IMG/VR virus record: IMGVR_UViG_3300025459_000009
Coordinates: 1 to 52,849 of that record
Strand: one strand, 5' to 3'
DNA length: 52,849 nucleotides
From: a virus
The notes below the pieces were generated by a model that saw only the letters and a program-made list of their open reading frames with translations, was not told the origin of the DNA and did not search any database. Shown in pieces: positions 1-52,849 of this stretch (positions are counted from its first letter, which is position 1; every line of letters starts with the position of its first letter). The translations under genes were made by a program, and so were the position numbers.

Positions 1-2
1 CG

Positions 3-743
3 GGCGATGTCGGCCATCAGGCCCACGCGCATGTAGAGAGCGTGATTAAGGCCATCCTGTCGAAGAACGAAGACAGACTGCTTGAACTGCTGGCAAAATT
101 CCCAGAAGACGAGCGGGCCGCGAACGGCTCTATCGCCGCGATACATTGGATGGTCGCGCATAGGGTTCGTTGGGTAAGCACTGAGCGCAAGGCTTATAGT
201 CGTGACCATCATTTTGCAGGAACGTGCGACGGTATCGCTTACGTCTGCTCGTGCGATGACCGAAGTTGCTGCCCTGTGCCGTGGGAAGGCGAGAGGCTTT
301 CACTCATTGACTGGAAGACTTCTAACGCGCTTCGCATCTCGTACCTTTGGCAATCTGCGGCGTATCAGCACTGCATCGAATCGGAAGACGAGATTGAGAT
401 TTTGGATAGGTGGGTGCTGCGGCTAGACAAAGAGACGGGCGAATTCGACCCGTGGTATCGCAGCGGGCGGGCCGCGTTCGAGGAAGACTTCGCGGGATTT
501 CTGAGCGCTCTGAATATGTACCGAGCGATGGGCAAGGCTGAAGATTGGGTAAGCGAAGTCAAGGCCGCGAAGACGGCCATGCGCCGGAAGATTGCTAAGG
601 AACTGAGAGACGCGGAGTACGCAATCAAGTGCCTCGAAGCGGAAGACTACAAGGGAAAGAGACGTAAGAAGGGCTGTAATGGCATGGACAAAATGTGTGA
701 ATTTTGCACAAAAACTTACCTTGACAACCACCCGGAAGTTTGA
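3..743 (+). CDS. PD-(D/E)XK (RecB/Cas4-like) nuclease, 5' partial
   Basis: The reading frame is open to the left edge, so the true start lies outside the window; a GTG at 42 is the first internal candidate. The visible part is at least 233 residues. It carries the signature of the PD-(D/E)XK exonuclease superfamily: a GTCDGIA strand with the acidic residue, then about 30 residues later LIDWKTS with the D-x-K pair, then a SYLWQSAAYQHCIE helix (the Q-x3-Y motif of RecB/Cas4-like nucleases). A late Cys-rich stretch (CNGMDKMCEFC) may bind a metal or iron-sulphur cluster as in Cas4/AddB relatives, but this is inference. Expected role: DNA end processing in recombination, alongside the RecA and SF2 helicase downstream. 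Family assignment is good; the exact substrate is unknown. Confidence 0.75.
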   Translation, partial: GDVGHQAHAHVESVIKAILSKNEDRLLELLAKFPEDERAANGSIAAIHWMVAHRVRWVSTERKAYSRDHHFAGTCDGIAYVCSCDDRSCCPVPWEGERLSLIDWKTSNALRISYLWQSAAYQHCIESEDEIEILDRWVLRLDKETGEFDPWYRSGRAAFEEDFAGFLSALNMYRAMGKAEDWVSEVKAAKTAMRRKIAKELRDAEYAIKCLEAEDYKGKRRKKGCNGMDKMCEFCTKTYLDNHPEV

Positions 744-749
744 TAGAGT
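721..749 (+). promoter_or_regulatory. sigma70-like promoter, TTGACA-N17-TAGAGT
   Basis: TTGACA at 721-726 and TAGAGT at 744-749 are separated by exactly 17 bases, and an AAAAA tract sits at 710-714, six bases before the -35. It lies in the last codons of the nuclease gene and would start transcription just ahead of the gene at 773. A near-palindrome TGTATATGTACA (749-760) overlaps the expected start point and could be an operator. Three other promoters in the window share the A-tract plus TTGACA plus 17-base spacing. Confidence 0.6.
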
Positions 750-772
750 GTATATGTACAGAGGAGAGTGCT

Positions 773-1000
773 ATGGCGAAGACTGAGCAGACGAAGTGGG
801 TAAAGACGGAGGCAGCGGTCGAGCAGGTTGACACGGGCGACATTCTGAATCCGTTGCGACGTGTGCAGGCTCGATATCTGGAGCGTGCGGAGAAGCTATC
901 CGTTGCGGGCCACAAGGCGAACGCCGAGTATTACTATTCCGCTGCGTTGAATGTGGGCCGCTTGCTGGGCGATTCACTCGCACTGGAATTGAGGGGGTAA
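773..1000 (+). CDS. hypothetical protein, 75 aa
   Basis: ATG at 773 is preceded by GAGGAGAG, a strong ribosome site; an upstream in-frame ATG at 740 has none. The product is soluble, mixed charged and probably helical (NPLRRVQARYLERAEKL then ANAEYYYSAALNVGRLLG). I do not recognise it. It is the first gene after the promoter at 721-749 and sits directly before the RNA-ligase-like gene. Confidence 0.7.
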   Translation: MAKTEQTKWVKTEAAVEQVDTGDILNPLRRVQARYLERAEKLSVAGHKANAEYYYSAALNVGRLLGDSLALELRG

Positions 1001-1001
1001 C

Positions 1002-1547
1002 ATGGAACCAATTTTTCAACCATTTTCGAAGATTGCCCGGTACTCTCGTCTCTGTACGATTACAGAGAAGATTGACGGGACGAATGCGTCCATTTGGATT
1101 GACGACCTAGGCACAGAATTTAGAACTGCCAGCCGGACAAAGTGGATTACGCCGACTGACGACAATATGGGATTCTCCCGCTGGGCGCACGAACACAAAG
1201 AAGAATTGATGCAACTGGGGCCGGGGCACCATTTTGGTGAGTGGTGGGGTCAGGGCGTCCAAAGAAAATACGGCCAGACGCGGAAGCGTTTCTCGTTATT
1301 CAATACGTTCCTCTGGGGGCTAAATCGGCCCGCATGTTGTGACGTTGTCCCTGTCCTGTATGAAGGCATGTTCGAACAGGTGGCAATCGAAGCCGCTATC
1401 GAAACACTACGAGTCGAGGGCAGCAAAGCCGCACCGGGGTTCATGAATCCCGAGGGCGTCATCATCTACCATCAGGCAGCGAAGTTGTACCTCAAGAAGA
1501 CTCTCGTCGGTGACGAGAAGCCAAAAGGTTCCACGGAGGCGGCATGA
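1002..1547 (+). CDS. RNA-ligase-family nucleotidyltransferase
   Basis: 181 residues with the ordered motifs of the covalent nucleotidyltransferase superfamily (RNA_ligase type). Motif I is EKIDGTN at 22-28, with Lys23 as the expected AMP-accepting lysine; motif III/IIIa is FGEWWGQG around 78-85; motif IV is PEGVII at 150-155; motif V is KLYLKK at 161-166. The protein is short and contains only the adenylation domain, as in many phage Rnl2-like or 'RNA ligase family' proteins. Likely role: sealing nicked RNA, for instance tRNA cut by host defence, though DNA-ligase activity cannot be excluded. GAGGGGG precedes the ATG. The gene overlaps the next one by four bases (ATGA). Confidence 0.8.
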   Translation: MEPIFQPFSKIARYSRLCTITEKIDGTNASIWIDDLGTEFRTASRTKWITPTDDNMGFSRWAHEHKEELMQLGPGHHFGEWWGQGVQRKYGQTRKRFSLFNTFLWGLNRPACCDVVPVLYEGMFEQVAIEAAIETLRVEGSKAAPGFMNPEGVIIYHQAAKLYLKKTLVGDEKPKGSTEAA

Positions 1548-1945
1548 CACCAGAATACAGAGCACGCAGGGAAGCCAAGCACGCAGCGGCATTCGCCAAC
1601 AGACAGGTAGAAGTCGCCGCTGGTATTTTTAACAACGCGACGGGCACGATTGACCTCACGCCGAGGATTCCGAAGTTGTCTTTCCTGCAAGGGAAGCAGT
1701 TTCGGCAGGGCAACGGCGGGCTTAAGAATCGGTCGGGCTATAGCCTTGAACACGCGCAAGCGAATAGGGACAACCTCAACCCGTATAAGGGTAATGACGG
1801 CAAATGGTATTTTATGGACGACGATGGAACGCCCAATGAGCGAGCATTTGTAACCCGCGACCAAGCGGCCATTGCACTAGAAGATTATCGGGCGTGGTTA
1901 GTCTCATCGAAAGAAGTTACTGCAGAACCGATGCTGAATTTATAG
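1544..1945 (+). CDS. hypothetical protein, 133 aa
   Basis: Starts in an ATGA overlap with the ligase-like gene and is therefore probably translationally coupled to it. The N terminus is basic and Ala-rich; the C-terminal half has a GKWYFMDDDG strand-turn and an acidic helix. No recognisable family. The coupling suggests co-expression with the ligase but says nothing firm about function. Confidence 0.65.
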   Translation: MTPEYRARREAKHAAAFANRQVEVAAGIFNNATGTIDLTPRIPKLSFLQGKQFRQGNGGLKNRSGYSLEHAQANRDNLNPYKGNDGKWYFMDDDGTPNERAFVTRDQAAIALEDYRAWLVSSKEVTAEPMLNL

Positions 1946-1954
1946 AAAGGGAAC

Positions 1955-2701
1955 ATGGAAATATACGACATGCACCAGTCATTCGAGCAGCCGATGGTTG
2001 CTCCAATTGTGGGCGAAGCGATAGCGGGCGAAGCCGCTCAGACTCTCAAACAAGTGAAGCAGTTGGTCAAGAACATTTCAGTCAACACATTTGATTTAGC
2101 AGAAGCACTTTACAAGGTGAAGAAGAACAAGTTTTACCAGCCGAAGTACGATACTTTCGCAGAATATGCGAATAGCCTTGATATCAAACTCAGTAAACTC
2201 TACTATCTTACCAAGATGGTGGAAGTTCTTGAGCAATGCGGAATCGATCGATCTATATATGAACAAGTAGGGTTGTCCAAACTTCGCATCATCACGCGAG
2301 TGAAGGTAGTTGACGAAGGCAAAGACACTCTGTTCGAGGGTGTGCCGACGAAGTTGCTGGTAAAAGACCTAGTCGAGAACGCGAACAAGTGGGAGCCTGA
2401 AGCACTGGAATTGCGAGTCAAAGAGATTCAAGGTCTGGTAGGCGACAATGCTAGTGCGGGCTGGGTAAATTTCCCCGTGACGTACGCCCAGAGGGCCGCT
2501 TGGGAGAAAGCCGTGGCTCTAGCTCAATTAGGGATAGGGTCGGTTGGCAAAGACGAGAACACAGGTCAATACAAGGATGCTTCAGTAGGTTCTTGCGCCG
2601 AAGTAATCGCCGTTAGCTATATACTCGATCCTAACAACGTCAGTGAAGAAACGGAGCCAGATGGGGAAGTTGAACAAGTACCAGTTGTCTCGGAGATGTG
2701 A
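1955..2701 (+). CDS. hypothetical protein with HTH-like centre, 248 aa
   Basis: AGAAAGGGAAC precedes the ATG. Residues about 25-120 form a helical region (TFDLAEALYKVKKNKFY, then YDTFAEYANSLDIKLSKLYYL and a following helix) that resembles the DNA-binding helical domains of phage ParB/DUF3102-like proteins. The C-terminal 80 residues are different and end in an acidic tail. I infer nucleic-acid binding with low certainty; no catalytic motif is visible. The last 41 bases are overlapped by the endonuclease VII gene that follows. Confidence 0.6.
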   Translation: MEIYDMHQSFEQPMVAPIVGEAIAGEAAQTLKQVKQLVKNISVNTFDLAEALYKVKKNKFYQPKYDTFAEYANSLDIKLSKLYYLTKMVEVLEQCGIDRSIYEQVGLSKLRIITRVKVVDEGKDTLFEGVPTKLLVKDLVENANKWEPEALELRVKEIQGLVGDNASAGWVNFPVTYAQRAAWEKAVALAQLGIGSVGKDENTGQYKDASVGSCAEVIAVSYILDPNNVSEETEPDGEVEQVPVVSEM

Positions 2702-3137
2702 CTGTCATCCCGAAAGAGAGCATGTAGCTAAAGGGATGTGTGGGCCGTGTTACTATCGTCAACATCGTCAAAAGACTAATAACGCGCAGCATATCAAATG
2801 GAGGTTAGAGCATCTTGACCAACTCAAAGGATATATACGTGAGTACGCTTACGGAATATCTCCCCAAAGATTCGCAGAGATGCTAAAATCCCAACGGGGT
2901 AAATGTGCAGTGTGTGACGAAATTTTAATCCTTGAGACTACCGCAGGAAAGGGAAGATCAAAAACCGTACATATCGACCACGATCATACTTGCTGTTCGG
3001 AGAGAATTAGTTGCGGGAAATGTGTTCGTGGGTTGTTATGTGGTGATTGCAACCGAGGTCTAGGCTCTTTTCATGACGACCCGATTGTTCTGTTGAAGGC
3101 TATTGAGTATTTGCTCAAAATCTCGTTTCAAGAATAG
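2661..3137 (+). CDS. endonuclease VII-like (HNH) homing nuclease
   Basis: 158 residues with the hallmarks of the recombination endonuclease VII family (T4 gp49-type beta-beta-alpha metal nuclease): CAVC, then VHIDHDHTC carrying the catalytic His/Asp, then CGKCVRGLLCGDCNRGLG with the second zinc pair, then a helical tail. An extra CDCHPE...CGPCYYRQ zinc-like knuckle is at the N terminus. The ATG at 2661 has GGAG four bases upstream; an upstream in-frame ATG (2643) is less likely. It overlaps the preceding gene by 41 bases, and base use is more AT-rich than its neighbours. These features suggest a free-standing mobile nuclease rather than a Holliday-junction resolvase. Confidence 0.8.
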   Translation: MGKLNKYQLSRRCDCHPEREHVAKGMCGPCYYRQHRQKTNNAQHIKWRLEHLDQLKGYIREYAYGISPQRFAEMLKSQRGKCAVCDEILILETTAGKGRSKTVHIDHDHTCCSERISCGKCVRGLLCGDCNRGLGSFHDDPIVLLKAIEYLLKISFQE

Positions 3138-3143
3138 GTGTAT

Positions 3144-4202
3144 ATGCGGACAATCAACACGGGACTGCGCGGCGACCAAGTGCGGTTGCTACTTCGTAAG
3201 TTCGAACACCTGATTGTGGGGCAAAATGAGGCTATTGACAAAATTACGAACCTTCTCGAACGCTTTTTGGGCGGCATGTCTGACAACCAGCGGCCCATCG
3301 GGTCTGCCTTGTTTCTTGGGCCTACCGGGGTGGGCAAAACTGCTGTAGTCGAAGCCATGTGCGAAGGCTTGTATGGCGACCGCAACCACATGATTAAGAT
3401 TGACTGCGCGGAATTTCAATTCGGGCACGAGATTGCGAAACTCATTGGCTCGCCGCCGGGATATCTGGGCCACAAAGAGACGCCCGCCCGACTCAAGCAA
3501 GAGACGGTCACAAAACTTTACACGGAAGACGTTCCCTTCGGCGTCATCCTGTTCGACGAGATTGAGAAGGCTTCGGATGAAGTCTGGCAGTTGCTGCTGG
3601 GTGTGCTCGACCGTGGGAATCTCACTTTGGGCGATAACAGCAAGACCGACTTTACGAAGTGCATAATCATCATGACCAGCAACTGCGGGGCGCGGGAGAT
3701 TATGGAGGGTACGGTCGGCTTCAATCGACCGAACGTAGAAGATGTATCGCAGGACGAGATTTCAGATAGTTCGATGTCCGCTGCAAGAGCCAAGTTCACG
3801 CCTGAGTTCCTGAACCGGCTGGACGAGGTCTGCGTCTTCAACACGCTAGACCGTGCATCCATCGAAAAGATTATGCACATGGAGGCGTACAAGTGCAAGG
3901 CGAAGCTGATGGTCAAGGGCGGCGTGAAACTGGAAATCTCGCCTGCGGCTTTCAATGAATTGCTTGACAGGGGATTTGACAAGAAGTACAACGCCAGAGG
4001 GATTCGCAGAACGCTCGAAAAAGAAATCATGACGCCGCTTGCCCGAGCAATCAGTTCGTTCGAAGTAGCATGGGGCGACTTTCTAGTCATGGACTATCGT
4101 GACGCGAAATTCAGCTTCTACTCTATGAAGCAGAAGGTAGGCACGGATGGCGTTCTCCGCGACAACGCGCAAAGCAATTTACCAGCGGAAAGGGAATTGT
4201 GA
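3144..4202 (+). CDS. ClpB/ClpA D2-like AAA+ ATPase
   Basis: 352 residues (GTG at 3138 is an alternative start two codons upstream). It shows a complete AAA+ ATPase of the Clp class: Walker A GPTGVGKT at about 59-66, a pore-loop GYLGHKE near 107, Walker B ILFDEIEKA near 135, sensor 1 MTSNCG near 177, FLNRLDE with a candidate arginine finger near 225, and sensor 2 NARGIRR near 285, followed by a ClpB D2-small-like lid. There is no N domain, no D1 domain and no visible ClpP-binding loop. It is therefore a stand-alone unfoldase or remodelling ATPase; the target is unknown. Confidence 0.85.
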   Translation: MRTINTGLRGDQVRLLLRKFEHLIVGQNEAIDKITNLLERFLGGMSDNQRPIGSALFLGPTGVGKTAVVEAMCEGLYGDRNHMIKIDCAEFQFGHEIAKLIGSPPGYLGHKETPARLKQETVTKLYTEDVPFGVILFDEIEKASDEVWQLLLGVLDRGNLTLGDNSKTDFTKCIIIMTSNCGAREIMEGTVGFNRPNVEDVSQDEISDSSMSAARAKFTPEFLNRLDEVCVFNTLDRASIEKIMHMEAYKCKAKLMVKGGVKLEISPAAFNELLDRGFDKKYNARGIRRTLEKEIMTPLARAISSFEVAWGDFLVMDYRDAKFSFYSMKQKVGTDGVLRDNAQSNLPAEREL

Positions 4203-4963
4203 GTGCAAAAAGAGTTAATCTGCTAGGACAACGTTTTGGAAAACTCACAGTAATCGCAGAATCTCCTTCTCACATATTGGGAACTCATTGGCGATGGGTT
4301 TGTAAATGTGATTGTGGAAACATCAAGGAAGTTTCGTCCGGAGGCTTACGTCAGGGTCAGACTCGAAGCTGTGGATGCCTACTAGGTTCCCCAAAAAGGC
4401 CCTACGAATGGTTATATAATAGATTGACAAAATCCGCAAAAGCACAGGGTCACGAAATAACTCTTACCTATGAGGAGTTTTTAGTCTTTGTAGAAGTGAA
4501 AATGTGCCACTATTGCGAGGCCCCCATAGAGTGGTTGATGTTTTCCTCTTCTGGCGGGGCATGCCATGGTACGTCAAAATACAATCTTGACCGCATGGAT
4601 AATACCCGAGGGTATACCAAAGATAACATAGTTGTTTGCTGTGCCCGCTGCAATTGGGGTAAAGCCGACAAATTTTCTTACGAGGAGTGGTTGCAAATCG
4701 GACAGTTTATACGAGTCCTGCAATCTCCCAAGTCATACGCCGAGACAAAACGGATGATGTATGAGCGAGATGGTTGGAGATGCCGGTGTTGCAACAATAG
4801 TCGTTCGTTAACCCCCCATCATATCAAACATCGTAGCCAAGGGGGAAAAGATACCTTGTATAACTTGATATGTTTATGTGTAGCATGTCACTCAGCATAC
4901 CACGAAGGGAAATTATTTATTGAACAAATCGCGGGCAAAGTAATATTCAAGGAGAGGATATAA
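4199..4963 (+). CDS. homing endonuclease with two HNH domains
   Basis: 254 residues, GTG start overlapping the stop of the AAA+ gene, with AAAGGGA upstream. Order: an N-terminal zinc-ribbon-like module (GQRFGKLTVI, CKCDCGN, SCGCL), a first HNH (CHYCE, YNLDRMDNTRGYTKDNIV, CCARCNWGKAD), and a second classical HNH (RDGWRCRCC, LTPHHIKHRSQGGKDTLYN, LCVACH). Two intact HNH cores in one chain are uncommon and suggest fusion of two mobile nucleases. The N-terminal module recurs in the genes at 7481 and 51553. Target site is unknown. Confidence 0.85.
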   Translation: MSAKRVNLLGQRFGKLTVIAESPSHILGTHWRWVCKCDCGNIKEVSSGGLRQGQTRSCGCLLGSPKRPYEWLYNRLTKSAKAQGHEITLTYEEFLVFVEVKMCHYCEAPIEWLMFSSSGGACHGTSKYNLDRMDNTRGYTKDNIVVCCARCNWGKADKFSYEEWLQIGQFIRVLQSPKSYAETKRMMYERDGWRCRCCNNSRSLTPHHIKHRSQGGKDTLYNLICLCVACHSAYHEGKLFIEQIAGKVIFKERI

Positions 4964-5128
4964 ATGGCAGAGCGTAGAGGAAAGAAAACGAATCACAACA
5001 AGAATTTCGTCGCGGCGAAAGACTTCGCGGCGGGCAAGAAAGTTGGCAGGCCCAAGCAACGCTGGGTGCCTGCGCGTTTCGTGGAGCAAACTGGGGAGCC
5101 CGTTGGGGGCTACTGGGAGAAGATATGA
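4964..5128 (+). CDS. small basic protein, 54 aa
   Basis: Strong AAGGAGAGG six bases before the ATG, and ATGA overlap with the next gene. The product is Lys/Arg-rich with KKVGRPKQRW, which resembles an AT-hook GRP core, so DNA binding is possible. Too short for family assignment. Confidence 0.65.
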   Translation: MAERRGKKTNHNKNFVAAKDFAAGKKVGRPKQRWVPARFVEQTGEPVGGYWEKI

Positions 5129-5367
5129 GCGAGATTGACATCACCACGCAAGTGACCGAGAATGTAGTCGTCGCAGCGAAAGGCGGCGCGCACCCAGATT
5201 CCTATTCGCCGCGAGTCTTCGTGTACGTAAAGACCACGGACATCCACTACGAAATTCTGCGGACGGGCGAAGCCGTGCCATGGGTGACGAAGAAGCCCGA
5301 GGGATTTGAGTTCTGGATTTTTGACTGCCAGAATCTGAGTGACATCGGAGTGCATCGTGCAACTTAG
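5125..5367 (+). CDS. hypothetical protein, 80 aa
   Basis: Starts in an ATGA overlap with the 54-residue gene. Beta-rich composition (RVFVYVKTTDIHYEILRTG, GFEFWIFDCQNL). No motif recognised. Its last 11 bases overlap the helicase gene. Confidence 0.6.
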   Translation: MSEIDITTQVTENVVVAAKGGAHPDSYSPRVFVYVKTTDIHYEILRTGEAVPWVTKKPEGFEFWIFDCQNLSDIGVHRAT

Positions 5368-7027
5368 ACCGTATCAGGAATCAGCCATCGACGCAGTATG
5401 CACCGCATATGATCAGAACTGGCGACAACAAATTCTGAGTATATGTACCGGTGCTGGGAAAACGGTCGTGTTTTCGTCTTTATATGAAAGATTGAAATCC
5501 CGATTGAATGGCAAAATGTTGGTCCTAGCTCATACAGAAGAGCTTATCGACCAGTCCATTGCCACGATGCGGGCTGTCAATCCAACGCTTCGCATTGACA
5601 AAGAGATGGCCGAATGCAAAGCAGATACGACTGCGGCGGATATAGTAGTCGCCAGCGTCGCAAGTTTGGGCCGAAAGAATACTCCCCGGCTTGACCGATT
5701 CAAGCGGGAAGATTTCAGTACGATTATCGTGGACGAGGCTCACCACACCCTCGCAGATTCTTATCGAAATATCCTGACGCATTTTGGCGTGCTGGAAGAT
5801 GGAACTGACAAATTGCTGTTGGGATTTACTGCTACCCCTTTTCGATCCGATGGCCGTGCCCTAGGAGAGGTTTACAAGAAAATCGTATACACGTACAGCC
5901 TGCGGCAAGCGATCACGGCGGGTTGGCTGGTCAAGGTCCGGGGGTATCTAATCTCTACCCAGACAGACATCTCTCAAGTCGGGATCACGGCGGGTGATCT
6001 AAACGCTGTGGAATTGGCCGAGGCCATTGACAATCCCGACCGCAACAAGCGGGTGATCGAGGCTTGGACGAAATGGGGTGAGGGCCGTCAAACCGTCGTA
6101 TACGCAGCTAACATAGAGCATGCCCAGCATCTAGCTACGGAGTTTACTGGGGCCGGGGTATCAACGGCGGCTATCTGGGGTAGTGATCCTGAAAGAGAGA
6201 AAAAATTACACAGTCATGCTGCGGGCGATCTGAGGGTGCTGGTGAACTGTTCCCTGCTGAATGAGGGTTGGGACAGCCCCAGCGTGTCCTGCATCGTCCA
6301 CGCCGCTCCTACGGCCTCCAGCGTTCGTTTTACGCAACGTTGCGGGCGTGGAACGAGGCTTTACCCCGGCAAGACGGACTGCTTAATCCTAGATATGGTT
6401 GATATGTCTGGAAAGCATAGCCTGTGTACCCTCCCGACGCTGATGGGGATGCCCGCAAATCTGGATTTACAGGGTTACAGATTGGTTGAAGCGGTAGAAT
6501 CAATCGAAGCGGCCCAAGAAGAAAACCCCAGCATTGACTTTGGGAAGCTAAAAAACATTGACAAGTTACAGCAGTTCATCGCAGAGGTCAATCTGTTCGA
6601 GATTCGATTCCCAGCAGAGGTCGAAGCCAACTCGGACTTCATTTGGTCGAAGGCGATTGACGGCGGCTATGTCATGCGCGTGCCTTTGCAGAAGAACGAC
6701 AGCACTGGCAACAAGCCCGGACTTGTACGGATACACCAGAATCTGCTTGACAAATGGGACATAGACGGTTATATTAACTGTAGGGCATTCCACGGTGAGC
6801 GCGGCAGCGTCGAAGAAGCCTTCGCATGTGCCGACCAGCAAATCAGAGAACGTGCGCCCGCGTCGGTATCATTAGTCAATCGCAAAGCGAGTTGGATGAC
6901 CAAGCCCGCGACGAAGGGCCAGATGACTCTACTCTCGCGCCTGTACGGAAAAGCACGAGCGTGGCCCGAACTAACGCAGGGTCAAGCGAGTCACTGGATT
7001 AACAAACGAATCGGAGGGAAGAAATAA
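5357..7027 (+). CDS. SF2 DEAH-box helicase (UvsW/RadD-like)
   Basis: 556 residues from a GTG with GGAG six bases upstream; the reading begins QLRPYQ, the usual Q-like N terminus of this class, so I prefer it to a GTG 18 bases upstream. Motif I is CTGAGKT, motif II VDEAHH, motif III GFTATPF, motif V region VLVNCSLLNEGWDSP, and motif VI FTQRCGRGTRL. This is the architecture of superfamily 2 DNA helicases such as T4 UvsW and bacterial RadD. The C-terminal 200 residues are a separate, unrecognised region. Likely role: branch migration or recombination-dependent replication with RecA and the PD-(D/E)XK nuclease. The stop overlaps the next start (TAATG). Confidence 0.88.
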   Translation: MQLRPYQESAIDAVCTAYDQNWRQQILSICTGAGKTVVFSSLYERLKSRLNGKMLVLAHTEELIDQSIATMRAVNPTLRIDKEMAECKADTTAADIVVASVASLGRKNTPRLDRFKREDFSTIIVDEAHHTLADSYRNILTHFGVLEDGTDKLLLGFTATPFRSDGRALGEVYKKIVYTYSLRQAITAGWLVKVRGYLISTQTDISQVGITAGDLNAVELAEAIDNPDRNKRVIEAWTKWGEGRQTVVYAANIEHAQHLATEFTGAGVSTAAIWGSDPEREKKLHSHAAGDLRVLVNCSLLNEGWDSPSVSCIVHAAPTASSVRFTQRCGRGTRLYPGKTDCLILDMVDMSGKHSLCTLPTLMGMPANLDLQGYRLVEAVESIEAAQEENPSIDFGKLKNIDKLQQFIAEVNLFEIRFPAEVEANSDFIWSKAIDGGYVMRVPLQKNDSTGNKPGLVRIHQNLLDKWDIDGYINCRAFHGERGSVEEAFACADQQIRERAPASVSLVNRKASWMTKPATKGQMTLLSRLYGKARAWPELTQGQASHWINKRIGGKK

Positions 7028-7491
7028 TGGGGGCTGAATATATAGCGGGTCTCAAAAAATTACTGATTTTATCGGAGCCAGCCATTTGTACACGTACGCA
7101 TAAGTGCGTGATAGACAATGAACCCTGCAATGGATACCCACGAGTCTGGACAGACGCGAATGCTTTCGGGGAATGGGCCGCGAGTATGTGGTTTAGCAAA
7201 GACCCCGAAGACAAAGAGATGGGTGAGCGAGACCTCGCCATCATGGGTCTGGGCATTGCGGGCGAAGCGGGCGAAGTCGTCGAGAAGATTAAGAAAGACA
7301 TTCGAGACGGCAAGCACATTCCCGTTGACCGCCAAGCGATTCTGAAAGAGTTGGGCGATGTCGTATTCTATGCGGTCACAATTGCTCGATACTACGGATT
7401 CACGTTCAGCGATATCCTGCGAGCGAACTACGAGAAACTGATGAGCCGCAGGGAACGTGGCACTGAAAGAGGAAGCGGAGATGAGCGGTAA
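7027..7491 (+). CDS. MazG-like nucleotide pyrophosphohydrolase
   Basis: 154 residues. The core LGIAGEAGEVVEKIKKD followed by ILKELGDVVFYAVTIARYYG matches the MazG/all-alpha NTP pyrophosphohydrolase fold, where the E-x2-E and E-x2-D pairs bind Mg2+. GGAGGGAAG lies upstream of the ATG, and the gene overlaps the helicase stop. Probable role: hydrolysis of (d)NTPs to NMPs, to shape the nucleotide pool or lower alarmone levels. The Gly/Arg/Glu-rich tail overlaps the start of the following HNH gene and may be a remnant of its insertion. Confidence 0.85.
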   Translation: MGAEYIAGLKKLLILSEPAICTRTHKCVIDNEPCNGYPRVWTDANAFGEWAASMWFSKDPEDKEMGERDLAIMGLGIAGEAGEVVEKIKKDIRDGKHIPVDRQAILKELGDVVFYAVTIARYYGFTFSDILRANYEKLMSRRERGTERGSGDER

Positions 7492-7963
7492 ATTCAATCG
7501 ACTCACACCTATTTGGCCCGTAGGCAAAGATAAGTGGAATAAGGCCATTTGGTTATGCGCCTGTGATTGTGGTAATTTGACTTTTGTCGCTTTGACGGAC
7601 GTAACTCGCAAAACCAAAGCGACCAAGAGTTGTGGATGTTTGAATAAAGAACTGGTCACTGCTAGAAGCTATAAACACGGGCACGCTCGTCGGGGACTTA
7701 AACCCGCCGAATATGATGCCTTCGTAATGATGAAACAACGCTGCACGAATCCTGCCGTGGATGGTTTCAAATACTATGGTGGGAGGGGGATTAAATTCAA
7801 GTTTACAAGTTTCAAGCAGTTCTATGATGAAGTGGGCGATAAGCCGTCGGCAAACCACTCCATCGACCGCATTAAGAACGACGGTCATTACGAAGTCGGA
7901 AACGTAAAGTGGTCAACTGCAAGTGAGCAAGCATACAACCGACGACCGAAAGGTTCCATATGA
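7481..7963 (+). CDS. HNH homing endonuclease (YGGRGI/DRI type)
   Basis: 160 residues; ATG at 7481 follows AAGCGGAG, overlapping the MazG gene by 11 bases. The N terminus has the CDCGN...SCGCL zinc module seen at 4199 and 51553. The C terminus has KYYGGRGIKF, NHSIDRIKNDGHYEVGNVKW and EQAYNRR, the signature of a phage HNH family in which His-Asp lies in HSIDR. The gene at 49511 shares this C-terminal domain but lacks the zinc module. Likely mobile. Confidence 0.8.
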   Translation: MSGKFNRLTPIWPVGKDKWNKAIWLCACDCGNLTFVALTDVTRKTKATKSCGCLNKELVTARSYKHGHARRGLKPAEYDAFVMMKQRCTNPAVDGFKYYGGRGIKFKFTSFKQFYDEVGDKPSANHSIDRIKNDGHYEVGNVKWSTASEQAYNRRPKGSI

Positions 7964-8145
7964 GACCGGACAACTGGTTCGAAGAAACGACTGCCGAAGT
8001 CATCGCGGGCTTCATATGGCGGGCGATGAAATACATTATCGAACGCCGCCCGCACGAGTTGGTGACCATCGCCATTCTCAACGAGAAGGCGTACGACGTG
8101 ATTGACGCAGAGAACGGGGCACTGAGGGCAAAGAGCATCAATTGA
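7960..8145 (+). CDS. hypothetical protein, 61 aa
   Basis: ATGA overlap with the HNH gene and AAAGG upstream. Helical, begins MRPDNWFEETTAEVIAGFIW. No family recognised; its own stop overlaps the next start. Confidence 0.55.
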   Translation: MRPDNWFEETTAEVIAGFIWRAMKYIIERRPHELVTIAILNEKAYDVIDAENGALRAKSIN

Positions 8146-8522
8146 CATCCGCCGAGAAAGCAAAAGACAGACGCCTGCAACAGATTTATAAGAGATCATT
8201 AGCAGAATTCGAAGCCGCGAAAGCCGCGCAGGGAAATAAATGCGCTATCTGTGGTCGAGACTTTGATAAATTCATGGCACACCAAGATCATGACCATGCA
8301 TGTTGTCCGCCCGGTCGAAAGAAGCAACGGGAATACTGTGGCAAATGCAATCGTGACATCTTGTGCTATCTGTGTAATCGCTGGGCTGTAGGAGGGCTGG
8401 AGTATTGTCGTAAAGTGGGAATTGAGCCTGCCAGAGTTCTAGAATATGTGATTAAGTGGAACATGAATTCAGTGAAAGGTCATGATGAAAAGCCGAAAGT
8501 TAAAAACCGAAAAACCCTGTGA
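8142..8522 (+). CDS. endonuclease VII-like nuclease
   Basis: 126 residues from a TTG that overlaps the previous stop. It shows CAICGRDFDK, HQDHDHACC and CGKCNRDILCYLCNRWAVGGLEY, matching the zinc- and metal-binding pattern of endonuclease VII. The usual RGLLC-x2-CN strand is changed to RDILCYLCNRW, so activity is uncertain. It is followed by a second, different endonuclease VII relative with a 41-base overlap; two adjacent copies suggest serial insertion into one site. Confidence 0.72.
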   Translation: MTSAEKAKDRRLQQIYKRSLAEFEAAKAAQGNKCAICGRDFDKFMAHQDHDHACCPPGRKKQREYCGKCNRDILCYLCNRWAVGGLEYCRKVGIEPARVLEYVIKWNMNSVKGHDEKPKVKNRKTL

Positions 8523-9165
8523 AAATTGTGGTGATTCTTTTTTGATAAAAAGCACCAACCAACGATATTGTTATAAAGATGAATGTCGTTTACGCGCACT
8601 GGCAGGCCAAAAGGGAAAATCAGGTCAAGCAAAGGCTTGCGCGAAATTAGGGTTGTGTAGAGAATGTGGATGTTCGCTGGACGAAAATGAAACCCACTTA
8701 TGTGGAGGATGTAGGGTTAAATTAGTCGAATATCACCGCCATCGCAGAGAATGGGCTAAGAAAAACGGAATATGTATGCTTTGTTTCGTAGACCCGGCGA
8801 CTACTGGGATTGCGTGTGGATACTGTTACGGCGAGGTTTTCAAACGAAAGTATGGCATAACCTTGGAAGATTTCAAAGAACTCATCTCTCATCAAGGCGG
8901 CGAATGTGCTTTAAAAGGATTCGGGCCGTGCGTATTTGATAAACGAAATAAAGGATTTCCCCTTGTTCCAGACCATGATCATACCAGCAATAAGATACGA
9001 ATGGCCCTATGTTCGGGGCACAACCATACCGTTGGAAAATTAGGAGATAGCATAGCGGGAGCACAGAGGTTACTAGAATTGTTGGTTAACCCTCCGGCAG
9101 AATTTATCTATCTTCGTGGTTGTGATAAAGTAAGGACAACCAGAAAATCAAAGGCCAAAATATGA
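8482..9165 (+). CDS. zinc-knuckle protein with C-terminal endonuclease VII domain
   Basis: 227 residues. The N-terminal 110 residues carry four to five CxxC/CxxxC pairs (CENCG, YCYKDEC, CRECGC, CGGC, CMLC, CGYC). The C-terminal part, KYGITLEDFKELISHQGGEC then VPDHDHT and LCSGHNHTVGKLGDS, follows the endonuclease VII layout with a histidine variant in the second zinc pair. Probably a DNA-binding homing nuclease. ATG choice (8482 or 8485) is ambiguous; AAAGG is upstream. Confidence 0.68.
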   Translation: MMKSRKLKTEKPCENCGDSFLIKSTNQRYCYKDECRLRALAGQKGKSGQAKACAKLGLCRECGCSLDENETHLCGGCRVKLVEYHRHRREWAKKNGICMLCFVDPATTGIACGYCYGEVFKRKYGITLEDFKELISHQGGECALKGFGPCVFDKRNKGFPLVPDHDHTSNKIRMALCSGHNHTVGKLGDSIAGAQRLLELLVNPPAEFIYLRGCDKVRTTRKSKAKI

Positions 9166-9584
9166 AGAAAAAACAAAGGCCTCAATTCGCGGCACGGAAG
9201 GCTGCTTTCGACGCTGTTTTAGAATCTTACCGTCAAGCACAAGATATGACTGGCGGCATAGGTGCGATAGTCATCGGAGATGGCGGCAAGGGTGTATCCA
9301 ACCCCGTGCGACCTTCACTGACTGACTTCCGCTGTGATGTCGAACGCGTATTTGGAAAGTGTCTCAAGGGGTCGCTCGCATGGAAGAATTTCTTTCTCGC
9401 GTACGTTCTCTATGACAGTGACGATGCGATTGACATGGGGATGCACGCCCAGAAGATTTTGGGCGACGGCATGCACGGACTCGAACAAGGAATGGGCGCA
9501 CTGTTCATCAAGCATGGCATTTACCCTCTCCATGGTGGCGGGGGTTATTTTCACTGCATTCGACAGCCGAGGGGGAGCGTATGA
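9162..9584 (+). CDS. hypothetical protein, 140 aa
   Basis: ATGA overlap with the preceding nuclease. Mixed alpha/beta sequence with a Gly-rich C terminus (HGGGGYFHC). I do not recognise a family. It overlaps the next gene by four bases, so it is probably part of the ancestral operon that the two nucleases interrupted. Confidence 0.6.
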   Translation: MKKKQRPQFAARKAAFDAVLESYRQAQDMTGGIGAIVIGDGGKGVSNPVRPSLTDFRCDVERVFGKCLKGSLAWKNFFLAYVLYDSDDAIDMGMHAQKILGDGMHGLEQGMGALFIKHGIYPLHGGGGYFHCIRQPRGSV

Positions 9585-10021
9585 GAACACCAAAACTGAC
9601 CGAATACAATGATTACGCTACTTGGATGACTTTCGAAGTCATGTCAAACTACTGTGTTCGAATCATATTCACAGAAGACTTTAACAAGTCCGCCAAAAGT
9701 CGATTAGGGTATGCACCCCAGCAGGAAACCGCCGATGCTTTTTGCTTTCATTGTAAGGGGGATGGTAAATCATATCTTTTTCTAAAACTGGATTCCCCCG
9801 AGGGTACAATTGCTCACGAATGCTGGCACATCATCTTCCGCATGTTCAATCACTGTGGAGTGCGAGACTTCGACGACGAGACGACCGCGTATCATCTCGA
9901 CCATATGGTCGAACAAGTTTACAAGTTCAAAAATGCAATTCAAGCAGTCAAATCCAGCACCAAGAAAGAGGTCAGTCATGACCAATCAAAGCGTAGAGCA
10001 AGCAGTACGAAGCGCAATTAA
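9581..10021 (+). CDS. HExxH zinc-metallopeptidase-like protein
   Basis: 146 residues. Residues 79-83 are HECWH, the zinc-binding HExxH motif, in the helix AHECWHIIFRMFNHCG; Glu100 in DDETTAYHLDHMVEQV is a plausible third ligand. This spacing resembles short phage metallopeptidase-like proteins. AGGGGGAGCG precedes the ATG. Substrate unknown. The Lys/Arg-rich C terminus overlaps the next gene by 44 bases. The motif is clear; catalytic function is inferred. Confidence 0.6.
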   Translation: MRTPKLTEYNDYATWMTFEVMSNYCVRIIFTEDFNKSAKSRLGYAPQQETADAFCFHCKGDGKSYLFLKLDSPEGTIAHECWHIIFRMFNHCGVRDFDDETTAYHLDHMVEQVYKFKNAIQAVKSSTKKEVSHDQSKRRASSTKRN

Positions 10022-10214
10022 ACTCGAAATAGGTGACGACGAGAACATCACCTTCAAGCAGAAAAACATGTTGTCCCAAAAGTACGGGATGACCCCAGCC
10101 ATCCTCATTGACAATGAACTGGACTATTGGGAGATGCGCGAGAAGGCAGGCGACCTGTCGATTGACTCATGGCAGGAACACGTGACATACATGGGGGGCC
10201 GCTATGTGCGATAG
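9978..10214 (+). CDS. hypothetical protein, 78 aa
   Basis: ATG at 9978 preceded by GAAAGAGG; a longer in-frame reading exists upstream but has no ribosome site and mirrors the metallopeptidase gene. Contains KQKNMLSQKYGM, reminiscent of the ssDNA-annealing or ERCC4-like QxxLLKKYG motifs, but this is weak. Overlaps the next gene by 11 bases. Confidence 0.6.
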   Translation: MTNQSVEQAVRSAIKLEIGDDENITFKQKNMLSQKYGMTPAILIDNELDYWEMREKAGDLSIDSWQEHVTYMGGRYVR

Positions 10215-10773
10215 AGAAGAACCCGTCCACTGCTTTACTTCCGAGCCTGTCGTAGAGATGGTGAAAGAAGCCGTAGAGACAGATGCCCGCACTGAGGAGT
10301 TAGCGGCCCGTCTAAACGCCGAACCGAAGAAGCAACTATCTGAAGCACAGCTTCGGCAACTCCGAAATTTGTACTTTACCGTCCGCCATCATCGCGTTCA
10401 GCCGTGCGGACACCTGTTGGATCAGATCAATGAACCGACGTTCCGCAATTGCGAGGCGTGCTGGTTCTGTTTTTTCAATTCCCACGGTCAGTTGGTTGAA
10501 GTCACTGACAAAGCGTTCCAAGAGCAGGGCCGCGATTTCCTTGTGAAGATGCGTGGCGAGAGGTACGCCAAAATGTTCACACGGTTTATGAGCACTGTTG
10601 CACGAATGAAAAGGGAGAGCGATGAACAGCAAAGAAGCGAAATTCAAAGCAGTGGAAGCCTTGGGCAAGGCGATGGACAAAGCGAACGAGGGATCAATGA
10701 CGTTTCAACGGCAGGGAAACAAGGTGAACCAGCCAGTCCCGTCGATTTCGAGCAATCTAATATCGCTGGATAG
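10204..10773 (+). CDS. hypothetical protein overlapping recA, 189 aa
   Basis: The first 140 residues look like a genuine protein with a central CGHLLDQ...CEACWFCFF segment that may bind zinc. The last 50 residues are Ser/Gly/Gln-rich and are encoded by DNA that also encodes the RecA N terminus in another frame (152-base overlap). That tail may have arisen by stop-codon loss. Start ATG at 10204 has GGGGG upstream. Function unknown. Confidence 0.6.
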   Translation: MCDREEPVHCFTSEPVVEMVKEAVETDARTEELAARLNAEPKKQLSEAQLRQLRNLYFTVRHHRVQPCGHLLDQINEPTFRNCEACWFCFFNSHGQLVEVTDKAFQEQGRDFLVKMRGERYAKMFTRFMSTVARMKRESDEQQRSEIQSSGSLGQGDGQSERGINDVSTAGKQGEPASPVDFEQSNIAG

Positions 10774-11596
10774 GGAAGTGCTCGGTTGTGGGGGGTTTCC
10801 GCGTGGCCGGATTATTGAAGTCTACGGTCCTGAATCTGCGGGGAAAACTGCGCTATGTCTACACGTAGCGGGGGAATGCCAGAAGGCGGGCGGGGTAGTT
10901 GCATTGGTAGACGCGGAACATGCATTATCGCCTACCTTCGCAGATACGCTCGGAGTCGATATGTCTGAGCTAATCATATCGCAACCGTCCTGCGGGGAAG
11001 AGGCTTTAGAAATCGTCGAGGGGCTGGTTGATGCTGGCGTTGATCTTATCATTGTAGATTCTGTTGCGGCTCTTACTCCACGCGCTGAAATCGACGGGGA
11101 TATGGGTGATTCACACATGGGGCTGATGGCGCGCCTTCTTAGCCAAGCTATGCGGAAGCTATGTGGGAAGACTTCCAAAGCCGGGACTGTTATTGTCTTC
11201 GTTAATCAAGTACGGGACAAAATAGGAATGGTGTTCGGTAATCCTGAGACGACGACTGGCGGCAGAGCCTTGAAGTTCTATGCCAGTGTACGGCTAGAGG
11301 TCCGCCGTGTGGCTGGATCAAAAGGGGGAGTTCTGAAAGATGGTGAGACTATCGTCGGTCATCGAGTAAATGTATCCGCAAAAAAGAACAAAGTTGCAAT
11401 GCCGTTCCGTGAGAGCATCATCGATTTGCTATACGAATCAGGATTTGATAAAGTAGACGATGCGATCCGCTACGCCGAGAAATTGGGCGTAATCACTGGC
11501 TCCGCGTGGCTGGTTTTTAAGGGAGAAAAATATCGCCGGGAAGATTTGACCCCGAAATATATGGAGATTGTGGAGGCGATCAAGTGCCACCAGTGA
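10622..11596 (+). CDS. recA: RecA recombinase
   Basis: 324 residues of bacterial RecA type rather than T4 UvsX type. Walker A is GPESAGKT at 69-76, Walker B LIIVDS near 142-147, and the L1/L2 region GDMGDSHMGLMARLLSQAM, FVNQVRDKIGM and ETTTGGRALKFYASV is complete; the C-terminal domain is present though shorter than host RecA. GGAGAG precedes the ATG. The protein would form filaments on ssDNA and drive strand exchange, with the helicase at 5357 and the nuclease at 3-743 as likely partners. All catalytic residues I can check are kept. Confidence 0.96.
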   Translation: MNSKEAKFKAVEALGKAMDKANEGSMTFQRQGNKVNQPVPSISSNLISLDREVLGCGGFPRGRIIEVYGPESAGKTALCLHVAGECQKAGGVVALVDAEHALSPTFADTLGVDMSELIISQPSCGEEALEIVEGLVDAGVDLIIVDSVAALTPRAEIDGDMGDSHMGLMARLLSQAMRKLCGKTSKAGTVIVFVNQVRDKIGMVFGNPETTTGGRALKFYASVRLEVRRVAGSKGGVLKDGETIVGHRVNVSAKKNKVAMPFRESIIDLLYESGFDKVDDAIRYAEKLGVITGSAWLVFKGEKYRREDLTPKYMEIVEAIKCHQ

Positions 11597-11658
11597 TCGA
11601 TGTACTCAATCAGCGGTTTAGCCCCTATATTACGGGCCATTCGACAGGAGAGAATCCA

Positions 11659-11880
11659 ATGAAGAAGCAGACGAAGAAAGCACCCCCGACGCTTAAGGGT
11701 ACATCTATTTTTCTATACACAAGTTCTTGCTGCGGAGCGCAGGCGATGAAGACACCTTGCGTGAAGGTAGACAAGAAGACTGCGGAGACGCAGGGCCTTG
11801 GCACCTTCCGGTGCTCAATTTGCCACAAGGCGTGCAAGTGTGGCCGGACGAAAAATCCGCTTGACAAGGCGGGGGAGTAG
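11659..11880 (+). CDS. small zinc-binding-like protein, 73 aa
   Basis: ATG at 11659 with AGGAGAG six bases upstream; an in-frame ATG at 11584 lacks a ribosome site. Contains SSCCGAQ and CSICHKACKC, a possible zinc ribbon of four or more cysteines. The start of the protein is strongly basic. Function unknown. A promoter-like sequence overlaps its last codons. Confidence 0.65.
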   Translation: MKKQTKKAPPTLKGTSIFLYTSSCCGAQAMKTPCVKVDKKTAETQGLGTFRCSICHKACKCGRTKNPLDKAGE

Positions 11881-11889
11881 TGGTAAGGT
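11861..11889 (+). promoter_or_regulatory. candidate promoter, TTGACA-N17-TAAGGT
   Basis: TTGACA at 11861-11866, 17-base spacer, then TAAGGT at 11884-11889. An AAAAA tract at 11851-11855 matches the promoters at 721, 28966 and 30639. The -10 is poor, so it may need an activator. It would transcribe the group of small membrane-protein genes from 11936. Confidence 0.42.
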
Positions 11890-11897
11890 AAGACTCT

Positions 11898-11939
11898 ATG
11901 AAATCATCAGGTCGATTCGAAAGGTTTGGTGAAGCATGA
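11898..11939 (+). CDS. possible 13-codon leader peptide
   Basis: ATG at 11898 behind AAGGT opens a 13-codon frame (MKSSGRFERFGEA) whose TGA overlaps the ATG of the next gene as ATGA. The next gene has only a weak ribosome site, so re-initiation after this mini-ORF could set its expression. This is inferred from arrangement only. Confidence 0.25.
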   Translation: MKSSGRFERFGEA

Positions 11940-12322
11940 TAAGCCGTAAGATAGCCTCGTGGATAATCATTTTGGCGGCACTCGCCTTCGCTCTGGCTGT
12001 AGGCAGGGCATTCGGGTCAACAGGGCAACTAAGACCGAATAGCCTTGGCGTGACCGAGACGTACCAGAATCCGAACACGTACCTACTCGCTCTCCCTGTA
12101 GACGGGAAGATTCTCGACGGGAGATTCACGAACATCAGATTCCAGCCGTACAACGCAGCGGCCTTGTTCGACGCGAGCCTTCTGTTCTGCGGGGACGTGA
12201 CCGAGCAGTTTGACGGTAAGAGAGGCCCGGTCGTCGTGACGTACCTTACGCGAGCGTCAGGCATGTACCAAGGCATCGGCTGTCACGAATTGGTCAGCGT
12301 GTTCACGGTGAACGAGCAATGA
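11936..12322 (+). CDS. exported or membrane-anchored protein, 128 aa
   Basis: Begins MISRK followed by a 20-residue hydrophobic helix (IASWIIILAALAFALAVG) that looks like a signal anchor or signal peptide. The remainder is polar and beta-rich with two cysteines (FCGDV and GIGCHE) that could pair in the periplasm. No family recognised. Its stop overlaps the start of a second membrane protein, suggesting a paired function at the cell envelope. Confidence 0.62.
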   Translation: MISRKIASWIIILAALAFALAVGRAFGSTGQLRPNSLGVTETYQNPNTYLLALPVDGKILDGRFTNIRFQPYNAAALFDASLLFCGDVTEQFDGKRGPVVVTYLTRASGMYQGIGCHELVSVFTVNEQ

Positions 12323-12477
12323 CATCTAATTTTCTGGATTCGAATACGGCACAAGAACTAGAATTTCTCCTCTGGGGTTTAACCATGGTTGGGGTGTTCT
12401 CTCTAATCGTCGTAGCGATTTCGGTCGCTATGTACTTGTACAAAGAGTTGGGTTTACTGTGGTGGTGGAAGCCATGA
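12319..12477 (+). CDS. single-span membrane protein, 52 aa
   Basis: ATGA overlap at both ends. A polar N terminus is followed by one transmembrane helix (GLTMVGVFSLIVVAISVAMY) and a short aromatic tail LLWWWKP. It follows another membrane-anchored gene. Function unknown; could be a superinfection-exclusion or accessory membrane factor, but nothing proves it. Confidence 0.6.
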   Translation: MTSNFLDSNTAQELEFLLWGLTMVGVFSLIVVAISVAMYLYKELGLLWWWKP

Positions 12478-12971
12478 GCGCCGAACATTTCCGCTGGGAT
12501 GAAAAAGTACGGAGATACATTCCGTGCACCGAAGAAGAAGGTTGGGAATCTGAAGGGGGCAAGCCCATGGAATTAGGTCCAGTATACGTTCCACCAACGA
12601 AGAAACTTTTGACCGACACGGGCACTCGCTTCGAACATCTCAATGATCTGCTCGATTATCTGGGTGAAGGCATCATCGCGGTCCAGAATTCTCTCAAACG
12701 CTATGACAATGAGAATGATGCTCTGCGGTTGAAGCGTCTAGAATCTGCTGCCACATTGATCCAAATTTATCAGAACCAAATGGCAAACGTGGACGGTGAG
12801 AAATGGGCTTTCAACAATATGCTGGATAAGTGCGCTCCTGAGCGTGGCGTGCTTGAGACGATTCGCAGAGAACGAATCGAAGCACTCAAAACAGGGGCTG
12901 ACCAAAAATCTTTACCCGCTCGACCGTTGGAAGATACAGGTAACGATCTACTTTCGGGAGCCGCCGACTAA
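12474..12971 (+). CDS. hypothetical protein, 165 aa
   Basis: ATGA overlap with the small membrane protein. Predominantly helical and charged; the centre (RFEHLNDLLDYLGEGIIAVQ) and following segments could form a coiled coil. No family recognised. Start at 12474 chosen because the upstream in-frame ATG at 12459 is internal to the preceding gene. Confidence 0.6.
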   Translation: MSAEHFRWDEKVRRYIPCTEEEGWESEGGKPMELGPVYVPPTKKLLTDTGTRFEHLNDLLDYLGEGIIAVQNSLKRYDNENDALRLKRLESAATLIQIYQNQMANVDGEKWAFNNMLDKCAPERGVLETIRRERIEALKTGADQKSLPARPLEDTGNDLLSGAAD

Positions 12972-13516
12972 TGACCCGTGACGAGAAATACCGACAGACA
13001 CGCGCTAGAAACCGTGCGTATCGTACCCGGAGAGCGTTAGGGATCATACACCGTGCCCAGCCGAAGACCGTGGAAGAAGCCCGGACTGCTTTGGGCATGG
13101 CGTGCGTCGAAGTCGGCCAAGGGGCATTCAGGATCGCATACAGGGTTCACGGCACGAACCTGCTCATCAAATTCCCGATCATGTTCAACTATCCCACGCA
13201 TGAGGGGGATAACTGGCATGACAGGGAAGGTAAGAATCATACACGGATGGAGGTCAAGAAGATTCGTGCACTACTGGCCTATCCAATGATGGCAAAACAT
13301 CTGCCGCCGATCTATTATTTCAATGGACGGGATGGCGTCATGGTCACTCAATACTACCCGAAGTCGCGGTGGGTCTCATCCGCTACGAATCAACTGGTAT
13401 CTGAGATGTTCAAAGAATTTTGTGGTGTGGTCATGGGTGACATGTCCCCGGACAATCTACGAACAGGACGTGCGAGGTACATGGATAATCTGATCTTCAT
13501 TGACTGCGGGTACTGA
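12971..13516 (+). CDS. protein-kinase-like protein, 181 aa
   Basis: The protein reads as a miniature kinase fold. A glycine-loop-like VGQGAFRIAYRV is at 48-59, LLIKFP with Lys67 follows as the beta-3 lysine, Glu94 in HTRMEVKKIRAL could be the helix C glutamate, GVMVTQYY is hinge-like, VVMGDMSPDNLRTG (Asp157, Asn162) matches the catalytic loop, and LIFIDCGY has DCG in place of DFG. It is well below the usual 250 residues and ends right after the DCG, so the activation segment and C-lobe are missing. Phosphotransfer is therefore doubtful; it could be a pseudokinase. TGATG and ATGA-type overlaps link it to both neighbours. Confidence 0.6.
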   Translation: MTRDEKYRQTRARNRAYRTRRALGIIHRAQPKTVEEARTALGMACVEVGQGAFRIAYRVHGTNLLIKFPIMFNYPTHEGDNWHDREGKNHTRMEVKKIRALLAYPMMAKHLPPIYYFNGRDGVMVTQYYPKSRWVSSATNQLVSEMFKEFCGVVMGDMSPDNLRTGRARYMDNLIFIDCGY

Positions 13517-14025
13517 TGAACGACATATTCTTCCAGAATAAACACAATACGACTCTCATACTTCGGCGTCGAAGTGGTGCGGATATGTATGTCACGTTAT
13601 CCACGCAGGATTACCCGATGGTGTCAAAATTCCGCTGGCATGCGGTACGCGGCAAGGATAAGAAATCGTTCTATGCAGTGGCAAACGTTCGAAAACCTAA
13701 CGGCTCTTGGACATGTGTCCTAATGCATCAAGTGCTCCGGGGAACTGGAATAGACCACGTAGACCGTGATGGACTCAACAATCAGGACTACAACCTTAGA
13801 CCCGCTAGTGGCTCAGAGAATTGTGCAAATCGTGGCATGATGAAAAATAATAAAAGCGGATATCGGGGCGTGTGGTGGAATAAACGGAGCAACAAATGGG
13901 TGGCAGGCGTGCGCGTTAATCGCAAGATGAAACATCTGGGATACTTCCCAATTCTTGAAGACGCCGTATTCGCGGTCTCGGTTGCACGGGAACATTACTT
14001 CGGTAAGTTTGCACCTAGTTACTAA
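13516..14025 (+). CDS. HNH homing endonuclease with AP2 DNA-binding domain
   Basis: 169 residues. The N-terminal half carries MHQVLRGTGIDHVDRDGLNNQDYNLRPAS, split by family as the HNH_3 core (H, DH, N), and the C-terminal half carries SGYRGVWWNKRSNKWVAGV and LGYFPILEDAVFA, a typical AP2/ERF-like DNA-binding domain. This domain pair is a well-known type of phage-borne mobile nuclease. The ATG overlaps the preceding TGA by one base. It probably inserted between the kinase-like gene and the promoter at 14032. Confidence 0.88.
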   Translation: MNDIFFQNKHNTTLILRRRSGADMYVTLSTQDYPMVSKFRWHAVRGKDKKSFYAVANVRKPNGSWTCVLMHQVLRGTGIDHVDRDGLNNQDYNLRPASGSENCANRGMMKNNKSGYRGVWWNKRSNKWVAGVRVNRKMKHLGYFPILEDAVFAVSVAREHYFGKFAPSY

Positions 14026-14031
14026 AGATTG

Positions 14032-14060
14032 TTGACGAGAACGGGCCGTACGCGTACACT
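14032..14060 (+). promoter_or_regulatory. sigma70-like promoter, TTGACG-N17-TACACT
   Basis: TTGACG (14032-14037), exactly 17 bases, TACACT (14055-14060). The -10 is overlapped by CGTACGCGTACA (14047-14058), one of nine GTACNNGTAC motifs in the window, so a repressor or activator site is plausible. It would drive the two small genes before the terminator. Confidence 0.65.
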
Positions 14061-14077
14061 TTTGATTGGGGGTGACT

Positions 14078-14362
14078 ATGTTCATCGAAGACTACATCAA
14101 ACAGCAACAGAATCCGCCGGTTAAAGAAGGGCTATCCATGGAAGTCGAGTACTCAATCGGCCCATTAAAAATTGCGGGCCATCGTGAACGCTACTCCGTC
14201 ACACAACAGAGAGTCGGTACAGTGTTCATAGGCAACGAGGCCGAATGCATCGAATACGTCCGTCAGAAACGAGTCCTGCAAGCTGTAAAGCAGGCTGAGA
14301 AGGCATTGGCTACACCGAGGCGAGATTACCGTCAGGGCGCGAACCCTGATTTCACCAGATAG
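14078..14362 (+). CDS. hypothetical protein, 94 aa
   Basis: ATG at 14078 with GGGGG five bases upstream, about 12 bases downstream of the expected transcription start. The product begins MFIEDYIKQQQN and has a Lys/Arg-rich C-terminal helix. No family recognised. Having its own promoter, it may be made at a different time from the genes upstream. Confidence 0.65.
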   Translation: MFIEDYIKQQQNPPVKEGLSMEVEYSIGPLKIAGHRERYSVTQQRVGTVFIGNEAECIEYVRQKRVLQAVKQAEKALATPRRDYRQGANPDFTR

Positions 14363-14369
14363 GAGTCAC

Positions 14370-14474
14370 ATGTACTGGAATGTCCGAAGGCTCGCAGTCG
14401 TCCGCACCGTCGGGCAGATTCTCGCACTGATCGCACAGATTACTATGCTCGCCGTCGTTCTATTCCGCAAATAA
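14370..14474 (+). CDS. 34-residue single-span membrane peptide
   Basis: AGGAG lies five bases before the ATG. The peptide has a basic N terminus (MYWNVRRL) and one hydrophobic helix ending VVLFRK. It is the last gene of the plus-strand block and ends just before the terminator. Function unknown. Confidence 0.6.
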   Translation: MYWNVRRLAVVRTVGQILALIAQITMLAVVLFRK

Positions 14475-14480
14475 AAATAA

Positions 14481-14508
14481 GCCCCTCACCGTTGAATTGG
14501 CGAGGGGC
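14481..14508. terminator. bidirectional hairpin terminator between convergent blocks
   Basis: GCCCCTCACC (14481-14490) pairs with GGCGAGGGGC (14499-14508), ten pairs with one A-C mismatch around an eight-base loop. On the minus strand it is followed by TTATTTTTATTT, on the plus strand by GTTTGTTCC. It lies where the plus-strand and minus-strand transcription units converge. Confidence 0.8.
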
Positions 14509-14543
14509 GTTTGTTCCAACGTAGGTTGTGTACTGCATTCGTG

Positions 14544-14732
14544 CTAAGATGACGGCGTGATGGTATTCCCGAAATTCTTTGGGAGAGTGACCGGACTGCC
14601 GAAATTTTTTGGCAGGGTCACTGGATTATCAAAGTTGTGAGTCGCCGTATTGATGATTTCGCCAAAAGTGTGTGGCAGAGTGATGGGGACTCCATTACGA
14701 AAATCCCCTGTTCGATTCAGTCCTAACGGCAT
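14544..14732 (-). CDS. small repeat protein, 62 aa
   Basis: AGGAGAATT precedes the ATG. The C-terminal half is built from a nine- to ten-residue repeat, PITLPHTFG, PVTLPKNFGS, PVTLPKNFGN, with NFDN between. The repeat DNA is also visible (three GAAATT/CTTTGG-like units at 14565-14640). Last gene of the minus-strand block. Function unknown; the repeats suggest a structural or adhesive role. Confidence 0.55.
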   Translation of the reverse strand: MPLGLNRTGDFRNGVPITLPHTFGEIINTATHNFDNPVTLPKNFGSPVTLPKNFGNTITPSS

Positions 14733-14747
14733 AATTCTCCTAAATTG

Positions 14748-15320
14748 TTAGACGTAAAAGAAGACTACTGGCGGTCCTACTCCATTACTCCCGAATGTCG
14801 CGGCCGATTTAGTTCCCAGCAACTGTGCAGGCAAAACTCCCCCCGAACTAGCCACGGATGATTGGAATGCATTCAAACCATTCACTCCTGAAAAGGCATT
14901 GATGAGGCTCGCATAAGAACCGTCAAGACCATAATCCATACTTAATCCGAGACTGCTATCATTAGTAGTCCAGCCGTAATAGTAAGTTCCGGGTTGGACT
15001 TGATAGGGGGTCACTGTTGATAAAACGTTACCCGCGATTGCACCGCTCATGGCCCCAGAAGATACCAACAAGTTGCCCGATAAATCGTATAACCCTACGG
15101 AGAATAATGCACCCGCGTCTGGGGTGAGTACGTAGGCCAGCACATTGTGCCAAGAAAAAGAATACGGGATCGTAAGCATCATCGCATAAGTAGTGTTAGC
15201 TACCAACGAAGCACTCCTACCCCCTCCAAAATCATTGTACGGATACATGCAAGGAAGAACAGCATATCCCGCACCGGGGGTAACTACGTTTAGACCACTT
15301 TGGGGATTCGAGATTATCAT
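14748..15320 (-). CDS. virion-associated paralogue A, 190 aa
   Basis: First of three related proteins encoded side by side. Shared features are an N-terminal SNPQSG/SNxNNPN-like start, a central GLYDLSGNLLV, then a PGTYYYGW and a C-terminal GVLPAQLLG. The sequence is Gly/Ser/Thr-rich, low in charge and beta-rich, as in tail-fibre-associated or receptor-contact proteins. It lies downstream of the tail fibre. Function as a small appendage or host-range protein is inference. Confidence 0.6.
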   Translation of the reverse strand: MIISNPQSGLNVVTPGAGYAVLPCMYPYNDFGGGRSASLVANTTYAMMLTIPYSFSWHNVLAYVLTPDAGALFSVGLYDLSGNLLVSSGAMSGAIAGNVLSTVTPYQVQPGTYYYGWTTNDSSLGLSMDYGLDGSYASLINAFSGVNGLNAFQSSVASSGGVLPAQLLGTKSAATFGSNGVGPPVVFFYV

Positions 15321-15323
15321 AGG

Positions 15324-15884
15324 CTATACCATGCTCACCATTGTAGGAGGGAGAATGCTGCTAAGAGCTAAATTCACCGGGGTTAACGTTCCGAGAGTAG
15401 CAGGAAGCACTCCGAGTGTGGCGGCATTAGCCGCTGTAAAAGTTACGTTCCCCATACCTGCGAAGAGGGCGCATAGATCATGGTCTAATCCGCCTTGACC
15501 GTACAGGGTACATCCCGTCCCGCCAGAAGTCCACGCATAGTAGTAAACGCCCGGAACCAGTGTGTATGGAGTAATGGAGGTGTTTATCACTCCAAGACCT
15601 GACGAAGAGGGGATTGGGTTATGCACCAATAGATTTCCACTTAAACTGTAGAATCCTATGTCAATGTTTTGGGCTGTACCGCTTATAGATACCGCCAAAT
15701 TTTGGAGTGTAACTGCCCCCGGAATAACCAATTGAAGAACGGCTACTAGATTGTTGGCGGGCATGGAGGCGCTGGCACCACCCGAGTTTATGGTCGGGGA
15801 CATGAAAGGGAAAGAAGCTACTCCAGTCAGAGTATAATCCGGCTGGGGACTTGCGGAAATATTTGGATTATTTATATTACTCAT
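15324..15884 (-). CDS. virion-associated paralogue B, 186 aa
   Basis: Start taken at the ATG overlapping the previous stop (ATGA) so that the protein begins MSNINNPN, matching paralogue C (MSNVNNPN); an upstream in-frame ATG exists. It shares FYSLSGNLLV, PGVYYYAW and GVLPATLG with the neighbours. Same likely role as the other two copies. Confidence 0.6.
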   Translation of the reverse strand: MSNINNPNISASPQPDYTLTGVASFPFMSPTINSGGASASMPANNLVAVLQLVIPGAVTLQNLAVSISGTAQNIDIGFYSLSGNLLVHNPIPSSSGLGVINTSITPYTLVPGVYYYAWTSGGTGCTLYGQGGLDHDLCALFAGMGNVTFTAANAATLGVLPATLGTLTPVNLALSSILPPTMVSMV

Positions 15885-16699
15885 GGCGTACACACACAGA
15901 CTGGCACAGAGACCGATAATCCTGTAAGAGCACCTAACGTGGAAGGTAATACCCCTGATGAGGACGCGTTGGCCGCTGAAAACATCATAGGAGTCGGAAA
16001 GTAAGGCAATGCTAGTCCGAACCCTCCAGCCAATTGTCCCCCTGAACTTACCTTAAACCCCGAGAGAGACCCCGCCGAATTTGAGACACTGCTGCTCCAA
16101 CAAAACAGATAATTCCCCGGATTGATAACTGTAGTGCTAACCGACACGCTACTGACACCCAAAGTTGTACCCGGTGTCATAACCCCCGCCACTATCTGAT
16201 TGCCTGACAAGGTATATAGACCATAACCTATAGCAGCCCCTGTTGGAGGGGCTACAGAACACGAAGACCCCGCAGGGGCCGTTTCGGCCACACCATTAGG
16301 ATTAGTCAAAGTCATTGTGGTAGTCGTATTAGCAGTACACGGAAAGATTCCATTATTTCCCGCATGGGTGAAACCCGCGCAGATGATTTTGCTGCCAACA
16401 AGGGCACTTGCCAGGGCTATCCCCCCTGATCTAGTGTATACCGTACTCCCCCCAGAGGCATTGGCTACGAGATATCCCGACCAACCCAGAATAAGAGCCG
16501 AGTCAATCAATGTGTTGAAAGTGGTTATAGAAATCTGGAAGGGGATATTCACTTGCATTCCATAGACCACGTTGGCGGTAAAATTCGCAACCGACGATGC
16601 GGATTCAAAAGCAGGGTAGATTGTAGGAAAAACGATATATCCTTGTCCCGAAGTCGATATGTTCAGATACCCACTGTTAGGATTATTTACGTTACTCAT
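15881..16699 (-). CDS. virion-associated paralogue C with inserted domain, 272 aa
   Basis: Third member of the local family (GLYTLSGNQIV, PGNYLFCW, GVLPSTLG). Relative to A and B it carries about 85 extra residues in the middle (from around LILGWSGYLVANASGG to GVAETAPAG), an Ig- or beta-sandwich-like module containing FTHAGNNGIFPCTAN. Insertion of such a module is a common way to diversify phage surface proteins. Weak ribosome site; coupled to the upstream gene. Confidence 0.6.
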   Translation of the reverse strand: MSNVNNPNSGYLNISTSGQGYIVFPTIYPAFESASSVANFTANVVYGMQVNIPFQISITTFNTLIDSALILGWSGYLVANASGGSTVYTRSGGIALASALVGSKIICAGFTHAGNNGIFPCTANTTTTMTLTNPNGVAETAPAGSSCSVAPPTGAAIGYGLYTLSGNQIVAGVMTPGTTLGVSSVSVSTTVINPGNYLFCWSSSVSNSAGSLSGFKVSSGGQLAGGFGLALPYFPTPMMFSAANASSSGVLPSTLGALTGLSVSVPVCVCTP

Positions 16700-16707
16700 T
16701 CATCCGC

Positions 16708-17127
16708 CTAACTTTGCACTTGATACAACGCTCCGCTTATCTGTACCGCGTTACTAGAGTTGATTACAAAGCCAGCGCCCGCAGTCGTAGTGAACCAAGG
16801 TTCGCTCGAAAAATCAAGGGTAATAGAACCATTGGCTTGTAGGGGCATAGCTCCAGTGAATACAACAGGAGTACCCGCGTTGTCCTTGAAAGTAATGTTA
16901 GTCGCACCCGCTACTACCAAGAACAAACGATACACTCTCACGGATTTTGTACCTGACCCAGCAACAAGAACCGTAGACCCACTAGCTGAGATGTTTATCT
17001 CAACAGGAGTTGTGGCCGCTATCGCAGGAGCTACCGTTGTAGGGGCAGGGTTACCTGAAGTGAATAATATATTCGTGCCGTCGCTGATGCACGTTTTTGG
17101 AAATTGTACCTGTGAGTTGCTAATCAT
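16708..17127 (-). CDS. putative virion/appendage protein, 139 aa
   Basis: AGGAGCATT precedes the ATG. All-beta, Ser/Thr/Ala-rich, with VRVYRLFLVVAGATNITFKD and LDFSSEPWFTT segments typical of small phage decoration or fibre-tip proteins. No catalytic motif. It sits in the tail-fibre region; the copy of the upstream ribosome site TCCTAAACTACC was duplicated when the HNH gene inserted. Confidence 0.6.
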   Translation of the reverse strand: MISNSQVQFPKTCISDGTNILFTSGNPAPTTVAPAIAATTPVEINISASGSTVLVAGSGTKSVRVYRLFLVVAGATNITFKDNAGTPVVFTGAMPLQANGSITLDFSSEPWFTTTAGAGFVINSSNAVQISGALYQVQS

Positions 17128-17132
17128 AATGC

Positions 17133-17144
17133 TCCTAAACTACC
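17133..17144. repeat. 12-bp direct repeat, left copy, flanking HNH gene
   Basis: TCCTAAACTACC occurs here and again at 17768-17779, bracketing the HNH gene at 17166-17762. The sequence contains the stop and ribosome-site context (GTAGTTTAGGA on the minus strand), so both flanking genes keep a translation signal. Confidence 0.7.
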
Positions 17145-17165
17145 CGCAATTGCTTATCGCCGCTT

Positions 17166-17762
17166 TCACTGATGAGAGTGCGTGTCGAGTGCGAGAAGAC
17201 CATGCAGCCATCGCTCGCGCAACGTGGATGACCTATAATCAATGTATCTCGTACCCTTATGATTGTTACATCCGCCTACTGCCCCACGTTTATGGCCGTG
17301 ACATAGCGGTTGAATATTTGATATGTCGTTGGACCCACCAAGTGCGATAGGTAAAACATGGTCGGGCACGAGCGTCAATCCAGCGGCAATTAATTCTGGT
17401 TCGCTTCGACCGCAGCCAAGACAAACGTTGCCGAGAGCCTTAAATTGCTCCGTCGTAAAAGAACCGCCTGCTCCCGTCTTTCTAGCACGGCGACGATGGT
17501 GTATAGCTGCGACCTTTAGCGGATTATCTTTTGCCCATCGAGCACATATTTCACGGGCCTTTTCAGGGTTATCCTGACGCCATTGGCGGGACATCTCGCT
17601 ACACTTCTTGAGATTATTCTTTCGCCACTTGGTATAATACGCCCGCTGCTCTGTTCTGTGACCCTCGAACCATGTACGAGAATACTCAGGATGAGACTCT
17701 CGCCATCTACGACTCCGCAATATCTTTCGAAGAATCGGTGTCATGACATTGATATGGAGCAT
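17166..17762 (-). CDS. HNH endonuclease, 198 aa
   Basis: N-terminal 95 residues are very basic with repeating W-R-x-x-N/P-E-K/Y units (RRWRESHPEYSRTW, TKWRKNN, SRQWRQDNPEKAREICARW), a helical DNA-binding region. The C-terminal domain has CLGCGRSEPEL, LVPDHVLPIALGGSNDISNIQPL, CHGH and GGCNNHKGT, a classical HNH with zinc ligands. AGGAATAAC precedes the ATG. It is flanked by a 12-bp direct repeat and is most likely a recent mobile insertion between the L,D-transpeptidase-like gene and the gene at 16708. Confidence 0.85.
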   Translation of the reverse strand: MLHINVMTPILRKILRSRRWRESHPEYSRTWFEGHRTEQRAYYTKWRKNNLKKCSEMSRQWRQDNPEKAREICARWAKDNPLKVAAIHHRRRARKTGAGGSFTTEQFKALGNVCLGCGRSEPELIAAGLTLVPDHVLPIALGGSNDISNIQPLCHGHKRGAVGGCNNHKGTRYIDYRSSTLRERWLHGLLALDTHSHQ

Positions 17763-17767
17763 GTTAT

Positions 17768-17779
17768 TCCTAAACTACC
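17768..17779. repeat. 12-bp direct repeat, right copy
   Basis: Second copy of TCCTAAACTACC; see 17133-17144. Confidence 0.7.
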
Positions 17780-18144
17780 TGAAGCCGATTATCCCCACTG
17801 GTAATTACTTGGTTTCGAGTTTTCCTTGACATGATTATACACCCTTCTGAAGCTTTTCCGCTAGGGGTGGTATCGCCATGCAGATAAAAGTCTCCACGTC
17901 CACGCATGTCGTTATTCGCATCCGGCGTCAACGGAATTGCGAGCGGGCCGAGATGGGTTCCTTCGACCGCTGCGCCAAACGTGTAGTATCCGACAGGTAA
18001 CGGGCCGATGTCCTCTGTGTACTGGTACGCTTTGTTGCAAATTCCTTCGGGGTTCTTGCCTAAGTTCCCCCCGGCATATCCCTTCTCAATCTGCGTGCTG
18101 CTAGGGTCGGTGAGCCAACCCGTGCTACTGTCGAATGTCCACAT
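17770..18144 (-). CDS. L,D-transpeptidase-fold (DUF2778/Tlde1-like) enzyme
   Basis: 124 residues. DIGPLPVGYYTFG, then LTPDANNDMRGRGDFYLHGD with His89, then KASEGCIIMSRKTRNQV with Cys102, then SGDNRLQVV match the YkuD-like catalytic arrangement (HGD ... S-x-G-C) seen in the DUF2778/Tlde1 group of peptidoglycan-active enzymes. These exchange D-amino acids or cut peptide stems in the periplasm. No signal peptide is visible. It lies among tail-fibre genes, so it could be a virion-carried wall enzyme or part of lysis. GAGGAAC precedes the ATG. Family call is confident; the role is inferred. Confidence 0.72.
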   Translation of the reverse strand: MWTFDSSTGWLTDPSSTQIEKGYAGGNLGKNPEGICNKAYQYTEDIGPLPVGYYTFGAAVEGTHLGPLAIPLTPDANNDMRGRGDFYLHGDTTPSGKASEGCIIMSRKTRNQVITSGDNRLQVV

Positions 18145-18153
18145 TTCAGTTCC

Positions 18154-19239
18154 TCATGGTAAGCCGCCTACAAACACGGCTTTTAAATGGTAATTGAAAG
18201 CCAATGCCATGCCTACGGTGTTATCCATGAGCATGACGGGTGAGGTAGAAGCGCTTCCCAAAGTGCTTTGCCTTACGTTACCTATCACGCCTGTCATCGT
18301 TTCGCTGTTGACGTTGCCAAAACCAAAAACTACGGTATCCGTAGTCTCGTCTGGTGTGACAGTCAGGCTTGCAGTACCACTCGACCCTGAACCAGTATTG
18401 CCTGCCAGAGCTATATCAACAGAAGTTGCTCCGCTGTATTCTGTGACAGCCATTGATGCTTGCCGAGAAGTTGTCCACGTAGCCTTGTAGCTAGTGACTC
18501 CAGCAGGAACGCTGGCTTGACTGAAGGCTTTAAGCGTGCCTATGCTTGGTCCAGCGGTCAGAGTATTGCCGAGATTATCCTTCACAGTAACTGTACCCGC
18601 CGATGCCCCTGTATTGAATAGAATGACTGCAGCATTCCCAGTGGTCGGAGTGTATGTTACGGTCAACGTAGTTGCCCCAGCGCTCTCCGAAGCTGTTGCT
18701 CCACCTACATACAGTGGGGATGCGACAGTTGAACGTAGACCAATTGCTAAGGCATCCCAAGCAGTCGAGGGCATCGTTGCAGAACACTCCGTTGTCGTTG
18801 TGTTCGCCGGAGGATTGCTTGTATAACCAATGCTCACACCGATGGCAACTCCTGCCAGTGCGTTCACCACACAGCTACCTGTTAAGCAGGAATTTATTGA
18901 GTTATCACTATTGCTGGGGGCAACTGTTCCGTCCTGCAACAGTAGTCCAGCCTTCAATGTGACGGGGACAAGACAATCTGCACAGGTGAAGTACACTGTT
19001 ACTGGACCAAGGGTGCTGGTTGGGGTAGCTATGCTACCGCCACTCGCAGGTTGCACCGTGCGTAGGTAGAGCGTGACCAGATAAAGACCGCTCACCTCCG
19101 GGGGAGGGATAAACACAGTTTCTGGTAATGCCGCAGTGATGCTGTAGCCCGACTGAGACAAAGTTAAAGCGGGTGCGACGGTGCCCGTGTCTGCGCTATA
19201 TGTAGCGATGGCTCCGTCTATGTATAATGGAAGTGCCAT
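18154..19239 (-). CDS. putative tail appendage protein, 361 aa
   Basis: Thr/Ser/Ala-rich all-beta protein. The first 100 residues form one domain (PPPEVSGLYLVTLYLRTV), and the C-terminal 200 form another with TAWDALAIGLR and ASMAVTEYSGATSVD, similar in pattern to the N-terminal part of the protein at 43041 (FDLYEFSNASTIKFD). AGGAGA lies in the loop of a short GTTCT/AGAAC hairpin directly before the ATG. Likely a fibre or host-recognition component. Confidence 0.6.
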   Translation of the reverse strand: MALPLYIDGAIATYSADTGTVAPALTLSQSGYSITAALPETVFIPPPEVSGLYLVTLYLRTVQPASGGSIATPTSTLGPVTVYFTCADCLVPVTLKAGLLLQDGTVAPSNSDNSINSCLTGSCVVNALAGVAIGVSIGYTSNPPANTTTTECSATMPSTAWDALAIGLRSTVASPLYVGGATASESAGATTLTVTYTPTTGNAAVILFNTGASAGTVTVKDNLGNTLTAGPSIGTLKAFSQASVPAGVTSYKATWTTSRQASMAVTEYSGATSVDIALAGNTGSGSSGTASLTVTPDETTDTVVFGFGNVNSETMTGVIGNVRQSTLGSASTSPVMLMDNTVGMALAFNYHLKAVFVGGLP

Positions 19240-19312
19240 GATGTTCTCCTAAGAACACCGTTTACGATTCTTGCGGTTTTATTCTTTCCGTATTCGGAGT
19301 TGTTTTCCTTTC

Positions 19313-22021
19313 TTAAGCTAGGTACTCGGCGTACACCGCTATGGAATAACTCATGGCTGTTGCTCCTGAGCCTGTTGTGGTATATCCAAAATTATAGGTG
19401 ATCGCCGTTGCTGCTTTTGCGTACACATACAGATCGCCGGATATAGTCGTCCCCGTGGTGTTGCCCGCAGAGATGGTCGGAGTGGTTGGGTTGCTCGTCT
19501 TTGCTACGGAGTCATCAGGGTCTGTGAAATTCACAGCAAAACCTGTCACTCCACCGAGTACGCTGGATACTGTGTCAACCCGTGTGATATACGCGACGTA
19601 GGAAATGCGCCACATGCCCGCAGCCGCCGAAGCAACAAGGCTTACCGCAGACTGTGCAGCTTGCTGCCCTGTCAACTTCGTAGGTGCTGCAAGGATGGAA
19701 GGTACACCGGCATTGACCGTTGCGTTGCCGCCTACCACGGTTGGAACACCTTTATTGCTAACCCTAAACTCTGGGGTAGTACCAGCAGAACCAGCATAGC
19801 AATCAATTAGGCTATTGTTGACACCTGCAATAACTGCTGTCTCAACTACTGAAACGTTCAGACCAGTGTATGTTCCAAGAGACGGGTTCCATGCACCAAA
19901 TAGGACGTTACCGTTACAGGCAGCTTGTGCTTTAGCAGTCAGTCCCACGGTCGTCATCGTTAGAACAGTAGCAGTCGCAGAAGCCACAACCCACGTTCCG
20001 TTCAGACCAGTAAAGCCTGACGTGGAGACGTTGGCAATCGTGACACTTGCGCCCGTCACATAACCAGCGGTAGAACCAATCGTCACCGCAGCAGACGTCG
20101 CGCTGGTGATAACTGCGCTGGTGATTGTCGGTCCAACCGATGTGTTGTTGATGGTTGGGTTTAGTTTCAAACTTGCGAAGTTCGCATAGCCGGAAGTAGG
20201 AGCGAAGGTAGCAGTTTCAAATAAGTCTGCCTGAAGACCACTCACGCCTGTAAAGGGAGTTTGTGCTTGGAACGCTGTACCATAAACCGCCGTTCCACCG
20301 CCCGGTTGCATAAACAGGTACTCGTTACTCTGCCCCGTTTGTAATCCAAAAAAATTAGAGGTAGTGTTGCTGGTTACGTACCCCACTAAGGTAGTGCTGG
20401 CGTAAATACGAAAACCTGCGCTAGCACTGCCAGCAGGAACAAACACCGCAGGAACACCGGCTGCAATCCAGCCAAAGCCTGAAGTTGTGTCTGTTCCGAA
20501 GATTAGGGAAGGTGAAGGATTGTTGCTGTTAAAGCCGATAGATGGGATGCTAACATGCATGACCCCAGTACTGCCGCTGTGTGCAATAGTCAGCGTGCTA
20601 ATACCATTTGTGCCCGCAGCAATTGAAGAACCGAGGGTCCACGTATCTGCCGCCGATCCAGAACCAGTATAATAGTTCGCAGCAAGGTTTATAGAAGGAC
20701 TGTAAAGCACCGTCGAACCTGTTGCAGCCGTGGTATTAGCCCACGTCCACAAAGTTCCTGCGGCTGTCGTAGCCGTCTGCTGTTGAAAAGTAGTCGTATA
20801 CGCGACGTTGTTAAGCGTAAGATTAGCTGTTGCTGCGACAAGAGAAGACCAAGCAACCGCGAGGCTTCCGGGGGCAGTCCACGTCATGCTGGTAGAGCCG
20901 CCCGCCTGCGATGTAAGCACCGAGCCAGCCGCACCTACAGTAATGGGCAAGTTGAAATTGTATGCAGTTAATGCGCCCAGATTCTGGAGAGTGATCGTCG
21001 CACCCGCTGCGGCACTAGTCGCCAATCCAAGGGTGCCTGCGACTGAGGTATTTAAACCTAATACGGGTGTAGCCGTATATCCCGGCCCTGCGGCACTACC
21101 TGTTGCGTTGCCGAGAACGGTTCCTGCGGATGCGTTGCTCAATGCGAACGTCAAAGCGGGCGTAGTCGTAGCTGTCGCTACTGAGGTTGTAAACAGTGGT
21201 GAGAGGCCACCCGCGCTGAAACTAGTCACCGTCCCAGACGTAGCTGGCGCAGCCCAAACAGGATTTCCTGAACCGTCAACCGTCAACACATTGCCCGACG
21301 AACCCGTCGAGCCTGCTGAATCTTTCAGACCAGCGGCGGATGATTCAAGAGTCAATACACCTGTCATCGTGCCGCCCGCTTCAGGTAAGAAGCCCGCAGC
21401 GATGGCCGCTGTCGCAATAGAACCAGCGACAAACGATGTCGTACCGCCTACCGTGAGATTCGTGATAGAAATTGACGGTGTACCCGTCAGACCGCTTGCG
21501 ACGGTAGCGGTCGCTGCATTGCCCGTGCAGCTTCCTGAAGAACCTGTCGTACTCGCAGCGTTATTAGGTATGTCACCGCTAACCAAGGCACGAAATGCGG
21601 CTGCGCCAGAGCCACCCGATCCCGGTCCCGCTAAGACATAGTTCTGGCTTTGTGACGCGAAGGCTGAAAGTGTCAACGTCCCACCCAGAGTTGCAGGGGA
21701 GCCTGTGACAGTGAATAACCCTGTGCTGTCCGCTAAACTAATGGTGTCCGAGGCAAGGGCTGCGATGGCTATGGAACCTGCTTTGAAAGAAGTTGTGCCC
21801 GATATTACAAGGTTGGTAATGTCAACAGTAGACGGAAATGAAAGCGTCCACGAACCTGACGTAGTAATCGGGCTGCTGCCCGTGACAGTAATCTGGTTGG
21901 CTGTTCCTACAAGACCTACACTGGTGATTCCCCCACCCCCCACTGCGGCTGTTGTTTGTAACGTGCCATCGGGGAAGCGTACTCCAAGTTGAAAACAACT
22001 AGCAGTTTTTGAGGCAACCAT
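19313..22021 (-). CDS. tail fibre protein, 902 aa
   Basis: The N terminus has FPDGTLQTTAA, a motif common at the start of phage fibre shafts and collagen-like or long fibre proteins. The long middle is Gly/Ser/Thr/Ala-rich with repeated units such as SGTVTSFSAGGLSPL and AGSIATAAIA, consistent with a trimeric beta-structured shaft. The C-terminal 130 residues (from about VVGGNATVNAG) are a distinct beta-sandwich-like head ending SYSIAVYAEYLA. AAAGG precedes the ATG. Probable role is host binding. Confidence 0.8.
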   Translation of the reverse strand: MVASKTASCFQLGVRFPDGTLQTTAAVGGGGITSVGLVGTANQITVTGSSPITTSGSWTLSFPSTVDITNLVISGTTSFKAGSIAIAALASDTISLADSTGLFTVTGSPATLGGTLTLSAFASQSQNYVLAGPGSGGSGAAAFRALVSGDIPNNAASTTGSSGSCTGNAATATVASGLTGTPSISITNLTVGGTTSFVAGSIATAAIAAGFLPEAGGTMTGVLTLESSAAGLKDSAGSTGSSGNVLTVDGSGNPVWAAPATSGTVTSFSAGGLSPLFTTSVATATTTPALTFALSNASAGTVLGNATGSAAGPGYTATPVLGLNTSVAGTLGLATSAAAGATITLQNLGALTAYNFNLPITVGAAGSVLTSQAGGSTSMTWTAPGSLAVAWSSLVAATANLTLNNVAYTTTFQQQTATTAAGTLWTWANTTAATGSTVLYSPSINLAANYYTGSGSAADTWTLGSSIAAGTNGISTLTIAHSGSTGVMHVSIPSIGFNSNNPSPSLIFGTDTTSGFGWIAAGVPAVFVPAGSASAGFRIYASTTLVGYVTSNTTSNFFGLQTGQSNEYLFMQPGGGTAVYGTAFQAQTPFTGVSGLQADLFETATFAPTSGYANFASLKLNPTINNTSVGPTITSAVITSATSAAVTIGSTAGYVTGASVTIANVSTSGFTGLNGTWVVASATATVLTMTTVGLTAKAQAACNGNVLFGAWNPSLGTYTGLNVSVVETAVIAGVNNSLIDCYAGSAGTTPEFRVSNKGVPTVVGGNATVNAGVPSILAAPTKLTGQQAAQSAVSLVASAAAGMWRISYVAYITRVDTVSSVLGGVTGFAVNFTDPDDSVAKTSNPTTPTISAGNTTGTTISGDLYVYAKAATAITYNFGYTTTGSGATAMSYSIAVYAEYLA

Positions 22022-22030
22022 ACGACCTTT

Positions 22031-22270
22031 CTAATTCCGGTCAGTGAACTCAAGTGAGGTCATCTGAAATTCAACCTTCGCATCTTTCGGGATGCCGTTC
22101 TCCGTGCCGATGCTCTGCACGATGTTGAACAAGTTCTGCTCAACCTGCTTGATGGCAGCGGCGGCTTGCTCTTTGATCTGCGTCAACTGAAACTGTGCTT
22201 CACGGACCTTTAGCTTTTGTTCAGATGACAAGGGTTGGTATTTCTGTTGTTCGCTGATATCTGCACTCAT
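22031..22270 (-). CDS. coiled-coil protein, 79 aa
   Basis: ATG at 22270 has AAGGAGGAAAC, the strongest ribosome site in the region; an ATG 24 bases upstream lacks one. The middle is a helical coiled coil (KLKVREAQFQLTQIKEQAAAAIKQVEQNLF). A perfect TGTACACGTACA palindrome-like site (22282-22293) lies just ahead of the ribosome site. Possibly a fibre chaperone or adaptor, but unknown. Confidence 0.65.
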   Translation of the reverse strand: MSADISEQQKYQPLSSEQKLKVREAQFQLTQIKEQAAAAIKQVEQNLFNIVQSIGTENGIPKDAKVEFQMTSLEFTDRN

Positions 22271-22281
22271 GTTTCCTCCTT

Positions 22282-22293
22282 TGTACACGTACA
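22282..22293. promoter_or_regulatory. TGTAC-AC-GTACA inverted repeat
   Basis: Perfect 5+5 inverted repeat with a two-base centre, between the tRNA and the ribosome site of the 79-residue gene. It is the best copy of a GTACNNGTAC motif found nine times in the window. Operator function is inferred from position only. Confidence 0.4.
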
Positions 22294-22299
22294 ACTAAA

Positions 22300-22377
22300 T
22301 GGTCGGGACAGAGCGATTTGAACGCCCGTTATTCTTGCTCCCAAAGCAAGTGCCATACCAAGCTAGGCGATGCCCCG
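22300..22377 (-). tRNA. tRNA-Pro (anticodon UGG), CCA encoded
   Basis: On the minus strand the acceptor CGGGGCA pairs with TGTCCCG (one G-U), followed by discriminator A and an encoded CCA. The D arm has a short GCC/GGC stem around TAGCTTGGTAT. The anticodon arm is CTTGC-TTTGGGA-GCAAG, giving anticodon UGG. The T arm is GGGCG-TTCAAAT-CGCTC. Total 78 bases. It lies inside the late operon between two small genes, so it must be cut out of a longer transcript. Confidence 0.92.
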
Positions 22378-22384
22378 TTGGTCT

Positions 22385-22591
22385 CTATTGTTTTACTGGA
22401 ATTGCCGCGAGCGGGCGCGTAACTGCTGGGGCCGCTTTCGGCGCGAACGCTGCGGTCAGTGCCGCCCACTTCGCAGAGATATCGGCTACGGTCGCTTCGT
22501 GCGCTGCAATACGTGCGTTTAATTGCTCGATTGTCGCGGCGTGCTCCTGCACTTGTGTGACGAGAGAATCTATCTGTGAACCGACGGTCAT
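22385..22591 (-). CDS. small coiled-coil protein, 68 aa
   Basis: GAAAGGAAC precedes the ATG. The N-terminal half is a heptad-like helix (VTQVQEHAATIEQLNARIAAHEATV) and the C terminus is Ala/Pro-rich. Its stop is eight bases from the tRNA. Function unknown. Confidence 0.6.
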   Translation of the reverse strand: MTVGSQIDSLVTQVQEHAATIEQLNARIAAHEATVADISAKWAALTAAFAPKAAPAVTRPLAAIPVKQ

Positions 22592-22712
22592 GTGTTCCTT
22601 TCAGAATTTGTGCCCACTCCCTCACGGGCCGGTGGGCTGTCGGGTCAGATGTCACCTTAGGGCGACCAACGCTCTGACGGGCGAACTTGGTGGACAAAAC
22701 CGCCGCCCACGC
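22592..22712 (-). other. 121-bp gap with two strong hairpins
   Basis: No convincing gene. On the minus strand GCCCAC and GTGGGC (22612-22637) close a hairpin with an inner CCC-GTGA-GGG, a GNRA-type loop. TCAGA/TCTGA (22645-22677) encloses GTCGCC-CTAA-GGTGAC. One pair in the second is G-U on the minus strand and would be an A-C mismatch on the plus strand, so the fold favours the minus-strand transcript. Could be a non-coding RNA or a processing/termination element. Confidence 0.35.
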
Positions 22713-22808
22713 TTATTCTTTCGTTGCGATCTGGTACAAGGCTTTCAGCCCGACCAAGGTAAAAGCGATGATCGCCACGTCTACAATGACTTCCAGAAAA
22801 TTTTGCAT
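22713..22808 (-). CDS. 31-residue single-span membrane peptide
   Basis: The ATG overlaps the stop of the preceding gene (TAATG) and has GGGGG five bases upstream. One hydrophobic helix (VIVDVAIIAFTLVGLKALY) with a short polar tail. Its place next to a two-span coiled-coil protein suggests a lysis or membrane accessory role, but this is inference. Confidence 0.55.
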   Translation of the reverse strand: MQNFLEVIVDVAIIAFTLVGLKALYQIATKE

Positions 22809-23545
22809 TAAACCCCCATTGCGTGACCCGCCCAGAGTCCTGAAATGAACCCGAGAACGAATCCTCGCTTGAACCACTTCACGCTATTCTTATGGCCTTC
22901 TGCCTTGACTGCCGCGACTTGAGCAGTACATGCCTTCGTCTGGTCGGCCAACTGCGTATTCAGTCCGGTCACTTGCGCGTTCAAATCGTTCGTGAGCAAA
23001 TCACCTTTCTGGACTTCCGCGAGATAGTTGCCCGCGATTTTTGTTTCGTCGGCCAAGTTCTGTACGAGTACAGGGACTTGTTCGAGCATGTCCAGCGTCT
23101 TGTGTGCGTCGGCTTCCGACACTATGATTGTGTTTCCCGAGGGTGTCACCAGTGTACCAGCGATGTCATCCCATCGAGCAGCCACACCCGCGACCGGCAA
23201 TGAGGCATCCGTCGTCCGTTGTGCCACGCCAGATGCTGTTCTTTGGGCAATAGAGGCGTTTAGGCTAGCATTTTGGGCAGCAAGGGCCTGAACCAGTGCT
23301 TGATATTGCTGGGTCATCTGGGACGTCGCTAGGGCTTGGGCGGCACTGTTCGCCTTTGCGTCGGCAAGCTGTTGTTGGGCAGCGGTGTACTTTGCATCAG
23401 CCCGAGCCGCTTCGACGTTATAGACCTTGTCGAGACCGAACGTCCCGAAGGCTAGAACTAATGCAACAATGATAATCCGTTCATGTTGTAGCAGCCAACT
23501 TTTCGTCTCTGTTATAGGGGTAGAAGCTGGCGGGGTTGTGCTCAT
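22808..23545 (-). CDS. membrane-anchored coiled-coil protein (spanin-like?), 245 aa
   Basis: AGGAGGAAAC precedes the ATG. A transmembrane helix (IIIVALVLAFGTFGLDKVY) near residue 25 is followed by a long Ala/Gln-rich coiled coil, a globular stretch, a second coiled coil and a C-terminal hydrophobic helix (WFKRGFVLGFISGLWAGHAM). An N-terminal anchor with a long periplasmic coiled coil recalls i-spanins or unimolecular spanins, though the length is greater than usual. Function as a disruptor of the outer membrane is a hypothesis. Confidence 0.5.
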   Translation of the reverse strand: MSTTPPASTPITETKSWLLQHERIIIVALVLAFGTFGLDKVYNVEAARADAKYTAAQQQLADAKANSAAQALATSQMTQQYQALVQALAAQNASLNASIAQRTASGVAQRTTDASLPVAGVAARWDDIAGTLVTPSGNTIIVSEADAHKTLDMLEQVPVLVQNLADETKIAGNYLAEVQKGDLLTNDLNAQVTGLNTQLADQTKACTAQVAAVKAEGHKNSVKWFKRGFVLGFISGLWAGHAMGV

Positions 23546-23553
23546 GTTTCCTC

Positions 23554-23844
23554 CTATTGCACCATCAAGCCCATTGCATTCACTACGAGTTTATCACCCG
23601 CAGAGCCATAACCGGGACTGTACATATATACAATTGCGTCAAAGCCTGCGGCAGTCTTGTTGTGCATATCGCCCGTGAAATAATCGAGGTCAATAGCGGA
23701 ATCCCTATCCTCAACACCCCATGCAGCGCCATAATTTGCGTTGGGCGTCTCCGAACGCCATAGAACAGGGATTACACACCATCCTTGGTTCACGTCCGCT
23801 TGTGTCACGGTGTAATTTACTGATTGAACTGAAACTGTTGCCAT
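23554..23844 (-). CDS. virion-associated small protein, 96 aa
   Basis: AGGAGAATTT before the ATG. Related to the N-terminal 95 residues of the gene at 23933: both share YTVTQADVNQGW / YAITQLDITNGY, LWRSETPNANYGAAW / LWDSPFNDTNYNIAW and LDYFTGDMHNKTAAGF / LDYSTGDIHFKRPDGF. The pair arose by duplication together with a short upstream ORF and a 45-bp repeat. Likely a minor structural protein. Confidence 0.6.
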   Translation of the reverse strand: MATVSVQSVNYTVTQADVNQGWCVIPVLWRSETPNANYGAAWGVEDRDSAIDLDYFTGDMHNKTAAGFDAIVYMYSPGYGSAGDKLVVNAMGLMVQ

Positions 23845-23884
23845 AAATTCTCCTACTTCGATTTCACATGCTCTGGGAGTTTCT
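23840..23884. repeat. 45-bp direct repeat, copy 1
   Basis: Identical to 24591-24635. It spans the end of a short ORF (KLPEHVKSK and stop), the ribosome site and the first codons of the next gene. Confidence 0.9.
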
Positions 23885-23915
23885 TACCCGTAGTTGTCGT
23901 TGTCGTTGTTGCCAT
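23853..23915 (-). CDS. 20-residue peptide ending KLPEHVKSK
   Basis: AGGAGGAGT precedes the ATG. Begins MATTTTTTTG and ends with the same nine residues as the gene at 24604, encoded in the 45-bp repeat. Very small; its real use may be translational coupling to the following gene. Confidence 0.4.
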   Translation of the reverse strand: MATTTTTTTGKKLPEHVKSK

Positions 23916-23932
23916 ACTCCTCCTGCTAGACC

Positions 23933-24595
23933 TTACCTGTGTGATGCCATCGCCTCAATCGTTACTTTCGCTCCCACTTCGGGAATGACCGCATTGTTGG
24001 GCATCTGCACGATACGTACAGCGACGTTCATCGGGAAGGAGCCGCCCACATAAGTTCCAGTCAGTGTAATCGGTGTGTTGGCCTCTGCGTAGAACGGAAT
24101 CGAATAGCTCTGATAGTTGTTGACATCCCCACCCGTGGCCACACCTAAATAGGGGTTAGTCAATTCCAGTGCGTTGCCTGCGGGGTCGGTCCAACGCATC
24201 GTCGGATACCATGTCTCTCCGCTGTTTCCGGTGTTGTCAGATGGCCCGTAATAAAAGGTCACTTGATACAACGTTTTGAACAGGGCGATAACCGAGATCA
24301 AATTGCCCGACGGCACGATACCTGCGGTCAAGTCATACTGTCCTTGAATCAATGGTGCCGCTGCGGGGAGTGTCACGACTGCGATAAATCCGTCTGGTCG
24401 TTTGAAATGTATATCACCCGTCGAATAGTCCAGACTCAGATAGTTCTGGCCAATATCGTTGATGCTCCATGCGATGTTGTAGTTCGTGTCGTTGAACGGC
24501 GAGTCCCACAACATGTCTACTCCAAAATATCCGTTGGTGATGTCCAGCTGTGTTATGGCGTAAGTCGTTCGTGCCATCGTTGAAATGTTAGCCAT
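23933..24595 (-). CDS. putative virion-associated protein, 220 aa
   Basis: AGGAGAATTT before the ATG. The N-terminal 95 residues match the protein at 23554; the C-terminal 120 add a beta-rich domain (YQVTFYYGPSDN, PTMRWTDPAGNALELT, ITLTGTYVGG). Both probably act in the virion or its host-contact parts; no enzyme motif is seen. Confidence 0.6.
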   Translation of the reverse strand: MANISTMARTTYAITQLDITNGYFGVDMLWDSPFNDTNYNIAWSINDIGQNYLSLDYSTGDIHFKRPDGFIAVVTLPAAAPLIQGQYDLTAGIVPSGNLISVIALFKTLYQVTFYYGPSDNTGNSGETWYPTMRWTDPAGNALELTNPYLGVATGGDVNNYQSYSIPFYAEANTPITLTGTYVGGSFPMNVAVRIVQMPNNAVIPEVGAKVTIEAMASHR

Positions 24596-24635
24596 AAATT
24601 CTCCTACTTCGATTTCACATGCTCTGGGAGTTTCT
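24591..24635. repeat. 45-bp direct repeat, copy 2
   Basis: Second perfect copy of 23840-23884. Confidence 0.9.
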
Positions 24636-24687
24636 GATATCGTTCTCGCATGTAACGTTTGTGGGATTCGTAGTCTTTGCGTGGCAT
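24604..24687 (-). CDS. 27-residue basic peptide ending KLPEHVKSK
   Basis: ATG follows the TAA of the upstream gene directly. The sequence MPRKDYESHKRYMRERYQ is highly charged, then joins the repeated KLPEHVKSK. The copy at 23853 looks like a decayed duplicate of this one. Function unknown. Confidence 0.45.
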   Translation of the reverse strand: MPRKDYESHKRYMRERYQKLPEHVKSK

Positions 24688-24969
24688 TTACTTTTTCTTT
24701 TTAACTTTATAAGGTAGCGAACGGCCCTTGGTACTAGCGTCCCATTCTGCGAGACCTTTCTTTCCCAATTTTTCGGGGTGAGCGTGCAGGAAACCTTGCT
24801 GAGCAATTGAGGCAAAAGGGTTGTTCGATACTAGATTCCCACCATGCGGGCCTACACCAATTTCAACTTTCACTCCCCGCGTACGGGAGACTATTGTGTC
24901 ATGCTCCGCAGTTGACATCCCATGGAGTTTCGAACGGTCGGCTTTACCACAGCCTGTTAATTTAGGCAT
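24688..24969 (-). CDS. hypothetical basic protein, 93 aa
   Basis: Lys- and Gly-rich, with LVSNNPFASIAQQGFLHAHP in the centre and a Lys-rich C terminus ending KVKKKK. No family recognised. The gene follows the membrane coiled-coil gene with a two-base gap. Confidence 0.55.
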   Translation of the reverse strand: MPKLTGCGKADRSKLHGMSTAEHDTIVSRTRGVKVEIGVGPHGGNLVSNNPFASIAQQGFLHAHPEKLGKKGLAEWDASTKGRSLPYKVKKKK

Positions 24970-24971
24970 AC

Positions 24972-25328
24972 CTATTTTCGCTTTCTGCTTGGCGTCTTAG
25001 GCCCGCAAGCTCTCATTCTCTCTTTGATTACAGCTAACTGCGTCAACACACCTTGCCACACTTCCAGATTCTTCGTCTGTTGGTCTGCGAGGGTAGCTTG
25101 TACCATGTCGATTTTGCCTGATTGACCAGCGATCAATTCATTTGTTTTGCGAGTCTCAACTTCGGTGTTCGTTGTAGCCTGTTCAATATGCACCAAATGA
25201 TTGTCAAGCAATCGAGAAGCCCACTCGGATACATTTTTCTTCCCGCTAGTATAAGCTTTTACAATCAACAAAAATGCTGAGACCATCGGAAGCCAATAAC
25301 GGATTTGCTCTGCGAATGTATATGTCAT
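24972..25328 (-). CDS. membrane-anchored coiled-coil protein, 118 aa
   Basis: The N terminus has a hydrophobic helix (YWLPMVSAFLLIVKAYTSG) followed by a charged helical tail with heptads, ending in CGPKTPSRKRK. ATGA overlap with the GIY-YIG gene upstream. The arrangement resembles small phage membrane proteins near lysis genes. Function unknown. Confidence 0.55.
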   Translation of the reverse strand: MTYTFAEQIRYWLPMVSAFLLIVKAYTSGKKNVSEWASRLLDNHLVHIEQATTNTEVETRKTNELIAGQSGKIDMVQATLADQQTKNLEVWQGVLTQLAVIKERMRACGPKTPSRKRK

Positions 25329-25939
25329 TTGATTTTATACCCACTCTTTCCTTTATTCCACGGAATGTGCCCTAAGTGGGAATTCCTCAATCTTTGGCGA
25401 GTTTCCGCCGACACTATCTTACCCATATTGGCTTTACTAATCTTATCTCGGGTTTCTTGAGAAGTTTCATGACCGACCATAGCTATACGAAATTTTCGGA
25501 GGGACTCTGCGGATCGTTTTAACCCCATATGACTCAACCCATTCTTACGCCGGTGTTCTTCTGACTGTGGTCCTCGTCTCAGTCCGAGGGCGTAAGTGTT
25601 CCCCATCTGCGCTCTACTAATCTTTGCTGCGGTTTCAGGAGTTGCTCGCGTACCCTCACCACCATATGTACAGTTGTATCCGTGTAGTTTATCTGCGGAT
25701 TTATATACATAGATGCTGGCAATCTCTGCTAGGCTTAACTCCTCGTCACTCTCATGATGACTGAGTTCCTCAATCTGAAAATTATCTTCACCATATTTAC
25801 GAATGGCACGACAAAGGGCCAGATTATCTCCCCTTCTGGCACTACTTTTATGCTGGCTAAATCGCCAAGATATCGAACGAATCGTTTGACCAACATAAAC
25901 TTTTCCGTTAATCAAATTCGTTATCAGATAGACAACCAT
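25325..25939 (-). CDS. GIY-YIG homing endonuclease with NUMOD3 repeats
   Basis: 204 residues. The catalytic domain is complete: VVYLITNLINGKVYVGQT (GIY-YIG strands), SISWRFSQHKSSARRG with the Arg and His, and a Glu-containing helix LAEIASIYVYKS. The second half holds three to four NUMOD3-type DNA-binding repeats (TPETAAKISRAQMG, SEEHRRKNGLSHMG, SQETRDKISKANMG, SAETRQRLRNSHLG). AGGAAG precedes the ATG. A complete mobile nuclease between two unrelated phage genes. Confidence 0.9.
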   Translation of the reverse strand: MVVYLITNLINGKVYVGQTIRSISWRFSQHKSSARRGDNLALCRAIRKYGEDNFQIEELSHHESDEELSLAEIASIYVYKSADKLHGYNCTYGGEGTRATPETAAKISRAQMGNTYALGLRRGPQSEEHRRKNGLSHMGLKRSAESLRKFRIAMVGHETSQETRDKISKANMGKIVSAETRQRLRNSHLGHIPWNKGKSGYKIK

Positions 25940-25947
25940 AAAACTTC

Positions 25948-26211
25948 CTAATTCTCCGACTCTTGAATCGCGGGATGGCTCTTAGGAACGCCATGACCGA
26001 TAGGTGCTCGCGGGCCTTCATTCTCGAAGTGTTCTTCTAAGGGATGCTTCGGAATGAGTTTGCTGGTAGGATTGCTTATGTCCATCTTCACATACTGTTT
26101 CTTTGGAAGGTCTGGATTGTCTGTATCCATCTTCGGCGCAATGTTCTTGGGATTCGGGATGACCCTAGTTCCCTCGGCGGGTTTGGTGCTCAAATAGATA
26201 TCATCGGCCAT
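25948..26211 (-). CDS. hypothetical protein, 87 aa
   Basis: Start set at ATG 26211, within an 11-base overlap with the small membrane gene. Pro/Lys-rich, probably disordered (YLSTKPAEGTRVIPNPKN). No family recognised. Confidence 0.55.
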   Translation of the reverse strand: MADDIYLSTKPAEGTRVIPNPKNIAPKMDTDNPDLPKKQYVKMDISNPTSKLIPKHPLEEHFENEGPRAPIGHGVPKSHPAIQESEN

Positions 26212-26341
26212 GTGGCCCCATTTCTCTCCTCGACAATTTCTGTTCCGCTTCCAAGCGGGCTTTCTCTCGTTGACACCGTGACCACGCCATTCCATATGCG
26301 ACCGCGAGTGTGAAGGCGAGTGCCGCCAAATAGGTTTCCAT
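26201..26341 (-). CDS. small membrane protein, 46 aa
   Basis: TAGGAGACACC before the ATG. One N-terminal hydrophobic helix (METYLAALAFTLAVAYGMAW) followed by a charged helix with Arg/Lys/Glu. Function unknown. The 106 bases upstream (26342-26447) hold no clear gene; TCAGGC-GTTA-GCCTGA at 26441-26456 is a short hairpin at the end of the preceding gene. Confidence 0.55.
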   Translation of the reverse strand: METYLAALAFTLAVAYGMAWSRCQREKARLEAEQKLSRREMGPHGR

Positions 26342-26447
26342 GGTGTCTCCTACGTGCTCGACCAGTCCCGGCCTGTGGTCGTGCTCGAACGGTGGAATAA
26401 CGATGGGGCTTGCGGCCCAACACCGACCGGACGTTCATGTTCAGGCG

Positions 26448-26804
26448 TTAGCCTGAAACCTTAACAGTTGCTCCACGGGCGATTGGTGCGCCCGCGTCTT
26501 CCAGTTCCATTTGCAGAATTGCCAATGCCCGCCACACCATCTTTGCGGAGTGTCGAACACCATCCGTATCTATCGTTCCCCGTTCCGCGAAATGCCGAAG
26601 CATCGTATCGGAATGGTCGGTAGATTTACCACGCTCCCAATGTACCGGTGTGCCGGGGTTATGTTGCTCGTTCCCAAAGAAAGATACCTTCGAGACTTCG
26701 ATTAGTGCGCTGGTGAAATAGTCGAACATCCCACTTGCGAGCGGAATGCGTTTACGTTCTTTCGCGTCCTGTGGTAGCAGGGTCACGGCTTTCTTTTCGA
26801 TCAC
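26448..26804 (-). CDS. dATP/dGTP diphosphohydrolase N-terminal-like (DUF5664) protein
   Basis: 118 residues. The pattern PLASGMFDYFTSALIEVSK, then NPGTPVHWERGKSTDH, then DTMLRHFAERGTIDTDGVRH and ILQMELEDA resembles the DUF5664 / dATP-dGTP diphosphohydrolase N-terminal domain, an all-alpha MazG-like fold. I cannot verify the metal ligands by alignment. It overlaps by one base the deoxyribonucleotidase gene upstream, which supports a nucleotide-pool role. Confidence 0.62.
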   Translation of the reverse strand: MIEKKAVTLLPQDAKERKRIPLASGMFDYFTSALIEVSKVSFFGNEQHNPGTPVHWERGKSTDHSDTMLRHFAERGTIDTDGVRHSAKMVWRALAILQMELEDAGAPIARGATVKVSG

Positions 26805-27400
26805 TACCCCTCCTGAGATGCGTCGTTCACAATCTTTGCGAATGCGTCAAAATCCTGTACACGTACGAGCCACTCAGGGGCTTCGAAGGCTGCATTGTGG
26901 CTACTGTTCTTAAGGTAGACCCTGCAATTCGGCAGAGCGTTGTGAATGTCGATGCAGTTTTTTGGCCGGTCATCAAGAAAGAAATCATACTTGAGAGCCG
27001 TAGCCATCGGGCCTTTCTCGTAAGCTGCGATGACTGCCGGGTAACGAATACCCGTCCAATTGTAAACCCACTCACTGCTTTGCTTCCTCGCGTTCCGGCC
27101 AACTGTGTTGACACGGGCGGTCGGAAAGTAGACTTCGTGCGCCTCATCCATCTCGCGTAAAAGAGACGGCGAGAAGCCCGGTTCCAATTCCAGATTCACC
27201 CAAAAGCGTTTGACTTGCTTGATATCTTCCCAGATCGCATCCTGCTGTTCTCTGGAGAGACCGAAGTTCGACCAAGCCCAATCAACAGGCTGGGTGCCAA
27301 TCGCGGGCGTCCCATACTTCGCATTCGCCAGTTTGGTGAACGCGGAAATGAAGTCCGCGAGGCAATCATCTAGGTCGATGCCGATGACGAATTTTCTCAT
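26804..27400 (-). CDS. HAD-family 5'(3')-deoxyribonucleotidase-like phosphatase
   Basis: 198 residues. Motif I is GIDLDDCLADF with the nucleophile Asp and the acid/base Asp two residues later; the C-terminal FLDDRPKN is motif IV with the metal-binding Asp pair. Cap-region residues WAWSNFGLS are consistent with the 5'(3')-deoxyribonucleotidase group, which dephosphorylates dNMPs. Overlaps its upstream neighbour by four bases. Its likely job is dNMP recycling or control of the dNTP pool together with the MazG-like proteins. Confidence 0.75.
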   Translation of the reverse strand: MRKFVIGIDLDDCLADFISAFTKLANAKYGTPAIGTQPVDWAWSNFGLSREQQDAIWEDIKQVKRFWVNLELEPGFSPSLLREMDEAHEVYFPTARVNTVGRNARKQSSEWVYNWTGIRYPAVIAAYEKGPMATALKYDFFLDDRPKNCIDIHNALPNCRVYLKNSSHNAAFEAPEWLVRVQDFDAFAKIVNDASQEG

Positions 27401-27639
27401 GCCGCCTCCGTTTGTTTCGGCAAACGACGAACCGTGTACGCGGTGATCTGGCGCAGAAACGAGTACGTCTGTAGTGCCGTGAAGTTGATGAGATTGTACG
27501 GGACAACGAAGATTTCTTCGACTTCGCCCTGTATGTCGTCAGTGCGATTGATGGTCAGACGTGCGAGGTCGCCCACGCCGCCTGATCCATCCATCTTGAT
27601 TCCACTACCACAATTGCAATTTCCGTCTTCGCAAGCCAT
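27397..27639 (-). CDS. hypothetical protein, 80 aa
   Basis: GGAGGAGGAGAT precedes the ATG. The N terminus CEDGNCNCGSGIK has four cysteines that could bind a metal. The rest is beta-rich (IFVVPYNLINFTALQTYSFL). No family recognised. Confidence 0.6.
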   Translation of the reverse strand: MACEDGNCNCGSGIKMDGSGGVGDLARLTINRTDDIQGEVEEIFVVPYNLINFTALQTYSFLRQITAYTVRRLPKQTEAA

Positions 27640-27659
27640 ATCTCCTCCTCCCAGAGATT

Positions 27660-28922
27660 CTACTTTACGATTTCACGTTTGGTCGCAAGCGTATCGAACG
27701 CGGCGTCGTTATACAACACCGTGGCGATAAGCCCTTGGTCTTTATTCCAGATGAATGCTTCCGCTTGTCGTTGGTTCTCGACATAGCCGTTCTCAGCATG
27801 CCAGTCATCCGGCGGACATAGCGCAGGCAGAATTCGTACCTTCACGCCATGGTCTTCCGTGACCTTGTCGCAGTGACGATGTCCCGTGTGAATTTCACGG
27901 AACTGCGTCTCTGCCCACATCTTCGGTTCTTCGCTCGCCATGAGCATCGGGTAATCTGACCCTTTGTCTCCGTGCGTAAAACCTAGCGCAACCTTTCCAA
28001 ACTGAAAATACTTTCGATAGCGCGGGTCGTTCTCAACAGTGACATCCGGGTCGCTGCGATACCAGCACTCTAACGAATCGCCCATGTGCCAAGCGGCAAG
28101 TTGGTCGTGATTGCCAGGGACGACCATGACGGTCACCGGGGCAATCTTCTTCAACTTCTCAATCGCTTCGCACAGCGTAAAGCGAACGGTGCGATAAGTC
28201 TTGTGGTAACGAATATCGGTCGTAACCACTGTCCCCTTGGTCGTGGTGTTCTCCGCGTTGTCACTGTTCAACAGGTCATTCCCAATGACGAACAGGATGC
28301 GGTCAAACTTGTACCCAGACGACCGTTCGATGAGCGTGTTGAGTGCCCGCATGAACATCGCTTGAGCAATCTGCACGTCATAAGGCTCGTGCCCGGTTTC
28401 TTTAGGCCATGCCAGCTTGCCGAAGTGATGGTCGGAGATATTGATTTCGAGCAAATTGCCCGAGACACCCTCTGGTCGCTCGATTTTCAGAATCTTGCGT
28501 TTAAGACCCTTCGCGGCCAAATCTTTCAGGTCAGCGATCTCGTCAAGAATCTCGATGATGTGTTTACGTTTGCGGAAGAACGCACTGATCTGGAATTCAC
28601 CCTCGTCCAAATCCTTCGCACGGAAACGGTAAAGTTCCCATACGTGCGTGTCAACCTTCAATTGCTTGATGACCGCGTCGGGACTGCACACGGTTGTCTT
28701 TGGGATAAAAACATTCCAGTCATCGCCGTCGATCTTGCTCGTCATGCCCTCTTTGTTGACGCCAGCGGCATCAGCAAAATCTTGGAATGTGGCAAACTCT
28801 TTGCCCCATGCCGCTTCGGTATATTCGCCGTTCTCACGATAGAAGTTCCGGGTGACCTGTCCCCCATTCTTCTCTGCAACTGCCGTCAGATCGGCCAGTA
28901 GGGTTTCCTTGGAAACGTTCAT
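27660..28922 (-). CDS. calcineurin-like metallophosphoesterase, 420 aa
   Basis: The metallophosphoesterase motifs are in order: ISDHHFGK (D-x-H), FVIGNDLLNSD (GND), VPGNHDQ (GNHD), FTHGDKG and HTGHRHCDK (GHxH). The N-terminal 150 residues include a possible small DNA-binding region (LLADLTAVAEKNGGQ...FQDFADAAGV). Relatives in other phages are predicted DNA or nucleotide phosphoesterases. It has its own promoter at 28966-28994 and a AAAGGAAATA ribosome site, so it probably heads a transcription unit with the nucleotide-metabolism genes downstream. Confidence 0.85.
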   Translation of the reverse strand: MNVSKETLLADLTAVAEKNGGQVTRNFYRENGEYTEAAWGKEFATFQDFADAAGVNKEGMTSKIDGDDWNVFIPKTTVCSPDAVIKQLKVDTHVWELYRFRAKDLDEGEFQISAFFRKRKHIIEILDEIADLKDLAAKGLKRKILKIERPEGVSGNLLEINISDHHFGKLAWPKETGHEPYDVQIAQAMFMRALNTLIERSSGYKFDRILFVIGNDLLNSDNAENTTTKGTVVTTDIRYHKTYRTVRFTLCEAIEKLKKIAPVTVMVVPGNHDQLAAWHMGDSLECWYRSDPDVTVENDPRYRKYFQFGKVALGFTHGDKGSDYPMLMASEEPKMWAETQFREIHTGHRHCDKVTEDHGVKVRILPALCPPDDWHAENGYVENQRQAEAFIWNKDQGLIATVLYNDAAFDTLATKREIVK

Positions 28923-28965
28923 TATTTCCTTTCAAACACGCCCTGCATGCTCCTCGCCAAAATAT

Positions 28966-28994
28966 AGAGTAACATTACCTGAGTTACTTGTCAA
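28966..28994 (-). promoter_or_regulatory. sigma70-like promoter, TTGACA-N17-TACTCT
   Basis: On the minus strand TTGACA (28994-28989), 17 bases, TACTCT (28971-28966), with AAAAATT just upstream of GGCTTGACA. It reads into the metallophosphoesterase gene with a start near 28960. Sequence upstream of the -35 (AAAAATTAGGCTTGACA) is nearly the same as at 30667 (AAAAATAGGGCTTGACA). Confidence 0.78.
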
Positions 28995-28996
28995 GC

Positions 28997-29254
28997 CTAA
29001 TTTTTCGTGATGGTGGTTGTGTCCGTCTTCGTGAAGACGCCCGATACCTTATTCACTGCGTAGCCTGAAAATGCCGACGACAGGAACAGGGATGCTCCAC
29101 CGAGGTCAGGAAGATGGTGCGTCGAGAAGGTGATAAATGACACCCAAACGATTGTGGATAGGACGCTTACGCCCGCGAGCACGCGAGTTGCGCTACCGCT
29201 GCCGTCTGCCTCAGAAAAGACGGACAGGATATACGAAAGAATTTTCGATTTCAT
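28997..29254 (-). CDS. holin-like membrane protein, 85 aa
   Basis: ATG at 29254 overlaps the preceding TAA (TAATG). Two transmembrane helices are evident, VLAGVSVLSTIVWVSFITF and LGGASLFLSSAFSGYAV, with a basic N terminus and a Thr-rich tail. Size and topology fit a class II/III holin, and it lies downstream of a SleB-like hydrolase. Assignment is by topology and context, since holins share no universal motif. Confidence 0.55.
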   Translation of the reverse strand: MKSKILSYILSVFSEADGSGSATRVLAGVSVLSTIVWVSFITFSTHHLPDLGGASLFLSSAFSGYAVNKVSGVFTKTDTTTITKN

Positions 29255-29556
29255 TAGTGGGCCTCGCCCAGATTCGCGTTGGTCTGACACATAGCGCCCG
29301 TACCCATCGCACCCGCAGTCCCCCCACAAATCGTATTCGAAGGCCACATCGAATCACCAATGTAGGGCTGGTACGGGAAAGGGACCAAGGGGCTAGGTGG
29401 GATTGACGTAATCGGCGGGAATACAAATTGGCCCTCTTGCAATGGGGAGCGAAGTCTGTCTATCGTCTCCTGCAATGCCTTGATTGCCTTTTCCTGCGCT
29501 TCAATGACTGCATACAACGCTTGTACGTCTACAGAAATTTTCTTTGCCTTTGCCAC
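29254..29556 (-). CDS. internal-start coiled-coil protein, 100 aa
   Basis: GTG at 29556 with AGGAGAG three to four bases upstream begins MAKAKKISVDVQ. This is the probable ancestral gene between the hydrolase and the holin-like gene. A central coiled coil is followed by a Pro-rich region (FPPITSIPPSPLVPFPYQP). Could be a lysis accessory; unknown. Confidence 0.55.
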   Translation of the reverse strand: MAKAKKISVDVQALYAVIEAQEKAIKALQETIDRLRSPLQEGQFVFPPITSIPPSPLVPFPYQPYIGDSMWPSNTICGGTAGAMGTGAMCQTNANLGEAH

Positions 29557-30027
29557 GTTCTCTCCTCTCAGCCCCCGCAGATAAGCGGCCAACTTCTCCG
29601 CTCTCTCGGGGTCGTCTTTTATATTCCCCAGAGCACAGTTGCAACCCAGACAGAGAATGCCTCTGACGCAGTTTGTAATGTGATCGTGGTCCGTCTGCCA
29701 GCCGTGTTTCGTGCCCGGCTCTGTGGCACCACATATGGCACAACATCGACCTTGGGACTCGAACAGGGATTCCCATTCTTGTGTCGTCATGTCGTACATA
29801 TGCTTTAAGTTGTTGGCTCTCTTGGTCGTTCTACCTTTCTCGCGGTTACATTTGACGGCGCACGGCGTACACCGATTATTCAAAAGATCAGGACTGGCAA
29901 TAGATTTCGAAAATAAATCAACAGGCAGTACATCCCGACAATGACCGCACTCCTTATGCGTCAGAGTTCCCCAAAAATCGTATTGCCTCATGAGAGGGCG
30001 TTGTTTCTGGCCTAAAATGTATGTCAT
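29254..30027 (-). CDS. endonuclease VII fused in frame to a downstream coiled-coil protein
   Basis: Residues 1-155 are an endonuclease VII homologue: CGHCRDVLP, CTPCAVKC, CAICGATEPG, WQTDHDHITNCVRGILCLGCNCALGN and a helical tail. Residues 158-257 are unrelated: a coiled coil (VDVQALYAVIEAQEKAIKAL) then a Pro-rich tail ending AMCQTNANLGEAH. A strong AGGAGAG lies before an internal in-frame GTG at 29556, so the second part can be made alone (29254-29556, 100 residues). The nuclease probably inserted ahead of that gene and lost its own stop. The start overlaps the upstream gene by four bases. Confidence 0.75.
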   Translation of the reverse strand: MTYILGQKQRPLMRQYDFWGTLTHKECGHCRDVLPVDLFSKSIASPDLLNNRCTPCAVKCNREKGRTTKRANNLKHMYDMTTQEWESLFESQGRCCAICGATEPGTKHGWQTDHDHITNCVRGILCLGCNCALGNIKDDPERAEKLAAYLRGLRGENVAKAKKISVDVQALYAVIEAQEKAIKALQETIDRLRSPLQEGQFVFPPITSIPPSPLVPFPYQPYIGDSMWPSNTICGGTAGAMGTGAMCQTNANLGEAH

Positions 30028-30464
30028 CGAAAAAAAGTGAGGCTGTTTAAATTTGCGACTGCCGGATGTTGACGCTGGCCCGCCTGCGGGCCGTCTTGCT
30101 TGATCGGGTCAACGATCTTGCTCTTGAACCAAGGCCGTTCGATGCGAGTCAGATCGGCCCAATACAAAGCACCTTTGGATATGTCAGGTACGCTTCCGTC
30201 GAACACTCCGTCCACAACATGCAGCAATTTCACGAACGACCCATTCCACCTATCAGGAAATTCTAACGGCGGGAGTTGATTCTCTGCCATGAAGTGAGGA
30301 ACTTTAGCAATTACGTCCAGCCAATCGCCCCAGCCACAACGCTTGCGGTTGGCGATTACGTGCATAATCATCTGGCCCGCGATGTGCCCGCCGCCGTATG
30401 ACTGCCCGAATGACCAGCCAATTTCAACCAGCTTTGTCTTCTGAACATCCTCGATCTTCAACAT
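30024..30464 (-). CDS. SleB-like cell-wall hydrolase (putative endolysin)
   Basis: 146 residues. GQMIMHVIANRKRCGWGDWLDVIAKVPHF resembles the conserved helix and NR motif of the Hydrolase_2 / SleB lytic transglycosylase fold, and the later DISKGALYWADLTRIERPW resembles its GALYY segment. A catalytic Glu is not certain (Glu14 in LVEIGWSFG is a candidate). Located between a small membrane protein and the holin-like gene, matching a lysis cassette. No signal peptide. Confidence 0.5.
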   Translation of the reverse strand: MLKIEDVQKTKLVEIGWSFGQSYGGGHIAGQMIMHVIANRKRCGWGDWLDVIAKVPHFMAENQLPPLEFPDRWNGSFVKLLHVVDGVFDGSVPDISKGALYWADLTRIERPWFKSKIVDPIKQDGPQAGQRQHPAVANLNSLTFFR

Positions 30465-30618
30465 GAATCATCCTCGCCCGCAACTTCAAAGCATTGAATC
30501 GAATACGCGTACACTCAGTGTCACTCTTTTTCATCTCCTGAAATACTTTTCTCCACAACCACCCAGCCGCGAGTACACCGGATACAACCAAAGCCATCAT
30601 AACCTTATTATCGAGCAT
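30424..30618 (-). CDS. small membrane protein, 64 aa
   Basis: GAGGAGAC before the ATG. One N-terminal helix (VMMALVVSGVLAAGWLW) then a charged cytoplasmic or periplasmic tail. First gene after the promoter at 30639-30667, leading the lysis-like group and overlapping the SleB-like gene by 41 bases. Possible holin or spanin-type partner; not proven. Confidence 0.6.
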   Translation of the reverse strand: MLDNKVMMALVVSGVLAAGWLWRKVFQEMKKSDTECTRIRFNALKLRARMIHVEDRGCSEDKAG

Positions 30619-30638
30619 GGGTCTCCTCGCCTATTCAC

Positions 30639-30667
30639 AGCATAGCAGGGCTTGGCATCTCTGTCAA
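30639..30667 (-). promoter_or_regulatory. sigma70-like promoter, TTGACA-N17-TATGCT
   Basis: TTGACA (30667-30662), 17 bases, TATGCT (30644-30639) on the minus strand, with AAAAATAGGGC upstream. The same bases form an AGGGCTTG/CAAGCCCT stem of eight pairs, so a termination or attenuation role for the upstream transcript is also possible (T-run only on the plus strand). It starts the lysis-like transcription unit. Confidence 0.8.
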
Positions 30668-30681
30668 GCCCTATTTTTGCG

Positions 30682-32532
30682 TTATTTCAAAGCGTGGATA
30701 ACCCCGCCCGCAGCACCTGTAGCTAGCCCCGTATAAACAGCGATCTTGGCCGTCAACTTAGCCATTTGCTGTTTGCTCAGAGCGTCAATGCCAAGTCTTT
30801 GCGCGGCCTTCATATCTTCAAGCAACCCGCCCATACCTGCTTGTTCGAGCCGTGGTCCACCGTACTTCACATTGTCCTGAAGTTTCTGAAGTTGGCGTAC
30901 CGCTGCCTTGACGTTAACTTCTCCCGTAGTCGGATCAATGACAGAAGAGTTCTTATATACGAATCGCTCAACGTCTCGAAGAGCCGACATACGCTTGAAT
31001 TGCGATGAAGCCTCTTCGAGAACCTCTGGGCCGACACCCGCTGCCTTTGCATAGTTCTTGGCTGTGTCCAGCAAGAGTTCTGCGTCGTCGCGCTTCTTCG
31101 TCCACGCGGCAGCATCCGTAGGATTATGCGCTTGGAATATCTTCTTGTTATAGTCTCGGATGTCCTGTGCTGTTTTTTTGAAGTCCGTCCCTGCAACTTC
31201 ATCAATTTTGGCGTAAGAGGCGTCTGCGGCTTTGCCCGCATCAGTAATGGCTGGTCCTAATGCCTCCCTCGGTTGGAGAGGGGATTTGACTACCGGCTGT
31301 GCCTCAGGTGTTCCCGCTGGTGTCCCTGCGGGTGCGCCTTCGTGCGCTTCGGGCTCGGCTTCTGGCTCGCTGGCCGAAAGTTCTGGCTGTCTGCCATAAT
31401 TTTTAATCGGTGGATGTTCCTTATCCCACAAATCAAGATGCTGGTCGCCCTTAGTCCATGTCTCTCCGTGCGGTGTGTCCGCATTGAACTTGAATCCCAT
31501 ACGCTCTAGGGTTGGATGCGCATCGGAAAGTTTCCCACTCTTCTGCCAAACGTCTAAGTCATTAGCGGTTGACTTACCTTCGCTGACAGAACCTTTCAGT
31601 TCGAAGTTATCGCCTAACGCTTCCATTACAGGCTTGGCCTTTTCAGGAGTCCATGCTGGCCCTTCCTTCATGGCTGCTGCAACTGCGTCTTTGTACTCGT
31701 CAGGAATATGTGGCGTTGCTTCGTGGCCGACAGGCATGCGGTTAGGCGTGGCTGCTTCTGCCTTGGCAATCTTCGCTGCGTTAGTCGTCGCTTCTGTTTC
31801 GGCTGCTGCACCCGCGCCGGTGTTCGCTGCGGCTGCACGAGAAGCCATCGCTGACTTCGCGGGAGCCTGCGCGACTTTTGAACCACTAATAATTTTCTGT
31901 ACGAGATTCGGGGCCTCACCTTCGGCGGGCGTTGTGACCGCGTTGTACGCCGCCCCTGCTCCATGAAATAGACCACCTAACACCATGCCAAGAACTGTCT
32001 GTTGAGCGGTCTTGTTCAGGTGATGATACTCTGTCGGATTCTCGCCTCTAGCAATGTCCTCTGCGACGGAGTTCAAGAATCCCATTCCGCCGCCTGCTCC
32101 AACAGCTTGTGCTAGCGCCCCACCACCCGCCGCCGCAATACCTGCGGTAAGGATCGGGGCGAAAGGAAGAGTAGCGATAGTTGCACCAACAGATGCCTCA
32201 CGCTTTAAGCCCACGTTCACAGCCTCTTTCGGGGCTGTCGGCAAGCCTCTACCACTGGAGGTAGAGGCAGACGTGTTCTCAAATCCTGTTGCGCCCGGAA
32301 TCTCCGCTTCACCTTCTTTGATGTCAGAAGTACCTGCGGGGCCTGTTTGGGGTGTTTGAGCGACGGTAGCCGCTACTTGCGATTGTTCCGATGTTTGGCC
32401 TAAAGGATGAAAAGTTTGCATATCGACAGGCGGCAACCCTTGTACCGGGGCGGGATTTGCTGGTGTAGATGTAGAACCGAGCGGACGAAATGTTTGCATA
32501 TCTACAGGAGGGAGGGATTGATTGTCACTCAT
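30682..32532 (-). CDS. large virion protein with nucleotidyltransferase-like domain, 616 aa
   Basis: Begins with two copies of LPPVDMQTF(R/H)PLG at 7-19 and 33-45. A hydrophobic Gly/Ala-rich region (PFAPILTAGIAAAGGGALAQ) around 123-200 could cross a membrane. Residues about 305-370 contain LKGSVSEGKSTANDLDV with Asp325 and Asp327, and HLDLWD with Asp367, the GS...D-x-D...D pattern of minimal nucleotidyltransferases. The C-terminal half is helical and ends in a hydrophobic Gly-rich helix. By position it is the third internal-virion-like protein (T7 gp16-like place). Enzyme activity is unproven. Confidence 0.6.
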   Translation of the reverse strand: MSDNQSLPPVDMQTFRPLGSTSTPANPAPVQGLPPVDMQTFHPLGQTSEQSQVAATVAQTPQTGPAGTSDIKEGEAEIPGATGFENTSASTSSGRGLPTAPKEAVNVGLKREASVGATIATLPFAPILTAGIAAAGGGALAQAVGAGGGMGFLNSVAEDIARGENPTEYHHLNKTAQQTVLGMVLGGLFHGAGAAYNAVTTPAEGEAPNLVQKIISGSKVAQAPAKSAMASRAAAANTGAGAAAETEATTNAAKIAKAEAATPNRMPVGHEATPHIPDEYKDAVAAAMKEGPAWTPEKAKPVMEALGDNFELKGSVSEGKSTANDLDVWQKSGKLSDAHPTLERMGFKFNADTPHGETWTKGDQHLDLWDKEHPPIKNYGRQPELSASEPEAEPEAHEGAPAGTPAGTPEAQPVVKSPLQPREALGPAITDAGKAADASYAKIDEVAGTDFKKTAQDIRDYNKKIFQAHNPTDAAAWTKKRDDAELLLDTAKNYAKAAGVGPEVLEEASSQFKRMSALRDVERFVYKNSSVIDPTTGEVNVKAAVRQLQKLQDNVKYGGPRLEQAGMGGLLEDMKAAQRLGIDALSKQQMAKLTAKIAVYTGLATGAAGGVIHALK

Positions 32533-32792
32533 GATTCACGGCCTTCTTTAAAATACTTCCTAAGAGAAAGAGCTATTTTCTTACGAGTTTCAGGGGAGAC
32601 AACTCGCCCTTTAAAAACTTCACGCATTCTTTGCCGAGTCGCTTCTGAACGTTTCAGACCTCGGCCACTTTCGGATATCTTTCTACGATGTTCTAAAGAT
32701 AGTGGCTTACCAGAACATCGACCGCATCCTTTGCCGACATAATAAGGCGTTCCACCTTCGCGTAACCAAAGATAAGTGTAGAAAATCTTCAT
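32529..32792 (-). CDS. truncated GIY-YIG endonuclease, 87 aa
   Basis: Begins MKIFYTYLWLREGGTPYYVGKG, nearly the same as the complete enzyme at 45227 (MENFYTYLWLRPDGTPYYVGKG). Directly after the YYVGKG strand it jumps to NUMOD3 repeats (SLEHRRKISESGRG, SEATRQRMREVFKG, SPETRKKIALSLRK), so the catalytic Arg and Glu region of about 70 residues is missing. It has kept its own promoter (32802-32830) and an ATGA overlap with the next gene, so it may survive as a DNA-binding regulator. Confidence 0.75.
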   Translation of the reverse strand: MKIFYTYLWLREGGTPYYVGKGCGRCSGKPLSLEHRRKISESGRGLKRSEATRQRMREVFKGRVVSPETRKKIALSLRKYFKEGRES

Positions 32793-32801
32793 ATTATTAT
32801 T

Positions 32802-32830
32802 ATGATAACACACTTTCTTCGGCTACGCAA
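32802..32830 (-). promoter_or_regulatory. promoter of the truncated GIY-YIG gene
   Basis: TTGCGT (32830-32825), 17 bases, TATCAT (32807-32802), then nine bases of AAT repeats to the ATG at 32792. The expected start point is three to four bases before the ATG, so the message would be almost leaderless. Confidence 0.6.
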
Positions 32831-32840
32831 GAGGGTTTCA

Positions 32841-35174
32841 CTACTGGAGCATCTCGCCTAGGTTTGTCTTACCGTCGGTCCAGTATGTCTTACCCTTGGA
32901 TTGGAATGTTCCCGTCGCACCTTTCGGTTGACCGGGGACAGTGAATCCGTTTTTGTTGAAGACATCTACCGTGGTAGGCGAGATGCCCTTGACGTGACGT
33001 CCCATATACTGCATACTGCGGTCGTCAATCTCCCCGATGCGTCCGTTCATCAAACCGATGTAAGACTTGATGACGTTCTTGATCTGTTCGGGTGACTGCG
33101 CGTTGTTGAGGCTCTCTTCGAACTGTTTCAACTCCGCTTCATGCGGTTGTCCGCCTGCGACTACTTTTGCGACTTCACTGTTGACTTGCTGCGCGATTGC
33201 ACGGAAAGTAACAGCAGGGGATTTACCAACAGCAATACCCAACGCATTTGCGACGGTATTGATTGCGGGTTCGTCCATGTTCGCCAGTTTGTCGGCTTGT
33301 TCGTTGAGCAACGCCAAGTGATTCGATGCGGTGCCAGCGGCGAGTAAAGAGCCGCCTGCGGTGCCCTGACGCGTGCTCTCCAACTCTCGTTGCAGGTTTG
33401 CGTTTGCCTTGAAATCGCCTTCCTGATACTGAGGGTTGATGAACGTCCGAATAAATGTCAATCCCTGATCGCGGGGCATGACACCTGATTTCGGTCGCGG
33501 GTTATTGGGCAGGGTTGCAAGGTCTGCTTGGTTATGAGCGATGGCATATAGGGCAGTAAAATTCGGTGGAATCTTCACACCCTTGTCGGCCAATTGCTTG
33601 CTCAGTGCATTCGTATCCAGAGTCACAGCATTCGGATCAGCAACGAAATTCTTTGGAATCTCGATGCCCACAGTTTGTGCTTGTGCTTGGGCCGCTGCTT
33701 GACGAAGTGCTGCATTCTCTAGAATCTTGTGCTCTAAATCCTGCTGGCCTTCAGGTGTTTGGCGCTTTTGATCGGCCAATTCCTTAGCCTTCTTCTCGGC
33801 TATCTCAGTCTTATCTTCCAGAATCTTATCAGCCTTAACACGATTCCAATCATTAGTGTTAACACCGCCGAGTAGGAGATTGAATTTACCAACGAGGGCA
33901 GGGTCTACCCCATCCTTGTTCATTTGCTGGATTGCTTCGGCGGGGTCCATACTCGAATATCGACCCAAGGATGGGACGAGTTTTTGGAGATAAGGGTCTT
34001 TCGCTATGGCGGCTTTTAGATCAATGGGTTTGATTTTCTCATCGCCATTAAAATCTGCGACTTGCTTGGCCCACTGATTTATGAATCCCTGTGCATTTTG
34101 GACGTCCGTCTTCTCGCGGTTGTACTTCCCTAATACCGCCATGGGAAGACTCGTGCCCGGTGCGACATATTGCAGGGCATGATTACCCTTCTTGAGTTCG
34201 TCAGTCAATGCGACTTGTGCGTTATGGTCATACACCGTGTACGTGTACTCTTGACGCGGAGTGCCATCTGGATTGAATACCTGCTTACCTTTCTCATCGT
34301 ACACATTCTGCACACCGTCACGCAACACGGAATCACGCGTAGTATGAGCTGATCCATCAGCCATCATCTTCTGTAGCGCCTTCTCAGAAACGTGCTCGCC
34401 TTTGATCGCAGACAGGACATTACCCTTCTCGTCCGTGATCGTGGGATTCAGCTTCATCGCTTCAATAAGAGGTGCATCCTGTTGGACTCCCTCATTGAGT
34501 ACTTCACCTTGGAGTTTCAAATTGCCCAGCATCGCTGCGTGCATTTTCAGGTTATGTTCAGTCGTAGCAAACTGGCGTGCTTGGGCCGCGTCCACTTGTC
34601 CTTGGGCGGCGGCTTTACGGGCCTGACCACCAAATTGTGATCCGGCTGCTGCTCCTGCGGCTGCGGCACCACTGTAATCTGCAATGCTGCGTCCGCCGCC
34701 GAGTTCCGTTCGTTTGTCGGGTGCCCCAAAACCCGCGACCATCCCCGACAATGCTCCTGCGAGAATAGACGCTCCGAGCGTTTTGACGTTGCCGCGTTGC
34801 ATAATGACATTGCCATTCGCATCCGTAGCTGGTTGTCCATTCGGACCCATTTGTGGTCGTCCGCTACCTTTCGTGAGCATGCCCAGAACATTCTTGAATA
34901 TGGACTGATGTAAGTCCTGTGGATTCTGCGGTGCTTGTGGTTGCGGTGGACGAGGTGTCGGCGGTGTTTGTCCTGCTGCCAATGCCGCACTCGTAACAGG
35001 TGCGGGAGCCGTCGGCTGGTTAGGCACGGGAACAGAAGCCACTCCCATGGATGCAGGACTGGTCGGAGGAATAGGATTCCCCATCGCCGCATTAGCTGCG
35101 TCAGTTCCCGTGACATCAGGAGTTGTGGGAGGACCGTTCTGTGCTGATTGAAGTGGTGCTTGATCTTCTGCCAT
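32841..35174 (-). CDS. large internal-virion-like protein, 777 aa
   Basis: ATG at 35174 has TAGGAGATAT. The first 120 residues are Pro/Thr-rich and disordered (PPTSPASMGV, PPTPRPPQPQAP). The rest is mostly helical and Ala/Gln/Asp-rich with repeated KADKILEDKTEIAEKKAKEL-type helices, and the C terminus ends TGTFQSKGKTYWTDGKTN, a small beta domain. Size and order match the middle internal virion protein of podoviruses (gp15 place). No enzyme motif is visible. Function in DNA ejection is inference from position. Confidence 0.6.
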   Translation of the reverse strand: MAEDQAPLQSAQNGPPTTPDVTGTDAANAAMGNPIPPTSPASMGVASVPVPNQPTAPAPVTSAALAAGQTPPTPRPPQPQAPQNPQDLHQSIFKNVLGMLTKGSGRPQMGPNGQPATDANGNVIMQRGNVKTLGASILAGALSGMVAGFGAPDKRTELGGGRSIADYSGAAAAGAAAGSQFGGQARKAAAQGQVDAAQARQFATTEHNLKMHAAMLGNLKLQGEVLNEGVQQDAPLIEAMKLNPTITDEKGNVLSAIKGEHVSEKALQKMMADGSAHTTRDSVLRDGVQNVYDEKGKQVFNPDGTPRQEYTYTVYDHNAQVALTDELKKGNHALQYVAPGTSLPMAVLGKYNREKTDVQNAQGFINQWAKQVADFNGDEKIKPIDLKAAIAKDPYLQKLVPSLGRYSSMDPAEAIQQMNKDGVDPALVGKFNLLLGGVNTNDWNRVKADKILEDKTEIAEKKAKELADQKRQTPEGQQDLEHKILENAALRQAAAQAQAQTVGIEIPKNFVADPNAVTLDTNALSKQLADKGVKIPPNFTALYAIAHNQADLATLPNNPRPKSGVMPRDQGLTFIRTFINPQYQEGDFKANANLQRELESTRQGTAGGSLLAAGTASNHLALLNEQADKLANMDEPAINTVANALGIAVGKSPAVTFRAIAQQVNSEVAKVVAGGQPHEAELKQFEESLNNAQSPEQIKNVIKSYIGLMNGRIGEIDDRSMQYMGRHVKGISPTTVDVFNKNGFTVPGQPKGATGTFQSKGKTYWTDGKTNLGEMLQ

Positions 35175-35181
35175 ATATCTC

Positions 35182-35946
35182 CTATCCCTCGTCCTCGTCC
35201 TCGCCACCGGAACTACCGCCAAGTTTGTTCATCGCCATTTTAGCGAGTCCACCACCCATACCGCCAGTGAATGCATCAATTCCACCCATAACTGCGCCCT
35301 CAACAGGCTTAACCCACCAGTTGCTTGCGGCGTCCGCTGCTTGAGCATTTGCCATGTTCGCTTTGAGTCCACCTTCTGCTTGTTCTTCTAATCCAGCAAC
35401 GTTGCTGAATGATTTAGTAGACTCCCCGAGTCCTTGACCAGCGACTTTCCAATTCTCGTTTCCTTGTTTCCAATTTGCTTGCTGAATCTGGTTAAGTTCG
35501 CTCGCGGTGCTCCCCGCAATCTTTGCTTCTGCTCCTGCGAGTGAGGCACCCGCAGCGCCGGATGAACCGGGCGTGGCGAATCCACCGCCCGCCCCTGCTC
35601 CAGCACCTTTGACCATACCCGCTACGAATCGTGCTTGATTCGCTCCGCTCGTAATCGCGGAAGCGTCCATCGCACTTTGCTGGGCCGCGCTAAATCCTTG
35701 CTGGCTTGGTCCGGCTGCGAGCAAATTGCTATACGCAGATTTCATCGAGTTGAACACGATGTTGTCGGCACCAAAAACCTGCGTAGCCTGCGACATCATC
35801 TGGGAAGTAAATGCCTTCTGATCGGCGGCGGCGGCATTTTCTGCCCCGTGGGTGCCACACCCGCCCGAGACAGGATGAGCGATTATGAATTCCCACAGTT
35901 GTTCGTCAGTCATAAGGTTCATCAATGTATTAAACGTGGAGAACAT
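35182..35946 (-). CDS. internal-virion-like protein A, 254 aa
   Basis: ATG at 35946 preceded by AAGG at suitable distance; the ATG at 35952 is an alternative. The protein is helical, Ala/Gln/Ser-rich with a long Gly-rich linker (GAGAGAGGGFATPG), a WWVKPVEGAVMGG segment and an acidic C terminus EDEDEG. It resembles small internal virion proteins (gp14 place) in size, composition and neighbours. Overlaps the acetyltransferase-like gene by 17 bases. Confidence 0.55.
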   Translation of the reverse strand: MFSTFNTLMNLMTDEQLWEFIIAHPVSGGCGTHGAENAAAADQKAFTSQMMSQATQVFGADNIVFNSMKSAYSNLLAAGPSQQGFSAAQQSAMDASAITSGANQARFVAGMVKGAGAGAGGGFATPGSSGAAGASLAGAEAKIAGSTASELNQIQQANWKQGNENWKVAGQGLGESTKSFSNVAGLEEQAEGGLKANMANAQAADAASNWWVKPVEGAVMGGIDAFTGGMGGGLAKMAMNKLGGSSGGEDEDEG

Positions 35947-36316
35947 AGTCATCCTTCTCTTTCTCGAAGCCAAGTTTGTCCATGCAAAATCTGGCGAGCG
36001 ATGGTGATTGCGTGCTAAAAACTATTGTGGCATACCCGTTTGCTTTTGCTTTGCAGACGGTATCGGAAATGGCTTGGACTACTGATGCGGCATTTCTCTT
36101 CCTGTCGAGGTTATCACACCAGACAGTTATGAGCCGCAAGCGACTAGACTCTCTCGTGTACCGCAGGATACCGATTGGACCCTGTTCATCCTCATAAACA
36201 ACTGAGTATGCCGAGTCCATCGTGAAATTCTTCACTTCTAAATGTTCGAATTGGTCCTGAGCCAACGCACGCTCTAGCATGGGGAGGTCAGCGACCGCTA
36301 ATGGCCTGCTGGTCAT
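35930..36316 (-). CDS. GNAT-like acetyltransferase, 128 aa
   Basis: The order of segments matches the GNAT fold: YSVVYEDEQGPIGILRYTR (beta strands 2-4), LITVWCDNLDRKRNAASVVQAI (the acetyl-CoA loop region with R-x-x-x-A), and SPSLARFCMDKLGFEKEKDDYVL (beta 5 to beta 7). It is short but complete in outline. Phage GNAT proteins of this kind occur near virion genes; the substrate is unknown. Confidence 0.65.
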   Translation of the reverse strand: MTSRPLAVADLPMLERALAQDQFEHLEVKNFTMDSAYSVVYEDEQGPIGILRYTRESSRLRLITVWCDNLDRKRNAASVVQAISDTVCKAKANGYATIVFSTQSPSLARFCMDKLGFEKEKDDYVLHV

Positions 36317-36323
36317 ATCCCTC

Positions 36324-36647
36324 CTAGTGGACTACGCAAACTGGATCAGGGTTTGCCCCTGTTCGATAAAGGTTGCCTGCGACTAGCCCGCCTGAGATTG
36401 CGGCTGCGTTGTTCGCATAAACTGGAAGATTGAGACTGAGGACCGCTGGGAGTCCGGCGTTCACCCAATAGTACCCGTTCCACACGAGAATATCACCCGG
36501 AACCAGACTGATGATCTCTGATTCTGCTTCGGTGATCAACGGTGCGGGGACGTTGACAGACATGTTGCCGGAACCGTCCGTTTGCCAAGTGCCATTGACA
36601 GTGTTCGCTGGGGGTGCTGGTGTGCTGCTGCTGAAATTGGTTGACAT
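36324..36647 (-). CDS. small virion protein, 107 aa
   Basis: Contains VPGDILVWNGYYWVN and a C-terminal GLVAGNLYRTGANPDPVCVVH, both typical of phage fibre-tip or decoration modules. N terminus is Ser/Pro/Thr-rich. Stop and start of the upstream gene touch (TAATG). Likely structural. Confidence 0.6.
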   Translation of the reverse strand: MSTNFSSSTPAPPANTVNGTWQTDGSGNMSVNVPAPLITEAESEIISLVPGDILVWNGYYWVNAGLPAVLSLNLPVYANNAAAISGGLVAGNLYRTGANPDPVCVVH

Positions 36648-36967
36648 TAGTTTCCTATCAGTTCCCCGTCCATACGGATACCGAGGAAGTCATCGGTCCC
36701 GTAGTTGGTCGTAATTGCCGTGCCACACAGTATTAGGTAGTCGGCACTCACGCCAACACCATCGACAGTGATTGCCGACCCCGGACCTTGGGTCCAATGG
36801 ATCGTGTTAGTCGCTGAGTCGAATGCAGGAACGTCGCCCTGCGCGGGTTGATTGTCAATCGGGTATGTTTGGATGCCGATGACTTCAACCGCGACTTGGC
36901 CCGCCTCTGCGGATATGTCACCCCTCAATGGGAAGAGACTTGCTGGATAAGTCATGCGATTAGACAT
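36647..36967 (-). CDS. small virion protein, 106 aa
   Basis: ATG at 36967 with GGAGAGC. Begins MSNRMTYPASLFPLRGD; beta-rich centre (AGQVAVEVIGIQTYPIDN). No motif. Located between other structural genes and overlapped with the next start by one base. Confidence 0.55.
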   Translation of the reverse strand: MSNRMTYPASLFPLRGDISAEAGQVAVEVIGIQTYPIDNQPAQGDVPAFDSATNTIHWTQGPGSAITVDGVGVSADYLILCGTAITTNYGTDDFLGIRMDGELIGN

Positions 36968-36968
36968 G

Positions 36969-37640
36969 CTAGCTCTCCATAGGCACAAATTGTATAGTCA
37001 CTGTGACTGGCGTCTGTATCAGTGGGTTCGTATTTATAACTGAAACATATAGCAGATTCGATTGCGGGTTCAGTTGATTTGCCCCACACACATTCTGAAA
37101 ACCCCACGTATATGGGGCCGTGTCAAATGTCACACAAGCAATTATGCCTGCCGTAGTCTCAGGGGGAACTGGAGCATCTGTTGCTCGATACGCATCTATT
37201 GATTGTGCGGTTGGAGTACCATAAAGCCGGACCTCGCACGCACGGTTTACACTGATCGAGAGAAGTTGAAAAGATTCAGCCATGACGACAGACCCAGAAA
37301 AAGATGTTAAAAGAGTAGCCGTTGTGACTGTAGCTGTCGCTGACGCAAGAGCGGCGGTCGATGAAGATGAAGAGGATGAAGACGACGTTGACGCAGCAGT
37401 CGTTGCGGTAGCTGCTCCTGCTGTCTGCTGTGGTCGAGGCCAAATTCGAATCTTGGGCGTATTACTTTCTGCCAGTCGAATCGAGTCTGGGTCTTGGTTG
37501 AACGATGGGAGGATAAACCTCATGTTCGCATTAGGTGAAGGGGTTGGGGGCTGTACTGATACAGCCATGGGTGCCCCTGGTACGGGTACATAGTTAGACA
37601 TGTTCTTTGCGGATTGGATTGCATCACGAAGACTCGGCAT
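36969..37640 (-). CDS. virion protein with Ser-rich linker, 223 aa
   Basis: AGAGGG precedes the ATG. N-terminal 75 residues are Pro/Asn-rich, residues about 75-110 are a low-complexity Thr/Ala/Ser linker containing a nine-serine run, and the C-terminal 110 form a beta domain (FQLLSISVNRACEVRLYG, ANQLNPQSNLLYVSV, TVTIQFVPMES). Such linker-joined proteins often attach fibres or decorate the capsid. Unknown function. Confidence 0.6.
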   Translation of the reverse strand: MPSLRDAIQSAKNMSNYVPVPGAPMAVSVQPPTPSPNANMRFILPSFNQDPDSIRLAESNTPKIRIWPRPQQTAGAATATTAASTSSSSSSSSSTAALASATATVTTATLLTSFSGSVVMAESFQLLSISVNRACEVRLYGTPTAQSIDAYRATDAPVPPETTAGIIACVTFDTAPYTWGFQNVCGANQLNPQSNLLYVSVINTNPLIQTPVTVTIQFVPMES

Positions 37641-37665
37641 TGATACCCTCTTGATGGGTTAGAAC

Positions 37666-37694
37666 GGGGTAGGTTGTTATAGGCAACCTACCCC
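37666..37694. terminator. 11-bp perfect hairpin between two virion genes
   Basis: GGGGTAGGTTG (37666-37676) and CAACCTACCCC (37684-37694) with a seven-base loop. It lies between the stop of the 1421-residue gene and the ribosome site of the next. There is no T-run on the minus strand, so it may slow transcription or protect RNA rather than end it. Confidence 0.5.
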
Positions 37695-37719
37695 TACTCT
37701 CGGGTAACTAGTCCGAGGA

Positions 37720-40700
37720 CTATCCTTCTTGGACATAAAATCCAAAAATGGTAAACGTCTGCAACTCATTGATGGCGGCTTCTGCTGGCCATTGAACGAG
37801 TACCTGAATATCCGTACATGCTGCCGATTCTGTCGGCATATCCGACAAGTAGAATCGCTGCGAGTACCATGTTCTCGATACCTTCAACTCAGGCGGGTCG
37901 TTCACCCAATTCTTGAGAATCTCAAATGAACCCTTGTAATAGGGGAGTCCGTCATCAATGAGTAATCCTAGAACCGCAGGAGAACCCGTCTTAACAGATT
38001 TAAGAGTCACAAATAGGATGTTGGCAACCTGTCCGGGCTGTGCGAGCACATAGGAGCCATAGACCGCGTATGCGGGATAGGGCGTGCCTTCCGTGTATTC
38101 GCCAGCAGCCCCACCATCAGTGCTAGACAGAACATCGCGGTTCAGAATATGAACATCCGAGCCACGTGGTCCGACTAACAGGTGATGAACACCGGGTGAC
38201 GTTTCAACAGATTTGATCGCTCCGCATCTGCCAGTATTTGCTAGTGTCGCAAACGGACTCCATAAGGGGCCGGGAGTCTCCGGTGTAGGTGTAGTGATGA
38301 GACGATACCAACCGTTTGTGCCATCTGCTAGGAACCACCCCATGTCCTGTCCGCTCACATAGTGGGCGACGTAGACATTTTGTGGATACCAGTCTTGGCC
38401 GGGTGTACCCGTTCTCATTGCGAGTTGATCTGCGATTGGAACGCTTTCGTGAGAAGCACTGACACCGGGACTTAACACAAGGAATTGGCTGTCCGTCGTA
38501 AAGAAACCGATGGTAGGCCCATGTGTGTCCAAGGCATTATAGCTGCTCAACCCAACTCCGGGCATAAACGGCTGACTAGCTTGAATCTGGTCAGACGAGT
38601 TGATGGGGATTACATGGGTGTCCGATACCGTGAAAACCAGCATGCCAATCGCGGTAGGCACGAGTCTCTTCACGAGTGCGGGCATCTTATCGTAATTGTT
38701 AGGACCAAAACCATTCAGCCCATTCCCCATTGGATCATCCGGACCACTTGTCCAGAACACCGTGTTTCCGATGCTGTACCAAAGGCGGTTGAGATAATAC
38801 GTGAGATTGATCGCACCGGGTAGCGGTGGAGTGTTCTCGAAGGCTTGGGCTGCTTCTGCTTGGGTATCTAACCCGATATCAGGAGTCGTATCTATGTACC
38901 CGTTCAACATGTACTGTGAAAGAGGAACAGTATAGATCGTATTCCCGAAACCCGGAATGAGCAGTTCGGTCGTAAAACCATCTGTGGTTCGGTAGATCGC
39001 AACGTAATCAGCCTGTGGGTCAATTGCGGATGCGATGAGTCCCGAGCCGGGAGCAAAAGTTGGTGCTGCGTTCGTAAGTGGACCGGAGGAGATACTTACC
39101 GGGCCGATGTTAGATACAGTGTTGTCTAACGTGTTGACAAGAGCTAACGCCCAAGTCCAACCCGTCTTGCTGGTCGCAGTAATTTTCCCTGCGGCAGTCG
39201 CAGTCGTCGGCACTGGCCCTTCATTGATCCATGACAAAGGAACGTTCGGATCGAGCGTAATCGCGTTAGGGGTTGTAGACCATGGGGGAGTTGTCGTCCC
39301 GCTTACCCCCGTCGCATAAGCACCTTGCTCATCGCTGAACGTATCAACGATGGCTTGTCCGGGCAACGTATAATAGATGCCGGGTTGTCTGGTGAAAGTG
39401 CTTACAGGTCCGATATTATTCCATGTGTACTGGCCACCTGAATCTGTTGCAGTCTGGGCAAAATAAATCTCAGACTCCGCAGGATTCCACGTCGCTGCCG
39501 TTGGTGAAGTGGCAAACGGCACCCAGATAGGGGCTTGATAAACACCCGGCGACCCTAATGGCGTCGTACCACTAACCGTAGGTTCAACTCCGATATTCAC
39601 GGCGTTGCACGTAAAGTTCATGGTATTGGTGCCTGCGGAAGCCGCGAGCCAATCAATCTCCACAAAATACACACCCGGAGCCGAGAACGTCCATGTAGAT
39701 ACGTCCGTCGTGATCGTTGAAGGATATCCTACAAGATTGTTCGTTCCGCACGGAGTTGGGTATGCTTTGAGAGCTGTAGCATTTTGCCCGAAAGCAGTGA
39801 CGAAGGCTCCAGAGTTCTTAGTCGCCGTTCCGCCCGCTGCGTTGGTAGGTTCAAAGGCATAGAAACCACCACTATTGTGAGCCATGCTAAACGTGTATTG
39901 GCCCGCCGATGGAATTGTAAGGGGAAACCACGCACAATACTGCCAACTGTCCGTATATTCACTAACTTCAAATGCGGTGCCTTGGAAAACGTTACCCGTG
40001 ACCGGGGTGTTGTACAGATATGCATTGTCGAGATGGTAATAATTGAACAGCAAAGACCCCGACATCTGATTAGAATTGGGCGTAGGCGAGGCTGCGTATG
40101 TTATCGTGTCTATTGCCCCCGACGGGGAAACACTCGTCAATGCAAAGTTCTCCGTGTTAGGTGTTTGAGGTAGAGTTCGAGGATACCCATACATGACCGG
40201 AGGGTTTGCGTTACTGACGTTGACCGTTGGCTGGCCGGTGCCACTCGCTTGATTCGTTCGAAGTAACCAGTACGCGGGCTCACCGCCTGCACCATTCGGT
40301 GCAACAATATACGTTCCGCTTACATAATGCTGGTCAGCTACCCATGCGTTTGTGAGAGTCGAGGTTTGGATGCAAGTCCAATACGCCGCACCATCCGCCA
40401 CGATGGTTCCACCGTGTAAGAGAGTGCCTGCGGTTTGTACTTGTATCAAATCTGTTGGATAAGCGAAAGTTGCGACAAATGTGGTATCCGTTGGTGCCGG
40501 GGATGCCAGAACTGTCAATTGAACGCCGTCTAAGAAGGAAGATGGATTCATCCCCTGCAAAGAAACAACATCGCCCGCCGTGAATGGGCTACCTTGTGCT
40601 TCGATAGTAACCGTGATTTTACTTGTGGCCGAAACGATTGCAATCTCTTCAACCGCCACACGAGTCGCTGTTGAAGGTGACGCGGTGAACGGGGGAGTAG

Positions 40701-41985
40701 CAGAAGTGCTCAACTCTCCGGGCGTACTGATTTGCCACAGATATCCAGCACCATCTTGTACGATACTGGCTGGAGAAAAATATGTGTCCTCGACATATCC
40801 CGCGATGGAGCTATTCGCCACATACTTCGGGGCAATTGTCGGGGCTACGATCCCCCAATTCTGGGTCGGAATGCCGCGATTGTACCAGATAATATCTCCG
40901 TCAATCGTGAGACTGCCGCAGAAGCTATTTGACGCCGCTGGAACTGTCGTACCCCAAGTGGGTACAGCCGTACCCGTCGTGAGTCCGACCAGAGTGCTAG
41001 GCATGATCGCGGTAATCGTACCCGCACCTGTGAGTGCGTTCGGGGTGCCACATATCAAGCCGCTCGCTATCTGGAGATATCCCTTGCCTTCGACGCTGGT
41101 CGGAGCAAGAGTTGGTGCAGTAAAATCTGCGATAAGGGTAACTCCACCAGCAGTCGTCGGAGCACTGAGAGTGATGGTCGCTCCGTTTAGGAATGCCGCT
41201 GCGGTGCCTTGGAAACCCCATAGAACGAACTGAGTTCCCGTGTCGATAATAGGGCTGACATCGCCGGGGATGTCGAACATGCCGGGGAACTGCGTGTTAT
41301 CGCCTAGCTGGGCGTCTAGGGTAACCGTCAGAACGTTATCTGCAATCTTGACCGTACTGATCGTTGCGATGAGACATCCGATCATTTGCTGGATGTTCCC
41401 GTTCGGGTCAATCAGGTCTGTATTCATGAACGGATATGCGTCAACGTTTAATCCACTACTATCGTTGGCTATATTGCGAACGAAAAGGGACTGATTCCAT
41501 TTCTTCTGGTCGATGCCGTCGCCAAAATATAATTGCGTTCCGACTTCTTGCATGAAAGACTGACCCGCACCTGTGGATTTCGCCAACACTTCTGTACTTG
41601 TACCATTGTTGTTAGCATACAACGCGGTCGCTGTATCCACCATCGTATCAATCTGTTCCGTCGCTGTTCCCCAGATATCGCTTAAGGATTTGCTGTATCG
41701 AAACTCATCGAACGCGAGAATGTCGGTGTATGTATTAGTTCCATCGTACTGTGGATTACCCGGACGCCGGGTCAGGGTCAAACGGTTAGTGACTTCAACG
41801 TTTGAACCCGCGATCATCGCATCCCCAGAAGGACCGTAGTATTTTTCAGAGATACGCGAAGTGTTAGCATCACGCAACGGGGAACGATTTGTCCAGAGGC
41901 CAGTCGTATTTCGACCCACATATAGAGGAGTAGCCTTCACTCGTTTTTCGGATTGTGCCCCATTTATCTGCAAAGAATTTGACAT
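37720..41985 (-). CDS. very large virion protein (tail nozzle-like), 1421 aa
   Basis: Starts after an AAAGGAATTG. The first 160 residues (LYVGRNTTGLWTNRSPLRD, NRLTLTRRPGNPQY, LYFGDGIDQKKW) resemble the N-terminal blade of podovirus nozzle proteins, in the position of T7 gp12. Several Ig- or beta-sandwich-like insertions of about 100 residues follow, with repeated TSKITVTIEAQGSPFTAGDV-type units and a FCAWFPLTIPSAGQYTFSM-like lectin domain in the middle; a long C-terminal part (LTYYLNRLWYSIGNTVFW, MGWFLADGTNGWYRL) restores the propeller. Role inferred from order and pattern. Confidence 0.6.
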   Translation of the reverse strand: MSNSLQINGAQSEKRVKATPLYVGRNTTGLWTNRSPLRDANTSRISEKYYGPSGDAMIAGSNVEVTNRLTLTRRPGNPQYDGTNTYTDILAFDEFRYSKSLSDIWGTATEQIDTMVDTATALYANNNGTSTEVLAKSTGAGQSFMQEVGTQLYFGDGIDQKKWNQSLFVRNIANDSSGLNVDAYPFMNTDLIDPNGNIQQMIGCLIATISTVKIADNVLTVTLDAQLGDNTQFPGMFDIPGDVSPIIDTGTQFVLWGFQGTAAAFLNGATITLSAPTTAGGVTLIADFTAPTLAPTSVEGKGYLQIASGLICGTPNALTGAGTITAIMPSTLVGLTTGTAVPTWGTTVPAASNSFCGSLTIDGDIIWYNRGIPTQNWGIVAPTIAPKYVANSSIAGYVEDTYFSPASIVQDGAGYLWQISTPGELSTSATPPFTASPSTATRVAVEEIAIVSATSKITVTIEAQGSPFTAGDVVSLQGMNPSSFLDGVQLTVLASPAPTDTTFVATFAYPTDLIQVQTAGTLLHGGTIVADGAAYWTCIQTSTLTNAWVADQHYVSGTYIVAPNGAGGEPAYWLLRTNQASGTGQPTVNVSNANPPVMYGYPRTLPQTPNTENFALTSVSPSGAIDTITYAASPTPNSNQMSGSLLFNYYHLDNAYLYNTPVTGNVFQGTAFEVSEYTDSWQYCAWFPLTIPSAGQYTFSMAHNSGGFYAFEPTNAAGGTATKNSGAFVTAFGQNATALKAYPTPCGTNNLVGYPSTITTDVSTWTFSAPGVYFVEIDWLAASAGTNTMNFTCNAVNIGVEPTVSGTTPLGSPGVYQAPIWVPFATSPTAATWNPAESEIYFAQTATDSGGQYTWNNIGPVSTFTRQPGIYYTLPGQAIVDTFSDEQGAYATGVSGTTTPPWSTTPNAITLDPNVPLSWINEGPVPTTATAAGKITATSKTGWTWALALVNTLDNTVSNIGPVSISSGPLTNAAPTFAPGSGLIASAIDPQADYVAIYRTTDGFTTELLIPGFGNTIYTVPLSQYMLNGYIDTTPDIGLDTQAEAAQAFENTPPLPGAINLTYYLNRLWYSIGNTVFWTSGPDDPMGNGLNGFGPNNYDKMPALVKRLVPTAIGMLVFTVSDTHVIPINSSDQIQASQPFMPGVGLSSYNALDTHGPTIGFFTTDSQFLVLSPGVSASHESVPIADQLAMRTGTPGQDWYPQNVYVAHYVSGQDMGWFLADGTNGWYRLITTPTPETPGPLWSPFATLANTGRCGAIKSVETSPGVHHLLVGPRGSDVHILNRDVLSSTDGGAAGEYTEGTPYPAYAVYGSYVLAQPGQVANILFVTLKSVKTGSPAVLGLLIDDGLPYYKGSFEILKNWVNDPPELKVSRTWYSQRFYLSDMPTESAACTDIQVLVQWPAEAAINELQTFTIFGFYVQEG

Positions 41986-41997
41986 GATTCAATTCCT

Positions 41998-43032
41998 TTA
42001 TGCTGCGTTCCATCCTGTGAGAAAATACGGCCCGAAACCCAACGGGAATGCCGCGCCAAAACCGCCGCCATTGCCTACAGACGTTGCCCAGAGAGTAGAG
42101 AGACCCCCCGTGTTCGGGTTCCCCGCGTAGCTGGTATACATGTACGCCCCACCTGAATCGTTGGATGCGATAGTACCCGTGCCCCCTGCAGTTCCTTGAA
42201 ACACAAAATAGTAATCATGAGCCGCGTCAATGGCAAGAGAAATGGCATCACTCGTCTTAATTCCCGTCGTGCTGAACAAGGGTATCGCACTCCCACCAAA
42301 AGTGATTGGAGTTATGTCAACCGTCGCTAAAGAACCTTTGAGTGTCCGCAGTATGAACATCTCTGTGATGTGATAGGTGAATGCTGAGGTCACGTCTATC
42401 TGAACTTTCCAGCTAGACGGAGAAGCTACGATAGAATCCGCGAACATGACTTGGCAATATGTCCCCGCTTCCGCGAGAGTGCTACTTCCACCACGTTCCC
42501 AGAAATTCCAAGGAAGGGTGGACACGTTCGAACCAGAAGAACTTCCGCCGCCAGAAGCAACAAACGAAATCTCGCCGCTACCTTCATCGGTCACGGTGAC
42601 GCTGGCTGAATTTACCAGATTCTGAACTGTCTGCGAACTGGCCGTTGTTCCATTGATTTCAAGCAACAGGGGTTGTTGCAATGCGGGAGACCAACTGATG
42701 ACGCTATTCGGTGTCCATGTGCCTACGTCAAAGGTTCCGCTGCCCGTGACTTGCTGGTTGTTCGGACCCCAAACGATCTGGCCTTCTGCGGAATAGACGG
42801 TGACTGTGTAATAGCTATTGATCGGGGACATGACATCATTGCCCCAAACATACTGGCCGTACTCACAATTGCCGGTGCTATCCAAATAAACCTTGGTGAT
42901 GATGCCCGAGCAAACCTGCGAATCGTTGACCGACTCGTCTTGGTTCAACCGCATCGTGAAATAGCCGAGGGCTAAAGGACCGCCTTCTAAATCTTGGAAG
43001 TTCCCACCTACGAGTCTGACTTGTGATGCCAT
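41998..43032 (-). CDS. appendage protein with GGNFQD module, 344 aa
   Basis: AGGAGCAATC precedes ATG 43032. Residues 1-100 (VRLVGGNFQDLEGGPLALGY, MRLNQDESVND, QYVWGNDVMSP) match the C-terminal 100 residues of the next protein upstream. The C-terminal 150 residues are a beta-rich, Gly/Ala/Ser-rich domain. Probably a fibre or collar piece that attaches through the shared module. Confidence 0.65.
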   Translation of the reverse strand: MASQVRLVGGNFQDLEGGPLALGYFTMRLNQDESVNDSQVCSGIITKVYLDSTGNCEYGQYVWGNDVMSPINSYYTVTVYSAEGQIVWGPNNQQVTGSGTFDVGTWTPNSVISWSPALQQPLLLEINGTTASSQTVQNLVNSASVTVTDEGSGEISFVASGGGSSSGSNVSTLPWNFWERGGSSTLAEAGTYCQVMFADSIVASPSSWKVQIDVTSAFTYHITEMFILRTLKGSLATVDITPITFGGSAIPLFSTTGIKTSDAISLAIDAAHDYYFVFQGTAGGTGTIASNDSGGAYMYTSYAGNPNTGGLSTLWATSVGNGGGFGAAFPLGFGPYFLTGWNAA

Positions 43033-43040
43033 GATTGCTC

Positions 43041-44303
43041 CTATAAATTGCTGGGCACCCAAGACCCAATGTCGAACGAACCCATACCGCTAGGTATACT
43101 CATCTGATTATTCCAGACGAGTTCTCCTGCGGCGTTATATGCTCGAACGATGTAAACCGTGGCAGGGGTCAATTGGTCATTCGGCCAGATATACCCTGAC
43201 AAGTTCCCATTAGAGTCCAATGGAAAAGTGATTAGACGCCCTGCGGATATCTGGCAATCGACCGCAGTTGCATCCGTGTTTAGACGAAACGTCACATATC
43301 CGCCCGCCATCGGATTGCCAGCAGCGTCCTGAAAATTCCCGCCAGTGATAAGAATGGTAAAATATGGGGTGTATGTATACGATGCGAACGAACCTGTACC
43401 ACCAGAAGTCGTAACAGAAACCGTACATGCGCCCACTATATTTGCAGGTGTCACACAGGTGATTGTAGTTGAAGATACTACTGCAATCGAGGTCGCTGCG
43501 ACTCCTCCGAAAGTCACCACGGCTCCCGACACAAAATTAGTACCCGTGAGGGTCACCAGAGTTCCACCATTCTGGGTTCCGCTACTTGGTGACACAGAAG
43601 ACACGGTAGGTGTAGGTAGAGTTGTCAGGAATCCAGCGGATACTGCCCCCCAATAAGTAGGCTCAGTTCCCGAAAAAGAGGACGAAGTTGCCCCAGAGGG
43701 AACCGCCAGAGCATATTGCATCTGGCCGACTCCGTAGAGCGTACTTGCGTTAATTCCTAACGTATATCCAGTTCCGGCAGAGATATTGCTTCCAGTATCC
43801 GGTGCGATTAAAGCCGTGATTATTAGGTCTTCGGTACTCGTACTTCCAACAAAAGAAACATGCGGAGTGCCAACAGTCTGACCAGAGTTGACAAAATCAA
43901 ATTTTATGGTGCTCGCATTTGAAAACTCGTAAAGATCAAATTCAACATTGAGAGTCGTAGCCGCTACGGTACTGAGTTCCAAAGTGATCGTCTGCGAGGG
44001 ACTCATGGATGGGGCATTATTGATGTAATAGATTGCGACGGTGCCCGCACCACCATCTACAGCATTTCCAAAAGATGCTTGATTGGCTTTCGTCCATGCC
44101 GTTGAGTAACCGCCAGAATTCACTGGGGTGTGTATCGTCGGATTCCCCGCATAGGAATAACTTGTACCATAAGCAACCAAAATGAGCAGATTGCCGTTTA
44201 CTGTGGCATTTGCAAACCCCGCAGCACCGCTCGTGATGTTACCTGAACCCCCGAGCGTACCTGAACCTGCACCACCTGAACACTGCTGGATTAAAGTCGC
44301 CAT
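43041..44303 (-). CDS. appendage protein with IPT/TIG domain, 420 aa
   Basis: N-terminal 230 residues form a beta-rich domain related in pattern to the protein at 18154. Residues about 232-315 are an IPT/TIG Ig-like domain (TVSSVSPSSGTQNGGTLVTL, GTNFVSGAVVTFGGVAATSI, FASYTYTP). The C-terminal 105 residues carry the GGNFQDAAGNPMAGGYVTF module shared with the protein at 41998. Likely surface-exposed virion protein. Confidence 0.7.
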   Translation of the reverse strand: MATLIQQCSGGAGSGTLGGSGNITSGAAGFANATVNGNLLILVAYGTSYSYAGNPTIHTPVNSGGYSTAWTKANQASFGNAVDGGAGTVAIYYINNAPSMSPSQTITLELSTVAATTLNVEFDLYEFSNASTIKFDFVNSGQTVGTPHVSFVGSTSTEDLIITALIAPDTGSNISAGTGYTLGINASTLYGVGQMQYALAVPSGATSSSFSGTEPTYWGAVSAGFLTTLPTPTVSSVSPSSGTQNGGTLVTLTGTNFVSGAVVTFGGVAATSIAVVSSTTITCVTPANIVGACTVSVTTSGGTGSFASYTYTPYFTILITGGNFQDAAGNPMAGGYVTFRLNTDATAVDCQISAGRLITFPLDSNGNLSGYIWPNDQLTPATVYIVRAYNAAGELVWNNQMSIPSGMGSFDIGSWVPSNL

Positions 44304-44310
44304 ACTACTC

Positions 44311-45255
44311 CTAGCTCTGTCTAGCCTGCATTCCCTGCTGGCCTTTGGCCGGACCCATTCCGGTAGTCGCGTTCCAGTTGTTCATGAAGATGTTGCGGTC
44401 CTCTTCGGTCAATCCTTCGGCACGAGCGAGCAGGCCCGCTGTGAATTTCGCGTTGGCAATCTGGAATCGAGCATCATCTGCGAAGGCCCAAATGAGCGAA
44501 AGGAATCCCCAACTGTATATGTACTGCATGAAGTCTGGCATTGGTCCCCATGTCTGGTTGACGCTAGTGATCTCTGGGGCTGCAAGTTGTACGTGTACGG
44601 AGACAGGATATGCGGCGTTAGGTGAAGGCATGACCCTGAAAGTCACGTTACCGTTGCCGTCTTCCACGTGCGGTCCTACGAACGTTGGTCGGGCACTCCG
44701 TGAATCGAGTGCGAGATTATCCTTGACTTCCAGTTCAATCCAGTTGTTCGGAGTCTTAGTGATATCTAACACCGATGCGTGCTCTATGTGCGAGAACGCC
44801 GGGGCCGCAATCGTGTAATCTTGCGTCGTCGCGTTGGTGGCCGTACCCGTGTCCGCATGTGACGCATAGTTCTGAAAATTCACCTGAGCGGTAAACTGTG
44901 TAGCGGATACTGTTTCGATGACAAGCAGAACGCCATTCAAAAACGTAGCATTAGCTAATGCTGATGGGATTATCAGATTGCCCACACCGAAAGTGTTGTT
45001 CGCAGTGACCGTGACTACCCCACCCGAGATGGCGATGTTGGTAATCGGTGCGCTGTTTGCAACCAGCGAAGTGGTGAAGGCCAATTCCTGCGTATTCCAC
45101 CACCAGCAAAAAGGAGGCCCGAGTATTGTTTCCATGACGATGTTGGCGGCTGTGAGGGCTGGCTCTAAATTATTTCCAATGGCAGAATTTCTATTAAAGG
45201 ATAGTTTCTTGCAGAATTCCATCGTGTCATACACCGTCACTGAACTCAACGCCAT
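44311..45255 (-). CDS. adaptor/tail-tube-like protein 1, 314 aa
   Basis: Start ATG 45255; an earlier in-frame ATG lies inside the GIY-YIG gene. Shares with the protein at 46010 the start SSVTVYD/SSVTVQD, ANIVMETILGPPFCWWWN / ANDVMQALLCGG...FNWKWN, and MPDFMQYIYSWGFLSLIWAFADDARFQIA / IPDDFYVFFKQGFFAQCYRRS. This is the pattern of podovirus head-tail adaptors (gp11-type place). A central Ig-like insertion (TNIAISGGVVTVTANNTF) is unique to this copy. Confidence 0.6.
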   Translation of the reverse strand: MALSSVTVYDTMEFCKKLSFNRNSAIGNNLEPALTAANIVMETILGPPFCWWWNTQELAFTTSLVANSAPITNIAISGGVVTVTANNTFGVGNLIIPSALANATFLNGVLLVIETVSATQFTAQVNFQNYASHADTGTATNATTQDYTIAAPAFSHIEHASVLDITKTPNNWIELEVKDNLALDSRSARPTFVGPHVEDGNGNVTFRVMPSPNAAYPVSVHVQLAAPEITSVNQTWGPMPDFMQYIYSWGFLSLIWAFADDARFQIANAKFTAGLLARAEGLTEEDRNIFMNNWNATTGMGPAKGQQGMQARQS

Positions 45256-45949
45256 ATTGTCTCTTTTCCCATCTAGCTTTGGCACCAAGTTTTCCCTGCT
45301 CGCTCATACGCTTTCTCCACTCGGGAGTTTCGCGCAAAGTCTTATTCGCAATAGAAATTTTTTGCTTGGTGGCGTCAGAGCACGGCAGATTTTTATTCCA
45401 AGCGGGAAGTCCTAGATGTTTCTTCCGATTCTTGTCGTTTGCTTCATCCGTGTGACGTTTGCCCTTCATTGGGCTGGGACAGCCTTTCTTGGAGAGGCTA
45501 ATCCTACTGCGCGTTTCAGCGGTGAGTGTAACACCTTTCCGTGGGCTGGTGCGCCCTTTCAGGGATGCTGACATCCTTGCGGTGTGCTCGTCCGACAACT
45601 TCTTATTTTTCCAATAGCCCGCTTTACCAAGATGGGCTTCTCGATTCTTCTGGTTGGATTCAGCAGTGTGCTTTGCGCCTTTTCGAGACGGCGGGCAGTC
45701 GCCGCCATCCGTTAGATTCCGCAAGCATCCCGTTCCAAGGTCTTTCCGACCATAATACGCAATCAGAAATACTTCAGCGAGGTAGGCTTCACTCTCTGAA
45801 GGATGCTCCTGAATTATAATACGGGAGTTATCCCGTGGGCACGGGAAGCGATGCATCTCGCTTGTGAAACCACGATGGTTGATGCCCTTGCCGACGTAGT
45901 AGGGTGTACCGTCTGGTCGCAACCACAAATATGTGTAGAAATTCTCCAT
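45227..45949 (-). CDS. GIY-YIG homing endonuclease with NUMOD3 repeats
   Basis: 240 residues. Complete GIY-YIG domain: FYTYLWLRPDGTPYYVGKG, HRFPCPRDNSRIIIQ, SESEAYLAEVFLIAYYGRKD with the catalytic Glu, and LRNLTDGGDCP. Then five NUMOD3-like repeats (TAESNQKNREAHLG, SDEHTARMSASLKG, TAETRSRISLSKKG, TDEANDKNRKKHLG, SDATKQKISIANKT). ATG 45949 is used because the promoter -10 ends at 45956. Overlaps the adaptor gene by 29 bases. Confidence 0.9.
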   Translation of the reverse strand: MENFYTYLWLRPDGTPYYVGKGINHRGFTSEMHRFPCPRDNSRIIIQEHPSESEAYLAEVFLIAYYGRKDLGTGCLRNLTDGGDCPPSRKGAKHTAESNQKNREAHLGKAGYWKNKKLSDEHTARMSASLKGRTSPRKGVTLTAETRSRISLSKKGCPSPMKGKRHTDEANDKNRKKHLGLPAWNKNLPCSDATKQKISIANKTLRETPEWRKRMSEQGKLGAKARWEKRQYGVEFSDGV

Positions 45950-45955
45950 ATTTAC

Positions 45956-45984
45956 AGTATAGCACGTGCGAACCACCTTGTAAA
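45956..45984 (-). promoter_or_regulatory. promoter of GIY-YIG gene, TTTACA-N17-TATACT
   Basis: TTTACA (45984-45979), 17 bases, TATACT (45961-45956) on the minus strand. Only six bases separate the -10 from the ATG at 45949, so transcription should begin at or next to the start codon (leaderless message). Confidence 0.75.
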
Positions 45985-46009
45985 GTAGTCGTAAGTTGTT
46001 GATTTTAAA

Positions 46010-47083
46010 CTAGTAAGACCAAGGGCCATACGGAGAAGCGGGCGAGATAGGATTGTATGAATATCCAGAATCAAGGACGTTGCTCTGGGGCACGAAACCC
46101 CAATCATCTTCTTGGTTCGAACCAAACATCCTTGCGTTAGTCAATGCCCTCTGCCAGAGATTGTATTCCATCTCGAACTTGGCCCGCACTTCTCTGATCG
46201 GTGAGCGGCGATAGCATTGCGCGAAAAATCCTTGCTTGAAGAATACATAGAAGTCATCGGGAATCGGGTCGAGCGTAGTGCTCAGTGATTTCAGAAACGG
46301 AACTTTCATCTGGCCGACGGGCTGAATGAGCCACACAGGGCCAGTCTGACAAGGCAGAGGGTTGATTCGATATCCTTGTCCCTTTGGGTTGACTGCCGTC
46401 CATTGGACCGTGCCATCTGTCACGACAGTAGATACGATAGTCTGGTCTTGCACGGTCGGATAAGTCGGGTTTAGATTCGTGAGAAATGGATTGGTAGGCC
46501 CGCATGTTCCGTATTGCGTCAACACCCAGAGATTCCCGAAAGAATCCTTGATGCACGTAGTCGGATTGATGGGTTGCGCGGTTGCGGTGCTGGGATCGGT
46601 ATATACGACGCCGGGGCCGGGTTGTGATTGTCCTGTCGGGGTTTTCTGCGTCGTCGCGCCCCAAGTGCCTGCTTGCATCGTGTCGTTCTGCATCCAGCAA
46701 ATGCGTGCATCATTGTTGGTACTGAGATTGAACGTAATCAGAAGGTCACGCTTGACAATGACAGGATAAACGGGCTTTGGGAATTGTGTACAGCTATAGT
46801 TTACAGCCGTGCAACTTTCCAGCCATCCCACAGCCACTTGATTCGGGATGAAATAATCTTGTTGCCAACTGTTGATATAGAACGGCGTTTCAACCGCTCG
46901 ATTCCATTTCCAGTTGAAGGGCTGGCCTTGTGGCCCGCCGCAGAGCAGTGCTTGCATGACATCGTTTGCGATGGATAATGCGGGAGCGTCGGAGAATCCG
47001 CCAGTGGCGAGGGCAGGTGCGAGTTCACCATTGCTGCGTGCATCATCAACGACATCTTGAACGGTCACACTAGAATTTCCCAT
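46010..47083 (-). CDS. adaptor/tail-tube-like protein 2, 357 aa
   Basis: Paralogue of the protein at 44311 in its N- and C-terminal helical parts, with a different 200-residue middle that contains VYTDPSTATAQPINPTTCIKD and QDQTIVSTVVTDGTVQW. GGAAGG lies before the ATG. The pair suggests two stacked adaptor rings or one adaptor plus a specialised copy. Assignment is by pattern and gene order. Confidence 0.6.
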   Translation of the reverse strand: MGNSSVTVQDVVDDARSNGELAPALATGGFSDAPALSIANDVMQALLCGGPQGQPFNWKWNRAVETPFYINSWQQDYFIPNQVAVGWLESCTAVNYSCTQFPKPVYPVIVKRDLLITFNLSTNNDARICWMQNDTMQAGTWGATTQKTPTGQSQPGPGVVYTDPSTATAQPINPTTCIKDSFGNLWVLTQYGTCGPTNPFLTNLNPTYPTVQDQTIVSTVVTDGTVQWTAVNPKGQGYRINPLPCQTGPVWLIQPVGQMKVPFLKSLSTTLDPIPDDFYVFFKQGFFAQCYRRSPIREVRAKFEMEYNLWQRALTNARMFGSNQEDDWGFVPQSNVLDSGYSYNPISPASPYGPWSY

Positions 47084-47489
47084 GACGAACCTTCCTTGTA
47101 ATCCTACATGATTCTTTGGCGTTTATCAGGTTAAACTCTGGCGGGGCTGAGTTACTGATAATATACTCAACCGCTTTTTCCATGCGTTCAATATCTTCGC
47201 CTAATAGACCAATCGCATGATTACAGTTACTACATAATATGCCCCGAATCCATCCCGAGGAATGCTCGTGGTCAAGATGAGGATATCGAGCGTTATTACG
47301 AGGCTCCATCACAAACTCGATATTGCAAATAACACATTTATAGTTCTGCTGTTTTAGGAGGTTTTGATACTCTTCTGGCGTTGTTCCGTACACCGCCCGT
47401 AGTTTCCAGTTTTTATTCGTTTCAGTACGAGCGTGCTTGTTAGCTCTTAACCAACGTTGCTTGGCTTCCGCAGAAGGCTGATGTCCCAT
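47070..47489 (-). CDS. endonuclease VII-like nuclease, 139 aa
   Basis: ATG 47489 has AAGGAGCCTT. Contains YGTTPEEYQNLLKQQNYKC, CVICNIEF, HLDHEHSSGWIRGILCSNCNHAIGLLG and a helical tail, the complete endonuclease VII core. Sits immediately after a terminator and overlaps the adaptor gene by 14 bases. Confidence 0.85.
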   Translation of the reverse strand: MGHQPSAEAKQRWLRANKHARTETNKNWKLRAVYGTTPEEYQNLLKQQNYKCVICNIEFVMEPRNNARYPHLDHEHSSGWIRGILCSNCNHAIGLLGEDIERMEKAVEYIISNSAPPEFNLINAKESCRITRKVRHGKF

Positions 47490-47505
47490 AAGGCTCCTTA
47501 AACAC

Positions 47506-47562
47506 AAAAAGACGAGCATTGCCCGACCCCAACGCGATGGGATCGGGCCACAAACCGTGCTC
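47506..47562 (-). terminator. rho-independent terminator with bipartite stem
   Basis: On the minus strand GAGCA pairs with TGCTC (47558-47562 with 47514-47518), enclosing GCCCGATCCCA-TCGCGT-TGGGGTCGGGC, an 11-pair stem with one G-U, and followed by GTCTTTTTG. Separates the 48-51 kb genes from the adaptor and tail genes. Confidence 0.75.
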
Positions 47563-47614
47563 TGCGGTGATGAGTGTTCCTTTCGGCATGGGCCGCACTC
47601 AGCGGCAATTCGAT

Positions 47615-47791
47615 TTACGCCTTCTGCGGGCGTGGATATTTCTGGGCGGCGATGGCCGAAAGTTCATCGACTCTCGCTGCGAATGCAGTCGGATTGGCTC
47701 TCAGGTTTGATAGATACACATCCGAAGACATGCGATCAATCTCTGAGATCGACAACGTGGCGATTTGTTCTGGCGTGAGATTGGGTGTCAT
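47615..47791 (-). CDS. hypothetical protein, 58 aa
   Basis: Frame from ATG 47791 to TAA 47615 directly after the 219-residue gene. Sequence begins MTPNLTPEQIATLSISEIDR and ends with a basic helix; helical throughout. Weak ribosome site, so coupling to the upstream gene is likely. Function unknown. Confidence 0.5.
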   Translation of the reverse strand: MTPNLTPEQIATLSISEIDRMSSDVYLSNLRANPTAFAARVDELSAIAAQKYPRPQKA

Positions 47792-47792
47792 A

Positions 47793-48452
47793 TTATCTCA
47801 GGTTCGTCGCCTTAACTAACCGACGATAGTCCTTCGTCGCATCCACCCACGCTTCGGCCTTATCATCCCATTTGCTAAACTTGCAGATGACGGAGCCTGA
47901 CGGGGTATTGTTCGTCTCGAACTGGACTGCTGTGCGATAATCTGCCTCAGCCTTCTCAAACTTCTCTTTCGAGAACACACCATCAACAGGAGCCACTTGC
48001 TTGCCCTTCGCGTTGAAATAGAAGTTCTCTTCAACGGGTGGGAGCCACGTCTTGCCGCAACGGAGACAGCGAACCCAGAAGTCGCCAGTAATCATCTGAT
48101 GCTTGATAACGGCATACTGCGGGCTGTTTCCACCAGTGCTGAGCACTTGCAGATTGCGTTGCGAAACGGTGCCACCCTTCTTGTGGGTGCATGCGTTCTG
48201 CTTCGCATCGTCTTCACGTTTCTGGGCAGCAAACACGCGACCTTGCATCGCCCTATCTTGCTCTTTTTGCTTCTGCTTGTTGAGGCGGTCACCAATCGTG
48301 CCGCGTTTTTCTTGGATGCTCAACTCGCGTTCTTGTTTCTGTAGCTCCAAGTCGGCCAACTGCGCCCGCTTGATGCTCAGTTCGATGGCTGCGATTTCCT
48401 CCGCAGCATTTGAGTAAACCTTTGCTGTTTCTTGCTTTTCCTGCTCACTCAT
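47793..48452 (-). CDS. coiled-coil protein with zinc knuckle, 219 aa
   Basis: GGAGGAGACTAGT precedes the ATG. The first 90 residues form a long charged coiled coil (IAAIELSIKRAQLADLELQK). The centre has ACTHKKGG and WVRCLRCGKTWLPP, a probable zinc ribbon (H/C plus CxxC). The C terminus is globular. Such proteins occur near phage head genes; function unknown. Confidence 0.6.
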   Translation of the reverse strand: MSEQEKQETAKVYSNAAEEIAAIELSIKRAQLADLELQKQERELSIQEKRGTIGDRLNKQKQKEQDRAMQGRVFAAQKREDDAKQNACTHKKGGTVSQRNLQVLSTGGNSPQYAVIKHQMITGDFWVRCLRCGKTWLPPVEENFYFNAKGKQVAPVDGVFSKEKFEKAEADYRTAVQFETNNTPSGSVICKFSKWDDKAEAWVDATKDYRRLVKATNLR

Positions 48453-48817
48453 ACTAGTCTCCTCCTAAGTATTTCTTTCTTCAAGTTGTGATTTGCACAC
48501 AACGTTTGATACCCCTCGGGAAAATCGTATCTAACGAGGTACTCGTACAACGTACTACCCGGCAAAGTTTTCCGTTGCTCAGACCCGTTATCCTTCACAT
48601 GGTCTAAACATAGGATATCGATATCAACAACGTCACATCCCGGCCAACAGCAATGCAACGTGTGATTCAACCCGTAATGAGAAAGAACCTTGATTTTTAT
48701 TTCTAATCTGCGAATCTTAGAATGGTCTCGGTTCCACTTCCGCATCGTGGGGTCAGTACTTACATGATGGCGTTGTCGGTCGTACTCTTTCTGAAATTCC
48801 TTATCTTTGTAAGGCAT
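48449..48817 (-). CDS. HNH-like endonuclease, 122 aa
   Basis: ATG 48817 lies one base after the preceding stop. Contains VLSHYGLNHTLHCCWPGCDV, ILCLDHVKDNGSEQR and FPEGYQTLCANHNLKKEI, a compact HNH-type family with C/C and LDH/NHN zinc and metal ligands. Starts with a basic MPYKDKEFQKEYDRQR helix. Probably mobile. Confidence 0.72.
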   Translation of the reverse strand: MPYKDKEFQKEYDRQRHHVSTDPTMRKWNRDHSKIRRLEIKIKVLSHYGLNHTLHCCWPGCDVVDIDILCLDHVKDNGSEQRKTLPGSTLYEYLVRYDFPEGYQTLCANHNLKKEILRRRLV

Positions 48818-48818
48818 G

Positions 48819-49514
48819 TTACGCCCGATTCCTAAACGAGTGTAGAATGGTATTGTACCGTTCTGCACAGGGTAGGTTAGCCTCGCCGAAAACTTTGTGG
48901 GCTTTTTCAATCGTGATAATCTCTTTGATAATCAACTGTAGAAGTACAGTCCGCCAGCCGCGATATTTCTCCGCGAGCGGTACGCCATGGTCATCAAAAC
49001 CCATAACCGTATATTCAGGCATCCATCCACGCTGCACCCAGCACGCAATTTCGGGCTTCTTATTGCCGTACTCGTCGCTGTAAAGCAGTGTCAACTTGTC
49101 TGCGTGCGGATGCTCACGGTAATAAACTTTCAGCTTGCATTCGTCGCGTAGTTTAGTGATAAGCTGGTCATGGCTCATGATGCGGCCAAAACGTTGCTGG
49201 ATGTCCTTATATTCCTCTTCAGTGCACCACCGATACTCTTTTGCAACTTCCTCGTTGCCCTCTCGCCAGCGGCAGAGTTCTTCTTTCGTCTGATTGCTGC
49301 TGTCATCATGTACGTTTTCAGCGTACGCAGCGACTGCGGCTTCCTGCTCAGGCGTCAACTGCTCCTCCACCATGTAACTCTCCCACGGTGCGACATCGTT
49401 GTTACGGGTGCCCTGAACCTGCTTGATTTGGTCGGGGGTTAACCCGCTATCTACGGCTTTCGGGGCAGCGGCTTCCCATCTTTCGAGATACTCCTCATTA
49501 CTTATGTGCATCAT
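48819..49514 (-). CDS. hypothetical protein, 231 aa
   Basis: Starts in an ATGA overlap with the HNH gene upstream (49511). Acidic, helical N-terminal half; C-terminal half has KVYYREHPHADKLTLLYSDE and RGWRTVLLQLIIKEIITIEK. Not recognised. Its reading is interrupted on both sides by homing nucleases, suggesting an old phage gene. Confidence 0.6.
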   Translation of the reverse strand: MMHISNEEYLERWEAAAPKAVDSGLTPDQIKQVQGTRNNDVAPWESYMVEEQLTPEQEAAVAAYAENVHDDSSNQTKEELCRWREGNEEVAKEYRWCTEEEYKDIQQRFGRIMSHDQLITKLRDECKLKVYYREHPHADKLTLLYSDEYGNKKPEIACWVQRGWMPEYTVMGFDDHGVPLAEKYRGWRTVLLQLIIKEIITIEKAHKVFGEANLPCAERYNTILHSFRNRA

Positions 49515-49858
49515 ATCGTTAAACCCCTCCGTTTAACTTCCGCCAACAACGCATCGTTCGAAAAGCTGGATAGAACATACGGTCGTCGATTGTACAACTG
49601 CTCTTTCGCAGTTGCCCATCTGACGTTCCCTACTTCGTAACTCCCGTCGTTGTTGATACGATCCAATGAATGCTTGGGTGTTGGTCGAAACCCTAGTTCT
49701 TTCAGAAAGTCTTCGAAACTTTCAAATTTGAACTGGATTCCTCGGCCACCATACGCGGGGTAGTCCCTGTTTGTCGTGAGAGTACAACGAGTTTTCGCAG
49801 AACAATATGCCTGATATTCGGGCATACTCTGCAACCCATTTCGGTTAGCGTAAGACAT
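49511..49858 (-). CDS. HNH endonuclease, YGGRGI/DRI family, 115 aa
   Basis: GGAGGAGCAT precedes ATG 49858. YPAYGGRGIQFKFESFEDF, KHSLDRINNDGSYEVGNVRW and EQLYNRR match the C-terminal domain of the gene at 7481, but the N-terminal zinc module is absent. A different short C-terminal helix (LLAEVKRRG) may bind DNA. Confidence 0.8.
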   Translation of the reverse strand: MSYANRNGLQSMPEYQAYCSAKTRCTLTTNRDYPAYGGRGIQFKFESFEDFLKELGFRPTPKHSLDRINNDGSYEVGNVRWATAKEQLYNRRPYVLSSFSNDALLAEVKRRGLTI

Positions 49859-50050
49859 ATGCTCCTCCACTTTCGATAAGGCTCAGGCGTCCTGCACGAT
49901 CATGGAGGGGCCTACGTTGCGTGGAATCCACGTACACTCTGCGGATCAGGCAGAGCAACCATGAACACTTCGTTTGCCTTCTAGACGACAAACTCCGTTA
50001 GCACTCGAATCGAGCAATAACGCCCTATCGAAATGCACGTTCACTACAAA
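49859..50050 (-). ncRNA. 192-bp gap with four successive hairpins, candidate structured RNA
   Basis: No convincing gene. On the minus strand, in order: CGTTA..CTCG-ATT-CGAG..TAACG (50022-49996), GTTTGTC..GGCAAAC (49993-49972), CTCTGC..GCAGAG (49955-49937) and CGTGG-ATT-CCACG (49932-49920). One pair in the second stem is G-U on the minus strand and would be an A-C clash on the plus strand, so the fold favours minus-strand RNA. No full tRNA cloverleaf could be drawn. Confidence 0.35.
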
Positions 50051-50239
50051 CTAGATATCTTCACACATCTCTTTGAACGCTTCGTCGTTCTGAATCTGAA
50101 TGTTCTTTAACCGGCGTAGGTCGCTCACTGTTTTTCTGAGCCTCCCAATCAACTTACGCTGTCTCGAATTCTCTTTGCGGAGTAGCTCAATCGAATCACG
50201 CAAAGCGTGCACTATCTCAATCTCATTAGGATTGTTCAT
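50051..50239 (-). CDS. small coiled-coil protein, 62 aa
   Basis: GGAGGAGGAAGC, a very strong ribosome site, before ATG 50239. Heptad-rich basic helix (LRKENSRQRKLIGRLRKTV). Overlaps the endonuclease VII stop (ATGA). Function unknown. Confidence 0.65.
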   Translation of the reverse strand: MNNPNEIEIVHALRDSIELLRKENSRQRKLIGRLRKTVSDLRRLKNIQIQNDEAFKEMCEDI

Positions 50240-50661
50240 GCTTCCTCCTCCAAGGAATGACGTTCTAGATACTCTGCGGCAAGCCGACAAAGTTTAGGGT
50301 CGTCTAACAAATTTCCGATGCCAAGATTACAACGTCGGTGCAGAAACTCTCGAAGTGCCAGAGTCTCATGGTTGTGGTCTTGGACAGGACTACCTAACTC
50401 AGTATTGTCAAAAGGTTGCCTACAAAGAGCACACAGACCGTTCTGAGATGCTAATCTAGCTGCATACGCTTCCGGAGTACCCCAACGCTTCTTTCGAGCC
50501 GTGCGTAATCTATGTAGCCTATGCTTCTCTGCGTTTTCAGGGCTGGCTGCTATCCATGCCTGTTTACGAGCCGTATCCTTCGCCAAATTTTCAGGTCGTT
50601 TACGATACGCCCGCATATACGCATTATGGGCAAGCCTTCCTACTTCGGTATTTCTGTTCAT
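50236..50661 (-). CDS. endonuclease VII-like nuclease, 141 aa
   Basis: AAGGAGATTT before ATG 50661. CALCRQPFDN, VQDHNHETLALREFLHRRCNLGIGNLLDD gives the endonuclease VII core, with the first zinc cysteine pair kept and the second pair changed to HRRC. The basic N terminus (YMRAYRKRPENLAKDTARKQ) may bind DNA. Lies just after a terminator. Confidence 0.75.
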   Translation of the reverse strand: MNRNTEVGRLAHNAYMRAYRKRPENLAKDTARKQAWIAASPENAEKHRLHRLRTARKKRWGTPEAYAARLASQNGLCALCRQPFDNTELGSPVQDHNHETLALREFLHRRCNLGIGNLLDDPKLCRLAAEYLERHSLEEEA

Positions 50662-50680
50662 AAATCTCCTTGAAAGAATT

Positions 50681-50705
50681 GAGGGGGAATTCAAGGTTCC
50701 CCCTC
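50681..50705 (-). terminator. hairpin terminator after the Ig-like gene
   Basis: GAGGGGGAA and TTCCCCCTC form a nine-pair stem with a seven-base loop; on the minus strand AATTCTTTC follows. Likely ends most transcripts coming from the capsid region. Confidence 0.65.
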
Positions 50706-50738
50706 GTCTACCGTTCATGAGGCGATAGAAGTATACAA

Positions 50739-51266
50739 CTAGGGTACGACGGTCACGATAATCTGAGAAAATACATCGTTATCGGGAAGACCGAAGGCGT
50801 TGTTGCCGAGGGTGTTATCCGAAAATGGATAACAAACCTCGATAATCGCCTGACCGACGTTGTGGGCCGTGATGAGACCGCTGCCAGACACCGAGGCAAT
50901 CAGAGCCGAGTAAGGGCTGAGATTGGCGGGGTTGTATCCAGTAAAAGCTGGATAGTTATACGACTTGTAAGTCGCGGAAGCAACTGGCGTGTAGTCATTA
51001 CCCTTCACGTCAACTGCCTGCGGCGTCAGTTGCACAGTGTTATGACACGCCACGGGAGAACCGAGTGAATTCGGCTGTCCTTCAAAAACTGTGACTGTCT
51101 TGCTCGAAAGACTGAGCGTGACTGCGTACTGGTGCCCACCGGGAGTTACCCCGGCAGATTGTGCGACTTGGCTACCCACTTGGGCGACGTTGGTTCCCGA
51201 AACCAGAACTACTGCGAGAACACCGAGGCCGTCCGTTGGGTTGTGCTGTGGATTTGGATTTGCCAA
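50739..51266 (-). CDS. Ig-like head or decoration protein, 175 aa
   Basis: TTG start at 51266 with AAGGAGATTATT. Beta-rich; the centre and C terminus (QYAVTLSLSSKTVTVFEGQP, LIASVSGSGLITAHNVGQAI) resemble BIG2-type Ig-like domains. First complete gene after the capsid, where decoration or head-fibre proteins usually lie. Confidence 0.65.
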   Translation of the reverse strand: MANPNPQHNPTDGLGVLAVVLVSGTNVAQVGSQVAQSAGVTPGGHQYAVTLSLSSKTVTVFEGQPNSLGSPVACHNTVQLTPQAVDVKGNDYTPVASATYKSYNYPAFTGYNPANLSPYSALIASVSGSGLITAHNVGQAIIEVCYPFSDNTLGNNAFGLPDNDVFSQIIVTVVP

Positions 51267-51293
51267 AATAATCTCCTTTTCGCTAAGACTCAG

Positions 51294-51354
51294 GTGGGGC
51301 TGTATCTACCTCGTCCAATTATGCATTGTCTGCGTTGTACGAGTACAGCCCCAC
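51294..51354. promoter_or_regulatory. 11-bp stem-loop between capsid and Ig-like genes
   Basis: GTGGGGCTGTA (51294-51304) pairs with TACAGCCCCAC (51344-51354) around a 39-base loop that holds TGTACGAGTACA (51336-51347). No T-run follows. It may adjust the ratio of capsid to downstream messages. Confidence 0.45.
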
Positions 51355-51365
51355 AAGGAAGTCGA

Positions 51366-52849
51366 TTAGCTGATTGCGCTTGCCGCGTCGATCTGGCGCA
51401 TACGGATGGTCGTATCCGGGCCGAGCGAAGTCGTGAAGTGCACACGATAGCTCGTCCAGCCGGGGATCAATCCTTCCGGGTCGGCAACAGTTGGCTCTGC
51501 GTTCTGCACAATGTTGCATTCGCAATTGTTAACCCGTGCAGTGGGTAGCAAGTCATTTCTGCTTGCTTCTTAAAGTTTGATGGACGACTACAGATTCGCA
51601 CGCTTTCAAGAACTCTTCAACCGTTCGAGTCCTCTTCATATCGTTACAAGTTTTACAGCAAGGAGCACAGTTGGTAAGCGTATAGCCTACGTTGTTGTCC
51701 TGCCTATCAACGCCGTTGTACAGGTATACACCGTTACAACTGCTGCCGAAATATTCTTGAACGGGTGCTAAACCACAATAAAAACAATTACCAGAGGTCA
51801 ATTCTCTAAAATCCTGCTTAGACAAATTGAATTCAAGTTTTCGTTTTTCGGCTTGCCATCTGTATGTAGAATACAGAAGGTTGAAAGATGCTTCGCCTTC
51901 GGGCAACGTATTGTTCAGAGAATTGAGTCTTGCTCTCTCTGCTGAAACTTCCCGACGCAAGCAACCACAGCTTCTCTTTTTATCTGAACGAAGAGAAGCA
52001 CCAGTCGCCACACACCTATTTCCGCAATCACATTGGCAAATCCAACGTGAACGATTGTGTTTTGATTCTGTAGAAGCGATTACGACAAGTCTGCCGTATC
52101 GTTCGCCAACATAGTTGGGCTTATCCATATTTTCCTTTAAGGTCGGACTATCGCACCCCCCGATACGATCTGGGGGTCTTCTCATTTAGTCTCTCACGGT
52201 CGCCTAAGCGTTCCGCCTTGTTGGCATTTCAGCTTCCAAGTCAATTAGAGAAGATTTTTTAACCTACAAACCTTTCAGTTAGTAGGACACCGAATTGATG
52301 TTACGCCACTCACCGTCACCGAAGCCCGTATCACCCTTCGCTCCGAGGTTGATGGAGAAGATACCATCGCGCCCGAAGATGTAGGTGCGGAGTGCGGTCA
52401 GACCCGTGATGCCGCTGTAGTTCGTGGTCTGGGTGACCAAGTTGGTCTGATAGAAGTCCACGCCCGTGGAAGGCAGCGTGATAACTTCGGTCAGGTCAAC
52501 CGAGACGAGACTGTCCATCTTCATCTGGCCCACCGGAGTGTGCTTCAAGATGTCGATTGGGGAATCGTTGCTGTTGTCAGCAAGGACATCGCCCAAAGCG
52601 AACGGATGGATCACGCCTGCGAAGGACTTGGAGCCTTCATCGAACGGACGCACGCTACGACCCGCCAGCGACTGAACGCTGTTACGGATTTGGCTGAGCG
52701 ACAGAGCGGTGAAACTCGAAGTGTTCGAAGCGGCCAGTTCGGTCAGAACACTGGCGTCGATGCTCGATGCACCGTCGGCAGTTGCACGCACGAGTGCGGA
52801 CAACGATTCGCCAAGACGATACGACATTTCACGAGCAACGTTCTCAACG
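51366..52849 (-). CDS. major capsid protein, 5' partial, interrupted by a group I intron
   Basis: Exon 1 runs from the right window edge to 52298 and exon 2 from 51522 to 51366; 51523-52297 is intron. Exon 1 is open beyond the edge (VENVAREMSYRLGESLSAL), so the start is not in view. It ends with GLTALRTYIFGRDGIF and GDTGFGDGEWRNI; exon 2 continues ECNIVQNAEPTV, then WTSYRVHFTTSLGPDTTIRM and RQIDAASAIS. Joining them gives an uninterrupted C-terminal capsid domain, similar in type to N4 gp56-like capsids. Read without splicing, exon 1 stops after SVSY and the conserved C terminus is lost. Capsid identity is inferred from pattern and gene order. Confidence 0.7.
51523..52297 (-). other. group I intron in the capsid gene, 775 nt
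   Basis: On the minus strand P1 is ACAU|C-AAUUC-GGUGU with a U-G pair at the 5' splice site; P10 is AUUCG in the P1 loop with CGAAU of exon 2. P2 is CCTAC/GTAGG. P3 is TCTTCTC (52254-52248) with GAGAAGA (52183-52177). P5 is GCC-AACAA-GGC. P7 is GACTA (52191-52187) with TAGTC (52150-52146). P8 is ACCCCC/GGGGGT. A P9-type stem AGCAAG/CTTGCT lies near the 3' end. The intron ends in G. The HNH gene lies after P7, in the P9 region. Confidence 0.88.
51553..52128 (-). CDS. intron-encoded HNH endonuclease, 191 aa
   Basis: ATG 52128 has AAAGG eight bases upstream. Residues 1-60 contain GERYGRLVVI, CQCDCGN and SCGCLRRE, the zinc module also at 4199 and 7481. The C-terminal domain has CFYCGLAPVQEY, VYLYNGVDRQDNNVGYTLTN and CAPCCKTCNDMKR, an HNH core with Asn/Asp residues and two cysteine pairs. 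It is wholly inside the intron and most likely cuts intron-less capsid alleles. Confidence 0.85.
   Translation of the reverse strand: MDKPNYVGERYGRLVVIASTESKHNRSRWICQCDCGNRCVATGASLRSDKKRSCGCLRREVSAERARLNSLNNTLPEGEASFNLLYSTYRWQAEKRKLEFNLSKQDFRELTSGNCFYCGLAPVQEYFGSSCNGVYLYNGVDRQDNNVGYTLTNCAPCCKTCNDMKRTRTVEEFLKACESVVVHQTLRSKQK

Follow-up and report, generated by a model that had tools for sequence, protein, structure and literature searches.

The window, the whole stretch of 52,849 nt of soil phage DNA analysed here, carries at one end a major head protein gene on the minus strand that is divided by a 775 nt insert. The 5' exon occupies positions 52298..52849, with its 5' end cut off by the window edge (52849), which leaves approximately the initial third of the gene outside, and the 3' exon occupies positions 51366..51522 through the stop codon. 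The insert between them, at 51523..52297 on the same strand, is a group I intron that is preceded by U52298 and ends with the omega-G at 51523. The frame of the 5' exon reads into the intron and stops at SVSY (52279), and the second capsid segment, CNIVQNAEPT...AASAIS, ends with its stop codon at 51366. Excision of 51523–52297, with splice points after U52298 and after G51523, leaves a single open frame of 235 amino acids, GEWRNIECNIVQNAEP..., which reads ...EWRNIECNIVQ... across the junction and at the nucleotide level joins ...CGTAACAT to CGAATGC.... The gene is named as that of the major head protein because its homolog in an isolate, Tunturiibacter phage Tunturi_3, is annotated as a 343-amino-acid 'major head protein' and matches the phrog_1357 major head protein (E = 1e-13). 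The Tunturi_3 gene is uninterrupted at the intron site, and its protein shares 76% identity with the window capsid in the first part and about 90–94% in the second part. A search of the PDB for capsid structures found none.

Among the relatives fetched from IMG/VR, the intron site is uninterrupted in about 70 capsid genes. In the intronless relative L076, the protein across the site is GEWRNIECNIVQNAEP and the DNA, GGTGAGTGGCGTAACATCGAGTGCAACATTGTG, is read as GEWRNIECNIV. The ligated exons of the window align with L076, L240 and L321 in a single alignment with 97.7% identity over 300 nt, and both exons show 96–100% protein identity to intronless relatives. The initial annotation had predicted that the unspliced capsid would end early, and that splicing at these two positions restores its C-terminus; the stop at SVSY bears out the former, and the empty-site relatives together with the 235-amino-acid frame bear out the latter. 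Occupied versions of the site were also found: contigs L003 and L004 also have the identical HNH-bearing intron, and shorter introns that lack an ORF but have a homologous core occupy this position in L069 and L070 (about 216 nt) and, in diverged form, in L129 (about 196 nt). In L144, L145 and L147 an intron lies about a dozen bases downstream of the site in the window, the L144 copy being ORF-less with a homologous core. A capsid relative ending at SVSY with no second segment, which had been named as the case that would speak against the intron, was not found; L069 and L070 also read ...INSVSY, and the second segment is present beyond their shorter ORF-less intron. A DNA similarity search with the intron against the phage collection gave matches at chance level only. 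The window intron is unusually well supported, since its site can be compared among full, ORF-less and empty versions.

All of the helices listed in the initial annotation (P1 with its U–G pair, P3, P5, P7, P8 and P10) can be drawn, as can P2, P4, P6 and P9. In P1 (52287..52301), the exon bases ACAU (52301–52298) and C52297 pair with GGUGU (52291–52287), placing U52298·G52290 at the splice site in a short helix of 4–5 bp, and in P10 the 5' strand AUUCG (52291..52295) pairs over 5 bp with CGAAU of the 3' exon (51522–51518); adjacent P1 and P10 of this kind were matched in 22 of 5000 shuffles. A P2 hairpin, CCUAC...GUAGG (52263..52286), is predicted by folding. P3 (52177..52254), formed by UCUUCUC (52254–52248) and GAGAAGA (52183–52177), encloses P4–P6 and has compensatory changes in all seven pairs. 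Within it lie P4 (52217..52240; CUUG, 52240–52237, with CAAG, 52220–52217; 99.5% of cells paired), which has P5 inside, and the P6/P6a hairpin CGG AA CGC..GCG A CCG (52197..52215), with compensatory changes in six of six pairs. P7 (52145..52193), in which G, a bulged A and GACUA (52193–52187) face UAGUCC (52150–52145), forms a pseudoknot with P3; it is paired in 100% of cells, and covariation affects two of its pairs, one in 29 and the other in 8 of the 110 introns compared. The P8 hairpin CCCCC...GGGGG (52156..52176) shows compensatory changes in four of four pairs. By direct reading, the 3' part of the intron contains the P9 hairpin AGCAAG-CAGAAAUGA-CUUGCU (51547..51567), the loop of which is kept while the stem is altered in L069, L129, L144, L083 and L100, and a 3'-terminal hairpin CCC..GGG (51533..51545) followed by GUUAACAAUUG. 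A group IA (T4-like) assignment was rejected for the window intron: P7.1/P7.2 are absent, and with only 3 nt between P7 and P3 (J7/3) it is therefore not group IA. In a core sub-family represented by L171 (4921–5033) and L144 (1282–1389), TTAAGCTGAACCC...CAGACTG replaces TTGACTYGAA...CRAGG, with P4 and P6 altered together.

Across 110 distinct homologous introns, 98.5% of the cells in the drawn P3–P8 core hold standard pairs, compared with 79.5% in column shuffles and 36–43% in slid structures, and double-changed cells number 586 in the drawn core versus 149 in the shuffles. Compensatory changes were found in 22 of the 29 core pairs, the P3/P7 pseudoknot included, and in the alignment (A1) sequences in which the outer P7 pair is A–U instead of G–C also have C in place of A at the bulge; one row of this alignment, L005:3815-3921, has a wrong span and few letters at pairs, which leaves the counts unaffected. 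A covariance model trained on 60 other introns, with the window excluded, detected the window intron at 109.5 bits (E = 2.3e-21) as its sole match in the window, and gave no matches in T4 td/nrdB or Tunturi_3. The group I identity that had been proposed is thus backed by empty-site relatives, by covariation of the core and by this leave-one-out model. A pattern scan for the core motif found at least 119 stretches in IMG/VR and nine in 84,980 bacterial and archaeal genomes, two of which hold the core (L266, from an Acidobacteria MAG, and L273). The Rfam group I model RF00028, with which the initial annotation had proposed to check the intron, failed to match the window at E ≤ 5. This miss carries little weight, since the control, T4 td, was likewise unmatched at E ≤ 1 and T4 nrdB scored 35.7, under the gathering score of 50. 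A match to RF00028 is an aid to the detection of group I introns and not their defining feature.

We regard it as almost certain that the major head protein gene of the phage contains a mobile group I intron at 51523–52297, the splicing of which would give the full head protein. It is very improbable that the insert is instead a group I intron that has decayed and lost splicing, with the capsid being supplied by another gene copy or the phage being dead: DNA cannot show splicing, and the single visible capsid copy, the 5' part of which lies outside the window, does contain the insert, but every core helix of the window intron is intact, it fits the family model from end to end, the same intron is found unchanged in L003 and L004, and the exons remain 96–100% identical in protein sequence to those of intronless relatives. 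Even less credible is a group II intron, an intein or a free-standing HNH gene that disrupts the frame, since, although HNH genes are also found free-standing and in group II introns, and the window has several free-standing ones, no Rfam group II family matches the window, stop codons interrupt the capsid frame within the insert, which is therefore no intein, ORF-less versions occur at the same site, and the part of the insert outside the HNH gene is a covarying group I core, which already refutes all three.

The mobile group I intron encodes an HNH-type endonuclease of 191 amino acids (51553..52128, minus strand), with AAAGGA upstream of an ATG at 52128 and a stop codon in the P9 loop. This ATG, preceded by AAAGGAAAAT, is the likely start; ATG 52185, if used instead, would overlap a P3 strand. 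The encoded protein matches the phrog_374 HNH endonuclease (E = 8e-17) and the phrog_1035 endonuclease VII (E = 3e-15), and a search against Pfam gave no HNH domain or other match. The presence of an HNH gene after the catalytic core, as described in the initial annotation, agrees with the position of the ORF after P7 and with these PHROG matches. A relative with 47% identity lies inside a group I intron at another capsid codon, in L005. Proteins of the HNH intron type usually serve homing, and the intron protein may have the same role. Free-standing HNH or endonuclease VII-type genes are also found among the structural genes of the window (47070–47519, 49511–49870 and 50236–50718, minus strand), as in other intron-rich phages. 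Just upstream of the last of these, an endonuclease VII-type gene, lies a match to the Rfam DUF2815 RNA (50659–50714, minus strand; 33.3 bits, E = 0.001), which does not reach the gathering score of 41.2.

The sequence comparisons show the insertion, its exact boundaries, the conserved core and the repair of the reading frame; from established group I biology we infer the following course of splicing. The transcribed RNA would fold into the P3–P9 core, and the end of the 5' exon would pair with the internal guide to form P1 with its U·G pair. An exogenous guanosine would then attack after U52298, and the freed exon would attack after G51523, with the 3' exon aligned by P10, so that the joined mRNA would encode the full head protein. 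The HNH-type protein of the intron probably cuts intronless alleles, by which the intron would be spread through homing. The suggestion in the initial annotation that the output of virions depends on RNA folding is a fair supposition, and the sequence implies no regulation.

Capsid genes are essential and highly expressed, and group I introns in them are known but uncommon. Since the capsid introns of LittleE and Tuc2009 have already been described, the window intron is a further case of a known phenomenon. In LittleE, a Cluster J mycobacteriophage, splicing of the capsid intron was shown by RT-PCR (PMC3706429). As in the window, a group I-type intron with a homing endonuclease frame lies in the major capsid gene, with a U before the intron and a G at its end, and it was recognized by comparison with intronless relatives (PMC3706429). 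However, the phage and the capsid are unrelated to those described here, the endonuclease of LittleE is LAGLIDADG-like and lies on the opposite strand, and its intron was called 'most likely a group I' (PMC3706429), whereas the core of the window intron is backed by covariation. Lactococcal phage Tuc2009 is mentioned in the same paper as having a group I intron in a capsid subunit gene (cited in PMC3706429), and by this description it resembles the window intron. The td and nrdB introns of T4 are also phage group I introns with endonuclease ORFs; they differ in being group IA according to their record annotation and in being unmatched by the family model of the window intron, which is without P7.1/P7.2.

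In the relatives, the head protein gene is an intron hot spot. Mapping of the capsid homologs (loci L069–L147 and L274–L342; intron loci L148–L273) on the intronless L076 protein placed full introns at about 20 codon positions. They measure about 180–1200 nt, and some contain an ORF of the LAGLIDADG or another endonuclease-like type. Additional full introns lie in the portal and terminase genes. Two intron families are present, that of the window and a second that Rfam matches weakly as group I; weak RF00028 matches, below the gathering score, were obtained for the longer introns of L083 and L070. Members of the second capsid family (L099 2431–3064, L101 3164–3833, L083 2398–3062 and others) have a CTAAATCGGTG... 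core, endonuclease-size ORFs and a 3' end of ...TAAACACATTTG.

The same gene also contains mini-inserts of 35–98 nt at eight codon positions (20, 22, 52, 54, 299, 303, 313 and 315 in L076 numbering). They were found at codon 20 in L069, L070, L112, L117 and L083, at codon 22 in L193 and L219, at codon 52 in L218 (41 nt), at codon 54 in L096, L099, L100 (46 nt), L105 and L174, at codon 299 in L174, at codon 303 in L264 and L339 (35 nt), and at codons 313–315 in L100, L102, L105, L083, L080–L082, L104, L129, L130, L152 and L191. The mini-inserts hold stops or shift the frame, and their excision restores the protein. No core is present, and 23 of the 24 distinct mini-inserts have a P1 with a terminal U·G, a P10 and a terminal G: the last 6–8 bases of the 5' exon pair within the insert, and the bases just upstream of this P1 partner pair with the first 4–9 bases of the 3' exon. 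The pattern recurred in 0–12 of 2000 shuffling trials each, and the remaining mini-insert, in L145 (mis-chained), fits by eye with one mismatch. When the base at the splice site is left free in the analysis, it is G in 23 of 23 strong mini-inserts and A in none, and the mean P1 plus P10 pairing is 12.5 bp in mini-inserts versus 8.5 bp in full inserts. In the pairs computed, the exons downstream of mini-inserts have dN/dS values of about 0.06–0.14, indicating strong purifying selection. This selection and the repair of the frame suggest that the mini-inserts are spliced. Translational bypass of the T4 gene 60 type was rejected because the take-off and landing codons do not match (CCT/ATG in L264, GAT/ATG in L193 and TAT/CTG in L218), while P1, P10 and the terminal G fit. 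Some mini-inserts begin with the same sequence as full introns of their site, as though an internal deletion had produced them (at codon 52, L218 compared with L171 and L193).

Among 122 non-redundant near-complete genes, 22 have both mini-inserts and full introns, 31 have full introns only and 69 have neither (Fisher P = 5e-10), so that every gene with a mini-insert (22 of 22) has one or more full introns, and no mini-insert occurs in the 69 intron-free genes. Among the genes retrieved with the capsid protein as the sole query, to which the mini-inserts of L104 and L117, missed by automatic chaining, were added by hand, the numbers are 17, 19 and 58, respectively (P = 4e-9). This association supports but does not prove splicing in trans, because shared ancestry inflates the P values and intron-rich lineages would be expected to show some of it in any case. 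No mini-inserts were found in other structural genes of the relatives, the terminase and portal genes included; the introns there were all full. The visible part of the window capsid gene, which excludes its first third, contains no mini-insert; in the close relative L069/L070 a mini-insert lies at codon 20. A comparison with the Tunturi_3 proteins, most of which are only 30–50% alike and thus make it a weak one, revealed no other broken genes in the window.

Splicing of the mini-inserts may occur in trans. We judge the chances to be evenly balanced that head-gene introns have lost their core, leaving a 35–98 nt stub with a guide (P1 and P10) and a terminal G, and that the stub is removed in trans by a ribozyme core belonging to a full intron of that transcript or genome. 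Core-less small group I inserts in phages were not found described in the open-licence papers searched. Their closest natural precedents are putative group I introns of 56–81 nt in fungal rRNA genes of Phialophora and lichens, one of which reportedly spliced by itself in vitro (PMC3160393). Like the phage mini-inserts, they have P1, P10 and group I splice sites with most of the core absent; they differ in lying in rRNA genes and in having a reported P7 (PMC3160393), whereas the phage mini-inserts, of 35–98 nt, lie in a protein gene that always has a full intron as well. The closest mechanism is that of engineered group I spliceozymes derived from Tetrahymena, which remove an internal stretch of 64–100 nt in trans, as is proposed here for the phage mini-inserts, although the spliceozyme carries the guide on the ribozyme (PMC4094466) and the phage mini-inserts carry their own.

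In conclusion, the wider family outweighs the window intron in significance, with about 20 intron sites in one head gene and stubs that occur in no gene without a full intron. Were these stubs spliced in trans, they would constitute a natural RNA-only splicing system in phages in which one ribozyme serves several introns, a natural counterpart of degenerate group II introns with shared RNAs and of the engineered spliceozyme, and the window intron would be a full member of one core-supplying intron family. Such a system would bear on how self-splicing introns become dependent on shared splicing RNAs.
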